Shown here in pieces: positions 1-64,000 of a DNA stretch of 64,000 nucleotides. Each line of letters opens with the position of its first letter. Position 1 is the first letter of the stretch. The notes below the pieces were generated by a model. That model saw only the letters and a list, made by a program, of their open reading frames with translations, did no database searches and was not told where the DNA came from. This DNA comes from Limihaloglobus sulfuriphilus. Its GTDB lineage: Bacteria; Planctomycetota; Phycisphaerae; Sedimentisphaerales; Sedimentisphaeraceae. A program made the position numbers and the translations under genes. The stretch lies in contig NZ_CP019646.1 of the NCBI RefSeq assembly GCF_001999965.1, forward strand, positions 3,472,001 through 3,536,000, in the 5' to 3' direction.

Positions 1-1
1 T

Positions 2-1255
2 GTAACCGCTAACGGCAACCCTATCGATATTCCCGAGCCCAAAACTAAAGAATCTTTTGGCTACGGGCCAACGTGCAGCCTGATGGACGATGCTCTGTAT
101 AGAAGGGCAAATATCGTAACATTGATCCCCGGATCAGAGGATACATACAAGACAACTTTTATCATTGACGGCGTTGCCCATGAGCGAGCGGAATACGCCG
201 CCGAAGATGTTAACTTCATGCTGTACTTCCTCAAGCAGCTTGCAGATTTGGATGTCAATGAGCACAGAAAGCCGCAAAAGGGTAAATTCACAACCCGTAA
301 AAACCGCGATAAAACTGATTGGGAGCTGTTCACCGCCGGTTCGACTGCCGGTGAGCAGATAAAGATTGTAAAACAGGAAGAGTCGCAGAAGATGACGTTT
401 GAGGATCTTGGCTTCAGCGAAGAGCAGATACCTCCGCTTAAGGAATTAAAACCGCTCAAACATGGGCTTTTCCTCGTTGCAGGGCCAAAAGGCTCGGGCG
501 TAACAACTGCTCTTTACACCATGGTGCGAAACCATGATCCGTTCCTGAACAGCATTGTAACCCTGGAAAAACGTCCTGCCGATACGCTGGACAGCGTGAC
601 GCAGAATATATACAAACCCAACAACCCCGAGGGTAAATCGTACGGAATGCAGCTTCAGACTCTACTTCGCTATGGTCCGGACATTGTCGCCGTTGGCGAT
701 TGCAGTGACCCGGAAACAGCCAAGATAGCCGCGACAAACTCTTCTTCAAAACTCATTTATGTTTCCATAGAGGCGGCAAACACAGTAGATGCCGTGGCGA
801 AATGGTCGCAGATGGTTGGCGATAAAAAACTGGCATTGAAGAACCTTGTGGGTGTTGTTTCTACCCGCCTGTTCAGAAATCTCTGCCATGAGTGCCGTGA
901 GGCGTATGAGCCCAATCCCGAGACCCTCCGCAAGCTCAACATTAAGGACGAGATTGAGTTCCTTTACCGCCCGGGCGAGGTGCAGTACACCCGTTTCGGC
1001 AAGCCTGTAGAGTGTGAGCACTGCCAGGGCACAGGCTACTACGGCCGTCTGGGAGTCCTGGAGTCAATAGTGCTCAAGAAAGAAGCCCGAGAGCAGCTGA
1101 TTGCCGCCGGCGACCAGCGTGAAATGCTCTCGATACTCCGCCGCAACGGCCTTGTCATGCTGCATGAGCAGGCGATGAAAAAGGTTATTCAGGGCGAGCT
1201 TGCCATAAATGAAGTAATACGTGAACTTAAGGTTTCCGCACCTAAGAAAAAATAA
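2..1255 (+). CDS. GspE/PilB-type secretion ATPase, divergent, 5' end outside the window
   Basis: The reading frame is open from the window's left edge, so the N-terminus is missing; the first ATG (83) is internal and not the real start. The visible part has the C-terminal ATPase layout of type II secretion / type IV pilus assembly ATPases: a Walker A loop (GPKGSGVTT, about nt 479-508), a Walker-B-like segment (PDIVAVGDCSDPETA, about nt 676-722) and a four-cysteine zinc element (CHEC about nt 886, CEHC about nt 1013). Family members normally read GEIRD in Walker B, EDPVE in the Asp box and LHTNDA in the His box; here these are GDCSD, EKRPAD and IEAANTVDA. The fold is recognisable but several catalytic residues have changed, so this may be a regulatory or structural paralogue rather than an active motor. 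A CvpA-like gene follows 12 bp downstream. Confidence 0.8.
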   Translation, partial: VTANGNPIDIPEPKTKESFGYGPTCSLMDDALYRRANIVTLIPGSEDTYKTTFIIDGVAHERAEYAAEDVNFMLYFLKQLADLDVNEHRKPQKGKFTTRKNRDKTDWELFTAGSTAGEQIKIVKQEESQKMTFEDLGFSEEQIPPLKELKPLKHGLFLVAGPKGSGVTTALYTMVRNHDPFLNSIVTLEKRPADTLDSVTQNIYKPNNPEGKSYGMQLQTLLRYGPDIVAVGDCSDPETAKIAATNSSSKLIYVSIEAANTVDAVAKWSQMVGDKKLALKNLVGVVSTRLFRNLCHECREAYEPNPETLRKLNIKDEIEFLYRPGEVQYTRFGKPVECEHCQGTGYYGRLGVLESIVLKKEAREQLIAAGDQREMLSILRRNGLVMLHEQAMKKVIQGELAINEVIRELKVSAPKKK

Positions 1256-1267
1256 AAGGAGAAAAAA

Positions 1268-2323
1268 ATGATACCTCTTTTAATATTTGTCGCTCTACTG
1301 ATATTTGTTCTTGCCGAGGCGTTTCTAAAACCCTCAGCGATGAAGTATTTCTCGATACTGATAAGCACTCTGCTTGGAATTTTTATAGCGTTTAGCTATT
1401 TTGAGATTCTGGCGGCACAGCTGATCAAAAATGGCCTGATAGTAAACATGGCGCACATGGCATCGCTTCTGCTGATATTTATACTGAGCACTCTGGCACT
1501 TTCCGCAGTGGCATCGATCATCTCTAAGAAAGACCTGAACCTGCCAATGTGGCTCAAGAGAGCGGTGAGCATGTCCAGCAGTGTACTTCTCTGTTATCTG
1601 GTAACGGGCATGATATGTGTTGCTTTTTCCATGGCTCCTATCGGGGGCAAATGGCTCTATCCGCGAGTCGTGGCGGCTACACAGCTCAGAGACGGCGAGA
1701 TTCAATCTTCCTCAAACCTGCTCAAAGCCGATGATGCGATCACAGGTCTTTTCAGCTGGGTCTCCTCAGGCGCGTTCTCTTCGGGCAAGAATTTCAGGAT
1801 GTACCACGAAAACTTTGTTGATGACTGTTACATCAATAAGTTTCATTTTGGTGAAGATATCGGTCTTATAGCCGGCAGGGAGGCTCTGAATGTCGCGGGC
1901 AAAACTTATTACGGCCCTGCCAATAAGCTGATTCAAACGACCAAAAACGAACGTGTTGACAAATCCGGCGAGAAAAATCTGCATATAATCGCTTTGAGGC
2001 TCAATACCCGAAGTTCTGAGAAGGGAGGAGCTGCGTATAACAATATGATCAATTTTACTACGGGCCAGCTTCGTATCATCTGCTCGAAAGGTTCAGACGG
2101 TAAAACAGAGACTGTATATCCTATCGGTTTTCTGAATCAGTCAGGCAAGATGCAGCAACTGGGGCCGGTAGAAATATTCGATGTGCGTTCGACGAAAGTT
2201 CAGGGCGACAATCCCCTCATAAAAGCAGTCTTCGACCTTCCCCAAGGCTGCAAACCGGCGGCTTTGGCTTTTAAACAGAATTTCATCATGGAGCTTCCCC
2301 GAATAGAGGAAACTGAAGACTGA
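1268..2323 (+). CDS. CvpA-like integral membrane protein with C-terminal extracytoplasmic domain
   Basis: 351 residues. The first ~135 residues hold four hydrophobic helices (around residues 3-20, 25-45, 60-85, 100-130) in the arrangement of the CvpA family, whose founder is needed for colicin V production and envelope homeostasis in Enterobacteria. The remaining ~215 residues are soluble, probably outside the membrane, and unrecognised. The start at ATG 1268 has a strong AAGGAG site 6-8 bp upstream. It sits between the secretion-ATPase-like gene (12 bp gap) and the CNNM pair (1 bp gap), so all four are probably one transcript. Function unknown; the CvpA call rests on helix layout and hydrophobic pattern, not on a diagnostic motif. 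Confidence 0.55.
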   Translation: MIPLLIFVALLIFVLAEAFLKPSAMKYFSILISTLLGIFIAFSYFEILAAQLIKNGLIVNMAHMASLLLIFILSTLALSAVASIISKKDLNLPMWLKRAVSMSSSVLLCYLVTGMICVAFSMAPIGGKWLYPRVVAATQLRDGEIQSSSNLLKADDAITGLFSWVSSGAFSSGKNFRMYHENFVDDCYINKFHFGEDIGLIAGREALNVAGKTYYGPANKLIQTTKNERVDKSGEKNLHIIALRLNTRSSEKGGAAYNNMINFTTGQLRIICSKGSDGKTETVYPIGFLNQSGKMQQLGPVEIFDVRSTKVQGDNPLIKAVFDLPQGCKPAALAFKQNFIMELPRIEETED

Positions 2324-2324
2324 T

Positions 2325-3575
2325 TTGGGTTTTATATTCCAACATTTGCCGGATCTGGTTTTAATGACAGGACTGCTTCTCTGCTCTGGTCTTATGTCCG
2401 GGGCAGAGACAGCTTTTTTTAATCTCAAACACGCCGATGTCGAGGTCATCGAGAGCAAAAACAACCTCTCAAACAGGCTGATAAAGCGCCTTCTTAGAAG
2501 CCCAAAACAGCTTCTCAGCTCAATACTCTTTGCCAATCTTCTGGTCAATGTTTATTATTTTGCCATCAGCAGTGCGATATCGATAAACTTGCAGTCAAAT
2601 GGAATGCCGCTGAGCAGCGGGGCATTTGCCGTTTTTTCGGTGTGCGTGATTATCCTGCTGGGCGAGATGTATCCCAAGTCTCTTGCAATGGCCGCCTCGG
2701 TCAAATTCAGCCGCTTTGCTTCTCTGCCGTGCTTTGTAATCAGCAGAGTCTTTTACCCGCTTCTGAGGTTTATCCAGCTTTTCTTTACTGAACCGCTGAC
2801 GGCATTGATATGTCCGCCGCGTAAAAAGAACGCCCCTATAAAAATCCAGACGGTCAAGAAACTAATCGAAAGCTCGCTTCGGCTGACCAGAACCGATAAA
2901 ACCGGCAGCAGTATAATCTCCGAGGCGGTGGATTTGAGTTTCCTCAAGGCAAGCCACATAATGCGGCCCCGTACCGAGCTTACTCTGGCTGAGCCGGATA
3001 TTTCACCCCGGGAGGCGATAGAAAGAATGAAAGCCGATTCAGTGAAAAAGCTCCTTGTATATTCGGGAAATATAGACAATATAGAGGGCATCCTTTACCT
3101 TAGAGATGTTATATTAAATCCCGAAAAACCTATCGGGGAGCTTTTGGCCAAGCCGTGGTATGTACCGGAGCAGAAAAGTATTGAATCACTGCTTGAGCAG
3201 TTTCAGCGCAGCGGCCGTGATATGGCGGTGGTGGTCGATGAGTACGGCGGAGTCTCCGGCATTATAACGGAAAAGGATATTTATACAGAGCTTCTGGATT
3301 TGAGCTCGCATACCGAGGAAAAAGAAAAGGTCGAAAAACTCGGCCCCAATGAATATCTGATCTACGGCGATGTTCCTTTCAGGGACTGGGCGAATGTATT
3401 CGGCCTTGACCCCTCAGAGTACCGGTATTCAACAATCAGCGGCTTTGTAACGGCGCTCCTCAAAAAGATACCGGCAAAGGGCGACGTCGCGGTATTCAGG
3501 AATATCGAGTTTACAGTCAATACAGTAAATAAGTTTCGTATAACCAGCGTTACGTTAAAGGTTTTGACGCAATGA
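2325..3575 (+). CDS. CNNM/CorC (HlyC) family transporter-like protein, three-domain form
   Basis: 416 residues. Order of domains: DUF21 transmembrane domain (about 1-175, opening with GLLLCSGLMSGAETAFF, the usual small-residue/GAETAFF signature), a CBS pair (about 195-310, including MAVVVDEYGGVSGIITEKDI), and a CorC_HlyC-type C-terminal domain (about 325-410). The family exports or regulates magnesium and related divalent cations at the inner membrane. The start chosen is TTG 2325, one base after the previous stop, with AGAGGA upstream; an internal ATG (residue 15) would cut into the first helix. It overlaps the next gene, a shorter paralogue, by 4 bp, so the two are probably translationally coupled. 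Confidence 0.85.
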   Translation: MGFIFQHLPDLVLMTGLLLCSGLMSGAETAFFNLKHADVEVIESKNNLSNRLIKRLLRSPKQLLSSILFANLLVNVYYFAISSAISINLQSNGMPLSSGAFAVFSVCVIILLGEMYPKSLAMAASVKFSRFASLPCFVISRVFYPLLRFIQLFFTEPLTALICPPRKKNAPIKIQTVKKLIESSLRLTRTDKTGSSIISEAVDLSFLKASHIMRPRTELTLAEPDISPREAIERMKADSVKKLLVYSGNIDNIEGILYLRDVILNPEKPIGELLAKPWYVPEQKSIESLLEQFQRSGRDMAVVVDEYGGVSGIITEKDIYTELLDLSSHTEEKEKVEKLGPNEYLIYGDVPFRDWANVFGLDPSEYRYSTISGFVTALLKKIPAKGDVAVFRNIEFTVNTVNKFRITSVTLKVLTQ

Positions 3576-4570
3576 CGGGTAATATCGTACTTGGATTTTT
3601 AATAGTTATTCTTCTTTTGCTTTCTGCTTTGTTCTCCGGCAGTGAGACGGGCTTTTACAGCCTTAGCAGACTTCGCCTGAGGCTGAAGCTGCATAAGGGG
3701 TCTGTGGGCGATATAACGCTGGCAAAACTCTTGAGCGATTCACAGGGGCTTATCTATTCTGTGCTGATAGGCAATAATCTTGTAAACTACCTGCTCACCG
3801 CAGCGCTGACATACTTCATGATGCAATACACCAGAGACGAGGAAAGCGCCGGCAGGTATGTTACTTTTATCTGCGGGCCGCTGATATTTATCTTCGGCGA
3901 AGTTTTGCCCAAAACCATATTTTATCTCAATGCCGATAACCTTTCCCGAAAAGTTGCGCCGTTTATATGGTCTTTTTACAGTGTCTGCAGCTGGAGCGGA
4001 TTGATAAAGCTGCTCAAATGGTTTTCATCTCTGTTGGCACGGATTCTGCGGGTTCGCAGCTTTTCCGCTGATCCGGGTTATACCCTGGGCAGGATGCATA
4101 TTACAGATGTGCTTCAGGATACAAGGAACGAGGGCTATTTCAGCCGGCGGCTCAACAGAATCTTCCGAATGGCGGTGCAGGCATTTGATATACAGATATC
4201 CAGTGTTATGATCCCGCTTGAGGACTGTGTTTGTGTTTCTGTTTCAGCCGACAGGCAGCAGCTTATTGAGCTTCTCAAAGAGTTCCCTCACACAAGGCTG
4301 CCGGTTTATAAAACAACGTTGGCAAACATCATAGGATATATCAATATTTATGAGGTGCTTACTGACCCCGAAGAAGTGTCTGTTAAAAAGCACTTAAAAA
4401 AGATTGAAACAGTCTCACAGAAGACCTCAGCCCTTGATGCCATCGCCAGACTCAAAGAGCGGCAGGCGGAATTTGCGCTTGTAACTGCCGGCAGCGGTCA
4501 AAGACATGATAAAAATCTGGGCATAGTTACGCTTGCTGACCTGGCGATGCTGATAACAGGCAGCGATTGA
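3572..4570 (+). CDS. CNNM/CorC family protein, short form without the CorC_HlyC tail
   Basis: 332 residues. A DUF21 membrane domain (about 1-175, with LLSALFSGSETGFYS) is followed by a CBS pair (about 195-328); the protein ends where the upstream paralogue's CorC_HlyC domain would begin. The ATG lies inside the previous gene's stop region (ATGA overlap at 3572-3575), so it is probably made in step with it. The tandem arrangement of a long and a short paralogue suggests a heteromeric cation transporter, because CNNM proteins dimerise through the DUF21 and CBS domains; that is inference. No unusual base composition relative to the neighbour. Confidence 0.82.
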   Translation: MTGNIVLGFLIVILLLLSALFSGSETGFYSLSRLRLRLKLHKGSVGDITLAKLLSDSQGLIYSVLIGNNLVNYLLTAALTYFMMQYTRDEESAGRYVTFICGPLIFIFGEVLPKTIFYLNADNLSRKVAPFIWSFYSVCSWSGLIKLLKWFSSLLARILRVRSFSADPGYTLGRMHITDVLQDTRNEGYFSRRLNRIFRMAVQAFDIQISSVMIPLEDCVCVSVSADRQQLIELLKEFPHTRLPVYKTTLANIIGYINIYEVLTDPEEVSVKKHLKKIETVSQKTSALDAIARLKERQAEFALVTAGSGQRHDKNLGIVTLADLAMLITGSD

Positions 4571-4657
4571 TTTATGTTTCAAGACCGGCTAAAAAAAAGT
4601 GCGGGCCGCTTAAGGCGTATAAGAATTTTAATATTAAGAAGACGAAAAAGATTTTAT

Positions 4658-5611
4658 ATGAGCAAACTGATTAAACTGACACTGACTGTACTGGCTCTAT
4701 TTGTAATCTGCGGCTGTGGCGGCAATACCGGCAGCAGTATTTCAGATACACGCGATATGCTCAGCAGAGCCGACGGAGAATTCAAACCGGATGAAGTTAT
4801 AACTTACAAACATGTTGATGGCGTGGAGCTGGCTTTGGATGTTTTCTATCCCCATGAAAATTCTAAGGCCCAAAACAGGGCGGCAATAGTGACGTTTTTC
4901 GGCGGCGGCTGGAACATGGGCGGCGCCGGCCAGTTTTACAGACAAAGCCGTTACTGGGCGGATCGCGGCATGGTCGCGATATGCGCTGATTACCGTGTAA
5001 GAAGCCGTCATAACGTTACGCCTGATAAATGTCTTGAAGATGCAAAATCGGCGATGCGGTGGGTTCGCTCTCACAGTAAAGAGCTTGGAATAGACCCTGA
5101 TCGAATTGCTGCGGCAGGCGGGTCGGCCGGCGGACATCTGGCGGCCGCAACGGCTATGGTTAAGGGTTTTGATGCGCCTGGTGATGATCTAACCGTCAGT
5201 CCGGCAGCTAATGCCCTGGTTCTGTTTAATCCGGTTATTGACAACGGGCCGGAGGGTTACGGTTATGACCGTGTAAAAGATTACTGGCAGAAATTTTCGC
5301 CGTTTCACAACATAGACGGCAACGCCCCGCCGGCAGTTTTTTTTCTGGGCACAGAAGATCATCTGATACCGGTTGATACCGCATGGCGGTTTAAAAACCG
5401 GATAGAATCAAAAGGCGGCCGATGCGATTTGTTCATCTACCAGGGGCAGGGGCACGGTTTCTTCAATTATGAAAAATCCCGGCGGCATTTCTTCCAGACA
5501 CTTCTCGAATCCGACAGGTTCCTGGAATCTATTGGGTATCTCAGGGGAAGACCGCTTATTGAAGAACAGCAAGCAGTTTCTCTGTTAAAAAGTAAAAGCA
5601 GTAATCCCTGA
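4658..5611 (+). CDS. Lipoprotein alpha/beta-hydrolase, esterase of the Bd-FAE/acetyl-esterase type
   Basis: 317 residues from ATG 4658. This start is preferred over the upstream in-frame ATG 4574, which would put a very basic stretch in front of a clear lipoprotein signal peptide (MSKLIKLTLTVLALF then lipobox ICGC). The mature part is an alpha/beta hydrolase: an oxyanion-loop segment FFGGGWNMGG (replacing the usual HGGG), nucleophile elbow GGSAGGH, acid in GTEDHLIP and catalytic histidine in GQGHGFF. Enzymes with this layout remove acetyl or feruloyl groups from plant or algal polysaccharides. The outer-membrane or periplasmic lipoprotein location and the neighbouring glycosidases fit polysaccharide processing; the exact substrate cannot be read. 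Confidence 0.82.
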   Translation: MSKLIKLTLTVLALFVICGCGGNTGSSISDTRDMLSRADGEFKPDEVITYKHVDGVELALDVFYPHENSKAQNRAAIVTFFGGGWNMGGAGQFYRQSRYWADRGMVAICADYRVRSRHNVTPDKCLEDAKSAMRWVRSHSKELGIDPDRIAAAGGSAGGHLAAATAMVKGFDAPGDDLTVSPAANALVLFNPVIDNGPEGYGYDRVKDYWQKFSPFHNIDGNAPPAVFFLGTEDHLIPVDTAWRFKNRIESKGGRCDLFIYQGQGHGFFNYEKSRRHFFQTLLESDRFLESIGYLRGRPLIEEQQAVSLLKSKSSNP

Positions 5612-5674
5612 AAAAATGCAGAAATGACAAATAAATCTCATAGACGAATTATGTTCTTATAACTAAGGCGAGAA

Positions 5675-5995
5675 ATGACCTGGATAATACTTATAATTGC
5701 CGGTATAATGGAAATAGTATGGGCCGTCGGAATGAAACATTCAGACGGTTTCACAAAATTACTGCCATCGGTCTGGACGATTCTGGCAATGGCAATAAGT
5801 GTCTGGCTGCTCTCGGTCGCGATGAAAAGCCTGCCGCTGGGGCTGGCGTATGCCGTCTGGACGGGAATCGGCGCGGCGGGTACGGCAGTTGTGGGAATGC
5901 TCTTTCTGGGTGAGCCGCGGGAATTTTCGAGAATATTATGTATAATGCTGATAGTCGCCGGAATTGTCGGTTTGAAACTGTTTGCCAGGCCATGA
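5675..5995 (+). CDS. gdx: Guanidinium exporter, SMR family (Gdx/SugE type)
   Basis: 106 residues, four transmembrane helices, the usual size of a small multidrug resistance protein. The essential membrane glutamate is present at residue 13 (GIMEIVW), and the WTGIGAAGTA segment in helix 3 is typical of the Gdx/SugE subtype rather than of EmrE-type drug exporters. Gdx dimers exchange guanidinium for protons across the inner membrane. Many gdx genes are controlled by guanidine riboswitches; the 63 bases between the previous stop and this start show no convincing one. A hairpin overlaps the stop codon (5986-6007). Confidence 0.9.
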   Translation: MTWIILIIAGIMEIVWAVGMKHSDGFTKLLPSVWTILAMAISVWLLSVAMKSLPLGLAYAVWTGIGAAGTAVVGMLFLGEPREFSRILCIMLIVAGIVGLKLFARP

Positions 5996-6007
5996 AAATG
6001 CGGCCTG
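5986..6007 (+). other. Gene-end hairpin overlapping the gdx stop codon
   Basis: CAGGCC (5986-5991) and GGCCTG (6002-6007) form a perfect 6-bp stem with a 10-base loop that contains the stop codon. No U-tract follows, so it is not a classical intrinsic terminator. The 3' arm followed by AAA (GGCCTGAAA) recurs after three other genes in the window (15634, 58222, 62731). Confidence 0.5.
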
Positions 6008-6042
6008 AAAACATGCTTTAATATGAATAACGGAGCCAAAAG

Positions 6043-7257
6043 ATGAGAAATTTTTTGAAATTGTTTGTTTTAGCCGCGTTATGCTGCTCGTCTGTTTTGC
6101 AGGCGGCAGGCTCTCTGCAAAGAGGAACCGAAATCCGCCGGAGGATTGAATCAGTCAAAAGCATCACATACTATAAGGGCGAGTGGAGCTGGGCGGATTT
6201 TGATCTTGCCGATTTCAAAGATACCCTGGCCCAGATGCGCCAAACGGGTGCCAATACGGTATGGCTGGTTTTGCCCTGGATAGATTTTCAGCCGCAGGCC
6301 CTGCCCGAGCCGTTGTGGAATGAAGAGGCCGTTAAAAATCTTACCGCAGCCGTTACCGCCGCGGACGACTGCGGGATGGATGTGATTCTGCCGCTTTGTT
6401 ATCTGGGCACCGGCTGGAGTCCGGAGGGGATCGACCCTTGTATATGGACTGTTGACGCGTCAATGTACGGCGCTTTTAAGAGCTATTCCCGTGAGCTTGT
6501 CGGCAAACTCATCCGAAGCGGCAATGATAATATGATATTTTTGCTCTACGGCGAGGGCTGCTATCCCTATATCAGCTCTCTGCGTGATTATGATGTTACC
6601 GTCGAATCATTCAAAGCGTGGTGCCGCAAAAATAACAGCAGCATTGACTACTGGAACAAACGCTGGGGCACTGAATACAGCTGGGATAATCTGCTGCCGT
6701 TCAAAGGGGGTACCAGTGATCCCCGGGATGCTAACGCGTGGACTGATTACTGGCGGTGGTCGTCAGATGTTGTTCGTGCCGCACACGGAGGCCTGGCAAG
6801 GGAGCTGCGCGGCGTCATTAAAGGCAAGGCGATTATCGGCTACCATGATGATGCGATAATTTCAAAAGACTGGGGCCTGGGGGCAACTCCCATTCCGGAG
6901 GATAATCCCTATCAGTTCCTCAGTTTCGCTCATTATTACACCGAACAGGAATTCGGTTCTCTGGATAAATTTATATCAGAGACGAACACAATCATATCAA
7001 CCTTCAGACAGGCTTACCCGCAGATGCCCCTGGGTATCTTTGAGACGGGGTTGTGCGTGCATCAGTCTGATATAGATTCCCAGGCGAAAGTTGTCGAAGA
7101 AATGGCGGGCATAGCGAACAAAAAGAATGTCGGCATAAATATCTGGATGTGGCAGGATCACGAAACAGGCGATGATTGCCAGCGGACATTTGGGCTTCTT
7201 TATCCCGACGGCAGGGAAAAGCCCGCATATACCGTACTCAAAAAAGCCTGGAAATAG
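6043..7257 (+). CDS. Secreted TIM-barrel glycoside hydrolase (clan GH-A-like, GH42/GH5-type)
   Basis: 404 residues with a signal peptide (MRNFLKLFVLAALCCSSVLQAAG). The rest reads as one (beta/alpha)8 barrel: an early TGANTVWLVLPWIDFQ strand, a central LLYGEGCYPY segment whose Glu is the likely acid/base, and a late GIFETGLC segment whose Glu is the likely nucleophile, about 165 residues apart, as expected for retaining clan GH-A enzymes. Strand edges with KRWGTEYSWDNLLPF resemble GH42-type beta-galactosidases. No carbohydrate-binding module or dockerin. RBS CGGAG lies 9-13 bp before the ATG. It lies between the esterase/gdx genes and the GH38-type enzyme, so it probably belongs to the polysaccharide-degradation set. 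Exact family and substrate unassigned. Confidence 0.7.
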   Translation: MRNFLKLFVLAALCCSSVLQAAGSLQRGTEIRRRIESVKSITYYKGEWSWADFDLADFKDTLAQMRQTGANTVWLVLPWIDFQPQALPEPLWNEEAVKNLTAAVTAADDCGMDVILPLCYLGTGWSPEGIDPCIWTVDASMYGAFKSYSRELVGKLIRSGNDNMIFLLYGEGCYPYISSLRDYDVTVESFKAWCRKNNSSIDYWNKRWGTEYSWDNLLPFKGGTSDPRDANAWTDYWRWSSDVVRAAHGGLARELRGVIKGKAIIGYHDDAIISKDWGLGATPIPEDNPYQFLSFAHYYTEQEFGSLDKFISETNTIISTFRQAYPQMPLGIFETGLCVHQSDIDSQAKVVEEMAGIANKKNVGINIWMWQDHETGDDCQRTFGLLYPDGREKPAYTVLKKAWK

Positions 7258-7285
7258 CGATTCTCAGCGGATTCAGGTCTGGTTA

Positions 7286-8773
7286 TTATGGCTGCTTCGC
7301 CGTCTTATAGGATATTGTCCTGGTTGAATCCGGTTCTGCGCCGGAAATCTTGCGGCTTTTCCCGTCAGGCCATACTATCTCAATATCCACGGCATCGGTA
7401 TTATTTCCGAGGCCAAAATGCAGAGTGAGTCCGTTCTGGCTGCCCTGGCCGGTGCCGGCTTCAACCTGCCTTGTCAGGGTAGAGTCCTGCATTTTTATAC
7501 GTACCTGTGCACCAATTGCCGAGCTGTTTACAGCCTTGCCGTCACCCTTTAGAATGAGCTTGAGCCAGTGGTTGCCGCCGCCGCGGTTCATGAACAGTCT
7601 GCCCGCTGTAACAAGATCCAGGAATCCATCATTGTTGACATCTGCCCAGGCCCCCTGGTATGTGGGCTTCAATCCGGCCAGGCCGCTTTGCTTTGTTACG
7701 TCTGTAAAATTCCAGTCTCCGCCGTTTTTGAACAGCGAGGAATTATTCTTCACGCCGAAAGAAGCTGCTGCGTAAACTGTGGTGAAGAACAAATCCACAT
7801 ACCCGTCGTTATCAAAGTCGCCCGCGGCAGGGCTTGCGTAAGACTCCTGGTAATGAATGCCGCAGGGGCCGAGGTCTTCGAATTTGTAACTGCCTTTTTC
7901 AGCAGTGTTTCTGAGAAATCTGGATTGGGGCTGATCGCCGCGTTTATCTCTATGGGCAAAATTGCCGGCGAATAAGTCAAAATGCAAATCGTTGTCAAAA
8001 TCCGCCCATGCCGCACCTATGGAGTGGCCTCCTTTAAAGGGTTTATCAGTTGCGGCGGCGCGGTAAACCTGGGCCATGTCCCTGAAACCCGCCTTGCCGT
8101 CATTGACCAGCAGCAGATTCGGCTGGAGGCGGTAGTTGGAAACATAGATGTCTATATTGCCGTCTTCGTTGAAGTCACAGGCCGTGATGCCTCTCGCTCT
8201 GAAATTGGTGTCGTGTTTAATTGCTGAAAAGCCCTTGCCGGCATTGTTGATAAATATCAAATCGCAGTATGTTTTCTGCTTCTGCCATCTCTCATAGCCG
8301 CCGACGTAAATATCCGCATACCCGTCATTGTTGAAGTCTCCGCAGGCCGCCCCCAGAGAGACATAATCGGCGTCTATGCCTTTGGGCAGTTGAATGTCGA
8401 TTTGTTTAAATCCTTTTGCAGATTTGTTTTGGAAGAGTTTCAGCTTTGAGTATGAGAAGATATCAGCAAATCCGTCATTATTAAAGTCGGCTGCAATTCC
8501 GCTGCCCTGACCTGCCCGGGAAGGTGTGAACTCCTTTCCTTCGTGATTATGCCATAAGATGCCGCCGGCGTACAAATCTACCCGGCCGTCATTGTCAAAA
8601 TCTGCCCATGCTGCCGGAGACTCAGCCAGTTTTCCCAGGCCGTATTCAGCGGTCTTGTCCGCAAAAACAGCCTTGCTGGCTGCGGTGTCATCGGTCAGTT
8701 GGGATTTCTGCCGCCCAAAGGCAAAAATCGCAGCGGCGGTCAACAAATAGATGTATATTTTTATGTAATTCAT
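7286..8773 (-). CDS. FG-GAP/VCBS-repeat protein with ASPIC/UnbV C-terminus (CRTAC1-like)
   Basis: 495 residues on the minus strand with a short signal peptide (hydrophobic run around residues 6-20). The body is a series of calcium-binding beta-propeller blades with the pattern DFDNDGxxDLY / DFNNDGYADI seen at least seven times (AAWADFDNDGRVDLY, AADFNNDGFADIF, CGDFNNDGYADIY and so on). The final ~80 residues, ending in IEIVWPDGKSRKI, match the ASPIC/UnbV domain. Such proteins are abundant and secreted in Planctomycetota; their role (adhesion or binding of surface glycans) is mostly unproven. Transcribed convergently with the glycosidase upstream of it and away from the GH38-type gene. Confidence 0.85.
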   Translation of the reverse strand: MNYIKIYIYLLTAAAIFAFGRQKSQLTDDTAASKAVFADKTAEYGLGKLAESPAAWADFDNDGRVDLYAGGILWHNHEGKEFTPSRAGQGSGIAADFNNDGFADIFSYSKLKLFQNKSAKGFKQIDIQLPKGIDADYVSLGAACGDFNNDGYADIYVGGYERWQKQKTYCDLIFINNAGKGFSAIKHDTNFRARGITACDFNEDGNIDIYVSNYRLQPNLLLVNDGKAGFRDMAQVYRAAATDKPFKGGHSIGAAWADFDNDLHFDLFAGNFAHRDKRGDQPQSRFLRNTAEKGSYKFEDLGPCGIHYQESYASPAAGDFDNDGYVDLFFTTVYAAASFGVKNNSSLFKNGGDWNFTDVTKQSGLAGLKPTYQGAWADVNNDGFLDLVTAGRLFMNRGGGNHWLKLILKGDGKAVNSSAIGAQVRIKMQDSTLTRQVEAGTGQGSQNGLTLHFGLGNNTDAVDIEIVWPDGKSRKISGAEPDSTRTISYKTAKQP

Positions 8774-9121
8774 AAGTCTCCAGAAATAACGCCGGTTATT
8801 CTATTGAAAGTCTTCTCTCATGGCAAGTTTTCTTTATCAGTCTTTTTAGCCGATACTTAGTGAGTGTGAAAATGGTTGAAAAATTAGATTTATCTGATAT
8901 AGTTCTACCGAAGCCGGTTTATTCGGTAGTATTTGATTGCCTGCTGTTTAATATTGGCGGCAGCGCCAAAATTTTTACAAGACTAATGCAGGGCGTGTTT
9001 TGCGGGTTTACCGGCAGCCGCGAAGGCTTCTTTGTTTGAGCGGCTGAAATTGTTCGATTAGAGGTCTAACCCTCTGTTAACAAGAGAAATAATAATTATC
9101 AAGAATAAGAGGCGTAATAAT
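8774..9121. other. Intergenic region between divergent FG-GAP and GH38-type genes
   Basis: 348 bases. It must carry both promoters; no confident -35/-10 pair was picked. It contains a perfect 8-bp inverted repeat, CTACCGAA (8905-8912) and TTCGGTAG (8922-8929), 9 bases apart, which could be an operator or an mRNA hairpin. A 55-codon ORF (ATG 8872 to TGA 9039, plus strand) runs across it but has no clear RBS, no recognisable domain and includes the inverted repeat, so it is not called as a gene. Confidence 0.5.
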
Positions 9122-11932
9122 TTGAAAGCTCACATAATAAATCATACTCATTGGGACAGAGAGTGGCGATATCCCCTTTGGCAGACACGGCTTATGCTCG
9201 TAGATTTCCTTGATGAACTGATACGGCTGATGGAGGAGGGCAAATGCGATTCATTCCTGATGGACGGCCAGGCCGCTCCGATACTTGATTATCTCGAGAT
9301 GCGTCCGGAAATGCAGGAGCGTGTTAAGTCTCTGATTGGCTCTGGAAAACTGGAAATAGGGCCGTGGTACACGCTTCCTGATGAGTATCCGGTTGACGGA
9401 GAGGCGCTTGTTCGTAATCTTGTCTGGGGGCATCGGGCCGCCGGCGAGCTTGGCGGCGTTCTAAAAGTCGGCTACACGTCCTTTGGCTGGGGGCAAACCG
9501 CCCAGCTTGCCCAGATTTACGGCGGATTCGGTTTCGACACCGCTTTTATAGGCAAACGTGTCAGCTCAAAACGCGCCCCCCAGAGTGAATTTTTATGGCG
9601 TTCGCCGGACGGAACAGAGCTTATTACTTCACGGTTTGGCGGGCTTGGCAGGCAGAATCTTTATCTCAAACTGCACATGTCGGCTCTGCTGGGTGTGAAT
9701 TGGGAGACCAACGAATGGAAAGAGGCCGGCCTGCGGACGGGCATCGTGTTTCACCAGTGTGACCGTGAACAGATGGAACAGGATTTCTTCAGGATTGACC
9801 ACCCCCGGGAGTTTCACCCGGAAATGATAACACCCCAGCGGGTTGAATCGCTCTGGAAGACTATGGACGAGAGCCTCCTCTCGAATGACCGTCTGATGAT
9901 GAACGGCTGTGATTACACAGCTTATCAGCCTCTTTTCCACGATATTCTGGAACGTATCAAGCAGGTTGACCCCGTCAAAGGACGTGATTGGCAGGTAACA
10001 ACTTTGAGCCGTTATGCCGAGCTTATGCGGCAGAAAATAGACCCCGCCAGTCTCAACGTTGTAGATGGCGAGCTTAGAGACGGCCCGGCCATCACCGTTA
10101 CCGGCAATGCCCTGGCGACACGAATGCATCTCAAGCGTCTCAATAAAGAAGCCCAGAACTGGCTTCTGCGTACAGCGGAGCCGCTTTCTGTGATGTCTTC
10201 TATCATCGCAGAGCCGCCGCGGAGGGAATTTCTCGATATGGCGTGGAAATTCCTGCTTCAATCGCACCCGCACGATTCAATCAACGGCGTTACTCAGGAC
10301 GAAACCGTCAGCAACGTTGAAGATCGGCTTCATCAGGTTATTGACCTGTCAAAAACGGTCAGCAGCGATGCGATGGCCGGAATACTCAAGACTGTAGATT
10401 TGAGTGATTTCTCCAAAGAAGACGTGCTGATAGCCGTTTTCAACACTTCGCCGTATGAACAGGACGAAGTGGTTGATGCGTGGATCAATATGCCGCTGCA
10501 AGATGAATCCAGCGAGCAGATACCGCCGCCGGACGGGCTCCAGATTTATAACGCCGACGGCAGTCCGGCCGACACGCAGTGGCTTGGATGCAGCGATGAA
10601 TCTTATCCGGTTGCCCAGCTTCATGCCCGCCCGATGGGATTCAAGAGTAAACGGCACCACCTGCTCTTCAGGACAGGCCCGATTAAGGGCTGCGGATATA
10701 AGATATTTAAGGCAGCCGCGATTGATTACGATTCTGTCAAAAACGTCGCCTGGGCTGATGTTGACTCCCGCACGGGCAATGTGCTCAAATCGCCGAATAC
10801 ACTTGAAAACGAATTTTTCAAGGTGAAGATGAACAGCAACGGCACGTTCGACCTGGCGGACAAACGTCTCGGGAAAACCTTTTCCGGTCTCAATTATTTC
10901 GAAGACCGCGGCGAGCTGGGAACGTACTGGTCTAACCGTCGCCCGCATGAAGACCGTGTTTACACATCGCTGGGAGCAAACGCGGCGGTCTGGGCAAAGG
11001 AAAACGGCCCGCTTCAGGCGACACTTGTAAGTGAAGTTGTAATGAATATTCCCGTCAGCGGGCTTAGAAGCCTGGACAAACGAAGTGATCAGCTTAAACC
11101 CCTGACTCTACGCACCGAAGTTACACTGAAATCGGGCTGTGAGCGGGTGGATGTCGCCGTTGAGTTTGAGAATAATCACGAAGACCACTATCTTCGTGTG
11201 ATGCTGCCAACCGGCATTGAAAAAGCCGAGTACGCCGACGCCGGCGGCCATTTTATTGTTGACCGGCGGCCAATCCGTCCGGCAGGGCCTTCTGATGAGG
11301 CCGTCTGGCCGGATATGGCAACTCTGCCGCAAAACCAGTTTGTTGATCTCAGCGACGGCGAGAGCGGTTTTGCGGTAATTAACGATTGTTTTACAGAGTA
11401 TGAAGTTCTGGACAACGAAGAACGCACGCTGGCGCTTTCACTTTTGAGAAGCGTGCAAAACTGGATCTGTACCGAGCGCGTGCCCTCAGTGTACCCTTCT
11501 CAAAAGGGCGGCCAGTGCCTTGGCAGGCACAGTTACCGCTACGCGATTATGCCGCACAAGGGCAGTTTGCACGAATCAAAGGCGGCCCTGGCCGGCGAGC
11601 TGTTTAATACTCCGCTGCGGCCGATACAGACAAACGGACACACGGGCCGTCTCCGGAGCCTGGATTTTTCATCGCTTTCGCTGAGCAATCCGCAGTTGCG
11701 GGTGTCAACCGTTAAGCCCGCTGAGCAGCGGCCGACGGTGGTTCTGCGGCTGTATAACCCGACAGGCGAGAAGCAGAAAACGCAAATCCGCACTGCCGCG
11801 GATATCAAAGAAGCGTGGCAGGTCAGCCTGAACGAAGACAGGCTCGGTACGCTCGATGTTTCCGGAAAATCGGTAACTGTTGAGCTTGAACCATATAAGA
11901 TAGCAACATTTGAAATTGACGCGGGAAACTAA
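9122..11932 (+). CDS. GH38-type alpha-mannosidase, nucleophile motif altered
   Basis: 936 residues, the usual length of bacterial GH38 enzymes, without a signal peptide. Start is TTG 9122 with AAGAGG upstream; the protein begins MKAHIINHTHWDREW, so the zinc-binding HxHxxD segment lies at residues 8-12. The second family histidine motif is SHPHDSING (381-387). The C-terminal half is beta-rich as in the family. The segment that in relatives carries the nucleophile/zinc-ligand Asp (G-Y-x-P-D-x-F-G-x-x-x-Q) reads GYTSFGWGQTAQ at about 117-128, with no aspartate in any reasonable alignment. The fold call is secure; hydrolytic activity is doubtful or uses another residue. A terminator follows at 11952, then a symporter gene that may import the product. 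Confidence 0.85.
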   Translation: MKAHIINHTHWDREWRYPLWQTRLMLVDFLDELIRLMEEGKCDSFLMDGQAAPILDYLEMRPEMQERVKSLIGSGKLEIGPWYTLPDEYPVDGEALVRNLVWGHRAAGELGGVLKVGYTSFGWGQTAQLAQIYGGFGFDTAFIGKRVSSKRAPQSEFLWRSPDGTELITSRFGGLGRQNLYLKLHMSALLGVNWETNEWKEAGLRTGIVFHQCDREQMEQDFFRIDHPREFHPEMITPQRVESLWKTMDESLLSNDRLMMNGCDYTAYQPLFHDILERIKQVDPVKGRDWQVTTLSRYAELMRQKIDPASLNVVDGELRDGPAITVTGNALATRMHLKRLNKEAQNWLLRTAEPLSVMSSIIAEPPRREFLDMAWKFLLQSHPHDSINGVTQDETVSNVEDRLHQVIDLSKTVSSDAMAGILKTVDLSDFSKEDVLIAVFNTSPYEQDEVVDAWINMPLQDESSEQIPPPDGLQIYNADGSPADTQWLGCSDESYPVAQLHARPMGFKSKRHHLLFRTGPIKGCGYKIFKAAAIDYDSVKNVAWADVDSRTGNVLKSPNTLENEFFKVKMNSNGTFDLADKRLGKTFSGLNYFEDRGELGTYWSNRRPHEDRVYTSLGANAAVWAKENGPLQATLVSEVVMNIPVSGLRSLDKRSDQLKPLTLRTEVTLKSGCERVDVAVEFENNHEDHYLRVMLPTGIEKAEYADAGGHFIVDRRPIRPAGPSDEAVWPDMATLPQNQFVDLSDGESGFAVINDCFTEYEVLDNEERTLALSLLRSVQNWICTERVPSVYPSQKGGQCLGRHSYRYAIMPHKGSLHESKAALAGELFNTPLRPIQTNGHTGRLRSLDFSSLSLSNPQLRVSTVKPAEQRPTVVLRLYNPTGEKQKTQIRTAADIKEAWQVSLNEDRLGTLDVSGKSVTVELEPYKIATFEIDAGN

Positions 11933-11951
11933 AAATAACTTTATAAACTTT

Positions 11952-11980
11952 AGCCGGCGGGAGTGCTGCCGGCTTTATTC
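11952..11980 (+). terminator. Intrinsic terminator after the GH38-type gene
   Basis: AGCCGGC (11952-11958) pairs with GCCGGCT (11968-11974) around a 9-base loop and is followed by a T-rich run (TTATT, then CTTTTT a few bases later). It separates the mannosidase-like gene from the symporter gene. Confidence 0.7.
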
Positions 11981-12043
11981 AACTTTTTCGGCATAAGCGC
12001 AGGAAACAATAAAATGATAACTTGAAATGGAAGGCTTTATTGA

Positions 12044-14005
12044 ATGAATCAGCTGAACCTATTTGACTACTCTCTGATCGCGGGCTACTTTGCCGTACTG
12101 GTAGCCGTTGGATTTTATTTTAGAAAAATGGCCTCTGCCAGTCTCGAAGATTATTTTCTCGGCGGGCGAAAACTGCCGTGGTGGACATTAGGTATTTCCG
12201 GAATGGCGGCCTGGCTGGATTTGACCGGAACGATGCTGATAACTTCCTTTTTGTTTCTTCTCGGGCCCAGAGGCTTATTTATCGAGATACGGGGCGGTGT
12301 CGGTCTTGTGCTGGTTTTCATGTTTATTTTTATCGGAAAATGGCACAGGCGATCCGGCTTGATGACCTCCGCGGAGTGGATGGAGTTCCGCTTTGGCGAT
12401 AACTTCTGGGGCAAGTTTGCCAGATTCGCCCAGGTGCTTGCGATGATGCTGTTTGCCGTGGGTATGATGGCGTACGCGATTAAGGGTATAGGCCTGTTTT
12501 TCTCAATGTTTCTTCCGTTCGGCCCGGCGGCATGCGCGGCGATGATGCTGGCGATTACCTGTGTATATACCATCCAGTCCGGTTTTTACGGCTGTGTCGT
12601 TACGGATATATTCCAGGGATTCTGTGTTTTGATCGGTGCGGGTTTTGTTGTTGTTTACGCGATGATCGCAGCATCCGGCGCGGATATTTCCGAGGTTGCC
12701 ATGCGGGCAACCGGCAACGATATGTGGACGGCGGCAATGCCGACGGCCAAGGTGCACATGCCCAGCGGTTACGAGCATTACAGCGCTCTGGGGCTTGTAA
12801 CGATGTTTTTCCTTTTCAGGACGATTTTTCAGGGCATGGGACAGCATGTGGACAACAGATATTTCGGCGCGGCGGGCGACAGAGAGTGCGGCCTGCTGGG
12901 CTTTATGTCGGGCTGGTGCCTTCTGATGCGGTGGCCGCTGATGATGGGTTTTGCGATTTTAGGTCTGTTCATGGTTACTACTGTTTTCCCCGACCAGGCT
13001 GTTGTGCCCGAGGCTACTGATGTTATAAAACAGCATTTTGACGATACGGGCGTTTATGTCGATGAAAAAATATGGCACGAAAAACTGGCGGAGATAACTT
13101 CACGGCCCGGCGATTACGCAGAGCTCACAGCAGAGCTGGAAGATATGCTCGGCGAAAAATGGCAGAGTAAAATTGCCCTGTTGAGTTATCATGGAACAAT
13201 CTTCCCCGAGCGAATTCTGCCTGCGGTACTTTTGGGCATGATACCAATGGGCGTGCGGGGCTTGATTATCGTGGCTCTTATGGCGGCGTCTATGTCAACG
13301 ATCAATACGCTGATAAATAATACATCTACTTTCTTTACACGTGATATTTATCAAAACTTCATCAGAAGCAAGGCAGAAAACAAAGAGCTTATCTATATAA
13401 GCTGGACATTCGGCCTTCTGTTTACCGCTTTCGGTTTTGTCATTGCGTTTTATGCTGAAAATATCAATGACATCTGGAGCTGGATACAGGGCGGCCTTGT
13501 CGGCGGGCTTGTTATCCCGTGGTTCCTGCGTTTGTACTGGTGGAGGTTCAACGGCGGCGGCTTTGCCTTTGGGTTGATAGCCGGTATTATAGGTGCTACG
13601 CTTCAGCGGCTCATTATCCCCGAGATGCAGGAATGGTATCAGTTCTTTTATATCCTGGCGATCGGCTTTGTCGCGTCAGTGGCGGGCACATTCCTGACGA
13701 ACCCGACAGACCGCAGTGTTCTCGAAGTATTCTACAAGAAGACACGGCCGTTCGGTATCTGGGGGCCGCTCAAATCATGCCTTGAACCAGATGTCAGAGA
13801 GGACATGGAAAAAGAGCATAAAAACGATATTATTTCTATCCCGTTCGGCATGGGCTGGCTTGTAAGTATGCTGCTTCTGCCGCTGTATGCAATGATAGGG
13901 CGGTGGGATGCATTTGCGATAACATTTACAGTGTTTGCCGTATCGCTGATTGGGCTGTACCACTTCTGGTACAAACAGCTTCCTCCGCCGGCGAAAAAAG
14001 CATAG
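12044..14005 (+). CDS. Sodium/solute symporter (SSS/SLC5 family), sugar-transport type
   Basis: 653 residues with about 13-14 transmembrane helices. The N-terminus shows the family's EDYFLGGRKLPWWTLGISGMAAW segment (about residues 36-58) and the sodium-site region near GLIIVALMAASMSTINTLINNTSTFFTRDIY (about 406-436). It is longer than the typical 480-550 residues because of a hydrophilic insertion around 325-385 and a C-terminal extension. SSS proteins couple sodium entry to uptake of sugars, amino acids or organic acids. Placement directly after the mannosidase-like gene, but with its own upstream region (12 kb terminator between them), suggests oligosaccharide or monosaccharide uptake; substrate is inference. 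Confidence 0.85.
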   Translation: MNQLNLFDYSLIAGYFAVLVAVGFYFRKMASASLEDYFLGGRKLPWWTLGISGMAAWLDLTGTMLITSFLFLLGPRGLFIEIRGGVGLVLVFMFIFIGKWHRRSGLMTSAEWMEFRFGDNFWGKFARFAQVLAMMLFAVGMMAYAIKGIGLFFSMFLPFGPAACAAMMLAITCVYTIQSGFYGCVVTDIFQGFCVLIGAGFVVVYAMIAASGADISEVAMRATGNDMWTAAMPTAKVHMPSGYEHYSALGLVTMFFLFRTIFQGMGQHVDNRYFGAAGDRECGLLGFMSGWCLLMRWPLMMGFAILGLFMVTTVFPDQAVVPEATDVIKQHFDDTGVYVDEKIWHEKLAEITSRPGDYAELTAELEDMLGEKWQSKIALLSYHGTIFPERILPAVLLGMIPMGVRGLIIVALMAASMSTINTLINNTSTFFTRDIYQNFIRSKAENKELIYISWTFGLLFTAFGFVIAFYAENINDIWSWIQGGLVGGLVIPWFLRLYWWRFNGGGFAFGLIAGIIGATLQRLIIPEMQEWYQFFYILAIGFVASVAGTFLTNPTDRSVLEVFYKKTRPFGIWGPLKSCLEPDVREDMEKEHKNDIISIPFGMGWLVSMLLLPLYAMIGRWDAFAITFTVFAVSLIGLYHFWYKQLPPPAKKA

Positions 14006-14081
14006 CAGGCATTCCGGCGGCAGCGGGTATAAAATTCTAATACAGCTTGACTTGCAGGCTGTGAGCATCTGATGTGCAGTT

Positions 14082-14118
14082 AAGCGGGCTTGATCTTTTA
14101 AGCCCGCTTGAGAGGGGT
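14082..14118 (+). terminator. Intrinsic terminator-like hairpin after the symporter gene
   Basis: AAGCGGGCTT (14082-14091) and AAGCCCGCTT (14100-14109) form a perfect 10-bp stem with an 8-base loop. The following bases (GAGAGGGGTTTT) hold only a short T-run, so termination strength is uncertain, but it cleanly separates the symporter from the phosphate cluster. Confidence 0.65.
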
Positions 14119-14164
14119 TTTCGCATTTCTTGAGAGTCAGCGGGCTCTCTGCGCAAACACAAAT

Positions 14165-14219
14165 CTAAACTAACGCTAACCATTTCCTAATAATAGGCTA
14201 ATATTACTCTAATCATCAA
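14165..14219 (+). promoter_or_regulatory. Pho-box-like array: five CTAA direct repeats at 11-bp spacing
   Basis: CTAA occurs at 14165, 14176, 14187, 14198 and 14209, exactly one DNA-helix turn apart. PhoB/PhoP-family response regulators bind tandem direct repeats spaced 11 bp and overlap or replace the -35 element. A -10-like TAACAT lies at 14224-14229, about where a Pho promoter would put it, predicting a transcript start near 14236. The genes downstream (porin, pstSCAB, phoU) are the classic target set. This also argues that translation of the porin starts at ATG 14272 rather than at the earlier in-frame TTG 14230. The response regulator itself is not in the window. Confidence 0.75.
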
Positions 14220-14271
14220 GGGGTAACATTTGGGCCAAAGCATGAAATTTAAAAAATTTATGGAGAAAAAA

Positions 14272-15621
14272 ATGAGCATGAGAATTTATGGAATTGCAGC
14301 GCTTATTGTGTGTACATTCGGCGCGGCGAACCTGCGGGGCGACGAAATTAGCGAATTAAAACAATTGTTGCTGGAACAAAAAAAACAGATTGAAGTCTTG
14401 ACAACCAGAATAAGCGAGCTTGAAAAAAAGCAGGGCAGTCTGGAAGGCAAGGCGTATGCCCTTGACATTCGGGCCGATGAGCAGGAAGAAAAGGCACTGG
14501 CTCTTGACACCCGTATCGACGAGACCGCCAAAGCCGCGTCTGCATCCGGCGGCGAGATTCCTGTTCCCGAGTCTATAAAATGGGCACAGGCCTTTGACGT
14601 GGGCGGAGATTTCCGGTTTCGGTATGAGAATGTCGATGATGAGGGCAAGTCAGACAAAGACGACAAAAATGCCATACGCGCCAGGTTAAATATAACCGCG
14701 GAGGTAAACGATGAGGTGAAGTTCAAAAGCCGTATCGCCGCGGGCAGTGATGATCCGGTCTCTGCTAACAATACTCTGGGTGATGATTTTGCCAGTGACG
14801 GGGTATGGATCGACAGGGCGTACCTGGATTATAATCCTGTCTGGGCAGACGAATTCAGTCTGTGGGCGGGCAAGTTCGGCACACCGTTTTATGTCCCGGG
14901 CGGAACGCAGGTTATGTGGGACAGCGACCTGAATCCCGAGGGCGGGGCCCTTAAGTATGAGACTAAACTTAGTGATGCCTCAACACTCTTTGCCGGTGTG
15001 GGCGGTTATTGGGTGGAGAAAAATTCCTCCGATGCCGACGTCGGCATGTTCGGCGGCCAGTTAGGGCTTGCGACGGAGTTATTTGACGGCGATAAACTGA
15101 CTTTCGGAGGCGGCTATTATGATTACGGCAATATTCAGGGCTCAGACCTGAACGCTGTTTCCCTCAAAAACGCTGTTTCCCTCAAAGAGAGCTATAACAC
15201 ACTCGATGGCGGCGGCAATTTTGCCTATGACTACAACATAGCCGAGGGTTTCGCCAACTATGACTTTACGCTATTTAACAGGCCAGGCTCTCTGTACGGC
15301 ACGTACCTTGTAAATACCGCAAGCGGAGTCGAAGAAGACACTGCCTGGGCAATGGGTGTAAAGACCGGCAAGGTTACTCCAAAATTCGGCAGCTGGCAGC
15401 TGGGCTACGAGTACCGCGATACAGACAAAGACGCCGTTGTGTCAGCCTTTGCAGAGTCTGACTTTGCCGGCGGCAAGACTGACAGCCGCGGTCATAAGGT
15501 GAGCCTTAAGTACGGTATATCAAAGAATTTCAGCGGTGCCGTCTCGCTGTTTCAAAACGAATACGGCATCAATGACACAGACTATAACAGAATCCAGCTG
15601 GATTTTATCGGAAAATTTTAA
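14272..15621 (+). CDS. Phosphate-cluster outer-membrane porin with N-terminal coiled coil
   Basis: 449 residues from ATG 14272 (RBS GGAG 9 bp upstream). Signal peptide MSMRIYGIAALIVCTFGAANLRG; residues ~24-85 form a coiled coil (ISELKQLLLEQKKQIEVLTTRISELEKKQ) that may anchor to the cell wall or envelope; the rest is a beta-barrel with alternating strands (FRFRYENVDD, AYLDYNPVWADEFSLWAGKFG) ending in a C-terminal aromatic strand, IQLDFIGKF, with terminal Phe as outer-membrane proteins usually have. This matches the "putative porin"/OprP-like group. Lying directly downstream of the Pho-box array and upstream of pstS, it most likely passes phosphate into the periplasm. A short repeated stretch (AVSLKNAVSLKES) appears around residue 293. 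Confidence 0.8.
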   Translation: MSMRIYGIAALIVCTFGAANLRGDEISELKQLLLEQKKQIEVLTTRISELEKKQGSLEGKAYALDIRADEQEEKALALDTRIDETAKAASASGGEIPVPESIKWAQAFDVGGDFRFRYENVDDEGKSDKDDKNAIRARLNITAEVNDEVKFKSRIAAGSDDPVSANNTLGDDFASDGVWIDRAYLDYNPVWADEFSLWAGKFGTPFYVPGGTQVMWDSDLNPEGGALKYETKLSDASTLFAGVGGYWVEKNSSDADVGMFGGQLGLATELFDGDKLTFGGGYYDYGNIQGSDLNAVSLKNAVSLKESYNTLDGGGNFAYDYNIAEGFANYDFTLFNRPGSLYGTYLVNTASGVEEDTAWAMGVKTGKVTPKFGSWQLGYEYRDTDKDAVVSAFAESDFAGGKTDSRGHKVSLKYGISKNFSGAVSLFQNEYGINDTDYNRIQLDFIGKF

Positions 15622-15633
15622 TGACCCCCAGAA

Positions 15634-15658
15634 GCCGGCCTGAAAATGTCGGGCCGGC
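15634..15658 (+). other. Hairpin between porin and pstS
   Basis: GCCGGCC (15634-15640) and GGCCGGC (15652-15658) form a perfect 7-bp stem with an 11-base loop. No T-run follows, so read-through into pst is expected; it may act as an mRNA stability or partial attenuation element that sets porin expression above the Pst genes. It belongs to the recurring CCGGCCTGnAAA hairpin group. Confidence 0.5.
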
Positions 15659-15691
15659 GAAAATATAATGATTGATTGAAAGGTATCAAAA

Positions 15692-16513
15692 ATGAGAAAA
15701 ACCAGATTACTAACAATTATCTCTCTTTTGCTGACGGCGGCTCTGTTCGCGGCGGATAAGCAGCTGCACATTGACGGCTCTACCACTGTTGGGCCTATAG
15801 GCGACGCATTCGCGGAAGTCTTCAAGCATCTCGAACCGGAACTTGATATAACAGTTAAGAAAACCGGCAGCGGTGACGGCGCCGCGGCACTGGTTGACGG
15901 ACGCTGTGATGTAGCCATGATGAGCCGGTTTATGAAGGTTGAGGAATTTGCCCAGGCGGTTGAGAACTCAGTTATGCCGGTCGCTCATGTGGTGGCTATG
16001 GATGGTGTCTGCATCGTTGTTCACCCGTCAAATCCGGTTAGCGAGCTGACGCTTGCACAGATTCGGGCTATCTACAAGGGTGAGATTAAAAACTGGAAAG
16101 AGCTTGGCGGCGTTGACGCACAGATAGTTCCGGTAAGCCGCGATACTTCCTCCGGCACATACGAAACGTTTCACGGAATCGTCATGAAAAAAGAGAAAAT
16201 GGCTGACATGGTCGAATATGTCAATTCAAACCCGCAGGCTCACTCACGTGTTAAAAGTACAGTAGGCGCAATAGCTTATGTCGGGCTTGGTTTTGTTGAC
16301 AGCAATGTCAAGTCCGTCTCAGTCAATGGTATAAAGCCAAACCGCAAGACCATTGCAAGCGGCGTGTATCCGGTAAGCCGGCCGCTGTATCTCTTTACGG
16401 ACGGCTACCCCGAGCTCGGTTCCGTAACTCACAGGTTCTGCACCTTCTACCTTACCGAAGAAGGGCAGGAAATAATCGAGACCAAGGGCTTTGTGCCGCT
16501 GACTGACTACTAA
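15692..16513 (+). CDS. pstS: Periplasmic phosphate-binding protein PstS
   Basis: 273 residues with a signal peptide (MRKTRLLTIISLLLTAALFAA). The mature protein has the PstS phosphate-site segments: LHIDGSTTVGPI near the N-terminus, KKTGSGDGAAAL, and SRDTSSGTYETF around residues 149-160. It delivers orthophosphate to the PstCA permease. Spacing to pstC is 41 bp; start ATG 15692 has GAAAGG upstream. Size and domain are ordinary for the short SphX/PstS class found outside Enterobacteria. Expected to be induced by phosphate limitation from the array at 14165. Confidence 0.93.
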   Translation: MRKTRLLTIISLLLTAALFAADKQLHIDGSTTVGPIGDAFAEVFKHLEPELDITVKKTGSGDGAAALVDGRCDVAMMSRFMKVEEFAQAVENSVMPVAHVVAMDGVCIVVHPSNPVSELTLAQIRAIYKGEIKNWKELGGVDAQIVPVSRDTSSGTYETFHGIVMKKEKMADMVEYVNSNPQAHSRVKSTVGAIAYVGLGFVDSNVKSVSVNGIKPNRKTIASGVYPVSRPLYLFTDGYPELGSVTHRFCTFYLTEEGQEIIETKGFVPLTDY

Positions 16514-16554
16514 TAGACTGCGGAAAAATAAAGCAGCATACAGAAATATATACT

Positions 16555-17535
16555 ATGCAAGGCAAAGTAATCAAAAATAAGTATTCAGAGAGAGAAGCGG
16601 CGGATTTTACCCGTCCGCTTCTTCTCACACCCGCAGAGGACATGAAGGGTTTTCTCACGGAGAAAATCTCGAGGGCCTCGCTTTTTACCGTAACCTGTGT
16701 CTCGGTGCTTGCGGTTCTGCTTATACTTATCTTCGTATTGAAGGAGGGGCTCGTCTTTCTCAAGTCTGATGAGGCTAAGAGATTTCTAACATCTACCGAA
16801 TGGACTCCGACACACGAGGCCAATCCGGTTTACGGTGCTCTTTCCCTTATTGTCGGTTCTGTTTATGTTACAGTAACGTCCATGCTTATAGCCGCTCCAG
16901 TCGGTGTTCTCGCGGCGGTTTACTTAAGCGACATTGCCCCGTTTAAACTTCGCCAGGTTGCAAAACCTGTGATAGAGCTTCTGGCGGCGATTCCCTCGGT
17001 TGCGTACGGTTTTTTTGCCGTGCTGGTACTGGCGCCGCTGCTTCAGAATAAATTCGGCATGGTTACCGGCACCAACGCGCTTAATGCCTCGCTGATACTG
17101 GCTGTAATGGCATTGCCGACAATCATCAGCATCACCGAGGATTCTCTCTCGGCTATACGCCGCGAGATACGCGAGGCATCTTATGCCCTGGGCTCGACGA
17201 GGGCCGAGACCATGATTAAGATCGTAATTCCCGCCGCCCACAGCGGTATTATCGCGGCGGTTATTCTTGGAACCATGCGGGCGATAGGCGAGACGATGGT
17301 TGTCTGGATGGCCTCGGGCAACGCCACACAGATTCCCTCGCCATGGTGGGATATTACCAGCTCCGTGCGTACAATGACAGCGACAATAGCCGGAGAGATG
17401 GGCGAGGCGGTAAAAGGCTCGCTGCATTACCAGTCATTGTTCGCGGTCGGCGGGGTGCTTCTGGTTTCTACATTTGTGATGAACCTCGCCAGTGAGTATT
17501 TCATGAGCAGAGTTAGAAAGGGGGGCAAGGGCTGA
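16555..17535 (+). CDS. pstC: Phosphate ABC transporter permease PstC
   Basis: 326 residues with six transmembrane helices, a basic ~40-residue cytoplasmic N-terminus and a BPD-type permease core. The EAA coupling loop reads REASYALGSTRAETMIKIVIPAAHSG (about 217-242 by position), the surface that contacts PstB. The segment YGALSLIVGSVYVT and ELLAAIPSVAYGFFA are typical of PstC. One base separates its stop from pstA. Confidence 0.93.
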   Translation: MQGKVIKNKYSEREAADFTRPLLLTPAEDMKGFLTEKISRASLFTVTCVSVLAVLLILIFVLKEGLVFLKSDEAKRFLTSTEWTPTHEANPVYGALSLIVGSVYVTVTSMLIAAPVGVLAAVYLSDIAPFKLRQVAKPVIELLAAIPSVAYGFFAVLVLAPLLQNKFGMVTGTNALNASLILAVMALPTIISITEDSLSAIRREIREASYALGSTRAETMIKIVIPAAHSGIIAAVILGTMRAIGETMVVWMASGNATQIPSPWWDITSSVRTMTATIAGEMGEAVKGSLHYQSLFAVGGVLLVSTFVMNLASEYFMSRVRKGGKG

Positions 17536-17536
17536 T

Positions 17537-19162
17537 ATGAGAAATCGCTTGAGAATAATTCTAAATCATCTTTTTACGGTCTTCTCCGGTGCATCTGTAG
17601 CTGTTCTTGTTCTTGTACTTGTTGTGGTGCTCGGACCGATGCTCTCAAAGGGAGTTACCGCGGTATTTTTCCGCTCAACAGTTGAGTTTGAACGCCTTCA
17701 GTTTGAGATGAACAACAGGGGCGATAAGCAGCAGATAGAAAACAGCCTCGCCGAGTATCATGAGCATACAGGGCGTATCTACGAGATATACGACGAGTTT
17801 TGCCTGGGACTTAATGTCTCCAGGCAGGTTTCTCAGGTACGCTCAATCGCCAGAGACTACACGCGGCAGCTGAGGTATGTGGATACGCCCGATGAGGAAT
17901 ACGACAGGCTCAAAGACCTTTCAAGAGATATAAGAGACCAGTTTTCAGAGGCTCTCGAATCTCAGGACAGCGAATTTGCCCTTAAAGAGATTGACAAAAT
18001 ACTCAACATGCCGCAGCGCAGCGAGTTTAAAGGGACTGAATTTGAAAAGGTATTCAAGATGGCAAAAACCTACCGCGATGTCGCCGCCGCTATGGACCTT
18101 GACAAAAGGGACGTTTACAGCGAAGACCTCGCGGCAATAGGTGATTTGCTCAGTAAACTATTCGGGCCAAGGCCCTCCGCGGACAAGCCCCCGCTGGCGA
18201 TGAATCAGTACGGAGCCACACGCTGGGACAGGGTGAAAAAGCTCTCAGATGAGCTGCTGTGGAAAACCCAGTGGCAGCAGCAGGGTGAGGGTATGCCGCT
18301 TAAGGAAGTTCGCCTCTCAAGAGCACAGATGTACTCTGAGACACCAATGAAATCTTTTTTTGATATTCTGGAAAATGATCTTGAGAAAATTTTCAGGCCG
18401 CGTATGAAGATTTACTGGCAGTATCTGATAGATGACAGCACGCCCGGCTATTTTTTCGGGGGTATCGGGCCAGAGATCATCGGCACGCTTGTACTTACGC
18501 TGCTGGCGATGCTTTTTGCCATACCGCCCGGAATAATATCAGCGGTTTACCTTGTAGAGTATGCCGGCGATACCCGGACAGTGCGGCTGATAAGAATCTG
18601 TATCAATACGCTTGCCGGCGTGCCCAGTATAGTTTTTGGGCTTTTTGGCATGGCGTTTTTTGTTCTGTTCCTGCTGCCGATGTTTAAGTCAAACGCCTCG
18701 GCGTGTATCCTGACAGCCTCATTGACTTTGTCTGTTATGATACTGCCTATAATCATCAGAGCCTCCGAAGAGGCGATCAGGTCTGTGCCGGTCAGCTACA
18801 AACAGGCCGCTCTTGCTCTGGGGGCGGGCGAGCTGAGAACCGTTTTGACGGTTACACTGCCGGCGGCTATGCCGGGAATCCTGACGGGCATAATACTTAG
18901 CCTGAGCCGTGCAGCCGGCGAGACTGCACCGATTCTTTTTACAGGTGCGGTAGCGCTTGGCCCGATAGCCAAATCACTTTTTGACCCGACAAGAACACTC
19001 TCTTACGGAAGTTATAATATCGCGGTTTCTGACAGGATTTCCATGCTGGTTCCGCACAACCAGTACGGGATGGTATCTGCGCTTATTATTCTTGTGCTGG
19101 TTCTCAATCTGGCGGCTATAATAATCCGATCGAGAATTTCAAAAAGGCTTCACGCCTCCTGA
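17537..19162 (+). CDS. pstA: Phosphate ABC transporter permease PstA with a large extracytoplasmic insertion
   Basis: 541 residues, nearly twice the usual ~290. Helix 1 (about 12-35) is followed by ~270 residues of hydrophilic, mostly helical sequence rich in charged heptads (about 45-305; for example EYDRLKDLSRDIRDQFSEAL), then the canonical permease core from about residue 310: GIGPEIIGTLVLTLLAM, ISAVYLVEYAG, NTLAGVPSIVFGLFG and the EAA loop SYKQAALALGAGELRTVLTVTLPAAMPG. The insertion lies between helix 1 and helix 2, so it should face the periplasm, where PstS docks. It has no recognised domain. The C-terminal core is intact, so phosphate transport is expected to work. Confidence 0.9.
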   Translation: MRNRLRIILNHLFTVFSGASVAVLVLVLVVVLGPMLSKGVTAVFFRSTVEFERLQFEMNNRGDKQQIENSLAEYHEHTGRIYEIYDEFCLGLNVSRQVSQVRSIARDYTRQLRYVDTPDEEYDRLKDLSRDIRDQFSEALESQDSEFALKEIDKILNMPQRSEFKGTEFEKVFKMAKTYRDVAAAMDLDKRDVYSEDLAAIGDLLSKLFGPRPSADKPPLAMNQYGATRWDRVKKLSDELLWKTQWQQQGEGMPLKEVRLSRAQMYSETPMKSFFDILENDLEKIFRPRMKIYWQYLIDDSTPGYFFGGIGPEIIGTLVLTLLAMLFAIPPGIISAVYLVEYAGDTRTVRLIRICINTLAGVPSIVFGLFGMAFFVLFLLPMFKSNASACILTASLTLSVMILPIIIRASEEAIRSVPVSYKQAALALGAGELRTVLTVTLPAAMPGILTGIILSLSRAAGETAPILFTGAVALGPIAKSLFDPTRTLSYGSYNIAVSDRISMLVPHNQYGMVSALIILVLVLNLAAIIIRSRISKRLHAS

Positions 19163-19180
19163 TATAAACGGAGATAGAAA

Positions 19181-20020
19181 ATGAATAAGACCATAACACT
19201 TGATAAATCGTTGACGAACAAAACAAATTCAGCCCCGGATTCAGACAGCAAAGCTCACCAGCAATCAGCAGCGCTGATAAAGGCGGAGAATTTCAGTTTT
19301 TTCTACGGCAGCAAGGCCGGCGTCAAAGATGTTACAATAGATATTTACCAGGGCAAGGTGACCGCCATTATCGGCCCCAGCGGCTGCGGCAAGAGTACCT
19401 TTCTAAGAAGTATTAACCGTATGAATGATTTGATTCCCAACACCAGGACGGAAGGCGTGCTGAGCGTAAACGGGAATAATATTTATGATAAACGGGTAAA
19501 TCTTGTAAATCTGCGCCAGCAGGTCGGGATGGTTTTTCAGCGGCCAAACCCTTTTGCCAAGAGTATCTATGACAATATCGCCTTCGGCCCGCGGCTTCAG
19601 GGAATAAGCAATTCTATTGAGCTTGACGAGATTGTCGAGTCGTGCCTCCGCGGCGCTGCGATCTGGGACGAGGTAAAGGACGACCTGAAAAAGTCGGCTC
19701 TTGCCCTTTCCGGCGGCCAGCAGCAGAGGCTCTGTATCGCCAGGACACTGGCTACAAAGCCGCGTGTTGTGCTGATGGACGAGCCATGCTCGGCTCTTGA
19801 CCCGGTTGCAACGGCGAGGATTGAGGACCTGATCACCGAGCTCAAGGAAAAATACACCATCGTTATCGTTACCCACAACATGCAGCAGGCAGCGCGTGTC
19901 AGTGAATACACGGCGTTTTTCTGTATGGGTGACCTGGTTGAATACGGATTGACCGACCAGCTCTTTACAAATCCGGTTCAAAAAAGCACAGAAGATTATA
20001 TTACAGGGAGATTCGGCTAA
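19181..20020 (+). CDS. pstB: Phosphate ABC transporter ATPase PstB
   Basis: 279 residues. Walker [10 protein letters not shown] (about 65-73), Q-loop [11 protein letters not shown], signature LSGGQQQR (about 176-183), Walker [14 protein letters not shown] and the switch histidine in [12 protein letters not shown] are all present. The [12 protein letters not shown] segment is characteristic of PstB among ABC ATPases. A ~28-residue basic and serine-rich N-terminal extension precedes the domain. Its stop overlaps the start of the next ORF by one base (TAATG). Confidence 0.95.
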
Positions 20021-20364
20021 TGAAATTATCCGGCAAGATATGTAAAATCAGAACAGTAAAAAATTACCCCCAGGCGCACAATCATCTATTAGTCGGGCGT
20101 ATTGAAGAATCTGATACGGCGGCAGTAATGATTTACGGAAAGACTTATCACTACAAAAGAAACATTGTTTCTATAAGAGACGTAAAGGTCGGCAGTCTTG
20201 GCCTTCGGGTGCTGCCCTGGGCAAGGATTGAGATAATGAACATTATACCGCCTGAGTTTGATTATGAAAACGCCGAGCTGGGCCTCAGCGGCGACGGGGA
20301 AGTGACGTTAAAATCGGCAGGCGGAGAGATTTCTGTTTTCTCGAGCAAAGATTCGAGTTTGTGA
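20020..20364 (+). CDS. Unrecognised 114-residue protein inside the pst operon
   Basis: I do not recognise this family. It is a small, basic-then-acidic, beta-rich protein without signal peptide or membrane segment. The first ~80 residues alternate hydrophobic and polar positions (LLVGRIEESDTAAVMIYGK, then IVSIRDVKVGSLGLRV) as in small beta-barrels of the SH3/LSm kind; the last ~30 residues are acidic and Ser/Gly-rich. Its ATG shares one base with the pstB stop codon, and phoU follows 65 bp later, so it is translated with the phosphate transporter. The position between pstB and phoU suggests a role in coupling or sensing phosphate uptake, but nothing in the sequence proves it. Confidence 0.75.
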   Translation: MKLSGKICKIRTVKNYPQAHNHLLVGRIEESDTAAVMIYGKTYHYKRNIVSIRDVKVGSLGLRVLPWARIEIMNIIPPEFDYENAELGLSGDGEVTLKSAGGEISVFSSKDSSL

Positions 20365-20429
20365 TATGCCCAGGCGGCATGGTATCCAAAAAACATATAA
20401 GGCGGCATAGCCGCCAGAGGAGATAAAAA

Positions 20430-21092
20430 ATGTCGATACATTTAAACAGAGAGCTGGATAAGCTCAAGAGAAGAATATTGTTTCTCGGCAGCAAAGTAGA
20501 AGAAAATCTTAATGCCTCGCTTGAGGCACTCAAAGAGAAGAATAGCCGGATGGCTGAGCTCATTGAAGATAAAGACTTTGAAATAGATGAGCTTGAGATC
20601 GAGATAGAAGAAGAATGTCTCAAGATTCTCGCCCTTCACCAGCCGGTCGCAGTTGATCTGCGTTTTATTGTTTCCGTTCTCAAAATAAACAATGACCTTG
20701 AGCGTATTGGAGACCTCGCGGTCAAGATCGCCAAACGGGCCAAAAGAATTGTCAGTTTCCAGGCAATAGCTGACATATATCCAATCGATGAAATGGCCGC
20801 CGAGGTTATAAAGATGCTGCGTAATTCACTCGATGCCCTTATAAACCATGACAGCGGGCTTGCCGCCAGCGTCCTGGCGGCTGACAACAAGGTGGACAGC
20901 TTTAACAAGGATATCGTCCAGCGAAGCAAGCAGCAGTACGCGGATAAATCATTTGATATCGAGACCTTTGTCGGAGTGATCGATGTCTCGAGAGGCTTCG
21001 AGAGGATCGCCGACCATACAACAAATATCGCCGAAGATATTATCTATATGGTTGAGGGAAAAATAGTAAGGCATGGCAGGGCAGATACTTAA
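20430..21092 (+). CDS. phoU: Phosphate signalling regulator PhoU
   Basis: 220 residues, the usual length, made of two three-helix bundles. The metal-binding signature E/DxxxD lies in each repeat: DLERIGDLAVKIAKR (about 90-104) and GFERIADHTTNIAEDIIYM (about 189-207). PhoU links the Pst transporter to the PhoR sensor kinase and lowers Pho regulon expression when phosphate is ample. RBS AGAGGAG precedes ATG 20430. A weak hairpin with a short T-run (around 21126-21144) may end the operon. Confidence 0.95.
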   Translation: MSIHLNRELDKLKRRILFLGSKVEENLNASLEALKEKNSRMAELIEDKDFEIDELEIEIEEECLKILALHQPVAVDLRFIVSVLKINNDLERIGDLAVKIAKRAKRIVSFQAIADIYPIDEMAAEVIKMLRNSLDALINHDSGLAASVLAADNKVDSFNKDIVQRSKQQYADKSFDIETFVGVIDVSRGFERIADHTTNIAEDIIYMVEGKIVRHGRADT

Positions 21093-21191
21093 AGATTGGT
21101 TCTGTAAAATATGGTTAGAATATAATCGTTTCATAAACGGTTTTGCTAAATAGATTTACGGAAAGAAGTCCATAGGAAATTCAATAAACTC

Positions 21192-21220
21192 TTGACAAAT
21201 CCCTCCGTTTTTGATAAACT
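21192..21220 (+). promoter_or_regulatory. Sigma-70-type promoter for the C25 protease gene
   Basis: TTGACA (21192-21197) is a perfect -35; 17 bp downstream lies TAAACT (21215-21220), a 4/6 match to the -10. The start codon of the protease follows at 21289, giving a leader of roughly 60 bases with an AAGGAG site before the ATG. Confidence 0.6.
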
Positions 21221-21288
21221 TATTTCATACAACTTGAGTCATTCGCTGTTGATGGAAAGTTAAACCTTAATATTAAGGAGACGGTGTC

Positions 21289-24200
21289 ATGGAGGATATT
21301 AAAGGTCTTCACTCAAACGTATTAACGCGGTTGGTTATCGGCATTTCTGTTCTTTCTCTTACCCTGTTCTTTCTGAGTGTGCCCACTTACGCGGCTCAAA
21401 AGGAGCAGATGTTTACTGAAACCTCGGCGCAGGCAGATGTAAAGGTCTTGCAGGCAGATGCAAAGAAGATAATTGTCGATGTCAAGATAGACAGACTTCA
21501 AAAGCAGACAAAAGAAGCCGCCAATAAATCGTTCGAGGCTTTCTCGCTTGCCGGCCGTCTGACTACCTCGCAGGTTGGAAAGCCGCAGCTGCCTGTAATA
21601 AGGGAGCTTATAGCGGTTCCGGATAATGCGAAATTTGAGGTTTCCATACTGGAGAGCTCAAGCGTTATAATAGAGGATATAGATGTCTATCCCTTCCAGC
21701 CTCCGCTCAAAGACGGCCAGAAACAGGGCGAATTTGTCATTGACAAGGACTTTGCCCTTCAGGATGATTTTTACCCTTACGATATAGTCAGTATTGATGA
21801 CCCTGCCATCTGGCGGGATATAACGGTTGTCGGGGTCACCCTGAACCCGGCTTGCTATAATCCTGTCACAAGACAGCTTAAGGTATATAAACATCTCAAG
21901 GTCAAGATCGAGATACTCGGGGGTGATAAGAACAAAAAACGTATCTCCCAAAAGAACGCAAAGATGTACAAAGGGGCGGTAAAGAATTTTGATTCACTTG
22001 ATGTAGTCGAAGAAGATGAAACGATTGACTTTCGTTACGACAGCGAGCTTCAGCAATTGCTGGAAACCACGGATGAACCTGGGGCTCAGTTAAAGGCACT
22101 TCCCGAGGAGGATCAGCTCAAGAGCGGCACTCCCTATGACAGTTCACGCAAGATACTTTCAATACGGCATTCTTCATGTTCAACCTACGCTACCCTTTAT
22201 CCGTTACTCGACTGGCACAGGCGCAAGGGACTGCCGTACTATTCCTATCCCATTTCGGGAACATACACAGCCCAGCAGATCAAAAATATAATTGTATCTC
22301 AATACAACGCCCACCCCGAGCTGGAATATGTCCTGCTGGTCGGTGATATTGACTATATCCCTTGGCAGCAGAACTGGGGCGGCAGCTCATGGCCCAATGA
22401 CCTGCCCGGCGACCACTGGTATGCGTGTATAACCGGCGGCAGCAGTCCCGACATGTATGCCGACGTTGCCATCGGCAGGCTGCCGTGCAAAAATGACACT
22501 GAATTACAGAACATGGTTGATAAGATACTAAGCTATGAAAAGACACCTCCGGCCGGTTCATGGCCAAATACCGCGATACTTATGTCGCACAAAGAAAATG
22601 CTCCGGGAAAGTATCAGGGCTGCAGCGAAGATATACGCACCGCAACCTACAGCTACGACCCGTTCAGTTTTGTTACCGCTTATGGAGCATCAGCGGCAAA
22701 TGACGGTGACGACGCTACAAACAACGATGTTATCGGCGCTCTTAACAGCGGTGCCGGTATCCTAAATTACCGCGGACACGGCGGCTGGTCAGACATCAGC
22801 GGTCCGCCTTACGGAGAGTTCTGGGGTTCGAGCTGGAATACAAGTTACCAGGCATTCAGCAAAACAACCGTAAGCTCTGTAAATAACGGCGGGATGCTTC
22901 CGGTTGTATTCAGTATATCATGCACCAACGCATGGCTCGATGCAGCTAACAGCACTCTCGGTGAACATTTTATAAAACAAACTGACAGTGCCGTTGCGTT
23001 CCTGGGAGCGAGCCGCCCGTCATACACAACACCCAACCACGACTTTGATAAAAGCCTGTTCAAAGCTATAGGCTCTTACGGCGTATATAATGTAGGCAAG
23101 GTACTAAATTCTGCTAACGCGGCACTTGTTGCAGGCTACGGCTCGTCGAGCTATGCCATGGATAACGTGAAGATGTATCTCTGGCTGGGCGATCCGGCTA
23201 TGGAGATCAGGACCTCCGGGCGGGTGCTCTTAAACGTAAGTCACCCCTCCAGCGTTTACAACGGAGTTATGACGGTTAACGTCAGGAATTCCTACGGAAC
23301 CGCCGTTCAGAACGCGCTTGTCTGTATTGACGGGCAGGGTGTTTATACGAAAAAATATACCAATTCCAGCGGAAACGCTACATTTTATTTCATTCCCGAC
23401 AGCACCGGTGCCATGGATGTTACCGTTACCAAACATAATTACACGCCGTATGAGGGTTCTGTAGATATAGTTCCTATACCAAACGCTATTACTAATATCG
23501 AATTTGACCCGGCAAGCCCCTCATCGCTGGCTCACGGCGAGAGGGTATATGCCAATTTCAACTATACAACAAACGATACCGGCGGAATCCAGATTTTTGT
23601 AAGACCCTATACTAACGGCTCGCGCACGCCCAATTACGGCGCACACGGCTCGGGCTGGTATGCTTATCCTTCGGGCAGCGGCAGCGGCTGGTTCACCATC
23701 AATTCGGGAAATGTCGTTGTTGACCAGGTACAGTTTACCATATACAACCACGACCAGAGCCAGCTTCTTCTTGAGCTGTATGTGGATGTTGACTTTACTT
23801 ACGGCCATTCGGTTCATAACGTATCTTTTGAAAATCCCTCGCCTGTGGTTATGAAGTGGGGCGAGAATTACAACATCGACTTTGATTATTACTCGGCTAC
23901 GAATAACGCGCTGGTATTTTTCACCCCATATACAAATGGCTCGGTCACGCCGGGCAGGATTTCGAGCCCCTCGCCTTTCTACCCTGAAGGCCGCGGTTCG
24001 GGTGATTATTATTTCAGGTTCGACAGCGGACAGAAACACATTGACCAGATCAGGGCATACATGGTAAACTCGACACAAACAGTGGTTCTCTTTGAAGAGT
24101 ACATTGATGTTGATATTACCTACGAAGGCTGGCCCCAGATTACCGCAAGCCCATCAAGTTTCTACATTGAAATGGATAGCGGCGGAACTACCTGGTCGGA

Positions 24201-26058
24201 TACTCTGCGTGTAAATAACGTCGGCGACGGCACTCTTCACTATGGATTAAGAGACCGCATTGATTCAGGTGTCATTCTGGCAATGCTTAATTACACGGCG
24301 GATTTAACAAGCTATGTTAACCCCGATACGTCCCTGGGCTCTGACGGAGAGCAGGTTTCACCAGAGCAGGATATCATAATACTTCCGCCGCCGATTATAA
24401 TAATTCCAAATCCGTGGATATTTATAATCAAGGATCTTGTCGGCGTTACTGTTGCTTACGACCTAAGCCATGGAGAGACAAATGCTTCTGCCATGGATGC
24501 GATTAAGAATAATCTGATTCTTCGCGGGGCCAAGATAAATTACATAAACACCGGCCCGATAACGGAGAATCTCCTTGAACCTTATGATGTTCTCTGGGTA
24601 AATGAGAATTCAGGCTCAACCTGGACAACCGCCGAACGCGCTGCCGTGGCCAACTGGGTTGACCGGGGCAGGGGACTGCTCGTTTATGGTGACCAGCCGG
24701 GAACGTCATCTGTTTTAACAACGCCTTACGGAATGAATTTCACAGCGACAAACGGAACTTCGGGCTATAGCAGCAATATAACTTCTCACGCTGTTACCGA
24801 CGGCTGCGACGAGGTTTATCTGCCCGCTCCGCTTTCGAGTCTATTGGTTTCCGGTTCGGCGACTTCCCTGGTAAGGGATGCCGGCGGGCTTCATTCTGTC
24901 GCAGTGGCTGATTCCGGCCTTGGCCGTGCGGCCGCTATGGCTGATGATTATTTCTGGGGTGCGCATCTCGAATACGGCGACAACTTCAGAATGGCAAGAC
25001 AGGCGTTCAAGTGGCTTACTCCTCCCGGGGCACCGTGGCTCAATCAGAATCCCAAATCAGGCTCTGTGCCTATAAGTCCGGGTTACGAAGATGTTGATTT
25101 GGACATTGATGCCACCGGTTATGAAGACGGCGATTACTACTCCGAGATTACAATAACAAGTGATGACCCTGATCAGATGCCGATGGTTGTACCTGTTCAT
25201 CTAAAAGTTGAGCCGGTTGTTGAAATCACAAATGTTGTTTCAATGCCAACCTCACCGACCAGCCTGCCGTTTGGAAACAATGTCAATATAACCTTTGATT
25301 ATTCAACCAACGTTTCAGGCGGGATCAAAATCTTCCCAAGGCCCTATACAAACGGTTCACTCACTCCCAATTACAGTGCCAGCAGCAGTCCGGAATATCC
25401 TGTCGGTACAGGTTCTGGAGATGGATACTTTACAATTACCTCAGGCGATGTCGTAGTTGACCAGATAGGCTTTATCGTTCGGCGGGCAAGCAATAATGAG
25501 CTGATCGATATAATTTATGTTGACGTTGAATATGAATTCGCTGACCTTGCCAGGTTGGAGCTTTACTTCAAACTTGAAGGAAGTCAGCGTCCCGACCCGT
25601 CCGGTTGGGAATTTCCGGTTTATGTCAAACTCTTCAAGCCCGGAGCGGATGTGCTAAATGCCACACCTGTTTATATGTTCAGCGCAACAACCCAGAAAGA
25701 CGGCAGCTACGCCGAATGTTCCGCCTGGTGGGCCGAGGTTGGCACCTATGATGTTACTATCGAGCACAGATATTACTCGCTGATCAATGTGAGGCGAAAT
25801 GTTACAGTAAACTCACCCATAACTACTATATACATGGGAACGATGTTTTTCGGAAATGCCGCCAGGGATGATATTCTCAACATGTATGATCTGGCGCTGA
25901 TGTCCAAAAGCTGGGGGCTATATTTCAAGGATCCCTCATTTGTTGCCGGCTGCGATGCGGACATGAACGGCTGGGTGAATATCTACGATCTGCGTCTGCT
26001 GGCGGGCCACTGGCTCAGGACATCACCGGTTACTGTGATTGTGAAGCCTACGCTGTAA
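21289..26058 (+). CDS. Secreted gingipain-family (C25) cysteine protease with repeated beta modules and dockerin
   Basis: 1589 residues. Signal peptide to about residue 36; a C25-type propeptide (about 45-215); catalytic C25 domain (about 285-640) with histidine 497 in NYRGHGGW and cysteine 545 in FSISCTNAW; a carboxypeptidase-regulatory-like beta domain (about 645-725). Then two copies of a ~105-residue module (about 730-945), a BACON-like segment (about 950-985), a DUF4350/GATase-like domain (about 1045-1245), a third copy of the module (about 1315-1420), another beta domain and a C-terminal type I dockerin with two calcium loops (near DDILNMYDLALMSKSWG and DADMNGWVNIYDLRLLAGHWL). Such enzymes act outside the cell on proteins. 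The dockerin suggests attachment to an unseen cohesin-like partner. Confidence 0.88.
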   Translation: MEDIKGLHSNVLTRLVIGISVLSLTLFFLSVPTYAAQKEQMFTETSAQADVKVLQADAKKIIVDVKIDRLQKQTKEAANKSFEAFSLAGRLTTSQVGKPQLPVIRELIAVPDNAKFEVSILESSSVIIEDIDVYPFQPPLKDGQKQGEFVIDKDFALQDDFYPYDIVSIDDPAIWRDITVVGVTLNPACYNPVTRQLKVYKHLKVKIEILGGDKNKKRISQKNAKMYKGAVKNFDSLDVVEEDETIDFRYDSELQQLLETTDEPGAQLKALPEEDQLKSGTPYDSSRKILSIRHSSCSTYATLYPLLDWHRRKGLPYYSYPISGTYTAQQIKNIIVSQYNAHPELEYVLLVGDIDYIPWQQNWGGSSWPNDLPGDHWYACITGGSSPDMYADVAIGRLPCKNDTELQNMVDKILSYEKTPPAGSWPNTAILMSHKENAPGKYQGCSEDIRTATYSYDPFSFVTAYGASAANDGDDATNNDVIGALNSGAGILNYRGHGGWSDISGPPYGEFWGSSWNTSYQAFSKTTVSSVNNGGMLPVVFSISCTNAWLDAANSTLGEHFIKQTDSAVAFLGASRPSYTTPNHDFDKSLFKAIGSYGVYNVGKVLNSANAALVAGYGSSSYAMDNVKMYLWLGDPAMEIRTSGRVLLNVSHPSSVYNGVMTVNVRNSYGTAVQNALVCIDGQGVYTKKYTNSSGNATFYFIPDSTGAMDVTVTKHNYTPYEGSVDIVPIPNAITNIEFDPASPSSLAHGERVYANFNYTTNDTGGIQIFVRPYTNGSRTPNYGAHGSGWYAYPSGSGSGWFTINSGNVVVDQVQFTIYNHDQSQLLLELYVDVDFTYGHSVHNVSFENPSPVVMKWGENYNIDFDYYSATNNALVFFTPYTNGSVTPGRISSPSPFYPEGRGSGDYYFRFDSGQKHIDQIRAYMVNSTQTVVLFEEYIDVDITYEGWPQITASPSSFYIEMDSGGTTWSDTLRVNNVGDGTLHYGLRDRIDSGVILAMLNYTADLTSYVNPDTSLGSDGEQVSPEQDIIILPPPIIIIPNPWIFIIKDLVGVTVAYDLSHGETNASAMDAIKNNLILRGAKINYINTGPITENLLEPYDVLWVNENSGSTWTTAERAAVANWVDRGRGLLVYGDQPGTSSVLTTPYGMNFTATNGTSGYSSNITSHAVTDGCDEVYLPAPLSSLLVSGSATSLVRDAGGLHSVAVADSGLGRAAAMADDYFWGAHLEYGDNFRMARQAFKWLTPPGAPWLNQNPKSGSVPISPGYEDVDLDIDATGYEDGDYYSEITITSDDPDQMPMVVPVHLKVEPVVEITNVVSMPTSPTSLPFGNNVNITFDYSTNVSGGIKIFPRPYTNGSLTPNYSASSSPEYPVGTGSGDGYFTITSGDVVVDQIGFIVRRASNNELIDIIYVDVEYEFADLARLELYFKLEGSQRPDPSGWEFPVYVKLFKPGADVLNATPVYMFSATTQKDGSYAECSAWWAEVGTYDVTIEHRYYSLINVRRNVTVNSPITTIYMGTMFFGNAARDDILNMYDLALMSKSWGLYFKDPSFVAGCDADMNGWVNIYDLRLLAGHWLRTSPVTVIVKPTL

Positions 26059-26100
26059 AACGATTATAACGGGTTGAATATTATTTGATCCGGAGCACGG

Positions 26101-26137
26101 GCGGACGTGATAAAAAACATATCACGTCCGCTTTTTT
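26101..26137 (+). terminator. Strong intrinsic terminator after the C25 protease gene
   Basis: An 11-bp perfect stem, GCGGACGTGAT (26101-26111) with ATCACGTCCGC (26121-26131), a 9-base loop and six T residues (26132-26137). Confidence 0.92.
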
Positions 26138-26177
26138 GTTTATATTTTTATCAGGTTTCTGGTAATATCTGCGGGTT

Positions 26178-27620
26178 ATGCAGGAATTTGGATTACTAAA
26201 TATAACCATACTGATAGTCTATATGAGCATTATGATGCTGCTGGGTCTATGGTTTTCCCGCGGCAGGGACACCGCGGAGGACTATTTTCTCGCCGGCAGG
26301 AGTATGCCCTGGCTTGTTGTCGGCATGAGCATGTTCGCTTCTCTGACATCGGCAGTTACCTACATCGGCGTGCCGGCAATAGCCTATTATGATAATGTGT
26401 CCATATTTTTCGGCGTTATGGCAAGCCTGCTTGTCGCGCCGCTGTTGACGAGAGTGTTCTACTCTATTTATTTACGCGAAAACGTAACCACAAGTTATCA
26501 GTACATCGCCTCGCGTTTCGGCCCCGGTGCCAGGTATTGCGTATCGGCTTTATTCGTTCTTACGCGGCTTGGCTGGCTGGGCAATGTCATCTTCGCCCCA
26601 TCGCTTGCACTCTCTGCGGCAACCGGCATACACCTGAGCTGGTGCATTATCATTATCGGTTTTCTCGCAACGGTTTATACCGTACTCGGCGGGCTCAAAG
26701 CGGTGCTCTGGACGGATGTTTTTCAGTTCGTCCTCCTCGCCGGCGGGGCGGTTTTTATCGTGTTCAAGCTCGCGGCTGATGTAGAAGGCGGGTTCGCGGG
26801 GATTCTGGCGCAGGCAGCGGAAAACGCCAAACTTGATGTGCTCGATTTTCGGATTGACCTTTTCAAAATGACCGCCGCGATCGCATTGTTTTCGTACCTG
26901 CTTTCATTCATGCAGGATTACGGCGTTGACCAGGTAACCGTTCAGCGGCTTATATCAGTAGGCAGCATCAGGGGAATAAAAAAGGCCGTTTATTTTAACG
27001 CTTTTACCGATATTATTATAAACGCCGTGCTGCTCTTCATCGGGCTGGGACTGTTTGCTTTCTTCAAGACGACGGCCCTGCCCGAGGATGTACAGGGCAG
27101 TGCAATCCTGCCGCACTATATTGTAAACTATCTGCCGGCAGGGATTTCCGGACTGATCGTCACTGCCATATTCGCCGCGGCGATGTCAAGCCTGGATTCA
27201 GGCATCAACTCTGTTTCAACCGTTATTGTAAACGACTTTATTGTACCGTTAAAAAAGGGTGTATCTGAGCATCAGAAAGTGGCGATTGGAAGGCTGCTGA
27301 CATTCGTGCTGGGAATAATCGCGATCATAAGCGCCTTCTATGCCGGCAGGATCGGCGATATTGTAAAGGTTACAAGCTCGTTTCTGGGCATGTTTTCCGC
27401 GCCTGTGCTTGTATTGTTTCTTGCAGGGATTCTCAGCCGCAAATGCACATTTTTGCACTGGGTGCCGGGCCTGGCGGTTTCTCTCTGCGTCTCGTTCTAC
27501 CTTCAGCAATTCACGCAGGTTCACTGGATATATTATTTCCCGGCAGGCTTTATTTCCTGTTTTGGGGTGACGGTTCTGGGATTGCTGTTCTTTGCAAAGA
27601 ACAATAATGCGCAAGCCTGA
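26178..27620 (+). CDS. Sodium/solute symporter (SSS/SLC5 family)
   Basis: 480 residues with about 13 transmembrane helices, the standard family length. Family segments are RDTAEDYFLAGRSMPWLVVGMSMFASLTSAVTYIG split over helices 1-2, FQFVLLAGGAVFIVF in helix 6 and the sodium-site region IFAAAMSSLDSGINSVSTVIVND (about 335-357). Closer to the SMCT/SMVT-like branch (monocarboxylates, vitamins, sialic acid) than to the longer symporter at 12044; the substrate cannot be decided. Start ATG 26178 lies ~40 bp after the terminator with no strong RBS. Convergent with rnpA on the opposite strand. Confidence 0.87.
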   Translation: MQEFGLLNITILIVYMSIMMLLGLWFSRGRDTAEDYFLAGRSMPWLVVGMSMFASLTSAVTYIGVPAIAYYDNVSIFFGVMASLLVAPLLTRVFYSIYLRENVTTSYQYIASRFGPGARYCVSALFVLTRLGWLGNVIFAPSLALSAATGIHLSWCIIIIGFLATVYTVLGGLKAVLWTDVFQFVLLAGGAVFIVFKLAADVEGGFAGILAQAAENAKLDVLDFRIDLFKMTAAIALFSYLLSFMQDYGVDQVTVQRLISVGSIRGIKKAVYFNAFTDIIINAVLLFIGLGLFAFFKTTALPEDVQGSAILPHYIVNYLPAGISGLIVTAIFAAAMSSLDSGINSVSTVIVNDFIVPLKKGVSEHQKVAIGRLLTFVLGIIAIISAFYAGRIGDIVKVTSSFLGMFSAPVLVLFLAGILSRKCTFLHWVPGLAVSLCVSFYLQQFTQVHWIYYFPAGFISCFGVTVLGLLFFAKNNNAQA

Positions 27621-27650
27621 TCCGGCATGGAGCTTAAAACGCCGCTGTCA

Positions 27651-28034
27651 TTACTGCCGTTGCATATGCTTTTCGATCTTCGCGGAAAGCCGGGCAAAAG
27701 ATTCTATTACCTCACTTCCGCTGAGCCGCATTATCTGCTGTTTTGACCATTTTTTGATGTTGCCGTTGTAGAGTATTACGTAATCTGTGCTCTCGCCGAG
27801 CTGCTGCTGGTTTAACCTGAACGCCTCACGCGCAAGCCGTTTGAGTCGGTTCCGTGCAACCGCTTTGCCGTATTTTCTTCCGACAGTAACGCCAACCCGT
27901 TTGATCTCCAGCTCATTTTTGAGCGCATAAACACTCAGCAGCCCGTCGCGGCGGCTTATGCCTCGTTTTAAAACCCGGCTGAAGCAGTTGTTATTTGAGA
28001 TTCGCTGTTTTTTTGTCAGTTTCATGCGGCTCAT
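27651..28034 (-). CDS. rnpA: Ribonuclease P protein component
   Basis: 127 residues from ATG 28034. The in-frame TTG at 28070 would add 12 residues with no RBS; ATG 28025 is another option, as the protein KLTKKQRISNNNCFSRVLKRG is a normal RnpA opening. The RNA-binding RNR signature is intact: VGRKYGKAVARNRLKRLAREAFR. RnpA assists the catalytic RNase P RNA in removing tRNA 5' leaders. In most bacteria rnpA follows rpmH and precedes yidC; here neither is present, and the gene stands divergent to ileS and convergent to the symporter. Confidence 0.92.
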   Translation of the reverse strand: MSRMKLTKKQRISNNNCFSRVLKRGISRRDGLLSVYALKNELEIKRVGVTVGRKYGKAVARNRLKRLAREAFRLNQQQLGESTDYVILYNGNIKKWSKQQIMRLSGSEVIESFARLSAKIEKHMQRQ

Positions 28035-28179
28035 GGTTAAATATGCTAACCATTGCCGCGGCTTTATCAATTATATTTTCGGTTTTCGCCGTCGCTGCGG
28101 GGCCAAATGTTTCTTGACATACAGGCGTATAAGATTATGATACCTGTCTTTAAAATACATAATAACAAGGTGTAACATA

Positions 28180-31029
28180 ATGTCTGAAAATAAAAAGAAC
28201 TATCGTAAAACTTTAAATCTGCCCGGCACTTCGTTTTCGATGAAGGCCAATCTGACCCAGAAGGAGCCTCAGCTCCAGAAAAAATGGGATAAGACAGATA
28301 TTTACAACAATACCCGTAAGGCACGTTCCGGCAAGCCGTTGTACATTCTGCATGACGGGCCGCCGTATGCCAACGGTGATATTCACATGGGGCATGTGAT
28401 AAACAAGGTTCTCAAAGACATTGTTGTCAAATACAAGACAATGACCGGTTTTGACTCGCCTTACATCCCGGGCTGGGACTGCCACGGACTGCCGATAGAG
28501 GTCAAGGTGATGGCAGAGCTTGGCGACAAGGCCAAGGGCATGAGCAAGCCGCAGATCCGTAACCTGTGCAAGAAATACGCAAGCAAATATGTCCGGCTCC
28601 AGAGCAAACAGTTCAAGTCGCTGGGCGTATTCGCCGATTATGATAACCCGTATCTTACGATGATACCGGCCTATGAAAAAAATATCCTCGAGATATTTGC
28701 CAAACTCGTTGAGAGGGGGCTGGTCTATAAACAGCTCAAGCCCATACACTGGTCTATCGGCTGCGAGACGGCACTGGCGGATGCCGAGCTGGAGTATAAA
28801 GATATTCCCTCGCCGAGCATTCATGTTAATTTTCCGCTTGAGCAGGCCTCCTGCGCCAAAGCCGTTGAGCTTGGACTCGCCCAGTCGCCGGAAGATAATA
28901 TCTCTCTGATGATATGGACGACAACCCCCTGGACACTTGCCGCCAACCTCGCGGTCGCGGCGCATCCGCGTATCGAATACCGCGGCATTTCTTATGAAAA
29001 AGACGGCAGAAAAACCGTGTCGATTGTTGCCGCTGACCGTGTCGCGGCGGTAATGGCTGCCGGCGGTCTTGACGATTCAAACTGCCGCGTATCAGAGGCT
29101 AAGGTTACTGGTGAGCAGCTCGAAGGCATGAGATACACTCATCCCTATGTTCCCGCAAATCCAACTGAAAAAGACGCTTACATGGTTATCGCTGCCGATT
29201 ACGTGACCACCGAAGACGGCACGGGCCTTGTTCATATCGCACCGGGCCATGGTGTTGATGACTATCTTGCCGGCATGAAATACGGCCTTGAAATATACTC
29301 ACCCGTGCTCGCCGACGGCAGCTACGATGAAACCGTGCCGGATTTTCTCAAAGGCCGCAAAGTTCTTAAGGTTGATCCGGTTGTCATTGAAAAACTCGAA
29401 GAGATTGACGCACTGTTCGCGAAAAGTCAGTTTATGCACAGCTATCCGCATTGCTGGCGAAGCGGTATGCCGGTTATCTTCAGGGCAACAGAGCAGTGGT
29501 TTGTCAGTGTTGACCGTGAAATAGATGATTACGGCAAGTCTCTGCGGCAGATGTCGCTGGATTCTGCGCCCGAGGTTAATTGGATACCTTCCTGGGGAGA
29601 GAAACGTATCAGAGGTATGCTCGAATCCCGCCCGGACTGGTGCATAAGCCGTCAGAGGGTCTGGGGGCTGCCGATACCGGCGTTTTATAACTCCCAGGGA
29701 CAAACGCTCATGAATGCCGAGACTCTCGCCGCGACAGCAGAGCATATCGGCAAAAAAGGCTCGGACAGCTGGTTTACTGATTCGCCCAGGGAAATACTCG
29801 GCGAAGACTTCGAATTGCCCGAGGGTTTCAGCTGGGATGACCTGTATAAAGAAGAAAATATTTTTGATGTATGGTTTGAGTCCGGCTGCAGCTGGTACAA
29901 TGTTACCCAAAGATGCGGCTGGCCGGTGCCGGTTGATTTGTATTTAGAGGGCAGTGACCAGCACAGAGGCTGGTTCCAGCTTTCATTGCTGCCGGCGCTT
30001 GGCGCGGTTGGAAAACCCCCGTTCAAAAATGTGCTCACTCACGGCTTTACCGTCGATTCAGAGGGCCGTAAACAGTCAAAATCGCTTGGGAATTATGTCA
30101 ACGCCCAGGAAGAAGCCCAAAAATACGGTGCGGATATCCTGCGTCTCTGGGTTTCGAGCGTAAATTACCAGGAAGACATGAGATGCAGCGATGAGCTCAT
30201 CGGCAGACTCCAGGACGCATACAGAAAAATCAGAAACACCCTGCGGTACCTGATGGGTAATACATCAGATCTGGATGCCTCGCAGAAAGTCGCTTATGAT
30301 GATATGCTCCCGCTGGATAAGTGGGCGTATCAGAAGTACTTAAAGCTCGTAAGCGATGTGAAGGATTCTTATGAGAGCTTCAATCTTCATAAGGTTTTCA
30401 ACCTGATTTACAACTTCTGCACGGTTGACATGAGTAATATATATCTGGACGTACTCAAAGACCGGCTCTACTGCGACCCCGCAAAGAGCCTATCGAGGCG
30501 GAGTGCCCAGACTGCTATGTCCGAGATACTAAGCGGGCTTGTGCGGCTGCTGGCACCTATTCTTGTGCATACTGCCGAAGAAGCCTGGGCGGCCCTTGGA
30601 AACGAAGACACGGTTCATCTGGCAGAAATGCCCGATGTTGACGCCGCGGATATTGACAGCGAACTGCTCAACCAGTGGGACTGCGTCTTCGAAATCCGTG
30701 ATGAAGCGCTCAGGTGCCTTGAAGGGCTTCGCCAAAAACAGGAAATAGCAAGCAACCAGGAAGCTGATATGGCAGTAAAGACCTCAGACAAAAAAACTTA
30801 CGACATACTTCAGAGCATTGGTGAAGAGGGTTTTGCCATGCTGTGCATTGTCAGCGGAGCAAAATTTGAGCTTGCTGACGGCGGAGAGACAACCGTCTTA
30901 GCGGCAAAATCTGCAAACCTGCGTTGTGAACGATGCTGGAACCATCGCTCTTCAATCGGCAGCATTGACGCTTACCCCGACCTGTGTCAAAGGTGTGCGG
31001 ATGTTGTCGCTCAGTGCGAGCAGGTTTAG
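28180..31029 (+). CDS. ileS: Isoleucyl-tRNA synthetase
   Basis: 949 residues, full-length bacterial type. HIGH motif as PYANGDIHMGH (about residues 62-72), a CP1 editing domain with TTTPWTLAANLA, the DWCISRQRVWGLPIP segment, KMSKS motif as KQSKS (about 630-634), an anticodon-binding helical domain and a C-terminal zinc element CERCWNH...CQRCADVV. The enzyme charges tRNA-Ile and edits valine. Start ATG 28180 with AAGGTG upstream; the ~20 residues before the HIGH domain are normal. No T-box leader is visible in the 145 bases between rnpA and ileS. Confidence 0.97.
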   Translation: MSENKKNYRKTLNLPGTSFSMKANLTQKEPQLQKKWDKTDIYNNTRKARSGKPLYILHDGPPYANGDIHMGHVINKVLKDIVVKYKTMTGFDSPYIPGWDCHGLPIEVKVMAELGDKAKGMSKPQIRNLCKKYASKYVRLQSKQFKSLGVFADYDNPYLTMIPAYEKNILEIFAKLVERGLVYKQLKPIHWSIGCETALADAELEYKDIPSPSIHVNFPLEQASCAKAVELGLAQSPEDNISLMIWTTTPWTLAANLAVAAHPRIEYRGISYEKDGRKTVSIVAADRVAAVMAAGGLDDSNCRVSEAKVTGEQLEGMRYTHPYVPANPTEKDAYMVIAADYVTTEDGTGLVHIAPGHGVDDYLAGMKYGLEIYSPVLADGSYDETVPDFLKGRKVLKVDPVVIEKLEEIDALFAKSQFMHSYPHCWRSGMPVIFRATEQWFVSVDREIDDYGKSLRQMSLDSAPEVNWIPSWGEKRIRGMLESRPDWCISRQRVWGLPIPAFYNSQGQTLMNAETLAATAEHIGKKGSDSWFTDSPREILGEDFELPEGFSWDDLYKEENIFDVWFESGCSWYNVTQRCGWPVPVDLYLEGSDQHRGWFQLSLLPALGAVGKPPFKNVLTHGFTVDSEGRKQSKSLGNYVNAQEEAQKYGADILRLWVSSVNYQEDMRCSDELIGRLQDAYRKIRNTLRYLMGNTSDLDASQKVAYDDMLPLDKWAYQKYLKLVSDVKDSYESFNLHKVFNLIYNFCTVDMSNIYLDVLKDRLYCDPAKSLSRRSAQTAMSEILSGLVRLLAPILVHTAEEAWAALGNEDTVHLAEMPDVDAADIDSELLNQWDCVFEIRDEALRCLEGLRQKQEIASNQEADMAVKTSDKKTYDILQSIGEEGFAMLCIVSGAKFELADGGETTVLAAKSANLRCERCWNHRSSIGSIDAYPDLCQRCADVVAQCEQV

Positions 31030-31230
31030 ATTTGTCTGTTCCCGCGGCTTCAGCAGGAATATCTTCCTTAAAGCCGTGTAAATAAAAAACTAACGCAAGA
31101 ACCGTGAAGGCTCCTCGGAGCAGCGGGCGAAAAATGCGCTGAATTCAAATGACCAATACCAGATGTTTTTCTCCGGTATGGTTGTTCTTGTACGTAAAAA
31201 CATGATAATCTTTTTAACAAAGGAGTTAAT

Positions 31231-31764
31231 ATGGACTTATTCGAAGCAATACAGAAAAGACACAGTTACCGCGGCGATTACACAGACCGGCAGGTTTCAA
31301 GAGACGATCTCGTAAAAATTGTCAAAGCCGGTTTGCTGGCGCCAAGCGGCAAAAATTGCCAGACCACCCGCTTTGTAATTGTCGATGATCCGGATATTAT
31401 CGAAAAAATCAAAGGAATGCACCCCGGCAACAAGGCATTTCAGCAGGCAAAAGCGTATATACTCTGCGTCATAGATAAAGCCCCTGAAGCTATTTATGAA
31501 GGTTTTTCCTTCGAGGTAGAGGATTGTGCGGCGGCGGTTGAGAATATGCTGCTCTCAATCACTGCCCTCGGTTACGCATCGGTATGGATTGACGGCTGGC
31601 TCAGGGTGGAAAACAGGGCGGAGAAAATCGGACAACTTCTTGGCGTGCCGGAAGATAAGGTTGTCAGGATAATTCTGCCCGTTGGTGTTGCCGCGGAAGA
31701 AAAATCTCAGCCCGAGAAGCTGCCACTTGAGAAGCGGGCATCATTTAATTCATGGAATCTGTGA
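31231..31764 (+). CDS. Nitroreductase-family flavoprotein
   Basis: 177 residues, single-domain FMN-binding nitroreductase. The N-terminal RHSYRGDYTDRQV and GLLAPSGKNCQTTRFVIV contain the usual FMN phosphate contacts (R, S, N); AAAVENMLLSITALGYASVWIDGW is the conserved dimer/FMN helix, and RIILPVGVA the final strand. The family reduces nitro, quinone or other acceptors with NAD(P)H; the natural substrate is unclear. Excellent RBS (AAAGGAG) before ATG 31231. About 110 bases separate it from the Rrf2 gene, which has its own promoter. Confidence 0.85.
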   Translation: MDLFEAIQKRHSYRGDYTDRQVSRDDLVKIVKAGLLAPSGKNCQTTRFVIVDDPDIIEKIKGMHPGNKAFQQAKAYILCVIDKAPEAIYEGFSFEVEDCAAAVENMLLSITALGYASVWIDGWLRVENRAEKIGQLLGVPEDKVVRIILPVGVAAEEKSQPEKLPLEKRASFNSWNL

Positions 31765-31813
31765 AAATAATTTAGGCATTCCGAAAATTTTTTAAAGTTT
31801 TTATAAATTATAT

Positions 31814-31846
31814 TTGCATAATAGTAGTATAGTTTATATATTATAC
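31814..31846 (+). promoter_or_regulatory. Promoter and overlapping palindromic operator of the Rrf2 gene
   Basis: TTGCAT (31814-31819), a 17-bp spacer and TATATT (31837-31842) make a sigma-70-like promoter. An imperfect 20-bp palindrome, GTATA-N10-TATAC (31827-31846, 8 of 10 pairs match), covers the -10 element. Rrf2-family dimers bind A/T-rich palindromes of about this size and often repress themselves, so this is a plausible autoregulatory site. A related half-site plus core (TATA, then TTATATAT) overlaps the -10 of metY at 35286. Confidence 0.6.
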
Positions 31847-31875
31847 AAAGTCAATAGGAATAACGGAGTTTAAAT

Positions 31876-32316
31876 ATGAAACTATCTACCAGAAGCAGGT
31901 ATGGAATAAGAGGCATGCTCGAACTTGCGATAAGTTACGGCAAGGGCCCTGTCCAGATTAAATCGATCGCCGATGTCGAAGGGATATCGGTAAAATATCT
32001 TGAACAGCTGATCTCTCAGCTCAAGGCCGCAGGCCTTGTCAGGAGTGTAAGAGGCCCCAAGGGCGGTTATATCCTGGCAGAAGAGCCGGCAAAAATAACT
32101 CTTTTTAAGGTCTTCCAGGTATTGGAAGGGCCTGTGATCCCGTTGGAATGTCTCGATGAGTCCGGCGGCGGCAGTTGCGACCGCGTCGCCGAATGCATAC
32201 TCAGACCGGTATGGAAAGACCTTCGTGATGCCGTTAAGGGTGTCTTGACAAAGGTTACTTTTCAGGACCTTGTCGATAAGGTTAATTCCGGCGAGCAGTT
32301 GGACTTCCAGATATAA
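31876..32316 (+). CDS. Rrf2/IscR-family Fe-S or cysteine-responsive regulator
   Basis: 146 residues. N-terminal winged helix (MKLSTRSRYGIRGMLELA, GISVKYLEQLISQLKAAGLVRSVRGPKGGYIL) and three cysteines at 92, 101 and 107 in the C-terminal half, close to the cluster-ligand positions of IscR (92, 98, 104), so Fe-S binding is likely. Length is typical. It precedes cysK by 75 bp and heads a run of cysteine, Fe-S and NAD genes on the same strand, as IscR heads isc operons and CymR controls cysteine metabolism. It probably represses when cluster or cysteine supply is sufficient. Start ATG 31876 with CGGAG upstream. Confidence 0.88.
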   Translation: MKLSTRSRYGIRGMLELAISYGKGPVQIKSIADVEGISVKYLEQLISQLKAAGLVRSVRGPKGGYILAEEPAKITLFKVFQVLEGPVIPLECLDESGGGSCDRVAECILRPVWKDLRDAVKGVLTKVTFQDLVDKVNSGEQLDFQI

Positions 32317-32391
32317 AAGAGACGGCTGATATTTATTGTCAGCTCATTGGCCTTTGATTTTATCTAAGGCCGGCAAAACAGGAGATTATAA

Positions 32392-33315
32392 ATGAGTATT
32401 TATGAGAACATAACACAATGTGTCGGCAATACGCCGCTTGTAAAAATAATAACCGGCGCCGCCAATGCGGAGCTGCTGGGCAAATGTGAGTTTATGAACC
32501 CATGCTCAAGCGTGAAAGACCGGATCGGTCTTGCAATGATAGAAGACGCGGAAAAACGCGGCCTTCTTGACAGGCGCACAATCATAGTAGAGCCGACCAG
32601 CGGCAATACAGGAATTGCGCTTGCATTTGTTTGTGCCAGCAAAGGTTACAGGCTTATTTTGACAATGCCCGAATCGATGAGCATAGAACGCAGACGGCTG
32701 CTGGCGATGCTTGGAGCCGAACTTGTATTGACCCCGGCCGACCAGGGCATGAAGGGTGCTATTGATGAGGCCAAGAAAATTACGCTTGAGTCCGGTGACG
32801 CGTTTATGCCCAGCCAGTTCACGAACCCTGCCAACCCAAAGGTTCATGCCGCGACAACTGCCCGGGAGATACTTCGGGATACCGACGGCAAGGTGGATTA
32901 TTTTGTTGCCGGAGTAGGCACCGGCGGAACGCTTACCGGCTGCGGAAGTGTCCTGAAAGAGAAAAATCCCGACGTAAAAGTCATTGCCGTTGAGCCTGTT
33001 GATTCTCCGGTAATATCCGGCGGCGACCCAGGGCCGCATAAAATACAGGGTATCGGTGCAGGTTTTATCCCGGATAACCTCAATATGGATATTATTGATG
33101 AAGTTATTCAGGTAGATTTCGACGATGCCTGCAAGACCGCCCGCAAGATTGCCTCTGCTGAGGGACTTCTTGTCGGTATCAGCGCCGGTGCAAACGTGTG
33201 GGCGGCCCAGCAGATAGCAGCCAGAGAAGACAGCGACGGCAAGATAATAGTAACAATCCTCTGTGATACCGCAGAGAGGTATCTTTCTACAGACCTTTTC
33301 GCGGGGCTGAGTTAA
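32392..33315 (+). CDS. cysK: Cysteine synthase (O-acetylserine sulfhydrylase)
   Basis: 307 residues, fold-type II PLP enzyme. PLP lysine is K42 in SSVKDRIG; the substrate loop is EPTSGNTGIAL; the phosphate-binding GVGTGGTLTG follows around residue 178. It makes cysteine from O-acetylserine and sulfide. The next gene, encoding the acetyltransferase that makes O-acetylserine, completes the pathway. The C-terminus lacks any extension. A small hairpin (GGCCTT/AAGGCC, 32349-32371) lies in the leader before the RBS AGGAG. Confidence 0.95.
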   Translation: MSIYENITQCVGNTPLVKIITGAANAELLGKCEFMNPCSSVKDRIGLAMIEDAEKRGLLDRRTIIVEPTSGNTGIALAFVCASKGYRLILTMPESMSIERRRLLAMLGAELVLTPADQGMKGAIDEAKKITLESGDAFMPSQFTNPANPKVHAATTAREILRDTDGKVDYFVAGVGTGGTLTGCGSVLKEKNPDVKVIAVEPVDSPVISGGDPGPHKIQGIGAGFIPDNLNMDIIDEVIQVDFDDACKTARKIASAEGLLVGISAGANVWAAQQIAAREDSDGKIIVTILCDTAERYLSTDLFAGLS

Positions 33316-33350
33316 TATATTCTTCAGGTATAAAGCCTGTATGGTAAACA

Positions 33351-34283
33351 ATGAAAAATAATGAACTTAAAAAATACGTAGATAAGATATCTGCGACATA
33401 TAAAGACGACAAGGGCATCAATTTTATTGATGTTAACAATCTTCCCCAGCGCGAGAAGATTATAGAGATTCTCGAGCTGATTATGGAAGTTGTATTCCCC
33501 GGCTATACCGGCAAACGCCCTGTTACAAAGTGGAATATCAACTATATTCTCGGTGACATAATCAGCCAGGTATATACAGACCTTGTCGATCAGTCCGAAA
33601 AGGCTTTGCAGCATCTTTGCAGAATCAAAAAAGACTGCGACCGCAGCCAGTGCAGGCAAATGGCTCAAAAGGCAGTTGACCATCTGCTCAATGAGCTGCC
33701 CAATATTCGCGAAATCTTAAAGACAGATGTAAATTCAGCTTACGACGGCGACCCGGCGGCTCAGTCGTTTGAAGAGATAATAATAAGCTACCCGGGAATC
33801 ATAGCCATTGCCACCCACCGGGTAGCCCATGAGCTCTACAAATCAAATATCCCGCTGATACCCCGTATAATGAGTGAATATGCCCACAAAACTACGGGCA
33901 TTGATATTCACCCGGGGGCCGAAATTGGCGCGAATTTCTTTATTGATCACGGCACAGGTGTCGTGATTGGCGAGACTGCTGTTATCGGCAGTAATGTCAA
34001 AATATACCAGGGTGTAACACTTGGAGCCCTGAGTTTTCCTAAGGATGAGCGGGGCCGCGTTATAAAAGGCGGTAAGCGCCACCCGACGATAGAGGATAAC
34101 GTCACTATCTATGCAGAAGCAACGATCCTGGGTGATGTTGTTATCGGCAGAGATTCGGTTATCGGCGGCAACACCTGGGTCAAGGATCCCGTGCCCGCCG
34201 GACACAGGGCGGTCATAACACACACGGGAACTGCCATCAGAAAACCTGGAAGCAAAAAACCCCGGACAAAAAACAATGAATAA
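33351..34283 (+). CDS. cysE: Serine O-acetyltransferase
   Basis: 310 residues. An ~170-residue helical N-terminal domain precedes a left-handed beta-helix of hexapeptide repeats (IDIHPGAEIGANFFIDHGTG split over two turns, then VVIGETAVIGSNVKIYQGV). Catalytic histidines sit in IDHGTG and GGKRHPTIED, and the GGNTWV segment is conserved. The longer N-terminus is like the EpsC/plant-type SAT rather than the E. coli short form. It makes O-acetylserine for CysK. The last eight bases overlap the start of nadA. The RBS before ATG 33351 is weak, suggesting coupling to cysK. Confidence 0.92.
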   Translation: MKNNELKKYVDKISATYKDDKGINFIDVNNLPQREKIIEILELIMEVVFPGYTGKRPVTKWNINYILGDIISQVYTDLVDQSEKALQHLCRIKKDCDRSQCRQMAQKAVDHLLNELPNIREILKTDVNSAYDGDPAAQSFEEIIISYPGIIAIATHRVAHELYKSNIPLIPRIMSEYAHKTTGIDIHPGAEIGANFFIDHGTGVVIGETAVIGSNVKIYQGVTLGALSFPKDERGRVIKGGKRHPTIEDNVTIYAEATILGDVVIGRDSVIGGNTWVKDPVPAGHRAVITHTGTAIRKPGSKKPRTKNNE

Positions 34284-35205
34284 TATTGCTGAAAAAATAA
34301 ATAAACTGCGAAAAGAAAAAAACGCCGTCATTCTCGCGCATAACTATGTGCCCGGCGATGTCCAGGATATCGCTGATTTTGCCGGTGATTCGCTGGGCCT
34401 TAGCAAACAGGCGGCAGAGACAGATGCCGATTTGATAGTCTTTTGCGGCGTTCATTTCATGGCAGAGACCGCGTCTATCCTCTCGCCGGAAAAAACAGTT
34501 CTAATACCCGATAGGACCGCCGGCTGTCCGATGGCGGATATGATAACCGCAGAGCAGCTTAAGGCATTCAAAGAAGAGCACCCGCAGGCTCTGGTTGTCT
34601 GTTATGTCAACAGCACAGCAGAGGTTAAGGCGCTCAGTGATTACTGCTGCACCAGCGGAAACGCGGTCGAGCTTGTAAAGGCTCTGCCGGCGGATAAAGA
34701 GATAATCTTCGTGCCGGACAAGAATCTCGGCGCTTTTGTACGTGAGAGAACCGGCAGAAACATCATACTCTGGCCGGGCTACTGCCCAACACATGTTGTC
34801 ATAACGCTGGACAAACTGCAGACGGTAAAATCGCAGCATCCTGATGCTGTGGTGCTGGCGCACCCCGAGTGCCCGCCGGCGACCTGGCCGGAGGCGGATT
34901 TTCTCCTGAGTACCGGCCAGATGCTTGGGCACGCAGAGCAGTCAGAGGCAAAGAAATTTATCATAGCAACAGAGCCGGGAATTATACACGCACTTAAAAA
35001 ACGCTGCCCGGATAAAGAATTCATTGAGGCATGTGAGACCATCTGCCCCAATATGAAAAAGCTAACACTCGAAAAACTGCTATGGTCTCTTGAGCGTGAT
35101 GAGTACGAAGTCAAGGTGGAAAAGGAAGTTGCGCAAAAAGCAAGCCGGGCTCTCATGCGAATGCTCGAGGTGCTGCCGGCAACAAGCACCAGAAAAAGCA
35201 ACTAA
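34276..35205 (+). CDS. nadA: Quinolinate synthase A
   Basis: 309 residues. It condenses iminoaspartate with dihydroxyacetone phosphate to quinolinate, the first committed pyridine of NAD synthesis, using a [4Fe-4S] cluster. Visible motifs: AHNYVPGDVQDIADFAGDS (substrate site), FCGVHFMAETA with the first cysteine, HPECPP with the second and CETICPNM with the third. The three cluster cysteines are therefore in place. No nadB or nadC lies nearby. Overlap with cysE and placement upstream of nifU/nifS fit a known need of NadA for a dedicated cysteine desulfurase. Confidence 0.95.
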   Translation: MNNIAEKINKLRKEKNAVILAHNYVPGDVQDIADFAGDSLGLSKQAAETDADLIVFCGVHFMAETASILSPEKTVLIPDRTAGCPMADMITAEQLKAFKEEHPQALVVCYVNSTAEVKALSDYCCTSGNAVELVKALPADKEIIFVPDKNLGAFVRERTGRNIILWPGYCPTHVVITLDKLQTVKSQHPDAVVLAHPECPPATWPEADFLLSTGQMLGHAEQSEAKKFIIATEPGIIHALKKRCPDKEFIEACETICPNMKKLTLEKLLWSLERDEYEVKVEKEVAQKASRALMRMLEVLPATSTRKSN

Positions 35206-35261
35206 AACACAAGCCGGTCATTTGTCTTAGTTGAAATAAAAACCATCCTGCAAGTGTATAT

Positions 35262-35291
35262 TTGACTTGCAAAATAACATAAAAATACTAT
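35262..35291 (+). promoter_or_regulatory. Promoter of metY, with an Rrf2-operator-like stretch
   Basis: TTGACT (35262-35267), 18-bp spacer, TACTAT (35286-35291). The -10 region continues into TTATATAT, which resembles one half and the core of the palindrome over the Rrf2 promoter, though the second half is not conserved. No SAM riboswitch is apparent in the 127-base gap; only a small AAGCC/GGCTT hairpin precedes the RBS. Confidence 0.5.
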
Positions 35292-35332
35292 ACTTATATA
35301 TGAAAAGCCAAACGGCTTATTGGAGATAAAAA

Positions 35333-36619
35333 ATGACAGATGAAAGAAAATTACATGTAGATACGCTGGCATTGCACGCCGGATTTGATTTTGACCCGGT
35401 TACAAACTCATGCGCAGTGCCGATATACCAGACCACCGCGTATGTTTTTAACGACAGTCAGCACGCGGCAGACCTTTTTGAGCTGAAGAAATTCGGCAAT
35501 ATTTACAGCCGCATAGGAAACCCGACCTGCGATATTCTGGAAAAACGCGTCGCTGCCATGGAGGGCGGAGCGGCTTCGGTCGCTGTAAGCTCCGGAATGG
35601 CGGCGATTTCTTCGGTTATCCTCACGCTTTGCCAGGCGGGGGATAATATCGTCGCTTCCAATTCCCTTTACGGCGGTACCGTTACGCTTTTGAGCCAGAA
35701 TCTGGTTAAATACGGCATAACTACAACATTTGTAGAGGGCTCCGATCCGCAGAATTTCGCTGATGCAATAAATGACAAGACAAAGATCGTTTATATAGAA
35801 TCGCTTGCCAACCCGCGCAACAATGTCCTGGATTATGACAGGATCGCGCAGGTTGCCCACGAGAAAGGCGTTGCGCTTGTCTGCGATAATACCGTTACCT
35901 CGCCGATACTTTTTAATCCGATCGAGCACGGCGCGGATATTGTCGTGCACAGCTGTACAAAGCTATTTGACGGCCAGGGATGCAGTGTCGGCGGGATTGT
36001 CGTTGATTCTGGTAAGTTCCCCTGGGATAACGGCAGGTATCCGGCTTTTACCAAGCCCGATCCGAGCTATCACGGGATAGTCTATCACGAGCAGTTTAAA
36101 GAAATCGCCTTTATCGTGAAACTGCGTACCCAGACGCTGAGGGATTTCGGAATGTGTATGTCGCCCTTCAACGCGTTCCAGTTCATTAACGGCCTTGGAA
36201 CGCTGCACCTGCGTATTACCAAACAATCTGAAAATGCCCTTGAGCTTGCCCAGTATCTTGAAAAGCATCCCTTAGTCAGCTGGGTCAATTACCCCGGGCT
36301 AAAGTCGCACCCTGATTATAAACTCGCAAAAAAATACTTCCCAAAAGGCAAGGGCGCGATTCTCGGATTCGGTATCAAAGGCGGTATCGAGGCGGGCAAA
36401 AAATTCATAGAAAATGTGAAGATCGCCAAACATCTTGCAAATCTGCTCGATAGCAGGACGCTCGTGATTCATCCGGCAAGTACAACCCACCAGCAGCTCT
36501 CCGAAGCGGAACAGCTCGCCGGCGGCGTAACACCGGATTTCATACGTGTCTCAGTCGGCGCAGAGCATATCGATGATATAAAAGCTGATTTTGACTCTGC
36601 CCTGAAGGCAAGTCAATAA
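35333..36619 (+). CDS. metY: O-acetylhomoserine (thiol)-lyase
   Basis: 428 residues, the length of MetY-type enzymes of the Cys/Met PLP family (gamma-synthases are ~380). The PLP lysine is K210 in VVHSCTKLFDG; the phosphate-binding VAVSSGMAAISSVI and active-site IYSRIGNPTCD segments are typical. It makes homocysteine from O-acetylhomoserine and sulfide, so it competes with CysK for sulfide. Separated by 127 bp from nadA and carrying its own promoter; only 21 bp before nifU. Confidence 0.93.
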   Translation: MTDERKLHVDTLALHAGFDFDPVTNSCAVPIYQTTAYVFNDSQHAADLFELKKFGNIYSRIGNPTCDILEKRVAAMEGGAASVAVSSGMAAISSVILTLCQAGDNIVASNSLYGGTVTLLSQNLVKYGITTTFVEGSDPQNFADAINDKTKIVYIESLANPRNNVLDYDRIAQVAHEKGVALVCDNTVTSPILFNPIEHGADIVVHSCTKLFDGQGCSVGGIVVDSGKFPWDNGRYPAFTKPDPSYHGIVYHEQFKEIAFIVKLRTQTLRDFGMCMSPFNAFQFINGLGTLHLRITKQSENALELAQYLEKHPLVSWVNYPGLKSHPDYKLAKKYFPKGKGAILGFGIKGGIEAGKKFIENVKIAKHLANLLDSRTLVIHPASTTHQQLSEAEQLAGGVTPDFIRVSVGAEHIDDIKADFDSALKASQ

Positions 36620-36640
36620 CATATAAACAGGAGATAATTC

Positions 36641-37486
36641 ATGTGGGATTACACAGATAAAGTAAAAGATCATTTTCTCAATCCACAGAACGTAGGTGAG
36701 ATTGAGAATCCCGACGGTGTCGGGCAGGTCGGCTCGCTGGCCTGTGGAGACGCTTTGAAACTGATGTTCAAAGTAGATGCAGAAGGGCGAATAGCCGATG
36801 TTAAATTCAAAACATTCGGCTGCGCTTCGGCGATTGCCTCGGCATCCGCCCTGACTGAAATTATAAAAGGAATGAAAATCGAAGAAGCCGCCAAGGTCAC
36901 CAACAAGGATATAGCAGAATTTCTCGGCGGCCTGCCGGATCAGAAAATGCACTGTTCGGTTATGGGGCGTGAAGCGCTCGAGGCGGCTATCGATAATTAC
37001 AAAACCGGTACCACACAGACACACGAGCTCAAAGGCAAAGTTGTCTGCAAGTGTTTCGGCATAACCGAAGAAGAAATAAAACGCATCGTTCGGGAAAATA
37101 ATCTCACAGACGTTGATGAGGTTATGAACTACTGCAAGGCCGGCGGCGGCTGCAGGGCGTGTCGGCCTGAGATAGCCGAAATAATCGAGGGTATTACCGG
37201 TTCCAAGGCTGATGCCGGCGAAAAACCCTATGAGAAACCTCAGAAACTTACAAATATCCAGAAAATCCAGCTCATACAGAAGTGTATTGACGAGCAGATA
37301 CGGCCGGCACTGCGTGCCGACGGCGGAGACCTGGAACTGATAGATGTTATCGGCGATGAGGTCATCGTGGCATTTCGGGGGATGTGTGCGGGCTGTCCAA
37401 GCTCCAAAATCACCATGAAGGATGTGGTGGAAGCACGCCTTCACGAGTTTGTCAGTGACGATTTAACCGTTGTACAGGAAAAATGA
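36641..37486 (+). CDS. nifU: Full-length NifU-type Fe-S scaffold
   Basis: 281 residues in three parts: IscU-like scaffold (1-125; cysteines in LACGDALK, FGCASAIAS and MHCSVMG), a BFD-like [2Fe-2S] domain (about 128-185; CKCFG and CKAGGGCRACRP), and a C-terminal Nfu domain (about 205-278; MCAGCPSSKITMK). This is the complete NifU layout otherwise typical of nitrogen-fixing organisms and of some anaerobes, where it serves general cluster assembly. No nif structural genes are present. Its stop overlaps the nifS start (ATGA). Confidence 0.95.
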   Translation: MWDYTDKVKDHFLNPQNVGEIENPDGVGQVGSLACGDALKLMFKVDAEGRIADVKFKTFGCASAIASASALTEIIKGMKIEEAAKVTNKDIAEFLGGLPDQKMHCSVMGREALEAAIDNYKTGTTQTHELKGKVVCKCFGITEEEIKRIVRENNLTDVDEVMNYCKAGGGCRACRPEIAEIIEGITGSKADAGEKPYEKPQKLTNIQKIQLIQKCIDEQIRPALRADGGDLELIDVIGDEVIVAFRGMCAGCPSSKITMKDVVEARLHEFVSDDLTVVQEK

Positions 37487-38649
37487 GTGAGGCGATAATG
37501 AATACATATTATTTTGATAACAACGCCACAACCCGGGTATGTGATGAGGTTTTCGAAGAGATCAAGCCTTACTTCTGCCAGATGTACGGCAACCCCTCGA
37601 GTATGCATCAGTTCGGCGGCGAAGTTGGGCATAAAATCAGAGAATCGCGGCAGAGAGTCGCTTCTATTCTGGGCTGCAAGCAGGCAGAGGTTATCTTCAC
37701 CAGCTGCGGCACAGAAAGCGACAACATGGCGATAAGAGGCATCGCCGAGGCCAACCCCTCAAAGATGAAAATCGTAACCAGCAGGGTAGAGCACCCGGCG
37801 GTGCTGGCGACATGCCGCTCATTTACCGAACACGGCTATGATGTAGTAGAAGTCGGTGTTGATGAGAAGGGCCGTTTAGACCTTGACGAGCTCGAGGACG
37901 CTGTTGACGAAAACACGGCAATAGTAACGATAATGCACGCTAATAATGAGACCGGGACAATATTTCCCGTGGACAAGGCCGCTCAGATAGCACACGCCAA
38001 GGGAGCGGTTTTTCACACTGACGCAGTTCAGTCAGTGGGCAAGATACCGGTGAACATGGCCGAATCCGAGATTGATATGCTCAGCATCTCCGGCCATAAA
38101 CTCCACGCGCCAAAAGGCGTTGGAGCGTTGTTCGTCCGCAAGGGTACCCGTTTTAAGCCATACATGACCGGCGGGCACCAGGAAAACGGCCGCAGGGCGG
38201 GCACGGAAAACGCCGCGGGAATCATCGGCCTGGGCAAGGCGTGCGAAGTTGCCCAGCGTGATATGGAGCTGGAAAACACACAGGTAAAATCGCTTCGCGA
38301 TAAGCTCGAGACTGCCGTTATGAAAGAGTGCGGCCAGTGCAGGATTAACGGCGACCCGGAAAACCGGCTGCCAAATACCACCAATATCAGCTTTGAGCTC
38401 ATAGAGGGCGAATCAATTCTGCTTATGCTCGATCAATTCGGGATATGTGCCAGCAGCGGCTCGGCGTGTACGTCCGGCTCACTTGAGCCCTCGCACGTGC
38501 TGCGTGCGATGGGTGTGCCGTTCACCGCGGCGCACGGGTCAGTGCGTTTCAGCCTGAGTAAGTACACCACCGAGCAGGAAGTGGATTTCGTTATCGAGAA
38601 GCTGCCTCCGATAATAAAGCGGCTTAGAGAACTTTCCCCGTTTACCTAA
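37483..38649 (+). CDS. nifS: Cysteine desulfurase NifS
   Basis: 388 residues. PLP lysine K206 (SISGHKLHAPKG) and active-site cysteine C329 (SSGSACTSGSLEPSHV) on a loop with the class I (NifS/IscS) motif. It passes persulfide sulfur from cysteine to NifU. The first ATG (37483) overlaps nifU's stop; an alternative ATG at 37498 gives MNTYYFDNNATTR, the common NifS N-terminus. Placement next to cysK/cysE supplies the substrate and next to nadA one likely client. Confidence 0.95.
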   Translation: MSEAIMNTYYFDNNATTRVCDEVFEEIKPYFCQMYGNPSSMHQFGGEVGHKIRESRQRVASILGCKQAEVIFTSCGTESDNMAIRGIAEANPSKMKIVTSRVEHPAVLATCRSFTEHGYDVVEVGVDEKGRLDLDELEDAVDENTAIVTIMHANNETGTIFPVDKAAQIAHAKGAVFHTDAVQSVGKIPVNMAESEIDMLSISGHKLHAPKGVGALFVRKGTRFKPYMTGGHQENGRRAGTENAAGIIGLGKACEVAQRDMELENTQVKSLRDKLETAVMKECGQCRINGDPENRLPNTTNISFELIEGESILLMLDQFGICASSGSACTSGSLEPSHVLRAMGVPFTAAHGSVRFSLSKYTTEQEVDFVIEKLPPIIKRLRELSPFT

Positions 38650-38657
38650 AAGGCGAA

Positions 38658-39065
38658 ATGGCTCGAAAAAGAATAGAATCCAGACTGCGAAACTACGGCA
38701 TCTACACAAAATGGGACAGAAAAAGCTCTGATCTCCCTCAGATAAAAGAGTTTACACACACAATCCCCGCAGTCGAAAATATTGAATTCGGTTATATCGC
38801 AAACATCCGCGGCGGACGCGGCAAACTGCTCGAGTTTACTATAGAACACCCGCCGATACTCGACAGCGAGGGCAAAGAGCTGCCGGTTTTTGAGGGAACA
38901 GAGCAGATATCATCAAATGATTACAATTTCTATCTCGGCGATTGCGTCTGGCAGCCGGTAGAGGAGAAATGCGGCACCTGGACAATGACCATCAGCTGCT
39001 GCGGCGAAGAGCTCGAACGTATGAGTTTCCAGGTTGTGCCGGCATCAGGTAACGCCGCTGAATAA
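38658..39065 (+). CDS. DUF3859-like small protein
   Basis: 135 residues, no signal peptide or membrane segment. The sequence order (NYGIYTKWD, a FGYIANIRGGRGK strand, TIEHPP, NDYNFYLGDCVW, a WTMTISCCGEELERMSFQV ending) resembles the DUF3859 family as I remember it, an immunoglobulin-like beta fold of unknown role. It begins 8 bp after nifS, so is likely co-transcribed with the Fe-S genes. The two adjacent cysteines (CCGEE) are noteworthy given the context, but no cluster-binding motif is evident. Confidence 0.6.
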   Translation: MARKRIESRLRNYGIYTKWDRKSSDLPQIKEFTHTIPAVENIEFGYIANIRGGRGKLLEFTIEHPPILDSEGKELPVFEGTEQISSNDYNFYLGDCVWQPVEEKCGTWTMTISCCGEELERMSFQVVPASGNAAE

Positions 39066-39103
39066 AACTCGTTTTCTAAACCGCTGTATTGCAGGCCCGG
39101 GCT

Positions 39104-40987
39104 TTAGCTGTGCCGCGTTCTCTGTGAAAGCAGAATCAGATTTCGCAGCATATTCTCATCTCTGGCGGACATCCATTTCTTCATAAAATCCTTCTGCTGG
39201 GTAATCTGGGCAATCGCCATAAGCGCCCGCAGATGATAATTTCTCTCATCTTTGGTACCTGCCAGGACAAATACGCAATGGACAGGCTCGGGAGATTTCG
39301 AGAAATGTATGCCGTCTATTGAACGAACCATCATGACATGAAACGCGTTTTCCCCGTCAATTATGATGTGCGGTATCGCAAGGCCGGTATCGATGACAGT
39401 TGAGCTTTGCTCTTCACGTTCGCAGAGTTTCTCGAAAAAGTAATCTTCCCTGTTACCGGCAAAATCGGCGAATTCCGCCCCGATTCTGTGGAACAGCTCC
39501 ATATGCTCACAGGCTGGAATGTCGATGATTCGGCAGTTGTGAACCAGCTCGTCAAAGCGGTCCTGTACAATCTCATCACGCTCCAGCAGTATTTCCCGAA
39601 GCTCGTCTTCGAGGTCGGTGCTTTGGAGTTTGAGCTGTTTGTTTGTGATCCTCTCGGCTATGTGCATAACGGCACTCTGCTGGGAGACGGCTCGTGAGAC
39701 GTAGATGAAATACCACGCCGCCGATACAACCAAAAACGCCCCCGATATAATAAGCGGTACCGCACCCATAGAAAGTATAAGGCCGATATAAACAATTATC
39801 GCAAAAACCTGAACATACGGATATCCTGAAAATCTAAACGCCGGCCGGTATGACTGAAGCCCGCTCATTCTCATTACAATTACGCTTAGATTCACCAGTG
39901 CAAAGAGTATAATCATCAGCGTCGAGGCGGTCTTTACAAGAAGTTTGAGATCCAGCAGTATTATAGTGGCCATCATAAATACCGCTGTAAAAATTATGCT
40001 GTTTACCGGAACCGCGTTTTTTCTTGAAATTGCCGAGAAAAACGGGGGCAGCAGTTTGTCCCTGCCCATCGCCAGCAGTGACCGCGAGGCTGACATGATT
40101 CCGGCATTGGCTGTGGTTATAAACGCGGTCATCGCCGCTGCGGCTAAGAGGGCCTTGCCCCAGCCGCCCATAAACAGCATCGCGGCAGATGAAATAGGCG
40201 TCAGAGAGCCCGAAAGTTTCTCTGCGTCCATAACACCAACCGTAACCGCGGTTACCGCGAAATAAAGGAATGAAACTATAAACCACGCGGTGAGCATACC
40301 CAGCGGGATATTCCTTCCCGGGTCATGTATTTCTTCGGATACCGCCGCGACCTTTGTAAAGCCGCCGTAGCTGACAAACACCATTCCCGTTACGGAAAAC
40401 AGCTGCAACAAGCCCATGTCGGGCTTGAAAAACGGTGAAAATTTTTCAACTTTGATTGAGGCGCTTCCGAAAGCTACAAACAATATAAGTATGACAAGCA
40501 GTACTGCCACCAATGCGATCTGGAACAGGCTTGCGTGTTTTGTGCCGCTTAAGTTCAGCAGTGAAAAAGCTATACAACCCCCGCACGCAATAATCCTCAT
40601 CAAAAACTCACCCTGTCCCGTGTCAATGTTCAGCACGTATCCCAGAAATAATTCAATAAACGCCGCCATACCAACCAGTGCGAACGCGGCTTTCAGTGAA
40701 ACCGAAAACCAGTCCGCAAGGCCGCAGAACAGCCCCGAGGCCGAGCCGAGGCTGCGGGCGATGAAAAAGTAGGAGCCGCCGGCCTTAGGCATGGCAGTGG
40801 CAAGCTCTGACTGCGAAAGTCCCGCAGGCAGGGCCAGGAGCGATGCCAGTATGTAGATCAGGATAACAGAGGGGCCGGAGTAGGCAAAAACAAGCCCGGG
40901 AAGGACAAACAGACCCGAACTTATCATTGCTCCGGAAGCCAGGCAAAAGATGTCAATCGCCCCGAGTCCTTTCTTGAGCTTCTGCAT
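39104..40987 (-). CDS. APC-superfamily amino acid permease fused to a PTS EIIA-type domain
   Basis: 627 residues from ATG 40987 (a TTG at 40993 is two codons upstream). Residues ~8-430 form a 12-helix APC permease, opening with GLGAIDIFCLASGAMISSGLFVLPG and including EEIHDPGRNIPLGM. Residues ~480-625 are a mannitol/fructose/Ntr-type EIIA domain with the phospho-acceptor histidine in TGLAIPHI. In sugar-PTS and PTS-Ntr, EIIA is phosphorylated by HPr-like proteins; here it could gate amino acid transport by phosphorylation. No EI or HPr gene lies nearby. It follows purE on the same strand by 48 bp. Confidence 0.85.
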   Translation of the reverse strand: MQKLKKGLGAIDIFCLASGAMISSGLFVLPGLVFAYSGPSVILIYILASLLALPAGLSQSELATAMPKAGGSYFFIARSLGSASGLFCGLADWFSVSLKAAFALVGMAAFIELFLGYVLNIDTGQGEFLMRIIACGGCIAFSLLNLSGTKHASLFQIALVAVLLVILILFVAFGSASIKVEKFSPFFKPDMGLLQLFSVTGMVFVSYGGFTKVAAVSEEIHDPGRNIPLGMLTAWFIVSFLYFAVTAVTVGVMDAEKLSGSLTPISSAAMLFMGGWGKALLAAAAMTAFITTANAGIMSASRSLLAMGRDKLLPPFFSAISRKNAVPVNSIIFTAVFMMATIILLDLKLLVKTASTLMIILFALVNLSVIVMRMSGLQSYRPAFRFSGYPYVQVFAIIVYIGLILSMGAVPLIISGAFLVVSAAWYFIYVSRAVSQQSAVMHIAERITNKQLKLQSTDLEDELREILLERDEIVQDRFDELVHNCRIIDIPACEHMELFHRIGAEFADFAGNREDYFFEKLCEREEQSSTVIDTGLAIPHIIIDGENAFHVMMVRSIDGIHFSKSPEPVHCVFVLAGTKDERNYHLRALMAIAQITQQKDFMKKWMSARDENMLRNLILLSQRTRHS

Positions 40988-41035
40988 TCGCAACCTTTTC
41001 TTTTAAAATGTTTTATGCCAGAGCCGCCGCGGGAA

Positions 41036-41551
41036 TCAGCTGTTGAGTGCTTTATCCTTTGCGATAACCGCTTCGGTCTGTTTTCTGCGAAATTCTATGA
41101 CTTTGGCCTCCATGTCTTTATCGCCGGCAGCGAGAATCTGCGCCGCGAATACCGCCGCGTTTTTGGCGCCGGCTTTGCCGATAGCCATGCCTGCTACGGG
41201 CACGCCCGGCGGCATCTGAACGGTGCTCAAAAGCGCATCAAGGCCGCAGGGGCCCTCGCTTGCCTGCATTGGGACGCCGATTATGGGAAGATGGCTTCTT
41301 CCGGCCAGAGCGCCTGCAAGGTGAGCCGCCATGCCTGCCGCGGCGATTATGACTTTTATCCCGCGCTGCGGGGCGGTCTCGGCGAATTCATCAGCCGCGG
41401 CCGGTGTTCTGTGGGCGGATATTACCCGAACTTCCGGCTCGATGCCGAACTCTTTCAACTGGTCGATGCAACGCTGCATTACGGGAAGGTCACTGTCAGA
41501 ACCCATTACCACTGCTACACTTGAGGCGTTTTTTGTTTCCGTCATAGGCAT
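41036..41551 (-). CDS. purE: N5-CAIR mutase, class I PurE
   Basis: 171 residues. Signature GSDSDLPVMQ at the phosphate site, ISAHRTP with the catalytic histidine and the AAAGMAAHLAGALAG helix. It converts N5-carboxyaminoimidazole ribonucleotide to CAIR in purine synthesis. Start ATG 41551 with AAAGGA 7-12 bp upstream. purK, its usual partner, is absent here. The promoter would lie in the repeat-containing region 41552-41944. Confidence 0.95.
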   Translation of the reverse strand: MPMTETKNASSVAVVMGSDSDLPVMQRCIDQLKEFGIEPEVRVISAHRTPAAADEFAETAPQRGIKVIIAAAGMAAHLAGALAGRSHLPIIGVPMQASEGPCGLDALLSTVQMPPGVPVAGMAIGKAGAKNAAVFAAQILAAGDKDMEAKVIEFRRKQTEAVIAKDKALNS

Positions 41552-41704
41552 TTGTTCCTTTTTAGCAAAATATAATTGGCTTACTCACTGTATATACGAA
41601 ACCATTGTGTATTTTCCCGATATGGTTTTCGGGTATCCTTATAAGCGTATTATAGCAAAACCCGCAGGCCAAGTAAATACTTGTATCTAAAATTCCGCAC
41701 CAGA

Positions 41705-41729
41705 GCCGCGACAGTAATGGAGCGGTTAC
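41705..41729 (+). repeat. 25-bp direct repeat, copy 1
   Basis: Begins GCCGCGACAGTAATGG and ends GCGGTTAC; identical over 25 bases to 41889-41913. It lies between purE and the PEP-CTERM gene, in a region with no credible ORF. Confidence 0.8.
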
Positions 41730-41836
41730 GCAAACACAATGTATCACGCAAGATACCAGAATAACCTCAGGCAACTGTAAACGGTAGAAACTCCATACAG
41801 TTATTCGGCTACCAAACCCGCGCCGGGTTGCCGGCA

Positions 41837-41861
41837 TTACCGCTCATTCACATTCGCGGCT
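41837..41861 (-). repeat. Diverged inverted copy of the 25-bp repeat
   Basis: TTACCGCTCATTCACATTCG followed by CGGCT closely matches the reverse complement of the 25-bp repeat at 41705 and 41889, with one small indel and two or three substitutions. Copies 41837 and 41889 could pair as an imperfect hairpin in RNA. Confidence 0.6.
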
Positions 41862-41888
41862 CGGGTTGCTGCGAAATACACCACCACA

Positions 41889-41913
41889 GCCGCGACAGTA
41901 ATGGAGCGGTTAC
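41889..41913 (+). repeat. 25-bp direct repeat, copy 2
   Basis: Exact second copy, 184 bp downstream of the first. It lies just beyond the 3' end of the minus-strand PEP-CTERM gene. The 393-base intergenic region 41552-41944 otherwise shows no gene. Confidence 0.8.
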
Positions 41914-41944
41914 TCCTCGAGCGTATTTGGACGGGAATGAATCT

Positions 41945-42466
41945 TTATACTTTGCTTTTTCTGCATAGAAATAGCCCGCCCAGGCCCAGGATAGCCATTG
42001 TCGCCGGTTCCGGTGCAACAACCAACCCTTTGGATGAACTGTCCAGTATCTCGGATGTCTGTGCATTATTAAGTATGAAATGAGGCTCCGATGTGATGTA
42101 TTGAAGTGTATAAATATTTGAACCAAAGGCAACAATATCTACATCGTCGCCGAAAGTCAGCTCCTCGGTATAGAAAGAGATCGTAAAACCACCGTAGTTG
42201 ACTGAATTGTTCACAACATTTTGGAAAGAACCCAGAAATTGATTAGAAGAATCATAAAAACTTACGTTGAGGTCGCTGATTCCGCTGCCGGAACTGCTCG
42301 AATATGAGATTGTGCGGTAATCGGAATCATACGTCATTGAACCGAGCACCTTGCAGCCGCCATCACCCGACCAGGAAAAATTGACTGTTTCCCAGACGGC
42401 AGAAGGCACCCACCCGAAAGACATTGTGGCAAATAAAGCCAATACTAACACTGATAATCTCTTCAT
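41945..42466 (-). CDS. Exported PEP-CTERM protein
   Basis: 173 residues. Signal peptide MKRLSVLVLALFATMSFG, then a small beta-sandwich rich in Ser, Tyr and Asn. The C-terminus carries a sorting signal: PEP motif (APEPATM), a hydrophobic helix (AILGLGGLFL) and a basic end (CRKSKV). In bacteria with exosortase such proteins are cleaved and placed on the surface or in exopolysaccharide. Start ATG 42466 has a good RBS (AAAGGG). No exosortase gene is present in the window. Function of the beta domain unknown. Confidence 0.85.
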   Translation of the reverse strand: MKRLSVLVLALFATMSFGWVPSAVWETVNFSWSGDGGCKVLGSMTYDSDYRTISYSSSSGSGISDLNVSFYDSSNQFLGSFQNVVNNSVNYGGFTISFYTEELTFGDDVDIVAFGSNIYTLQYITSEPHFILNNAQTSEILDSSSKGLVVAPEPATMAILGLGGLFLCRKSKV

Positions 42467-42990
42467 AACAAATTCCCTTTCTAAAAATAAAGTGAATAAA
42501 ATATTAAAAAGTTACATTTAGCTAAATACGCACTTTAACCTGTAATTAAATGGCATTACCGGTTGCTGTGCTCATCGCGGAAGCAAATACCGCAGATGAA
42601 AACAGATTTCAATAGGGTTGGTGGAATGAAGAACCAGTGTTTAGCTTTTGTGTTTAGAATTCCCGTAATGATGCAAAATAACCAAATCTATTTTTGCGGG
42701 GGGATATTCTGGATACAAATCTAATACAACTGTAAAAACAGTTTTTCAACTGCGTTCTACAAAGTTTAATTATACATCTTGCACATTCCCGTTTTCCCTT
42801 GCTGTCAAACAGCTCGAATTTTCCATACCAATTTATTACGTTATATTCACTCACCCCCTCGCATACTTGAATAAACACCTAAAAACTTAAGAAGTTTGTG
42901 ATGTTTGTCAAATGAAAAAAACTTTTTTTTAAAAAAATGCGTAAAATAAGAATGATTACCTCTTTTTTATTTTGTAAATGCTGAACAGGA
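42467..42990. other. A/T-rich intergenic region, no gene supported
   Basis: 524 bases, clearly more A/T-rich than the neighbouring genes. It should carry the promoter of the PEP-CTERM gene. A 74-codon minus-strand frame (42654-42878) is cysteine- and lysine-rich, has no RBS and no recognised domain, and is not called. No terminator for the gene to its right was identified apart from T-rich stretches near 42920-42970. Confidence 0.5.
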
Positions 42991-43755
42991 TTATTCCTCA
43001 TCAAAATCAGGATACTGCTCAGGAGACGGCCCTTTTTCTTCTACAATACGGGGATACTTATCATTGTCAGCAGGTTCATTCGCGTTTTCAACAGTAATCT
43101 CATGCCACCAGCTGTCACCAAAATCAAAAAGATAAAAGAATACCTGCCCTTTGCGTAAATTCAAAGATTTGATGGTTGCCTTCGATGCGTTGTCGGCCTC
43201 ACATTTAAATGGGCCTTCATATTCACAGGCATAGGGATGAGTGTATTCATCTGAAGAGTCATAAATTTTTCGAGGATTAAATTTGATTTTAGAGTGAGGA
43301 AAATAAAAAGAATACATATGGTCATCATACCTGTCAAATGCATCAAATATAATCTCGTGCAGGTCATGCAGTGTCTGTCCTTCCCTGATGGCTATCTTTC
43401 TCCATATCCTTTTCGAGCCAACAATAAAGACCTTCAGAATAAAGACTGAACCTGTATTACTGGAATATTTAGAATAGTCATCTTCAGCATAAATTCCAGA
43501 GGACTCCTCCAAATAGTCATAAATATCATATAATGTGGATTTAGCCTCTTGGTCTTCTTCATTATTAGCCAGTTCAGCTAACTGTTCTAAAAACTCATCA
43601 AGTTGTTTTTCAGTGAAATAAAGTTCGTAGTCTTGCCCTATTTGAACTCCAATGGAGACCATCCTGAATAGTTCGTGACTGGCAAAAGAGGGTTCATACT
43701 TGAGAAGAAATTCTCTGTTCTCACGAGACAGCAATATTTTCATTTTATCATCCAT
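42991..43755 (-). CDS. pRiA4b ORF-3-like protein
   Basis: 254 residues from ATG 43755, which has AAAGGTG 9 bp upstream; the in-frame start at 43806 has none. The N-terminal ~110 residues are acidic and helical. The C-terminal ~130 residues match the plasmid pRiA4b ORF-3 / IS1096 TnpR-like domain: VFILKVFIVGSKRIWRKIAIREGQTLHDLHEIIFDAF (split strands and helix), DDHMYSFYF, FFYLFDFGDSWWHEITVE. The family occurs on plasmids and chromosomes; function unproven. Higher A/T content than neighbours hints at transfer. A palindrome upstream may be its operator. Confidence 0.8.
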   Translation of the reverse strand: MDDKMKILLSRENREFLLKYEPSFASHELFRMVSIGVQIGQDYELYFTEKQLDEFLEQLAELANNEEDQEAKSTLYDIYDYLEESSGIYAEDDYSKYSSNTGSVFILKVFIVGSKRIWRKIAIREGQTLHDLHEIIFDAFDRYDDHMYSFYFPHSKIKFNPRKIYDSSDEYTHPYACEYEGPFKCEADNASKATIKSLNLRKGQVFFYLFDFGDSWWHEITVENANEPADNDKYPRIVEEKGPSPEQYPDFDEE

Positions 43756-43819
43756 AGAATTTGCACCTTTAATGTAAAATTTGACTTTATCCTGGAAATT
43801 TACCATGTCCCTTATTAAA

Positions 43820-43845
43820 TTTCATAAATATATTAAATTATGAAA
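43820..43845. promoter_or_regulatory. Perfect inverted repeat upstream of the pRiA4b ORF-3-like gene
   Basis: TTTCATAA (43820-43827) and TTATGAAA (43838-43845), 10 bases apart, about 65 bp before the start codon at 43755. Symmetry and location fit a repressor site; the rest of the gap to the sulfatase gene (43846-44125) holds only A/T-rich sequence with a TTGCGG-N16-TATAAT promoter-like pair at 44019-44046 facing the sulfatase. Confidence 0.4.
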
Positions 43846-44125
43846 ATGTGAAAGGGATTTTACCAGATAAACATACCTAAATCAATTAAGAATACAGGGA
43901 GAACGAAACAGCGTCAGGTCTCTTTTAGATAAAGCAGTGTTATAAGCACTTTTTTTTGACGGGTTTACGTTTGTTTGTCATCTTGTTTGCTTTGAATTTG
44001 TTGTCTGGGAAAGACATCTTGCGGATTTCTGTAAATCTGCTATAATATGAATGTTATAAGGAAAATCTCTTTGACATGCTCATATATCTACGCCGATTTT
44101 AATTTCAAATACAGGAAAACAGTTT

Positions 44126-45628
44126 ATGAGTCACAAGAATTGCAGCCGACGTAAGTTTCTAAAAATATCCGGCATCAGCATGGCGGCTTTTGTGCTGCGG
44201 GGGAGTACGGCATCGCCTGCGGATAAACCCGCAAGAAGACCCAATATAATTTTTATCTATACCGACGATCAGGCCGCCTGGACGCCGGGTTATATCGGAA
44301 ACAAACAGGCCAGAACGCCCAACATAGACCGGTTAGCTGCGCAGGGCGTGTATCTGGCCAATTCTTTTGTAACGACTCCGGTATGCAGCCCATCCAGAGC
44401 GGGTTTAATGACCGGCCGCTATGCCTCAGAGCTGGGGGTGCTTGATTTTATCCCGCATCCCGGTCATAAACTTTACGAGCCTGATAAACAGATAGGGCTC
44501 AGCCCCGACACAGTAACATTTGCCGAAGTCCTTGCCATGCAGGGATATACCAACGGTCTTGTCGGCAAATGGCATCTGGGAGACTGGACAGAAACCAGTG
44601 ACAAAAAATATCATCCGCTTAATCACGGTTTTGATTACTTTATGGGTCTGACCGGCGGCGGGATCAGCCCGTCTGACCCGATTCTTGAAGAAAACTCTCA
44701 AGTGAAGCAGTTTAAAGGTTTAACAACAGATATACTGACAGATCGCGCCCTTGGTTTTGTCGAAAAGCATAAAGATGATACTTTCATGCTGTGCCTTAAT
44801 TATCGGGCACCCCATAAGGCGTGGCTGCCGGTGGCAGATGCAGACTGGGCGCCTTATGAAAACATGGAGATGGAGATACCGAACCCGGATTATCCCGACC
44901 TGAATGTAAGAAAAGTCAAAACGATGATGAAAGAATATCTGGCCAGCATTGCCGGTATTGACCGCAATCTGGGCAGATTGCTTAAGCTGTTGGACGAACA
45001 GAATTTATCTGATAATACGGTTGTTATTTACAGCTCAGACCACGGCTACAATATGGGGCACAACGGCATCTGGCACAAAGGCAATGGTATCTGGGCGACT
45101 CACTCCGTCCCTGCTGATACAGAAAACATCAAGGGGAAATACCGTCCCAACCTCTATGATCAGTCACTCAGGGTGCCGGCCATCGTTCGCTGGCCGGGCA
45201 TCGTAAAGGCCGGTTCGGTTATTACCGAGACGATCTCTAATCTCGATTGGTATCCAACCCTGGTCTCCATAGCAAATGCCAAAATGCCGGCAGGGCAGAC
45301 AGTACGAGGCCGGGATTTTACGCCGCTGCTTCGCGGGCAGAAAATAGATGGCTGGGAAAACGGCCTTTATGCTGAATACAGCATGAGAAATTACTGCCGG
45401 ACACATCTGCGGGCTTACCGAACACCGGAATGGAAACTTATTCGTGACTTTCTAAACCCCCAGCGTGATGAGCTTTATTGCCTGAAGAATGACCCGGCTG
45501 AAAATATAAATTTGATTAACAGCCGCAATCCCAACGTCAGGAAAGTTATTAAGGAACTTGACGAAAAGATACTTGAAAATGTTAAAAAGACATCTCCCTC
45601 TTTGATAGAGCCGTATCTAAAAAGATAA
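44126..45628 (+). CDS. Secreted sulfatase, cysteine-type formylglycine
   Basis: 500 residues. The N-terminus (CSRRKFLKISGISMAAFVL) resembles a Tat signal peptide. The type I sulfatase core follows: metal site PNIIFIYTDDQAAW, signature C87-S-P-S-R with downstream GLMTGRYAS (cysteine to be oxidised to formylglycine), VGKWHLG, and metal-binding SSDHGYNMGHNG. The C-terminal segment LYCLKNDPAENINLI is typical. The enzyme removes sulfate esters, probably from marine polysaccharides. The SRR signal suits export of a folded cofactor-bearing enzyme. No formylglycine-generating enzyme or anSME gene is near. Confidence 0.92.
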   Translation: MSHKNCSRRKFLKISGISMAAFVLRGSTASPADKPARRPNIIFIYTDDQAAWTPGYIGNKQARTPNIDRLAAQGVYLANSFVTTPVCSPSRAGLMTGRYASELGVLDFIPHPGHKLYEPDKQIGLSPDTVTFAEVLAMQGYTNGLVGKWHLGDWTETSDKKYHPLNHGFDYFMGLTGGGISPSDPILEENSQVKQFKGLTTDILTDRALGFVEKHKDDTFMLCLNYRAPHKAWLPVADADWAPYENMEMEIPNPDYPDLNVRKVKTMMKEYLASIAGIDRNLGRLLKLLDEQNLSDNTVVIYSSDHGYNMGHNGIWHKGNGIWATHSVPADTENIKGKYRPNLYDQSLRVPAIVRWPGIVKAGSVITETISNLDWYPTLVSIANAKMPAGQTVRGRDFTPLLRGQKIDGWENGLYAEYSMRNYCRTHLRAYRTPEWKLIRDFLNPQRDELYCLKNDPAENINLINSRNPNVRKVIKELDEKILENVKKTSPSLIEPYLKR

Positions 45629-45647
45629 TGAATACGAATCTTGCGTA

Positions 45648-47330
45648 TCAGTAATCTTTGCTCTTTATGATTGAGACAATCAGCCAGATTCCTATCGCGG
45701 CGGCGGCGATATAGCCTGTGATTCCGAGTGTCTGCAATGTCAGTATGCCGAAGATGTGCCCGTCCTGTGATATCAACATGCTTGAGCCCACCAGCAGAGC
45801 CGCGGTTATCAGTGCGAAGCTGATGCGGTTGGAGCTTTTATCTAACGTGTTTGTGAGGTTTTCAAGATGTTCGTGATGCACCTTGAGCTGAAAATCTCCC
45901 TGGCGGACTTTGCTTATGATAGTATTCATGTCATCGGGCAGATGCGATGTCATTCTGGATATGTCGTTTGCGGCAGACCGCAGGTTTTTGAGCATCTGTT
46001 TGGGGTCAGTAAAGGGAGATGCGAGTTTTTTTGCGAAGGGTTTTATGTTTTCGATGATATCGAACTGCGGGTCAAGCGTGTTTGCGAACGATTCGATCGT
46101 CATCAGGCTCTTGAGCATCAGGGTGAATTGCGGCGGCGTGTTGAGCCGGTGTTTTCGTATAACGTTGAACGTCTGGATAATCACCTGTCCGATGGATATG
46201 TCCTTTAGCGGCATCTCGTAATTGGTGTTCAGTATGACCTCTATGTCTCTTCGCAGGACGTTTTCATCGGTATCGTCGGGCATAAGTTCCGCCCTTTGAA
46301 ACGCTCTTATAAGCTGGTCTGCGTTGTTGTCTATGATCGAGAGAATCAGCTGTTTGAGCAGCTCTCTGTCCTGCGAGCCGAGCATTGCTGTCTGGCCGTA
46401 ATCTATCGGTGCCAGCACGTTATCACCAATTACGAAGAAATTGCCCGGATGCGGGTCGGCATGGAAAAAGCCAAGATCAAATATCTGCCTCATGACAAAA
46501 TTGCAGCCGCGTTTGGCTATGAGTTTCGGGTCAAGCCCGGCTTTGTTGAGCATCTCGAGCTGTGAAGGCTTTATTCCCTCGATATACTCCATGGTCAAAA
46601 CCGCCTCGCAGCAGTAATCCTCGTAGATTTTGGGTATGTGTATTTCCGGTGTATCTTTGAAGTTACGGTAAAATCGCAGCTGGTTTTTCTTTTCTGTCTC
46701 CAGGTTTACTTCTTTCGAAACCGCCTCGGTGAATTCTGCCACGATTTTCTTTGGGTCGATCGGGTCTTTGCCGAACATGGTAACCTTTAGCAGGCCTGCT
46801 ATGTCCTCGAGAATTTCACATTCCGTGTTGATTGTCTCAACGATACTGGGCCGCCTGATCTTCACGACAACCGGCGTGCCGCAGGGTAAAACCGCCCGAT
46901 AAACCTGCGCAATGCTGCCGGCGGCGATGGGTTCAGGATCGAATTCATCAAAAATCTCGTCAACCTTGCCGCCGAGCTGATGTTCGAGCTCCTTAAAAAT
47001 AGCCTCGGCTTTGACGGGCGAGACTTTATCCTGGAGTTTCTCGAGTTCTTTTATATAGCCCTCGGGTACCAGGTCGGGCCTTGTACTGAGCAGCTGGCCG
47101 AATTTTATGAAAGTCGGCCCCAGCTCCTCCAGTGCCATCCTGAAACGTTCGGGCTTGCTTCTGTGAATTATCTTGTTTCTGGCTTCTTCGCTGAATTTAC
47201 CCTTGGAACGCATCCTGTAGCGAAGGCGCACGGCCTCGGCGGCTTCTTCGAGGCCGTATTTCATCAAGACACCGGTTATGTGCCGGTAACGGCGCAGCCG
47301 CCGGAAAGTGTGTTTTACGTTTTTAAACAC
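45648..47330 (-). CDS. UbiB/ABC1/AarF-family atypical kinase
   Basis: 560 residues from GTG 47330 with AAGG 8 bp upstream. Hallmarks: the KxGQ motif (FIKFGQLLSTRPDLVP), the alanine-rich loop in place of a glycine loop (AAGSIAQVYRA), VVVKIRRP, the catalytic DLGFFHADPHPGNFF and the metal-binding DYGQ. Two C-terminal transmembrane helices (about 500-555). UbiB proteins bind ATP and help make or move isoprenoid quinones and other lipids at the membrane. Its partner upstream (phasin-like, 6 bp gap) is on the same transcript. Confidence 0.92.
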   Translation of the reverse strand: MFKNVKHTFRRLRRYRHITGVLMKYGLEEAAEAVRLRYRMRSKGKFSEEARNKIIHRSKPERFRMALEELGPTFIKFGQLLSTRPDLVPEGYIKELEKLQDKVSPVKAEAIFKELEHQLGGKVDEIFDEFDPEPIAAGSIAQVYRAVLPCGTPVVVKIRRPSIVETINTECEILEDIAGLLKVTMFGKDPIDPKKIVAEFTEAVSKEVNLETEKKNQLRFYRNFKDTPEIHIPKIYEDYCCEAVLTMEYIEGIKPSQLEMLNKAGLDPKLIAKRGCNFVMRQIFDLGFFHADPHPGNFFVIGDNVLAPIDYGQTAMLGSQDRELLKQLILSIIDNNADQLIRAFQRAELMPDDTDENVLRRDIEVILNTNYEMPLKDISIGQVIIQTFNVIRKHRLNTPPQFTLMLKSLMTIESFANTLDPQFDIIENIKPFAKKLASPFTDPKQMLKNLRSAANDISRMTSHLPDDMNTIISKVRQGDFQLKVHHEHLENLTNTLDKSSNRISFALITAALLVGSSMLISQDGHIFGILTLQTLGITGYIAAAAIGIWLIVSIIKSKDY

Positions 47331-47336
47331 TAAGCC

Positions 47337-47627
47337 TTATTTTCCTTTAAGGGCCTTGTCGATCTTGTCTTCAATTCTCGAGATATCTTCTTTGGTGGCA
47401 ATATCCATGGAATTGATAGTTTTTTTGATTTCGTTGGATATGAGTTTTTCAAGGTCTTTGCGGGCATTTTCGGCAGAGTCCATAATGTCTTTTACAAAAC
47501 CGCTGCGGGCGTCCCTGGCAACCTCGCCGCGTTTTACGGACTCCTCAAATATTTTCTCCGCCTTCTCACGTGTCATTGTAAGTGCCCCAATGCCGGCCAT
47601 TGCTAATTTATCTAATGTTTCAAACAT
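47337..47627 (-). CDS. Phasin-like/PhaI-type small coiled-coil protein
   Basis: 96 residues, mostly helix. MFETLDKLAMAGIGALTMTREKAEKIFEE at the N-terminus, an amphipathic stretch followed by charged heptads, is the layout of the polyhydroxyalkanoate granule-associated (PhaI/PhaF N-terminal) family. No PHA synthase is nearby, so a lipid- or membrane-binding role next to UbiB is more likely than granule coating. RBS AGAGGAGA precedes ATG 47627. Confidence 0.7.
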   Translation of the reverse strand: MFETLDKLAMAGIGALTMTREKAEKIFEESVKRGEVARDARSGFVKDIMDSAENARKDLEKLISNEIKKTINSMDIATKEDISRIEDKIDKALKGK

Positions 47628-47897
47628 GGTTCAAAATCTCCTCTTTGCTAAAATAATATTAAGGTTTTATGCTCTTATCATACAATTATTTAACACTATT
47701 TTCAAGCATAATGTGGAGATACTTGAATTTGCCGAAGAAATACACGGCATTAAGCTAAAAACCAATCGGTGTTTGCCTTGATGAAATCATAGGTTATAAT
47801 GGGTTTAAGCGGATTAAGCAGGACATTGCATTCTGTAACCAAATTTTCAAATGATATAACTTCTAATAAAAACGAGTTTTATAAGCGGAGTGTGAAC

Positions 47898-48773
47898 ATG
47901 AAAGTTAGAAGCCCGATAGCAGCAGGGCGTTTCTACCCTGCCTATGAAAATGAATGTGTGAGCGATATAAATGACTGCATCTCAAGGGCTTGCGATATTC
48001 CAAAGTCTGAATATCCGGTTATTGCCGGTATCGTGCCCCATGCCGGCTGGTTTTTCAGCGGAGCCGCGGCGGTAAAGGTGTTTCTCGCGGCTATCGAGAG
48101 CGGCGATGTTGAAACGTTTATTTTTCTCGGCGCCTGCCATGCGAGCTTCTCCCGAGGCTTCGATGTCTATGACGGGGACGGCTGGCAAAGCCCGTTTGGT
48201 ATTGCAAAAATCAACAGGGAGATTTCAGAGGCTATCGCGGAATCGCACCCAAATGCCCGTTTTAACAATGAGCCGCACATGCATGAGCACAGTATTGAGG
48301 TGCAGGTGCCGTTTGTCCAGTATCTTTCGGGTGATTCTACAATCGCGGCGGTGAGCGTGCCGCCGGTTGACCAGGCTCCGGAGTTCGGCGAGTCACTGGC
48401 GGATGTCGTTAACGATTATGCCGGCGGCAGGGCGGTGGTGATCGCCTCGACCGACCTGACACATTACGGCAGCTCTTACGGCTTCACCCCTGCCGGCAAG
48501 GGCGAAGAAGGCGTAAAATGGGCGGCAGAACAGAACGACAAAAAGTTTATCGACCTTGCCCTTAAAATGGACTCTTCGGCTCTGCTTGAACACGCAAATG
48601 CAATGCAGGCAGCGTGCGGCGGCGGTGCGGCGGCAGCGGCGGTAAGTTTTGCCGCGGCTATGGGCCGGAGAAATGGCGTTCTGCTTGAGCAGACAAACAG
48701 CGCCAGGATAATGAGGGAAAGGCTCGGACGCGAAAGCAGCGATTCAGTAGGTTACGCGGCGATTGTTTACTGA
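47898..48773 (+). CDS. Memo-like protein (AmmeMemoRadiSam system protein B)
   Basis: 291 residues from ATG 47898, where the family's RxPxxAGxFYP opening begins (MKVRSPIAAGRFYP); an upstream in-frame start (47799) would add 33 non-conserved residues. The histidines and Cys of the putative metal site are present: GIVPHAGWFFSG, LGACHASF, HMHEHSIEVQVPF, and STDLTHYG. The family resembles non-haem iron dioxygenases and usually neighbours AMMECR1 and a radical SAM enzyme; neither is in this window. Biochemical role in bacteria unknown. Confidence 0.87.
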   Translation: MKVRSPIAAGRFYPAYENECVSDINDCISRACDIPKSEYPVIAGIVPHAGWFFSGAAAVKVFLAAIESGDVETFIFLGACHASFSRGFDVYDGDGWQSPFGIAKINREISEAIAESHPNARFNNEPHMHEHSIEVQVPFVQYLSGDSTIAAVSVPPVDQAPEFGESLADVVNDYAGGRAVVIASTDLTHYGSSYGFTPAGKGEEGVKWAAEQNDKKFIDLALKMDSSALLEHANAMQAACGGGAAAAAVSFAAAMGRRNGVLLEQTNSARIMRERLGRESSDSVGYAAIVY

Positions 48774-48803
48774 GAATCAGACAATTCTCGTGTGTCTTTG
48801 TAT

Positions 48804-50393
48804 TCACCAGGAGACATAACCAAATAATTCACCGAAAAACCATTTGTGATAGCCGCTGTGGCAGTTGTATTTTTCGCTGTAGCCTATTGTGTATATCATG
48901 CCGTCCGAGTTGTTCCATAACAGGTCGAAATGCCTGTTGAAATCTTTGTTTATTTTTTTTGAGCCCCTCACGGCGAGATCTGCCTCGAGATTTATGCCTT
49001 TTAGATTTTTGCCCGTCCAGTTTGCCGATCCTGTAATAAATTCATGTTTTCCCGTTTTCTCATTTGTAATACTCATGGTTTTAGCGTGGTTTTGCTCGCC
49101 GTGGGTTTCGTACCACCGGATATCCATGTTGAGGCAGAGCTGCTGTTTTTTCTCCATCAAATACGCCGCGACCTGTCTGTTTGGCGTGCCGTCTTTGACA
49201 CTGTTAAATGCGTCTTTGTTTGGGTCGAGTATTAGCCGGATAGGGCAGTCGAGTCTCCCCGCGGCGTCAATGAGGGCCTGGACAATGTCGAGGTCCGAGA
49301 GGTAAAACATCTGTATCCTGACCTTGTCACTTTCGGAGGCGTTTTCAAGCATTGCGAGTATATGATTCTTAATCTCGAGTTCGGTGAGGAGGCGTATCTG
49401 AGGACTTTCAAGATTCTCTGCTGCGTTTTGTTCAGGGATTTTCACCTCTACAGCCGGCAGTATGTCTTCGAAATATGAATCCCGCCACTGCTTTTCGTCG
49501 CGGCTCCATTGGGCGCTGTAATGATTTGCGCTGTTTACAGCATCTTCACGCATGACCATGTATGTGTATTTTGCGCACTCGCCGCCGAATGTTATAGAGT
49601 GATTCGCAGAGCCGACGCTTGCGTTGTGAGGGTTTGCGGAGGATATCATAGCGTGGTACTCTTCGCCGGAGGCGGTAACAAGTATTTTTCGGTGGTTAGC
49701 CTTCATCGCAAGTGCGTTCCATAAGCTCGCCATTGAAACGCCTTCAGGGTTTAGGGGGTTATTTATCGGCAGCTCCCAACCAAACAAAAAGGTCAGGAGT
49801 TTGTTGGAATTGCCCATTGTAAGCTGATTTGCCAGATCGATAGTTACCCCAACAGGTTTGTGTATGTCAATCAGGTTGGCAGGCTTTGTGCCGTGAAGAT
49901 TTGAATAGAAGATATCCACCCCGCCTCGCAGAAGCCGTTTTTCGGCGGGGCTCTGGAAGTCGCTGTAAGCTCGGTTGACAGGATCAAGTATCAGGGCGGC
50001 TTTTAGCCGGGGGTTTTGTGATTTACTTTCAAGGATGGTATCTGTTAGTTTTTCGGCGATGTGATCCATCGGCTGCTCAACCTTAAAAATGTCGAACAAA
50101 AACACCGTCGCGAATATCAGCTCTTCAGCCTCCCGAATCATTTCCAGTGTTTTCTCGCCTATACTGAGCCGTGAGAACTTTTTCTGGGTATCCGGGTTAA
50201 ATCCGCTGTAGGAAATCTGAAGCTCCAGCTGTTCTTCTTCAACTGGAAACCATGGAGATTTTACATTTATTCTTGCCGGCTCATAGCTGTTTTGCTCTTC
50301 AAGTCTGTCTTGGCAGCCCGACATAAACAAAGTCGGCAGTGTAAAGACAGTGAGTAAAAGATATAGAAGAGTTTTTTTCTTTGTTGATATCAC
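48804..50393 (-). CDS. Lipoprotein of the phospholipase D superfamily
   Basis: 529 residues from GTG 50393. Lipoprotein signal peptide (TKKKTLLYLLLTVFTLPTLF, lipobox MSGC). Two PLD-like halves: first with HRK and SSAN (NHRKILVTASGEEYHAMISSAN), second with HAK and GSAN (QNHAKTMSITN, ITGSANWTG). The aspartate of the classical HxKx4D is A in the first half and T in the second; the catalytic histidines and lysines are kept, so phosphodiesterase or phosphatidyltransferase activity is possible. Location is the periplasm or outer membrane. Convergent with the Memo-like gene. Confidence 0.8.
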   Translation of the reverse strand: MISTKKKTLLYLLLTVFTLPTLFMSGCQDRLEEQNSYEPARINVKSPWFPVEEEQLELQISYSGFNPDTQKKFSRLSIGEKTLEMIREAEELIFATVFLFDIFKVEQPMDHIAEKLTDTILESKSQNPRLKAALILDPVNRAYSDFQSPAEKRLLRGGVDIFYSNLHGTKPANLIDIHKPVGVTIDLANQLTMGNSNKLLTFLFGWELPINNPLNPEGVSMASLWNALAMKANHRKILVTASGEEYHAMISSANPHNASVGSANHSITFGGECAKYTYMVMREDAVNSANHYSAQWSRDEKQWRDSYFEDILPAVEVKIPEQNAAENLESPQIRLLTELEIKNHILAMLENASESDKVRIQMFYLSDLDIVQALIDAAGRLDCPIRLILDPNKDAFNSVKDGTPNRQVAAYLMEKKQQLCLNMDIRWYETHGEQNHAKTMSITNEKTGKHEFITGSANWTGKNLKGINLEADLAVRGSKKINKDFNRHFDLLWNNSDGMIYTIGYSEKYNCHSGYHKWFFGELFGYVSW

Positions 50394-50434
50394 GGTTTAC
50401 CGTTTGCGGTTTGATCTAAAGAGTTTATTTGTCT

Positions 50435-50806
50435 CTAAAATTTTCTGTATGCCAGACCTTCAAATACGGCTATAACTTCCTCCTCATCGTTTGTTACAGT
50501 GACGGAGTAGCTGCCCACGCGGCCTCGCGGATTTATCTCTTTTGCTTCCGCGTAGAGTGTTCCGGATTTTGTGGCTTTGATGAATGAAATATTTGTATTT
50601 ATAGCCACTGCCACGTGGTCATGACTGTTAGACGCCGCGGCAAAGGTAAGATCAGCAAGGGTAAATATCGCTCCTCCCTGTACAATCCCCACACCGTTAA
50701 AATGAAACGGCTGAATTTCCATCTTTGCCTTTGCTCTGCCCTCGCCGGCTTCAATCAGCTCGATTCCGCAGTGTTTTGCGAATTTATCTTTTTCGCCTAC
50801 GCTCAT
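50435..50806 (-). CDS. Hotdog-fold acyl-CoA thioesterase (PaaI/4HBT type)
   Basis: 123 residues from ATG 50806, which has GAGG 8 bp upstream; the in-frame start at 50857 lacks an RBS. Hotdog fold: central helix VQGGAIFTLADLTFAAASN with the catalytic Asp/Glu region, then strands VAINTNISFIKAT and GSYSVTVTN. PaaI-like thioesterases hydrolyse aromatic or medium-chain acyl-CoAs. 41 bp after it (in transcription order) comes the PLD-like lipoprotein. The IS21 element is inserted ~100 bp upstream of this start and could have separated it from its original promoter. Confidence 0.82.
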   Translation of the reverse strand: MSVGEKDKFAKHCGIELIEAGEGRAKAKMEIQPFHFNGVGIVQGGAIFTLADLTFAAASNSHDHVAVAINTNISFIKATKSGTLYAEAKEINPRGRVGSYSVTVTNDEEEVIAVFEGLAYRKF

Positions 50807-50908
50807 GTTAAATCCTCGCAAATATAAATGATTATCGTTTTTTCTAATTATATTCATAATGCGGTATATAGGTCAAGGCATTTATATTTTCCCGGGCAGG
50901 GTGGTGTG

Positions 50909-50960
50909 TGTCAATCGGCGCTTTAAATTAGGTCACTATGAGCGCGTTCAAAATGGGTCA
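50909..50960. repeat. Left terminal region of the IS21 element
   Basis: Imperfect inverted counterpart of 53532-53582. Contains AGGTCACT, ATGAGCG and CAAAATGGGTCA, matched at the other end by AGGTCAGT, ATGAGCG and CAAAATAGGTCA; the repeated GGTCA boxes are likely transposase-binding sites. Confidence 0.8.
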
Positions 50961-51159
50961 GTTAAACCAGTTGTTATTTACTATTTTTAGTTTCATTTGT
51001 CAAGTTGGATTTGGATAAAACGATTATTTTCGACGTTATTGGGCAGATACGCCAGGCCTGTTTCGCCCGGACCGGCGGCCGGGTGAGAATGGGCCACCCA
51101 AAAAGCTCGTCGGAACCTGGCCGCCGCAAGCCGGGCGGGACAGGCCGGTTAAGACTGAG

Positions 51160-51927
51160 TCAGCCTTCATGGCCGGCTCTTTTCTCACAGGCACCATGCT
51201 CGGCACGGTCCTTGAGACGGTAGCTGCGGCCTGTGATGTTGATGATCTCAGCATGATGCAAAAACCTGTCCAGGATTGCGGTTGCCGATGGTACATCACC
51301 AATGAGCTTGCCCCAGTCTTCCAGCGGCCTGTTGGAGGTCATCATCGTGGATTTGTTTTCATATCGCCGCATAATGATCTCCAGCAGATACTCGCCGCAG
51401 CGTTTTGGCAGATGCTTGATGCCCATGTCATCGATTATCAGCAGCTCCGGCTTGAGATATCTGTTCATTACCTTATCCTGACAGGCAAAGGCATCTTCGT
51501 GCAGAAAATCCCTGGCAACATCAAATATCGAGCGGTACCGCACAGCCATGCCTGCCTTGACTGCCTGATAGCCTATCGCCTGACACAAATGACTCTTGCC
51601 CACACCCGGAGGGCCAAGCAGCAGAACATCAACGCCCTCACTGATAAAGCGGCATGTGGCCATATCAAATATCCGGCTTCTTTTAATCGAAGTATTGAAC
51701 TGCCAGTCAAACTCCTCCAGTGTCTTGAGTTCTCTAAACCCGGCAGCCTTAATACCCCTTTGGATCTGGCGATGCTTTCTGACCAGCATCTCATCCTGCA
51801 GGATCAGTTCTAAAAACTCAGCATGAGTGAGGCTGTTGCCGGCTGCCTCCTGCAATCGAACTTCAAGTGTCTCAAGCATACCTGACAACCTTAGTGATTT
51901 TAATGTGTTATGCAGTGAATTGTTCAT
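51160..51927 (-). CDS. istB: IS21 helper ATPase IstB
   Basis: 255 residues, AAA+ protein of the DnaC/IstB family. Walker A GPPGVGKSH, Walker B LLIIDDMGIKHL, sensor TSNRPLEDW and arginine-bearing ILDRFLHHAEIINITGRSYR are intact. It binds DNA and directs IstA to the target. It follows istA by 34 bp in the direction of transcription, as in IS21. An antisense frame of 214 codons (51169-51813) is a shadow. Confidence 0.95.
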   Translation of the reverse strand: MNNSLHNTLKSLRLSGMLETLEVRLQEAAGNSLTHAEFLELILQDEMLVRKHRQIQRGIKAAGFRELKTLEEFDWQFNTSIKRSRIFDMATCRFISEGVDVLLLGPPGVGKSHLCQAIGYQAVKAGMAVRYRSIFDVARDFLHEDAFACQDKVMNRYLKPELLIIDDMGIKHLPKRCGEYLLEIIMRRYENKSTMMTSNRPLEDWGKLIGDVPSATAILDRFLHHAEIINITGRSYRLKDRAEHGACEKRAGHEG

Positions 51928-51961
51928 AATAATCTGCTCCTGAATAAGTTATGATTATTGT

Positions 51962-53461
51962 TCAGCCCAGAACCTCTCTTACGAATTCTCCGTAACTGGA
52001 GATATCTCTGATAATAGGGTGCTCATCTATAAATTCCATCTGGAGCTGCCTGTCACCGCCGTGTTTAATAATACTCCTGATGGTCTTCAATCGAAAAGCA
52101 TTGTGGCTTAACGCTATTTTACATGCATTATCGATTTTGTTACCTTTATAGGTATTGGTCATATTCAGCAAGCCCAGAAGTACGCGGATACCAGGTATTC
52201 CTCTGGCCTCAAGCATCTGCAGGGCCCATCTCTCGGCATTGTCACCTATCAGACTGACTCGTTCAAGCATCCATACAACGCCGTTTTCTATCTTTGTTCT
52301 TTTCTCTGAATGAATATGTCCGTCCTGAGTCTGGAATCTGCCCGGCTCAACTTTAGCGTGAACAACAATCTGCTCCATGCTGCGGTTAAATACTCTTACC
52401 ATATGGCCGTCCCATCTTGCCCATACCTTGCGGCCGGTATATTCCGGAGGCACCGAGTAATAGGTCCTCTCTACCTCTATATGGCCGTCCCTGTGAACGG
52501 ACCGCTGAGCTTCTGTAAATGAAGGAAACCTTCCAACCGGAAGCCTCAATAAAGCAGGCTTTTCCTGTTCTGTGAACAATTTGCCTACCTGCTTGCGGGT
52601 AGTGCCGTGAATACGGGTATCGGCAATACGGCTCTCCCAGCTGAGAAGAAACTGATTCTGCTCTGAGAGGCTCTTAAAGCTGCGGCCCTTGAGGGCGTTA
52701 TTTTTGACATATGCTACTGCTTTTTCAACCTTACCCTTGTGTCTTGGGGTATACGGCTTACAGGGTAAAATGGCGGTACCGTAATGACGGCAGAATGACA
52801 CTATTTTTGGGTGTATCTCAGGATCATACCAGTCAGCTTTGTTTACAGCAGCTTTAAGATTATCTATTATCAGTGTTTGCGGAACACCGCCAAAGTGGTG
52901 AAAAGCGTTTTCCAGGCAATTTATAAAGTTATCGCCGGTCTGCCTGAAAACTGCCTCGCTGTAGGATTTACGGGAGAAGCTAAGCACTACCCGTATTACA
53001 TGAGTTCTTTTTCGTCTGCCATCTTTCGTTATTACCGGTGCACCCGTACCAAAATCTATCTGAGCCTCTTCACCGGGCCTGCATTCAAGACGCCTGAACG
53101 GAACAGGCGAATTTTTACTGAGGCGGTTGACAAACCTGCGAACGCTGTGGTAGCTGACATCAGAGCCGTGGTCGTCACGAAGATCCTGCCATATACGCCG
53201 GCGGCTGAGCCCCATATCCAGCTTGTTCTTAATTATTTCACGGTAAGGCTCACAATTGCTTACCGGACCGGTTGAGCTTTGGGCCACCGACCCGGGAGGC
53301 GCGTTAGTGACCTGTTTTGAATTATCATTGTCTGATTTTGCATACTTACGCACCGTATCCAGGTGGATGCCAAGCTCTCTGGATATACGCCTGCAAGACC
53401 AGTTACGCTCTCTTAATGTCTGTATTACACTTCTTTTAGTCATTTTTAGATAGTTCGCCAT
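51962..53461 (-). CDS. istA: IS21 transposase IstA
   Basis: 499 residues. N-terminal helix-turn-helix (RSVIQTLRERNWSCRRISRELGI), a DDE integrase core with D in EEAQIDFGTG, D in TLIIDNLKAA and E in HKGKVEKAVAYVKN, and a C-terminal beta/helical DNA-binding part. The frame is intact from ATG 53461, with AGGTCT upstream. Encodes the cut-and-paste or replicative transposase of the element. Confidence 0.95.
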   Translation of the reverse strand: MANYLKMTKRSVIQTLRERNWSCRRISRELGIHLDTVRKYAKSDNDNSKQVTNAPPGSVAQSSTGPVSNCEPYREIIKNKLDMGLSRRRIWQDLRDDHGSDVSYHSVRRFVNRLSKNSPVPFRRLECRPGEEAQIDFGTGAPVITKDGRRKRTHVIRVVLSFSRKSYSEAVFRQTGDNFINCLENAFHHFGGVPQTLIIDNLKAAVNKADWYDPEIHPKIVSFCRHYGTAILPCKPYTPRHKGKVEKAVAYVKNNALKGRSFKSLSEQNQFLLSWESRIADTRIHGTTRKQVGKLFTEQEKPALLRLPVGRFPSFTEAQRSVHRDGHIEVERTYYSVPPEYTGRKVWARWDGHMVRVFNRSMEQIVVHAKVEPGRFQTQDGHIHSEKRTKIENGVVWMLERVSLIGDNAERWALQMLEARGIPGIRVLLGLLNMTNTYKGNKIDNACKIALSHNAFRLKTIRSIIKHGGDRQLQMEFIDEHPIIRDISSYGEFVREVLG

Positions 53462-53531
53462 AAAGACCTCCGTTATATTTTCGATAATATCGATAATATA
53501 ACGACTCTAAGGCAAAAACTTCCTTTCAAAA

Positions 53532-53582
53532 TGACCTATTTTGACCCGCTCATTACTGACCTGTTTTCAGCGCCGCTTAACA
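53532..53582. repeat. Right terminal region of the IS21 element
   Basis: Ends GCGCCGCTTAACA at 53582, immediately followed by the GGTGTG target duplication. The istA promoter must lie between here and 53461, where a TCGATAATATCGATAATATA stretch of short repeats occurs. Confidence 0.85.
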
Positions 53583-53633
53583 GGTGTGTGACATTTTTTT
53601 GTGGCGGCGATGTGTTGTAAGGTAGTTATTGTA

Positions 53634-53655
53634 GAGAGAATTCACGAATTCTCTC
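53634..53655. repeat. Palindromic repeat, copy 1
   Basis: GAGAGAATTC and GAATTCTCTC, perfect 10-bp arms two bases apart, preceded by TGTA. Related in centre (AATTC-N2-GAATT) to 53737-53758, which points the other way. Confidence 0.75.
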
Positions 53656-53736
53656 AAAAACGTCAATATGGAGCAGATTTATATAAAAACAGTAACTTAG
53701 GTTCAATTTCTGCATGGTTTGCAAATGTTCATGCAG

Positions 53737-53758
53737 GAGCAAATTCGTGAATTTGCTC
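53737..53758. repeat. Palindromic repeat, copy 2
   Basis: GAGCAAATTC and GAATTTGCTC, perfect 10-bp arms two bases apart, followed by TACAG. With copy 1 it brackets ~100 bp of non-coding DNA as an inverted pair (TGTAGAG... ...CTCTACAG). Confidence 0.75.
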
Positions 53759-53854
53759 TACAGTCGCATTTTGGGTAAATATAGATTGAAACACATCATC
53801 AAATATCCCTAATAGTTCAATTAAAATATCACACACTCCGAGTCCGCGGCATGA

Positions 53855-53888
53855 AAACAAAAAAGCAGGCTTCCTGCGAAACCTGCTT
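53855..53888 (-). terminator. Intrinsic terminator of glnN
   Basis: Read on the minus strand: AAGCAGG (53888-53882), 12-base loop, CCTGCTT (53869-53863), continuing into T-rich sequence. It lies ~85 bases after the glnN stop. Confidence 0.8.
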
Positions 53889-53973
53889 GTCGGTAAAAAA
53901 GAATATTGTAGTTATGTGTTCAGGAGAGTGGGCGAACACCGCCTGTAAGAAACGGCATCCGCCCGAGGCTCTA

Positions 53974-56082
53974 TTACTTAAGGAAGAGCATTTCCGCGTA
54001 AGTCGGCAGCGGCCACTGGGCAGCATCAACCAGGGTCTCAAGTTTGTCCGCAGACATTCTGACCTTATCCATAGAAGGAATGACACCGTTGCAGAAACAT
54101 TCAGCTGATTCAGCGGTGCATTCTTTTTCTTCTGCGGCCGTCAACGATTTTTCCAGGGCTGTGATGGCCGATTTGAGTTTCTTTGTTTCAGAGCTTATCT
54201 CATCGAGCATTTCCTTGTAAACAGACGCATCCGAACCGCTGGAGGTAACACCGTTAACCGTCTGGGCAAGATTGAGGCTGTACTTGACAACGGCGGGCAG
54301 TATCTGCCTCTTGGCAATGTTTATTGTCGCCTTTGCCTCTATCGCAATGGTAGTGGCGTAATTTTCAAGCATTATCTCCTGGCGGGCTTTCAACTCACCC
54401 TTTGAGAGAACGCCGTGCTTTTCGAAAACATCTACAAACGCTGGTTCTGTAATTGTATTGAGAGCTTCAACAGATTTTCTCATGTTTGGCAGGGTTCTTT
54501 TTTCTGCCTCTGTCACCCAGTCCTGCGAGTAGTTATCGCCGTTAAAAACGATTTTTCCGTTTTCTTTGGAAATTTTCTGTAGAAACTCTCCCGCGGCCTT
54601 AATCTTGTCATCGGAGCTTTCGAGTTTGTCAGCTATTTCGCTGAGCACCTCAGCCACAATGGTATTAAGGACAAAATTCGGGCCTGATACGGACTGGCTT
54701 GAGCCGACCATTCTGAACTCGAATTTGTTGCCGGTAAAGGCAAACGGTGAAGTTCTGTTTCTGTCAGTAGTGTCTTTTGGCAGCTCTGGCAGCGTTGTAA
54801 CTCCGAGTTTTATTTTTCCGCCTTCTTTGCATGATGTAGCCGGGCCTTTTGCAAGTGTGGTAAATATCTCATTGAGCTGGTCACCGAGGAACACCGATAC
54901 GATAGCCGGAGGGGCTTCGTTTGCTCCGAGGCGGTGGTCGTTGCCGGCGCTGGCAACTGAGGCCCTGAGCAGTTTAGCGTATTTGTCAACAGCTCTGACT
55001 ACCGAGCATAAAAAGATAAGGAACACCATGTTTTCATGCGGGGTAGAACCGGGATCAAGCAGGTTGATGCCGTCGTCTGTGCATAAACTCCAGTTGTTAT
55101 GTTTTCCCGAGCCGTTTACGCCGGCAAAGGGTTTTTCGTGAAGCAGACATTCAAACCCGCAGCGTTTGGCGACCTTCTTCATCGCTTCCATCGTAAGCTG
55201 ATTCTGGTCGGAGCTTAGATTTATAGACGAGAAAACGGGGGCCATTTCGTACTGGGCCGGCGAGACTTCGTTGTGCTGTGTCTTTGCGGAGACGCCGAGC
55301 TTCCAGAGCTCTATATTGAGCCTGTTCATATACGTGGCGACTCTCTCGTCGAGTGAGCCGAAGTAGTGGTCGTCCATTTCCTGGCCCTTGGGAGAGGGGC
55401 TTCCAAACAATGTTCTGCCGGCCATGACAAGGTCAATACGTTTTTCAACGAATTTCCTGTCAATCAGGAAGTATTCCTGTTCGCTGCCCAGGGTGGCCCC
55501 GACGCGTTTTGAAGTAGTGTTTCCCAGTGCCCTCAGAACTCTCATTGCGTGCTTGTTAAGAGCCTCCATCGAACGCAGAAGCGGCGTTTTTTTATCGAGC
55601 GCTTCGCCTGTATAAGAACAGAACGCACAGGGGATATACAGGGTCGTGTTTTCGCCGTCTTCTTTTATAAAGACAGGTGAAGTGCAGTCCCAGGCGGTAT
55701 AGCCGCGAGCCTCAAAAGTAGCTCTCAAACCGCCCGAAGGAAATGAAGATGCATCCGGCTCGCCCTGTGTCAGTTCTTTGCCGCTGAACTCCATAATCAC
55801 TGTTCCCTCGTTTGTAGGAGCTATGAAGGAGTCGTGTTTCTCGGCCGTGAAGCCCGTCATGGGCTGGAACCAGTGGCAGTAATGGGTCGCACCCTTCTCG
55901 ATAGCCCAATCCTTCATTGCGTTGGCAATTACGTCTGCCAGCGCGGGATCAAGCGGTTCGCATTCTTTTACTGTCTTCTTGAAAGACTTATAGATGTTTT
56001 TGGGCAGTCTTTCCTGCATTGCCTCATCGTTAAAGACGTTGATGCCGAAAAGCTCGTTCACCGAAACTTTGGTCTGGGACAT
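53974..56082 (-). CDS. glnN: Type III glutamine synthetase GlnN
   Basis: 702 residues, the size of the GSIII class (GSI is ~470). Characteristic segments: an N-terminal [11 protein letters not shown] region, [35 protein letters not shown], a QEYFLI metal ligand stretch, [25 protein letters not shown] and the FRMVGSSQS arginine loop. It makes glutamine from glutamate and ammonia in dodecamers; common in anaerobes, Bacteroidota and cyanobacteria. RBS AGAAAGG before ATG 56082. The promoter looks sigma-54 dependent (56200-56215) and the activator gene is divergent next door. Confidence 0.96.
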
Positions 56083-56199
56083 TTATAATTCCTTTCTGTT
56101 TTGACTCTATAGTAAACCATTGCAGAGTTTACGTCCGCTAAGTAATCAATAATACTACACAGCCCTCAATTGGCTGCTGCATAAACTGTTTTTTATATC

Positions 56200-56215
56200 A
56201 GCAATACTTGTGCCT
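56200..56215 (-). promoter_or_regulatory. Sigma-54 (-24/-12) promoter of glnN
   Basis: Read on the minus strand the 16 bases are AGGCACAAGTATTGCT, against consensus TGGCACG-N4-TTGCW: GG and GC are present with exact spacing and only two positions differ. It implies a transcript start near 56188 and a ~105-base leader before the glnN ATG. The divergent gene encodes an enhancer-binding protein with the GAFTGA loop that such promoters require. Confidence 0.75.
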
Positions 56216-56317
56216 GGAAATCGTTTTATTTGTTTTTATAAACCTAAATCATTTTATAATATGAGTTTAAAAAAAACTTTTTTTTATAATTAACAGGTTA
56301 TTTCTCTTGAATTTAAA

Positions 56318-56329
56318 TACAAAATTGTA
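56318..56329. promoter_or_regulatory. TACAA-N2-TTGTA site 1 (putative enhancer)
   Basis: TACAAAATTGTA, a near-perfect palindrome, inside a 15-base block AATACAAAATTGTAG that is repeated exactly 29 bp away. Roughly 115 bp upstream of the -12 element of glnN. Confidence 0.6.
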
Positions 56330-56346
56330 GCCCTGGCTTGGTGGAA

Positions 56347-56358
56347 TACAAAATTGTA
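56347..56358. promoter_or_regulatory. TACAA-N2-TTGTA site 2 (putative enhancer)
   Basis: Second exact copy of TACAAAATTGTA (block AATACAAAATTGTAG, 56345-56359). Sites 1 and 2 are spaced 29 bp, near three helical turns, so would face the same side of DNA. Confidence 0.6.
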
Positions 56359-56548
56359 GTAAAAATATGCCGTACTCTGCGATCCCGTGCGTTGCGAATC
56401 GTTTGAGAGAACTAAATTTAAAGAAGTTTTCTGTTTTCAGCCGTTTATGCAGTGTCTTATCAGTTTGCGGCTGTTTGCAAGCCGCGGCAAACACCTTTGA
56501 CACTGCCCGAAATCGAAGTCAATAATATTTCTTTTTTGTTGAAACGTC

Positions 56549-56592
56549 AACAAAATTGTATATACTTCAGTCACGTTTACAAAAATGTAAAC
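56549..56592. promoter_or_regulatory. Further related sites next to the activator gene
   Basis: AACAAAATTGTA (56549-56560) matches 11 of 12 bases of the upstream sites. GTTTAC-N6-GTAAAC (56575-56592) is a longer perfect palindrome with the same ACA...TGT core. A partial copy (CAAATTGTAG, 56624-56633) lies just before the activator's RBS. Together they suggest autoregulation. Confidence 0.5.
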
Positions 56593-56649
56593 TTATTTGT
56601 CTTAGTTTATGTTTTTTATTGGTCAAATTGTAGTAATATTGAGGGCAAA

Positions 56650-58176
56650 ATGCCGGCCGCATTACCAAAAGAAGTCAAACTTCTCAGCGACATAGCCAGT
56701 GCTTTGGCTTCTACCCAGGAGCTTAACCAGACATTAGAAAGAATTCTATGCCTGCTTGATACCCATCTGGGCCTTCAGAGGGGTTCGGTGTATCTTCTCA
56801 ACAAAGAGACCGAGCAGCTTGAGCTCATGGTTGCCCACGGTGTTGCCGAGGAGAGCAAAAAAAACGCGGTATATCAGATAGGTGAAGGGCTCACCGGTAC
56901 GGTTTTCAAGTCTGGAGAGTCTATTATCGTGCCGGATGTTACCAAAGACCCCCGTTTTCTCGGTAAGGCGGGAACTCCGGTTGCCGGCAAAGGCAAAATG
57001 ATAGCTTTTTTCTGTCTGCCGATAAAGCTCGAGGGTAAAACCATAGGCACAATAAGTGTCAGCCGCGAGTCAAAATCTGACAGTACGTTTCTGACAAACG
57101 CCAGCCTTCTCAATGTCATTGCCACCATGGTCGGCCAGGCGGTTAAGCTCGCTCAGAAACTCGAGAAAGAACGCACCGGCTGGCAGGAGGAAAACCGCAA
57201 ACTTAGAGAGCAGCTCAGAAACAGATTTGATGTTCATAACATGGTCGGCTCATCCAACGCCATGCAGGGGGTTTATCAGCTTATAGAACAGGTTGCGGAA
57301 AGCAACGCAACAGTCATGATACGCGGCGAGAGCGGCACGGGCAAGGACCTGGTAGCCCATGCGATACATTATAAAAGCCTGCGTGCGGAAAAGCCCTTTG
57401 TCAAGATTAACTGTACTGCGCTTCCGGAGTCTCTGCTTGAGAGCGAGCTCTTTGGACACGAAAAAGGCGCCTTTACCGGCGCGATTGAGCGTAAAAAGGG
57501 CCGGTTCGAAATGGCAAAGGGCGGAACAATATTTCTGGACGAAATCGGCGATTTCACCCCCGGTCTCCAGGTTAAGCTGCTCAGGGTAATTCAGTTCAGA
57601 GAGTTTGAACGCGTCGGCGGCTCGGAAACCATAGAGGCCAATGTCCGGATTGTAGTTGCAACGCACAAACATCTTGAAAAACTCATAGAGACCGGCGAGT
57701 TCAGAGAAGATTTGTATTACAGAATAAATGTATTCCCGATATTCCTGCCGCCGCTTCGGGAGAGAAAAGATGATATAATGCTGCTGGCAGATTACTTCCT
57801 CGAGAAATTCAGCAAGGAAAATCGAAAGCGGATAACACGCCTTTCCACGCCGGCTATTGAGATGCTGACAAGCTATCACTGGCCCGGTAATATACGCGAG
57901 CTGGAAAACTGCATCGAGCGGGCGGTATTGATGTGCAACGAAGATGTAATCCGAAGCGAGCACCTGCCGCCGTCACTGCAGATGGTTCGGCGAAGATCCG
58001 CGCCCGGCCGGACACTGCCGGAGATGGTTGAGAATCTCGAGCGTGAACTGATAGTGGATTCGCTCAAGAAAACCGGCGGTCATCAGCGAAAAGCCGCCGC
58101 GGAGCTTGGCCTGACAGAGAGAATGCTCGGATACAAGGTAAAAAAATACGGTATATATCCTAAACAGTTAGTATAA
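56650..58176 (+). CDS. GAF-AAA-Fis sigma-54-dependent activator, NifA-type architecture
   Basis: 508 residues from ATG 56650 with GAGGG just upstream; the longer in-frame reading from 56452 would translate the operator-like repeats. Domains: GAF sensor (about 15-170), AAA+ core (about 195-425) with Walker A GESGTGKD (226-233), the sigma-54 contact loop GAFTGA (273-278) and Walker B FLDEIGDF, then a Fis-type helix-turn-helix ([25 protein letters not shown]). NifA relatives control nitrogen genes; no nitrogenase genes are visible here. Divergence from glnN, whose promoter is sigma-54 type, makes control of glutamine synthesis the best guess. The GAF ligand is unknown. Confidence 0.92.
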
Positions 58177-58211
58177 AGGGACTTGAGGCTAAAATAAAAG
58201 CAGGTGCCGTC

Positions 58212-58238
58212 CCGGCCTTCAGCCGGCCTGGAAATGTC
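58212..58238 (+). other. Gene-end hairpin after the activator gene
   Basis: CCGGC (58212-58216) pairs with GCCGG (58222-58226), followed by CCTGGAAATGTC. The stretch GCCGGCCTGGAAATGTC differs by one base from that after the porin gene. No U-tract. Confidence 0.45.
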
Positions 58239-58268
58239 TGTCTTTTGAGTGCAGCCTCAATTAGAATT

Positions 58269-58526
58269 ATGTTTTGTAAAAATTGCGGAAAACAGATCGA
58301 GGACGGTTCAAAATTCTGCCCTGAGTGCGGCGAGTCGCAATACGGCCACCAGCCCAGCGAGCCTGATTCAGTGCAGGCACAAAAGAAGCTGATCTACTAC
58401 GGCACATTAGCCTCTCTTGCAGGGATTATTATAGGTATTTATATTAAGCAAATACACATAGTGGTTGTCTCGGCGCTTGGGTTTATGGTAGGTGCGTTTA
58501 AAATTAATGAGCTCAGGAAAAGATGA
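58269..58526 (+). CDS. Small zinc-ribbon membrane protein
   Basis: 85 residues from ATG 58269. N-terminal double-CxxC zinc ribbon (FCKNCGKQIEDGSKFCPECGES) and one or two hydrophobic helices in the second half (YYGTLASLAGIIIGIYI, IVVVSALGFMVGAF). An upstream TTG (58245) would add eight residues in front of the ribbon. The zinc_ribbon_2 plus membrane layout is common and functionally undefined. Its stop overlaps the next gene by 4 bp (ATGA). Confidence 0.78.
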   Translation: MFCKNCGKQIEDGSKFCPECGESQYGHQPSEPDSVQAQKKLIYYGTLASLAGIIIGIYIKQIHIVVVSALGFMVGAFKINELRKR

Positions 58527-59506
58527 AGACGATAGACCAGACTGTTAAGCAATACGAATCCGCGGCGGACAACATGCTCAACGCTGTTGAGGTGGAATTC
58601 AATTCCCGCCTGGAGAATCTCTTTTGTGGGCTTGGAGATGGTTCGCTTACTCCGGAATTGTTCTCCGGCAAAAGACTTCGCAGCCGGCTCTTTGTTATAT
58701 TTGCTCTTTCCGGCGGTTTAAGCCTTGATGCAGAGCCGGATACCTGTTCGCTTGCCGCGGCAGTTGAGCTGCTGCATGAGGCGTCTCTGCTTCATGATGA
58801 TGTAATAGATTCTGCTCAAATCCGCCGGCACAAACCTTCTGTAAGCTCTGCTGACGGGAATAAAAAAGCGGTCTTGCTGGGCGATCTTTTGATAACAGAG
58901 GCGTTTTCGGCGATACCTGATGGTTTCATAAGTAAAACTGTGGGGCTTTTCGTAAGAACCACCGCCAATATGTGCAGAGCGGAACTGTCGCAGATAAATT
59001 CTGACCCGATGAGCGGCATGGATAAATATCTGGAGATAATAGGGGGTAAAACTGCGTCTCTGTTTTCGCTCGGAGCCAGGCTGGGCGCTTTGGCGGGGGG
59101 CTGTTCCGCCTCTGAGTCGGCATCAGCGGCAGAGTTTGGAAGAGCTTTCGGCATTGCCTACCAGATGGCGGACGATTACTGCGATATGTTTGCCGCATCT
59201 GAACGCACCGGCAAACCGCGGTTTCAGGACATTAAAACCGGCATAGCGACATTGCCCCTGATAGTTGCCAAAGAAGTTATGCCGCCGAATGAATTTTCAC
59301 GTCTGCTCGAACTTATATCAGATTCACAGGCTGATGCCGCGGCTGAACTGCTGCGGGAGCATAGAGTTGATTATTACGCTTCAAGGCTGATAAAAGACAG
59401 TTGCGGCGAAAGTTTTTCCCGTTTATGGCTCGAAGAATCTGATCCTGCCTTTATTCTGCTCAAATCTCTTTCTCAAAGCTGTTTTGGAGAATTTACATAT
59501 TTATAG
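58523..59506 (+). CDS. Trans-polyprenyl diphosphate synthase
   Basis: 327 residues, all-alpha isoprenoid synthase. First Asp-rich motif LLHDDVIDSAQIRR (about 92-105) and second ADDYCDMF (about 215-222), with GKRLRS near the N-terminus for IPP binding. The first motif is the short DDxxD type, and residues before it are not bulky, fitting a medium or long-chain (quinone side-chain) product. It supplies prenyl diphosphate for quinones or carotenoids. Overlaps the zinc-ribbon gene; about 320 bases separate it from rpsU. Confidence 0.88.
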   Translation: MKTIDQTVKQYESAADNMLNAVEVEFNSRLENLFCGLGDGSLTPELFSGKRLRSRLFVIFALSGGLSLDAEPDTCSLAAAVELLHEASLLHDDVIDSAQIRRHKPSVSSADGNKKAVLLGDLLITEAFSAIPDGFISKTVGLFVRTTANMCRAELSQINSDPMSGMDKYLEIIGGKTASLFSLGARLGALAGGCSASESASAAEFGRAFGIAYQMADDYCDMFAASERTGKPRFQDIKTGIATLPLIVAKEVMPPNEFSRLLELISDSQADAAAELLREHRVDYYASRLIKDSCGESFSRLWLEESDPAFILLKSLSQSCFGEFTYL

Positions 59507-59825
59507 CCGGCAGGTTCTGTGAATTATATGTTCTTCTTTAGTAGTTACTTATAATTTTTTGCAGTGCCGGAGGAGAGCTTTTTGTGAATTTTTTATTTTT
59601 AGATGTTTTATTGTTCTGATTTTGGCGGATCAATAGGGTTTTGCAGTTAAGTCTTTGTTGTTAAAGAGTATAAGACTTTTTGTATGCCTGGATGCACTTG
59701 CGGCAGGCGGTATTTATTGCAGTTTTTACTGAAAAAATGTTGCAATGAATCAAAAAGAAGGTATATTCCCCTATCTAATTGTAGATATAACATAAATTAA
59801 AATAATTGAAAGGTCATAAAAAAGC
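59507..59825. other. Intergenic region with rpsU promoter
   Basis: 319 bases, A/T-rich. TTGCAA (59740-59745), 16-bp spacer and TATATT (59762-59767) form a likely sigma-70 promoter for rpsU, giving a ~50-base leader. No other gene or RNA recognised; a T-rich segment (59580-59620) after the polyprenyl synthase lacks a clear stem. Confidence 0.5.
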
Positions 59826-59996
59826 ATGATTAAAGTACGATCGAGAGTTGGTGAATCTGTTCAGCAGATGGTAAAAAGATTCAAAAAAATGTGTGAAAAA
59901 GAAGGTCTCATTCGTGATATGAAGCGTAACAGCTATTACGAGAAGCCCTCTGAGAAAAATCGTCGTCGTCGCAAACGCGGTGGCGGACCCCGCTGA
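59826..59996 (+). CDS. rpsU: 30S ribosomal protein S21
   Basis: 56 residues, too short for many gene finders. The sequence opens MIKVRSRVGESVQQMVKRFK and ends in a very basic, arginine-rich tail (NRRRRKRGGGPR), as S21 does. S21 helps the 30S subunit pair with mRNA leaders at initiation. Start ATG 59826 with GAAAGG ~13 bp upstream; promoter at 59740. The DksA-like gene follows. Confidence 0.93.
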   Translation: MIKVRSRVGESVQQMVKRFKKMCEKEGLIRDMKRNSYYEKPSEKNRRRRKRGGGPR

Positions 59997-60194
59997 TTTT
60001 ACCAGCAGAAATTCTGCTGATCCCTTTGTAAGGGATCGGTATCTTACATCAATTCACCAGCTTTGTTTGTCTTCCCAGTTATGTTTTTTGCCGGTTACGG
60101 CAGTTGTGATCGAAAACCATCCTAAAAGGTTTCGTAGAGATGCCTCGTTTGAGACAGTAAAAAATAACCCTGTTCTTTGAACAAGAGAGAAAAA

Positions 60195-60677
60195 ATGATA
60201 AAGAAGGCCGACAAACGTGCTTCTGGAACAGCTGTAAAGTGTGATGAAACACTGCTGAGCCAAGAAGAACTTAATCATTTTCAGCAGCTTTTGCTTGATA
60301 AACTCAAAGAAATCATCGGTGATGTTCACCATATAGAAGAGGATGTGCTCCGAATGACTCGGGGCGAATCGTCCGGTGACCTCTCCTCGATGCCCATGCA
60401 CATGGCAGACATCGGCACAGATAACTTTGAACAGGAGTTTTCCCTTAACCTCGTTGATTCTGAGCGTAAAATCCTCAAATTGATTTATGAAGCTCTGGCA
60501 AGGATGGCGGAAAACAAGTACGGTATATGTCTTGGTACATCTACCATGATCGGCAAACCTCGTCTCGAGGCAATGCCCTGGGCTAAATACTGCATTGAAT
60601 ACGCCCGCATGGTAGAAAAAGGCAAGATCGAAGAAGGCGACACCATCGACTACGATGAGCTTGTAGCCATGCTGTAG
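60195..60677 (+). CDS. DksA/TraR-family protein with a half zinc finger
   Basis: 160 residues from ATG 60195 (the in-frame TTG 60177 has no better signal). A coiled-coil N-terminal half (LSQEELNHFQQLLLDKLKEI) leads into the family segment MPMHMADIGTDNFEQEF with acidic tip residues, and a C-terminal element. Where most members have two CxxC pairs, this one has CLGT and CIEY, exactly 17 residues apart, so two cysteines are lost (CxxT-x17-CxxY). DksA binds RNA polymerase and, with ppGpp, tunes rRNA and amino acid promoters; two-cysteine forms in Pseudomonas work without zinc. Placed between rpsU and yacG. Confidence 0.88.
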   Translation: MIKKADKRASGTAVKCDETLLSQEELNHFQQLLLDKLKEIIGDVHHIEEDVLRMTRGESSGDLSSMPMHMADIGTDNFEQEFSLNLVDSERKILKLIYEALARMAENKYGICLGTSTMIGKPRLEAMPWAKYCIEYARMVEKGKIEEGDTIDYDELVAML

Positions 60678-60728
60678 CTTTGCTGCTGTTCTGTCTGAGA
60701 CATTAAACACCTATCATTGAGTCTTTTG

Positions 60729-60917
60729 ATGAAGAAGGATTCAAATATACAAAAATGCCGCGCCTGCGGCAGAGATTTTCAAGTCCGCGTTGAGGGTGTC
60801 CTAAACCCTTCATACCCATTCTGTTCTGACCGCTGCCGGTTTTCTGACCTCAATTCATGGCTTGAAACCGATTACAACATTCCCGTTAAAGAGCGGGATT
60901 ATGAGCTTGAAGATTGA
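60729..60917 (+). CDS. yacG: YacG-type zinc-ribbon DNA gyrase inhibitor
   Basis: 62 residues from ATG 60729 (TTG 60717 would add four). Treble-clef zinc element CRACG...FCSDRC and the family tail RFSDLNSWLETDYNIPV are intact. YacG binds GyrB and limits gyrase activity in E. coli. No clear RBS before the ATG; likely co-transcribed with the DksA-like gene 50 bp upstream. Confidence 0.88.
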   Translation: MKKDSNIQKCRACGRDFQVRVEGVLNPSYPFCSDRCRFSDLNSWLETDYNIPVKERDYELED

Positions 60918-61011
60918 GCTGTCTTGCTCTCCCGCGCCGGGGTCAGGTAATTGCTTTTGCGGCAGATGTTTGAGCAGGCCAGATGTTTTTACAGTTAATC
61001 CGGTTCTAATG

Positions 61012-61069
61012 CTTGCAAATCCCGCCTTGTAGTATATAATCCACTTAACAGAGGGTCGAGCCCCCTGTG
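61012..61069 (+). promoter_or_regulatory. Promoter and 5'-end hairpin of the PIN/TRAM gene
   Basis: TTGCAA (61012-61017), 16-bp spacer and a perfect TATAAT (61034-61039). The transcript would start near 61046 and immediately fold a hairpin: ACAG/CTGT (61047-61050, 61064-61067) and GGG/CCC (61052-61054, 61060-61062) around TCGAG. The rest of the ~144-base leader holds a second short stem (CAGCC/GGCTG around 61145-61161) before the RBS GTGAGG. Confidence 0.6.
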
Positions 61070-61189
61070 AATAATGCAACATTTATATTTCGTGTTCACT
61101 TGAACTGAACGCAGGATTTTTATCCAGGGGTAAATTATTATACAGGCAGCCTGCGGGCTGTAAAAAAATATTATTAAAGTGAGGTTGCT

Positions 61190-62299
61190 ATGCTGCTATA
61201 CATTGTTCGCGGGCTTTTTATAATTATCTTCTGCACGGTTTTGTTCCTGTCGCTGAATAACGTCGTTGAATCACAGGCGGTAATCTACGACACAAATCTA
61301 TTTATCGGAATACTCGCGGCAGTCATCTTGGCGATAGTGGTTCTGGTGATTGACTGGCTTACTCCAAAAAAAGTAGTCTCATCTCTGGCGGGAGTCTTTT
61401 TCGGCCTGCTGGTTGGTATCCTTTTTTCAAGCCTTGTTGCAAGCCCGTTTATTGAGGCAATTAACCTGCTCTACAACATCGGGCTCGAGGAAGAGCAGAT
61501 AAGCATGAGTCAGTGGCTTGTTTCGATATGTATCTGTTATCTTACCGTCAGTATCGTTATCCGGACAAAGGATGATGTGCGTTTTATAATCCCCTATGTA
61601 GAATTTGCACGTCAAAGCAAGGGTATCAGGCCGCTTGTGCTGGATTCTTCTGTGATAATAGACGGCAGGATCTCCGAGCTTGTAGATACAAAGGTTTTTG
61701 ACGCGCCCTTTATTGTGCCGCGTTTTATACTAAATGAGCTTCAGCTGCTCAGCGACTCCGCCGACAAGCTAAAGCGTGCCCGCGGCCGCAGAGGCCTCGA
61801 CCTGCTGGCGAAGTTGCAGGCAAACCCCAACGTTGAGGTTACGATGGACGATACACCGCCGCCCGGCGTTGATCATAAATCACCTGTTGACCACAAGCTC
61901 GTGGCGTTCACCAAAACCGTTGACGGCAGGCTGGTTACAACAGATTTTAACCTCGCCAAAGTCGCTCAGCTTCGGGAACTGGATATCGTCAATATCAATG
62001 ACATTGCCCGCGCACTTAGGCCGGTGGTTCTGCCCGGCGAAGAGCTTGTAGTAACTGTGCTTAAGGCCGGCGAAGAAGACAACCAGGGTATAGCCTATCT
62101 TGAAGACGGTACTATGGTTGTCGTTGACGGCGGCAACAGGGTCATAGGCAAGACGGTAAGTGCTACGGTAACCAGCTCTCTTCAGACCTCCGCGGGTAAG
62201 ATGATATTCGCAAAATTCGGTCAAGGCAGCGGAAATAATCAGGACGATAACCGCGGCCGCCAGGGCGGCAGACGCCCGGAGAGCAGACAGCGGCGATAA
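61190..62299 (+). CDS. Membrane PIN/TRAM-domain protein (YacL-like)
   Basis: 369 residues. Four transmembrane helices (about 2-20, 36-55, 65-85, 105-125), then a PIN nuclease-like domain (about 148-265, starting VLDSSVIIDGRI and including LVTTDFNLAKVA, with acidic residues for a metal site), a TRAM RNA-binding domain (about 285-345) and a basic, Gly/Arg/Gln-rich tail. This is the layout of B. subtilis YacL, thought to be a membrane-tethered RNase or RNA-binding protein. Precise RNA target unknown. Strong RBS at 61183. Confidence 0.92.
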   Translation: MLLYIVRGLFIIIFCTVLFLSLNNVVESQAVIYDTNLFIGILAAVILAIVVLVIDWLTPKKVVSSLAGVFFGLLVGILFSSLVASPFIEAINLLYNIGLEEEQISMSQWLVSICICYLTVSIVIRTKDDVRFIIPYVEFARQSKGIRPLVLDSSVIIDGRISELVDTKVFDAPFIVPRFILNELQLLSDSADKLKRARGRRGLDLLAKLQANPNVEVTMDDTPPPGVDHKSPVDHKLVAFTKTVDGRLVTTDFNLAKVAQLRELDIVNINDIARALRPVVLPGEELVVTVLKAGEEDNQGIAYLEDGTMVVVDGGNRVIGKTVSATVTSSLQTSAGKMIFAKFGQGSGNNQDDNRGRQGGRRPESRQRR

Positions 62300-62320
62300 A
62301 TTTTAATAAGAGTTTCTATC

Positions 62321-62689
62321 TTGAATGACGGTCTTAACATAAACCCCGGGCTGGTTTACTCCACAGACAGCGGCAGGATGTGCCCTGATTGCGGAAGGCC
62401 GGTTGGTGAATGTAGATGCCGCCGAGAGAAAAAACAGAAAATCCTCGGTGACGGAAGGGTACGTATCTCCCGCCAGACAAAGGGCCGCAAGGGAAAGGGC
62501 GTAACTGTTATAACCGGTTTACCCCTGAGCGAAGAGGATTTGAAAGAGCTCGCCAAAAAGCTCAAAAGCAAATGCGGCTGCGGCGGAACAGTAAAAGATG
62601 CTGACATAGAAATTCAGGGTGACCAGAGGGACAGGATTATGGCTGAATTGACAAAGCTCGGGTACAAACCAAAACTTTCCGGCGGCTGA
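62321..62689 (+). CDS. SUI1/eIF1-like translation factor (YciH type)
   Basis: 122 residues, probable TTG start at 62321 as no ATG fits. An N-terminal CxxCxxPxxxCxC zinc-like knuckle (CPDCGRPVGECRC) precedes the SUI1 domain (about 45-120: VRISRQTKGRKGKGVTVITG, KCGCGGTVKDADIEIQGD, a final GYKPKLSGG). YciH-type proteins resemble eukaryotic eIF1 and discriminate against poor initiation complexes. It comes 21 bp after the PIN/TRAM gene, so the two are probably one operon. Confidence 0.9.
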   Translation: MNDGLNINPGLVYSTDSGRMCPDCGRPVGECRCRREKKQKILGDGRVRISRQTKGRKGKGVTVITGLPLSEEDLKELAKKLKSKCGCGGTVKDADIEIQGDQRDRIMAELTKLGYKPKLSGG

Positions 62690-62723
62690 TAAGCCCAGTT
62701 TCCTCAAAACTGTTTTCAGGCTT

Positions 62724-62747
62724 AGGCCGAGCCGGCCTGTAAATCAG
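62724..62747 (+). other. Gene-end hairpin after the SUI1 gene
   Basis: AGGCCG (62724-62729) pairs with CGGCCT (62733-62738); the 3' arm continues GTAAATCAG. Fourth member of the CCGGCCTGnAAA group. No U-tract. Confidence 0.45.
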
Positions 62748-62779
62748 ACTGATTGCGGTATTTCTCGCTGCCAGACGGT

Positions 62780-64000
62780 TTAATCGATGTTTTTGTTTAC
62801 ACAACCGGCTTGATAAGGGTGTGTACACATGAGCCACTCACCGGCTACGCAGGAAAAGTCCAATATATCAACAAAGCAGTCTTTATTAAAATCCATTTGA
62901 GAATACCCCATCATGCCGCACGGGGCGACAAAATCGAGGTAGTTCTCAAGACGGTGAAATGTTATTCTGTTTGAATCATGGTAGTCTCTGGCTCCATCAT
63001 AAGATGTCCGGCTTGTATATATAATGTCATCACCATCGGCCTCCCACACGACGTACTGAAACCCGACATTCAGCATAGAATCCCGCCAGCTGTAGCCCGA
63101 ATTATCCTGGAGGACAGTTCTGATATGATACCAGTTCCGCAGATCTTCCGAGCCGATAAGTGATAGATTATTCCGCTGTGCCGGCCTCAAAGGGTCGGTA
63201 TTGTTATTGTTCAGTGTGAGATACAATCCGGTAACAGGGTCGCGGTGAATGTCAAACTTGTGCATCCCTCCGGGCATATCGATAAATCCCGTCTCCGGGT
63301 CAAAACTTAGAACCGTATCATCTGCGCTTAGCGTTAATATGGCAGCCTTGTCAACAACCGGATTGCTGTGAAACCTCATAAGTACGATTACATCGCCATC
63401 GGGAGCTTCTACCACATTGCCCTCGAGCCAGCCGGGACTTGTGCAATTCCATGAGGGATCAGCCCATGAGGGATCAAATTCAACTGCGTTTGTCATTGTC
63501 CAGCTTGCCGGCTCGAGCAGATCGCTGCCGGCTTCGCTCCAGACCACTACAGCCGCGTAAGCTATGGGCCATCGTTCGTCGGTAACCCTCTCTTCAAAAA
63601 CACGATAGATTTTTCCGTTGGAATGTATAACCGGCACAGGTCCGGTATGATAGCCGAATTTGCCTTCCTGCTGGGCCTCAAATAAAATCTTTCTGGGAGT
63701 CCAGCTTCCGCCGTAGTTCGTGGATTTGCTGATACATATATGGCCCGGGTTGGTTGAAATACCGAATGTGTATGTCTGGCCATTATGTTCAAAAAGTGTT
63801 GCCATTCTGAAATCATCGATCTGGCTTCTGAAAAACCAGCTTTTACCGTTGTCGTAAGATATTTTGAATATCGTATTGCCGGCGTGGTCATATGAGGCCA
63901 GCATAGCCCCATTATCGTAGAGCAGCATGGAAGGCGAACCGATCATTCTGTTTGTAGCCGGATCGCAGTAAGCAATCTGGCCGGCCCACAAGTCACCAGG
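62780..64000 (-). CDS. Secreted BNR/sialidase-like protein with dockerin-like tail, 5' end outside the window
   Basis: The frame is open to the right edge, so the signal peptide and N-terminus lie beyond it; TTG 63991 is not taken as the start. The visible ~406 residues form bladed beta-propeller repeats with Asp-box-like turns (SYDNGKSWFF, STNYGGSWTP) and a GWLEGNVVEAPDGDVIVLMR segment typical of exo-sialidase/BNR hydrolases. The C-terminus has a calcium loop (DFNKDCFVDILDFSCVAGEWL) resembling half a dockerin, as in the C25 protease. Likely an exported glycosidase; substrate unknown. Confidence 0.78.
   Translation of the reverse strand, partial: PGDLWAGQIAYCDPATNRMIGSPSMLLYDNGAMLASYDHAGNTIFKISYDNGKSWFFRSQIDDFRMATLFEHNGQTYTFGISTNPGHICISKSTNYGGSWTPRKILFEAQQEGKFGYHTGPVPVIHSNGKIYRVFEERVTDERWPIAYAAVVVWSEAGSDLLEPASWTMTNAVEFDPSWADPSWNCTSPGWLEGNVVEAPDGDVIVLMRFHSNPVVDKAAILTLSADDTVLSFDPETGFIDMPGGMHKFDIHRDPVTGLYLTLNNNNTDPLRPAQRNNLSLIGSEDLRNWYHIRTVLQDNSGYSWRDSMLNVGFQYVVWEADGDDIIYTSRTSYDGARDYHDSNRITFHRLENYLDFVAPCGMMGYSQMDFNKDCFVDILDFSCVAGEWLMCTHPYQAGCVNKNID

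Follow-up and report, generated by a model that had tools for sequence, protein, structure and literature searches.

An 11-bp YTAAYA repeat array as a putative Pho box upstream of the porin-pst genes of Limihaloglobus sulfuriphilus

Upstream of a porin gene and the pst genes for phosphate uptake, the window (the whole 64,000-nucleotide stretch of Limihaloglobus sulfuriphilus DNA analysed here) carries five CTAA motifs in exact 11-bp steps. We regard this array, with a probability of about 0.9, as a putative activator site (Pho box) within a phosphate-starvation promoter of the porin-pst genes. Judged by its sequence features, it is very probably a known kind of switch, here found in the Sedimentisphaerales (Phycisphaerae, Planctomycetota). 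A partial literature search returned no earlier description of a Pho box in Planctomycetota. PhoB goes unmentioned in a genomic survey of Phycisphaerae, according to which L. sulfuriphilus is one of three Sedimentisphaeraceae isolates (PMC11266412).

The array and its predicted promoter

On the forward strand of the window, CTAA occurs at positions 14165, 14176, 14187, 14198 and 14209, in the perfect 11-bp phase that the first-pass annotation had described. The corresponding repeat units are CTAAACTAACG (unit 1, 14165-14175), CTAACCATTTC (unit 2, 14176-14186), CTAATAATAGG (unit 3, 14187-14197), CTAATATTACT (unit 4, 14198-14208) and the promoter-proximal CTAATCATCAA (unit 5, 14209-14219). Unit 1 is recognized by its sequence and phase, while units 2 to 5 are also covered by the best match of a matrix described below (14176-14229), which opens with unit 2. 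Upstream, the phase is kept by a degenerate unit, CAAACACAAAT (14154-14164, forward strand), whose CAAAC preserves three of the four core letters; unit 1 additionally contains an out-of-phase CTAA at 14170. A Pho box consists of two 11-nt direct repeat units, with a consensus that depends on the species (PMC4415409), and the array thus offers more than the required two direct repeats, namely five, spaced by exactly 11 bp.

The forward strand of the window holds 100 copies of CTAA. Five pairs of these lie 11 bp apart, four of them from the array, while other distances between 5 and 30 bp occur at most twice, except for the double step of 22 bp, which occurs three times. The triple CTAA-N7-CTAA-N7-CTAA matches three times in the window, always within the array (14165-14209), and the independent expectation for a five-unit run is about 1e-9 per 64 kb. 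The DNA around the array is intergenic and A+T-rich, a setting in which a chance or functionless simple tandem repeat might arise; we nevertheless consider such an origin practically negligible. The phased triple is absent from 100 dinucleotide shuffles of the window, its reversed control pattern has no match in the whole genome, and the array is conserved before orthologous genes. Furthermore, the spacer letters vary from unit to unit, so that the array represents a series of phased short sites and not a copied repeat.

Directly after the array, and as claimed in the first-pass annotation, follows a -10-like box, TAACAT (14224-14229, forward strand), which begins 15 bp downstream of the first base of unit 5 and places the predicted RNA start at approximately 14236. 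Within 13990-14300, we found no sigma70-type -35/-10 pair on the forward strand, as expected of an activator-dependent promoter. Pho regulators can repress some genes; for repression at this operon, the location of the site is the only clue. Still, it is hardly plausible that a PhoB site at this position acts by repression or mere tuning. With its end 9 bp upstream of the -10 box and no -35 box present, the array comes close to the activator layout of E. coli, where the Pho box is located 10 bp upstream of the -10 box (PMC1906773), and high-affinity uptake genes are normally induced. We infer that the array promoter depends on phosphate and is activated rather than repressed.

The spacing to the -10 box recurs in other genomes. 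When 86 arrays were aligned on their last unit, they yielded the form YTAAYA-N5 in about four copies, and a -10 box emerged at positions 15-20 without being selected for, as the only criterion applied downstream of the units was a gene within 250 bp. Among 84 arrays from other genomes, 41 have TANNNT at offset 15, counted from the first base of the last unit, compared to an average of about 2 of 84 at other offsets; the TAACAT of the window sits at exactly this offset. Relatives' arrays thus independently show a -10 box where the window would place it. The half-site itself, originally given as CTAA, is better described as YTAAYA-N5, usually in four copies.

The first gene of the predicted transcript is the porin gene (14272-15621; PF16930 Porin_5, Pfam 148.8 bits). 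A ribosome-binding site, GGAG (14262-14265, forward strand), lies six bases before its ATG at 14272. Should the RNA start near 14236, an alternative ATG at 14242 would be preceded by a leader of just a few bases. The proposal that the array fixes the porin start at 14272 is therefore only partly upheld: this start is favored by the GGAG motif and the predicted RNA start, but the array alone is insufficient to define it.

The porin gene is followed on the same strand by pstS (15692-16513; TIGR02136, 252.1 bits, above the cut-off), a pstC-like permease gene (16555-17535; assigned by PF00528 and position), a pstA-like permease gene (17537-19162; PF00528 at residues 332-538), pstB (19181-20020; TIGR00972, 401 bits, above the cut-off) and phoU (20430-21092; TIGR02135, 195.9 bits, above the cut-off). 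The PstA-like permease has a long N-terminal extension of approximately 330 residues preceding the permease domain, and a similar extension is seen in relatives from other phyla. Between pstB and phoU lies a small gene for a protein of 114 aa (20020-20364, forward strand), which has no Pfam or NCBIfam match and is conserved in 16 other fetched pst loci with 36-51% identity; it is possibly a lineage-specific part of phosphate uptake or signalling.

On its other side, the array is preceded by a sodium:solute symporter gene that ends at 14005. After this gene, the forward strand contains an inverted repeat, AAGCGGGCTT-GATCTTTT-AAGCCCGCTT (14081-14108), which possibly marks the end of the symporter transcript; no T run follows it directly, and a terminator scan reported none there.

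A second array, the PhoB-like regulator and relatives

Across the whole genome (3,868,357 bases), the exact CTAA triple is found at two sites only, the window array and G000:C1:642827. The genome scan that had been suggested for this pattern hence leads to phosphate genes in both cases, the pst cluster and a phoB-like gene. The second site, TTAACATTTAA CTAACGATTTA CTAATAAAAAA CTAACACTAAA, ends 36 bp before a response-regulator gene. The window array is located at genome position 3486165, 2.84 Mb from the second one along the record; on a circular contig, the path in the opposite direction would measure about 1.02 Mb. With at least approximately 1 Mb between them, the two loci do not share the array because of neighborhood. 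The promoter of the second site departs from the 15-bp offset: its TATAAT begins 25 bp after the first base of the last clear unit, as though an additional, degenerate unit had been placed in between.

For the product of the response-regulator gene (G000:C1:642889-643593; L001:1563-2270, forward strand), PhoB is the best NCBIfam model (TIGR02154, equivalog), but its score stays below the curated cut-off (245.5 versus 296.2 bits), which is why we refer to it as PhoB-like. It comprises a receiver (Response_reg, PF00072) and a Trans_reg_C domain (PF00486), and the following, overlapping gene encodes a PhoR-like kinase with HAMP-PAS-HisKA-HATPase architecture. In the functional sense, the protein accordingly has what characterizes a PhoB: both domains, and a PhoR-like kinase beside it. 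Its recognition helix reads DVMIVGLRKKL, while PhoB-like proteins in most of the order have DVQIVGLRKKL or a near variant. The M thus replaces a Q found in nearly all relatives, and the boxes of this genome are rich in CTAAT units; the two features possibly co-vary.

In the order, 22 of 30 phoB-like loci carry an upstream 11-bp YTAAY array (p ≤ 0.02 in comparison with simulated sequences of matched dinucleotide composition); the remaining loci, about 8 of 30, lack one, and some of these represent more distant genes or contig ends. At the pst loci of relatives, arrays precede the porin gene, pstS and in some cases pstC; one genome additionally has an array before a Na/Pi cotransporter gene. The first-pass annotation had named absence from orthologous clusters as the outcome that would speak against it; instead, Sedimentisphaerales relatives have the array at phoB, porin and pstS. 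Together with the porin-pst and phoB sites of L. sulfuriphilus, it hence stands before several phosphate-starvation genes. Likewise, a search for three exact YTAAY units in 59 genomes (194 Mb) returned 96 distinct arrays, of which 45 are located in the 4.5 kb that precede a phoB-like or pst gene on the same strand, a space that makes up about 0.1% of the sequence. Another 40 of the 96 lie away from phoB or pst genes, and some of these are probably chance occurrences.

These observations also bear on the reading that a different regulator of the OmpR/PhoB family binds the array in response to another stress, with the phosphate genes being only some of its targets. Members of this family commonly bind direct repeats, and at E 0.001 or better, the PhoB-like protein has eight matches in the genome. 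However, the sole other exact triple precedes the phoB-like gene, as expected of self-regulation, and the array is associated with phoB and pst genes throughout the order; we thus judge another regulator to be very unlikely and retain the PhoB-like protein as the predicted activator.

The window array also stands out when it is scored by a model built elsewhere. We trained a 54-position matrix on 84 arrays of other genomes, excluding this one, and scanned 442,000 positions of the L. sulfuriphilus genome, i.e. the window and further fetched stretches. The window site (14176-14229) ranks first with 37.4 bits and the phoB site second with 33.0 bits. The matrix owes nothing to this genome, though it does depend on the YTAAY pattern by which the training arrays were chosen. 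The best score on reversed sequence was 21.1 bits.

Further candidate targets

The third matrix site, at 1206315 on the minus strand, reaches 27 bits and is joined by two weaker sites of 23 bits. These sites head a cluster on the minus strand (G000:C1:1190000-1208500) that encodes two secreted proteins, a TonB-dependent receptor and a DUF3450 protein, as well as exbB-, exbD- and tonB-like genes, which we assigned by gene order and likeness to an operon of relatives in which a single exbB-like protein was tested. In three relatives (G002, G004 and G026), an array of 25 to 33 bits is found just upstream of this DUF3450 operon, and in G002, Pfam confirms both DUF3450 and ExbB. We predict from these sites that the TonB/DUF3450 cluster is a further member of the Pho-box regulon. 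A broader reading, which we put forward tentatively and consider rather less than even odds, is that the array runs both the porin-pst genes and this cluster as an energized outer-membrane uptake system (TonB-dependent receptor, DUF3450, ExbB-, ExbD- and TonB-like genes), so that in these planctomycetes phosphate starvation would induce TonB-driven import of a phosphorus compound through a PhoB-like protein with a reworked recognition helix.

A weak array of 25 bits on the minus strand at 1909517, whose -10 offset is occupied by TAAGAT, is located 291 bp before a gene for a PEP-CTERM protein, which is followed by an alkaline phosphatase gene; this locus is likewise a predicted regulon member. 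A convincing array is missing from two alkaline phosphatase genes of this genome and from its Na/Pi cotransporter gene: the alkaline phosphatase gene at 1448066 lacks one (p 0.47), and the cotransporter gene at 400419 has a marginal match only (p 0.04). A PHO4-type transporter was not found in this genome.

Looser patterns carry little information. A genome scan that allowed one mismatch returned 35 matches compared to 36 for the control, and given this lack of excess it is unable to list targets. CTAA-N7-CTAA pairs alone gave no signal either, with 35 matches versus 177 for the reversed control.

Comparison with known Pho boxes and proposed mechanism

The PhoP box of Bacillus subtilis is TTAACA with 11-bp spacing. 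The spacing is equal here, and the (C/T)TAACA of the relatives includes this very motif; in L. sulfuriphilus, by contrast, T is frequent at position 5, the letter at position 6 is variable, and the array is found in a Gram-negative setting, with a porin and pst genes. The cyanobacterial SphR Pho box, CTTAACCT, is built of 8-bp units with a 3-bp linker in at least three repeats (PMC1906773). With it, the array shares 11-bp direct repeats in at least three copies, a TTAAC-type core and a position ahead of phosphate-uptake genes. It differs in that the core in the window and the order is (C/T)TAAYA, usually in four copies and with frequent CTAAT in this genome, and in that the regulator is a planctomycete PhoB-like protein.

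In the E. coli PhoB box, the 11 nt comprise seven conserved positions, CTGTCAT, and four less conserved ones (PMC4415409). As in E. coli, the 11-nt direct repeats here lie just upstream of the -10 box and take the place of a -35 box, and the regulator has receiver and winged-helix domains and an adjoining PhoR kinase. Unlike in E. coli, the core is YTAAYA and not CTGTCAT, with AA instead of GT at core positions 3-4. The recognition helices differ as well (DVHIRRLRKAL in E. coli, DVQIVGLRKKL in most of the order), and the loss of two arginines would fit a box without the GT of CTGTCAT. A possible difference from E. coli in the spacing to the -10 box was considered and dropped, as CTGTCAT and YTAACA cannot be aligned in a definite register. 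The earlier view that the half-site differs from both known types consequently holds for CTGTCAT of E. coli, while TTAACA of B. subtilis, like the cyanobacterial CTTAACCT, is similar.

Nor does the form appear to be private to the lineage. Arrays of the same form often stand ahead of the pst genes of Kiritimatiellae, Lentisphaerae, an Akkermansia, a Neomarinimicrobiota and an Aminicenantes genome, whereas those of green sulfur bacteria mostly lack them. With the reversed and complementary strands of these regions as the only background for scoring, this is suggestive of an array form that extends beyond Planctomycetota. The idea of a Pho box that defines this lineage can thus be kept with respect to the association with phosphate genes, but not with respect to exclusivity, as similar arrays precede pst genes in other phyla.

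We propose the following mechanism. At low phosphate, the PhoR-like kinase would phosphorylate the PhoB-like regulator encoded beside it (G000:C1:642889), dimers of which would bind the 11-bp YTAAYA-N5 direct repeats head to tail on one face of the DNA. Bound PhoB would then recruit RNA polymerase to the -10 box at 14224-14229, in place of the missing -35 box. RNA starting at about 14236 would cover the porin gene and probably also pstSCAB and phoU, resulting in increased phosphate uptake. The phoB-like gene, being under the same kind of array, is probably self-activating.

Taken as proposed, the array provides Sedimentisphaerales with a working Pho-box definition, and the matrix could be used to predict the phosphate regulon in these poorly studied bacteria. 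The occurrence of similar arrays ahead of pst genes in several other phyla suggests that it is YTAACA, and not the CTGTCAT of E. coli, that is widespread. Finally, the sites at the TonB uptake cluster suggest a testable link between this cluster and phosphate starvation.
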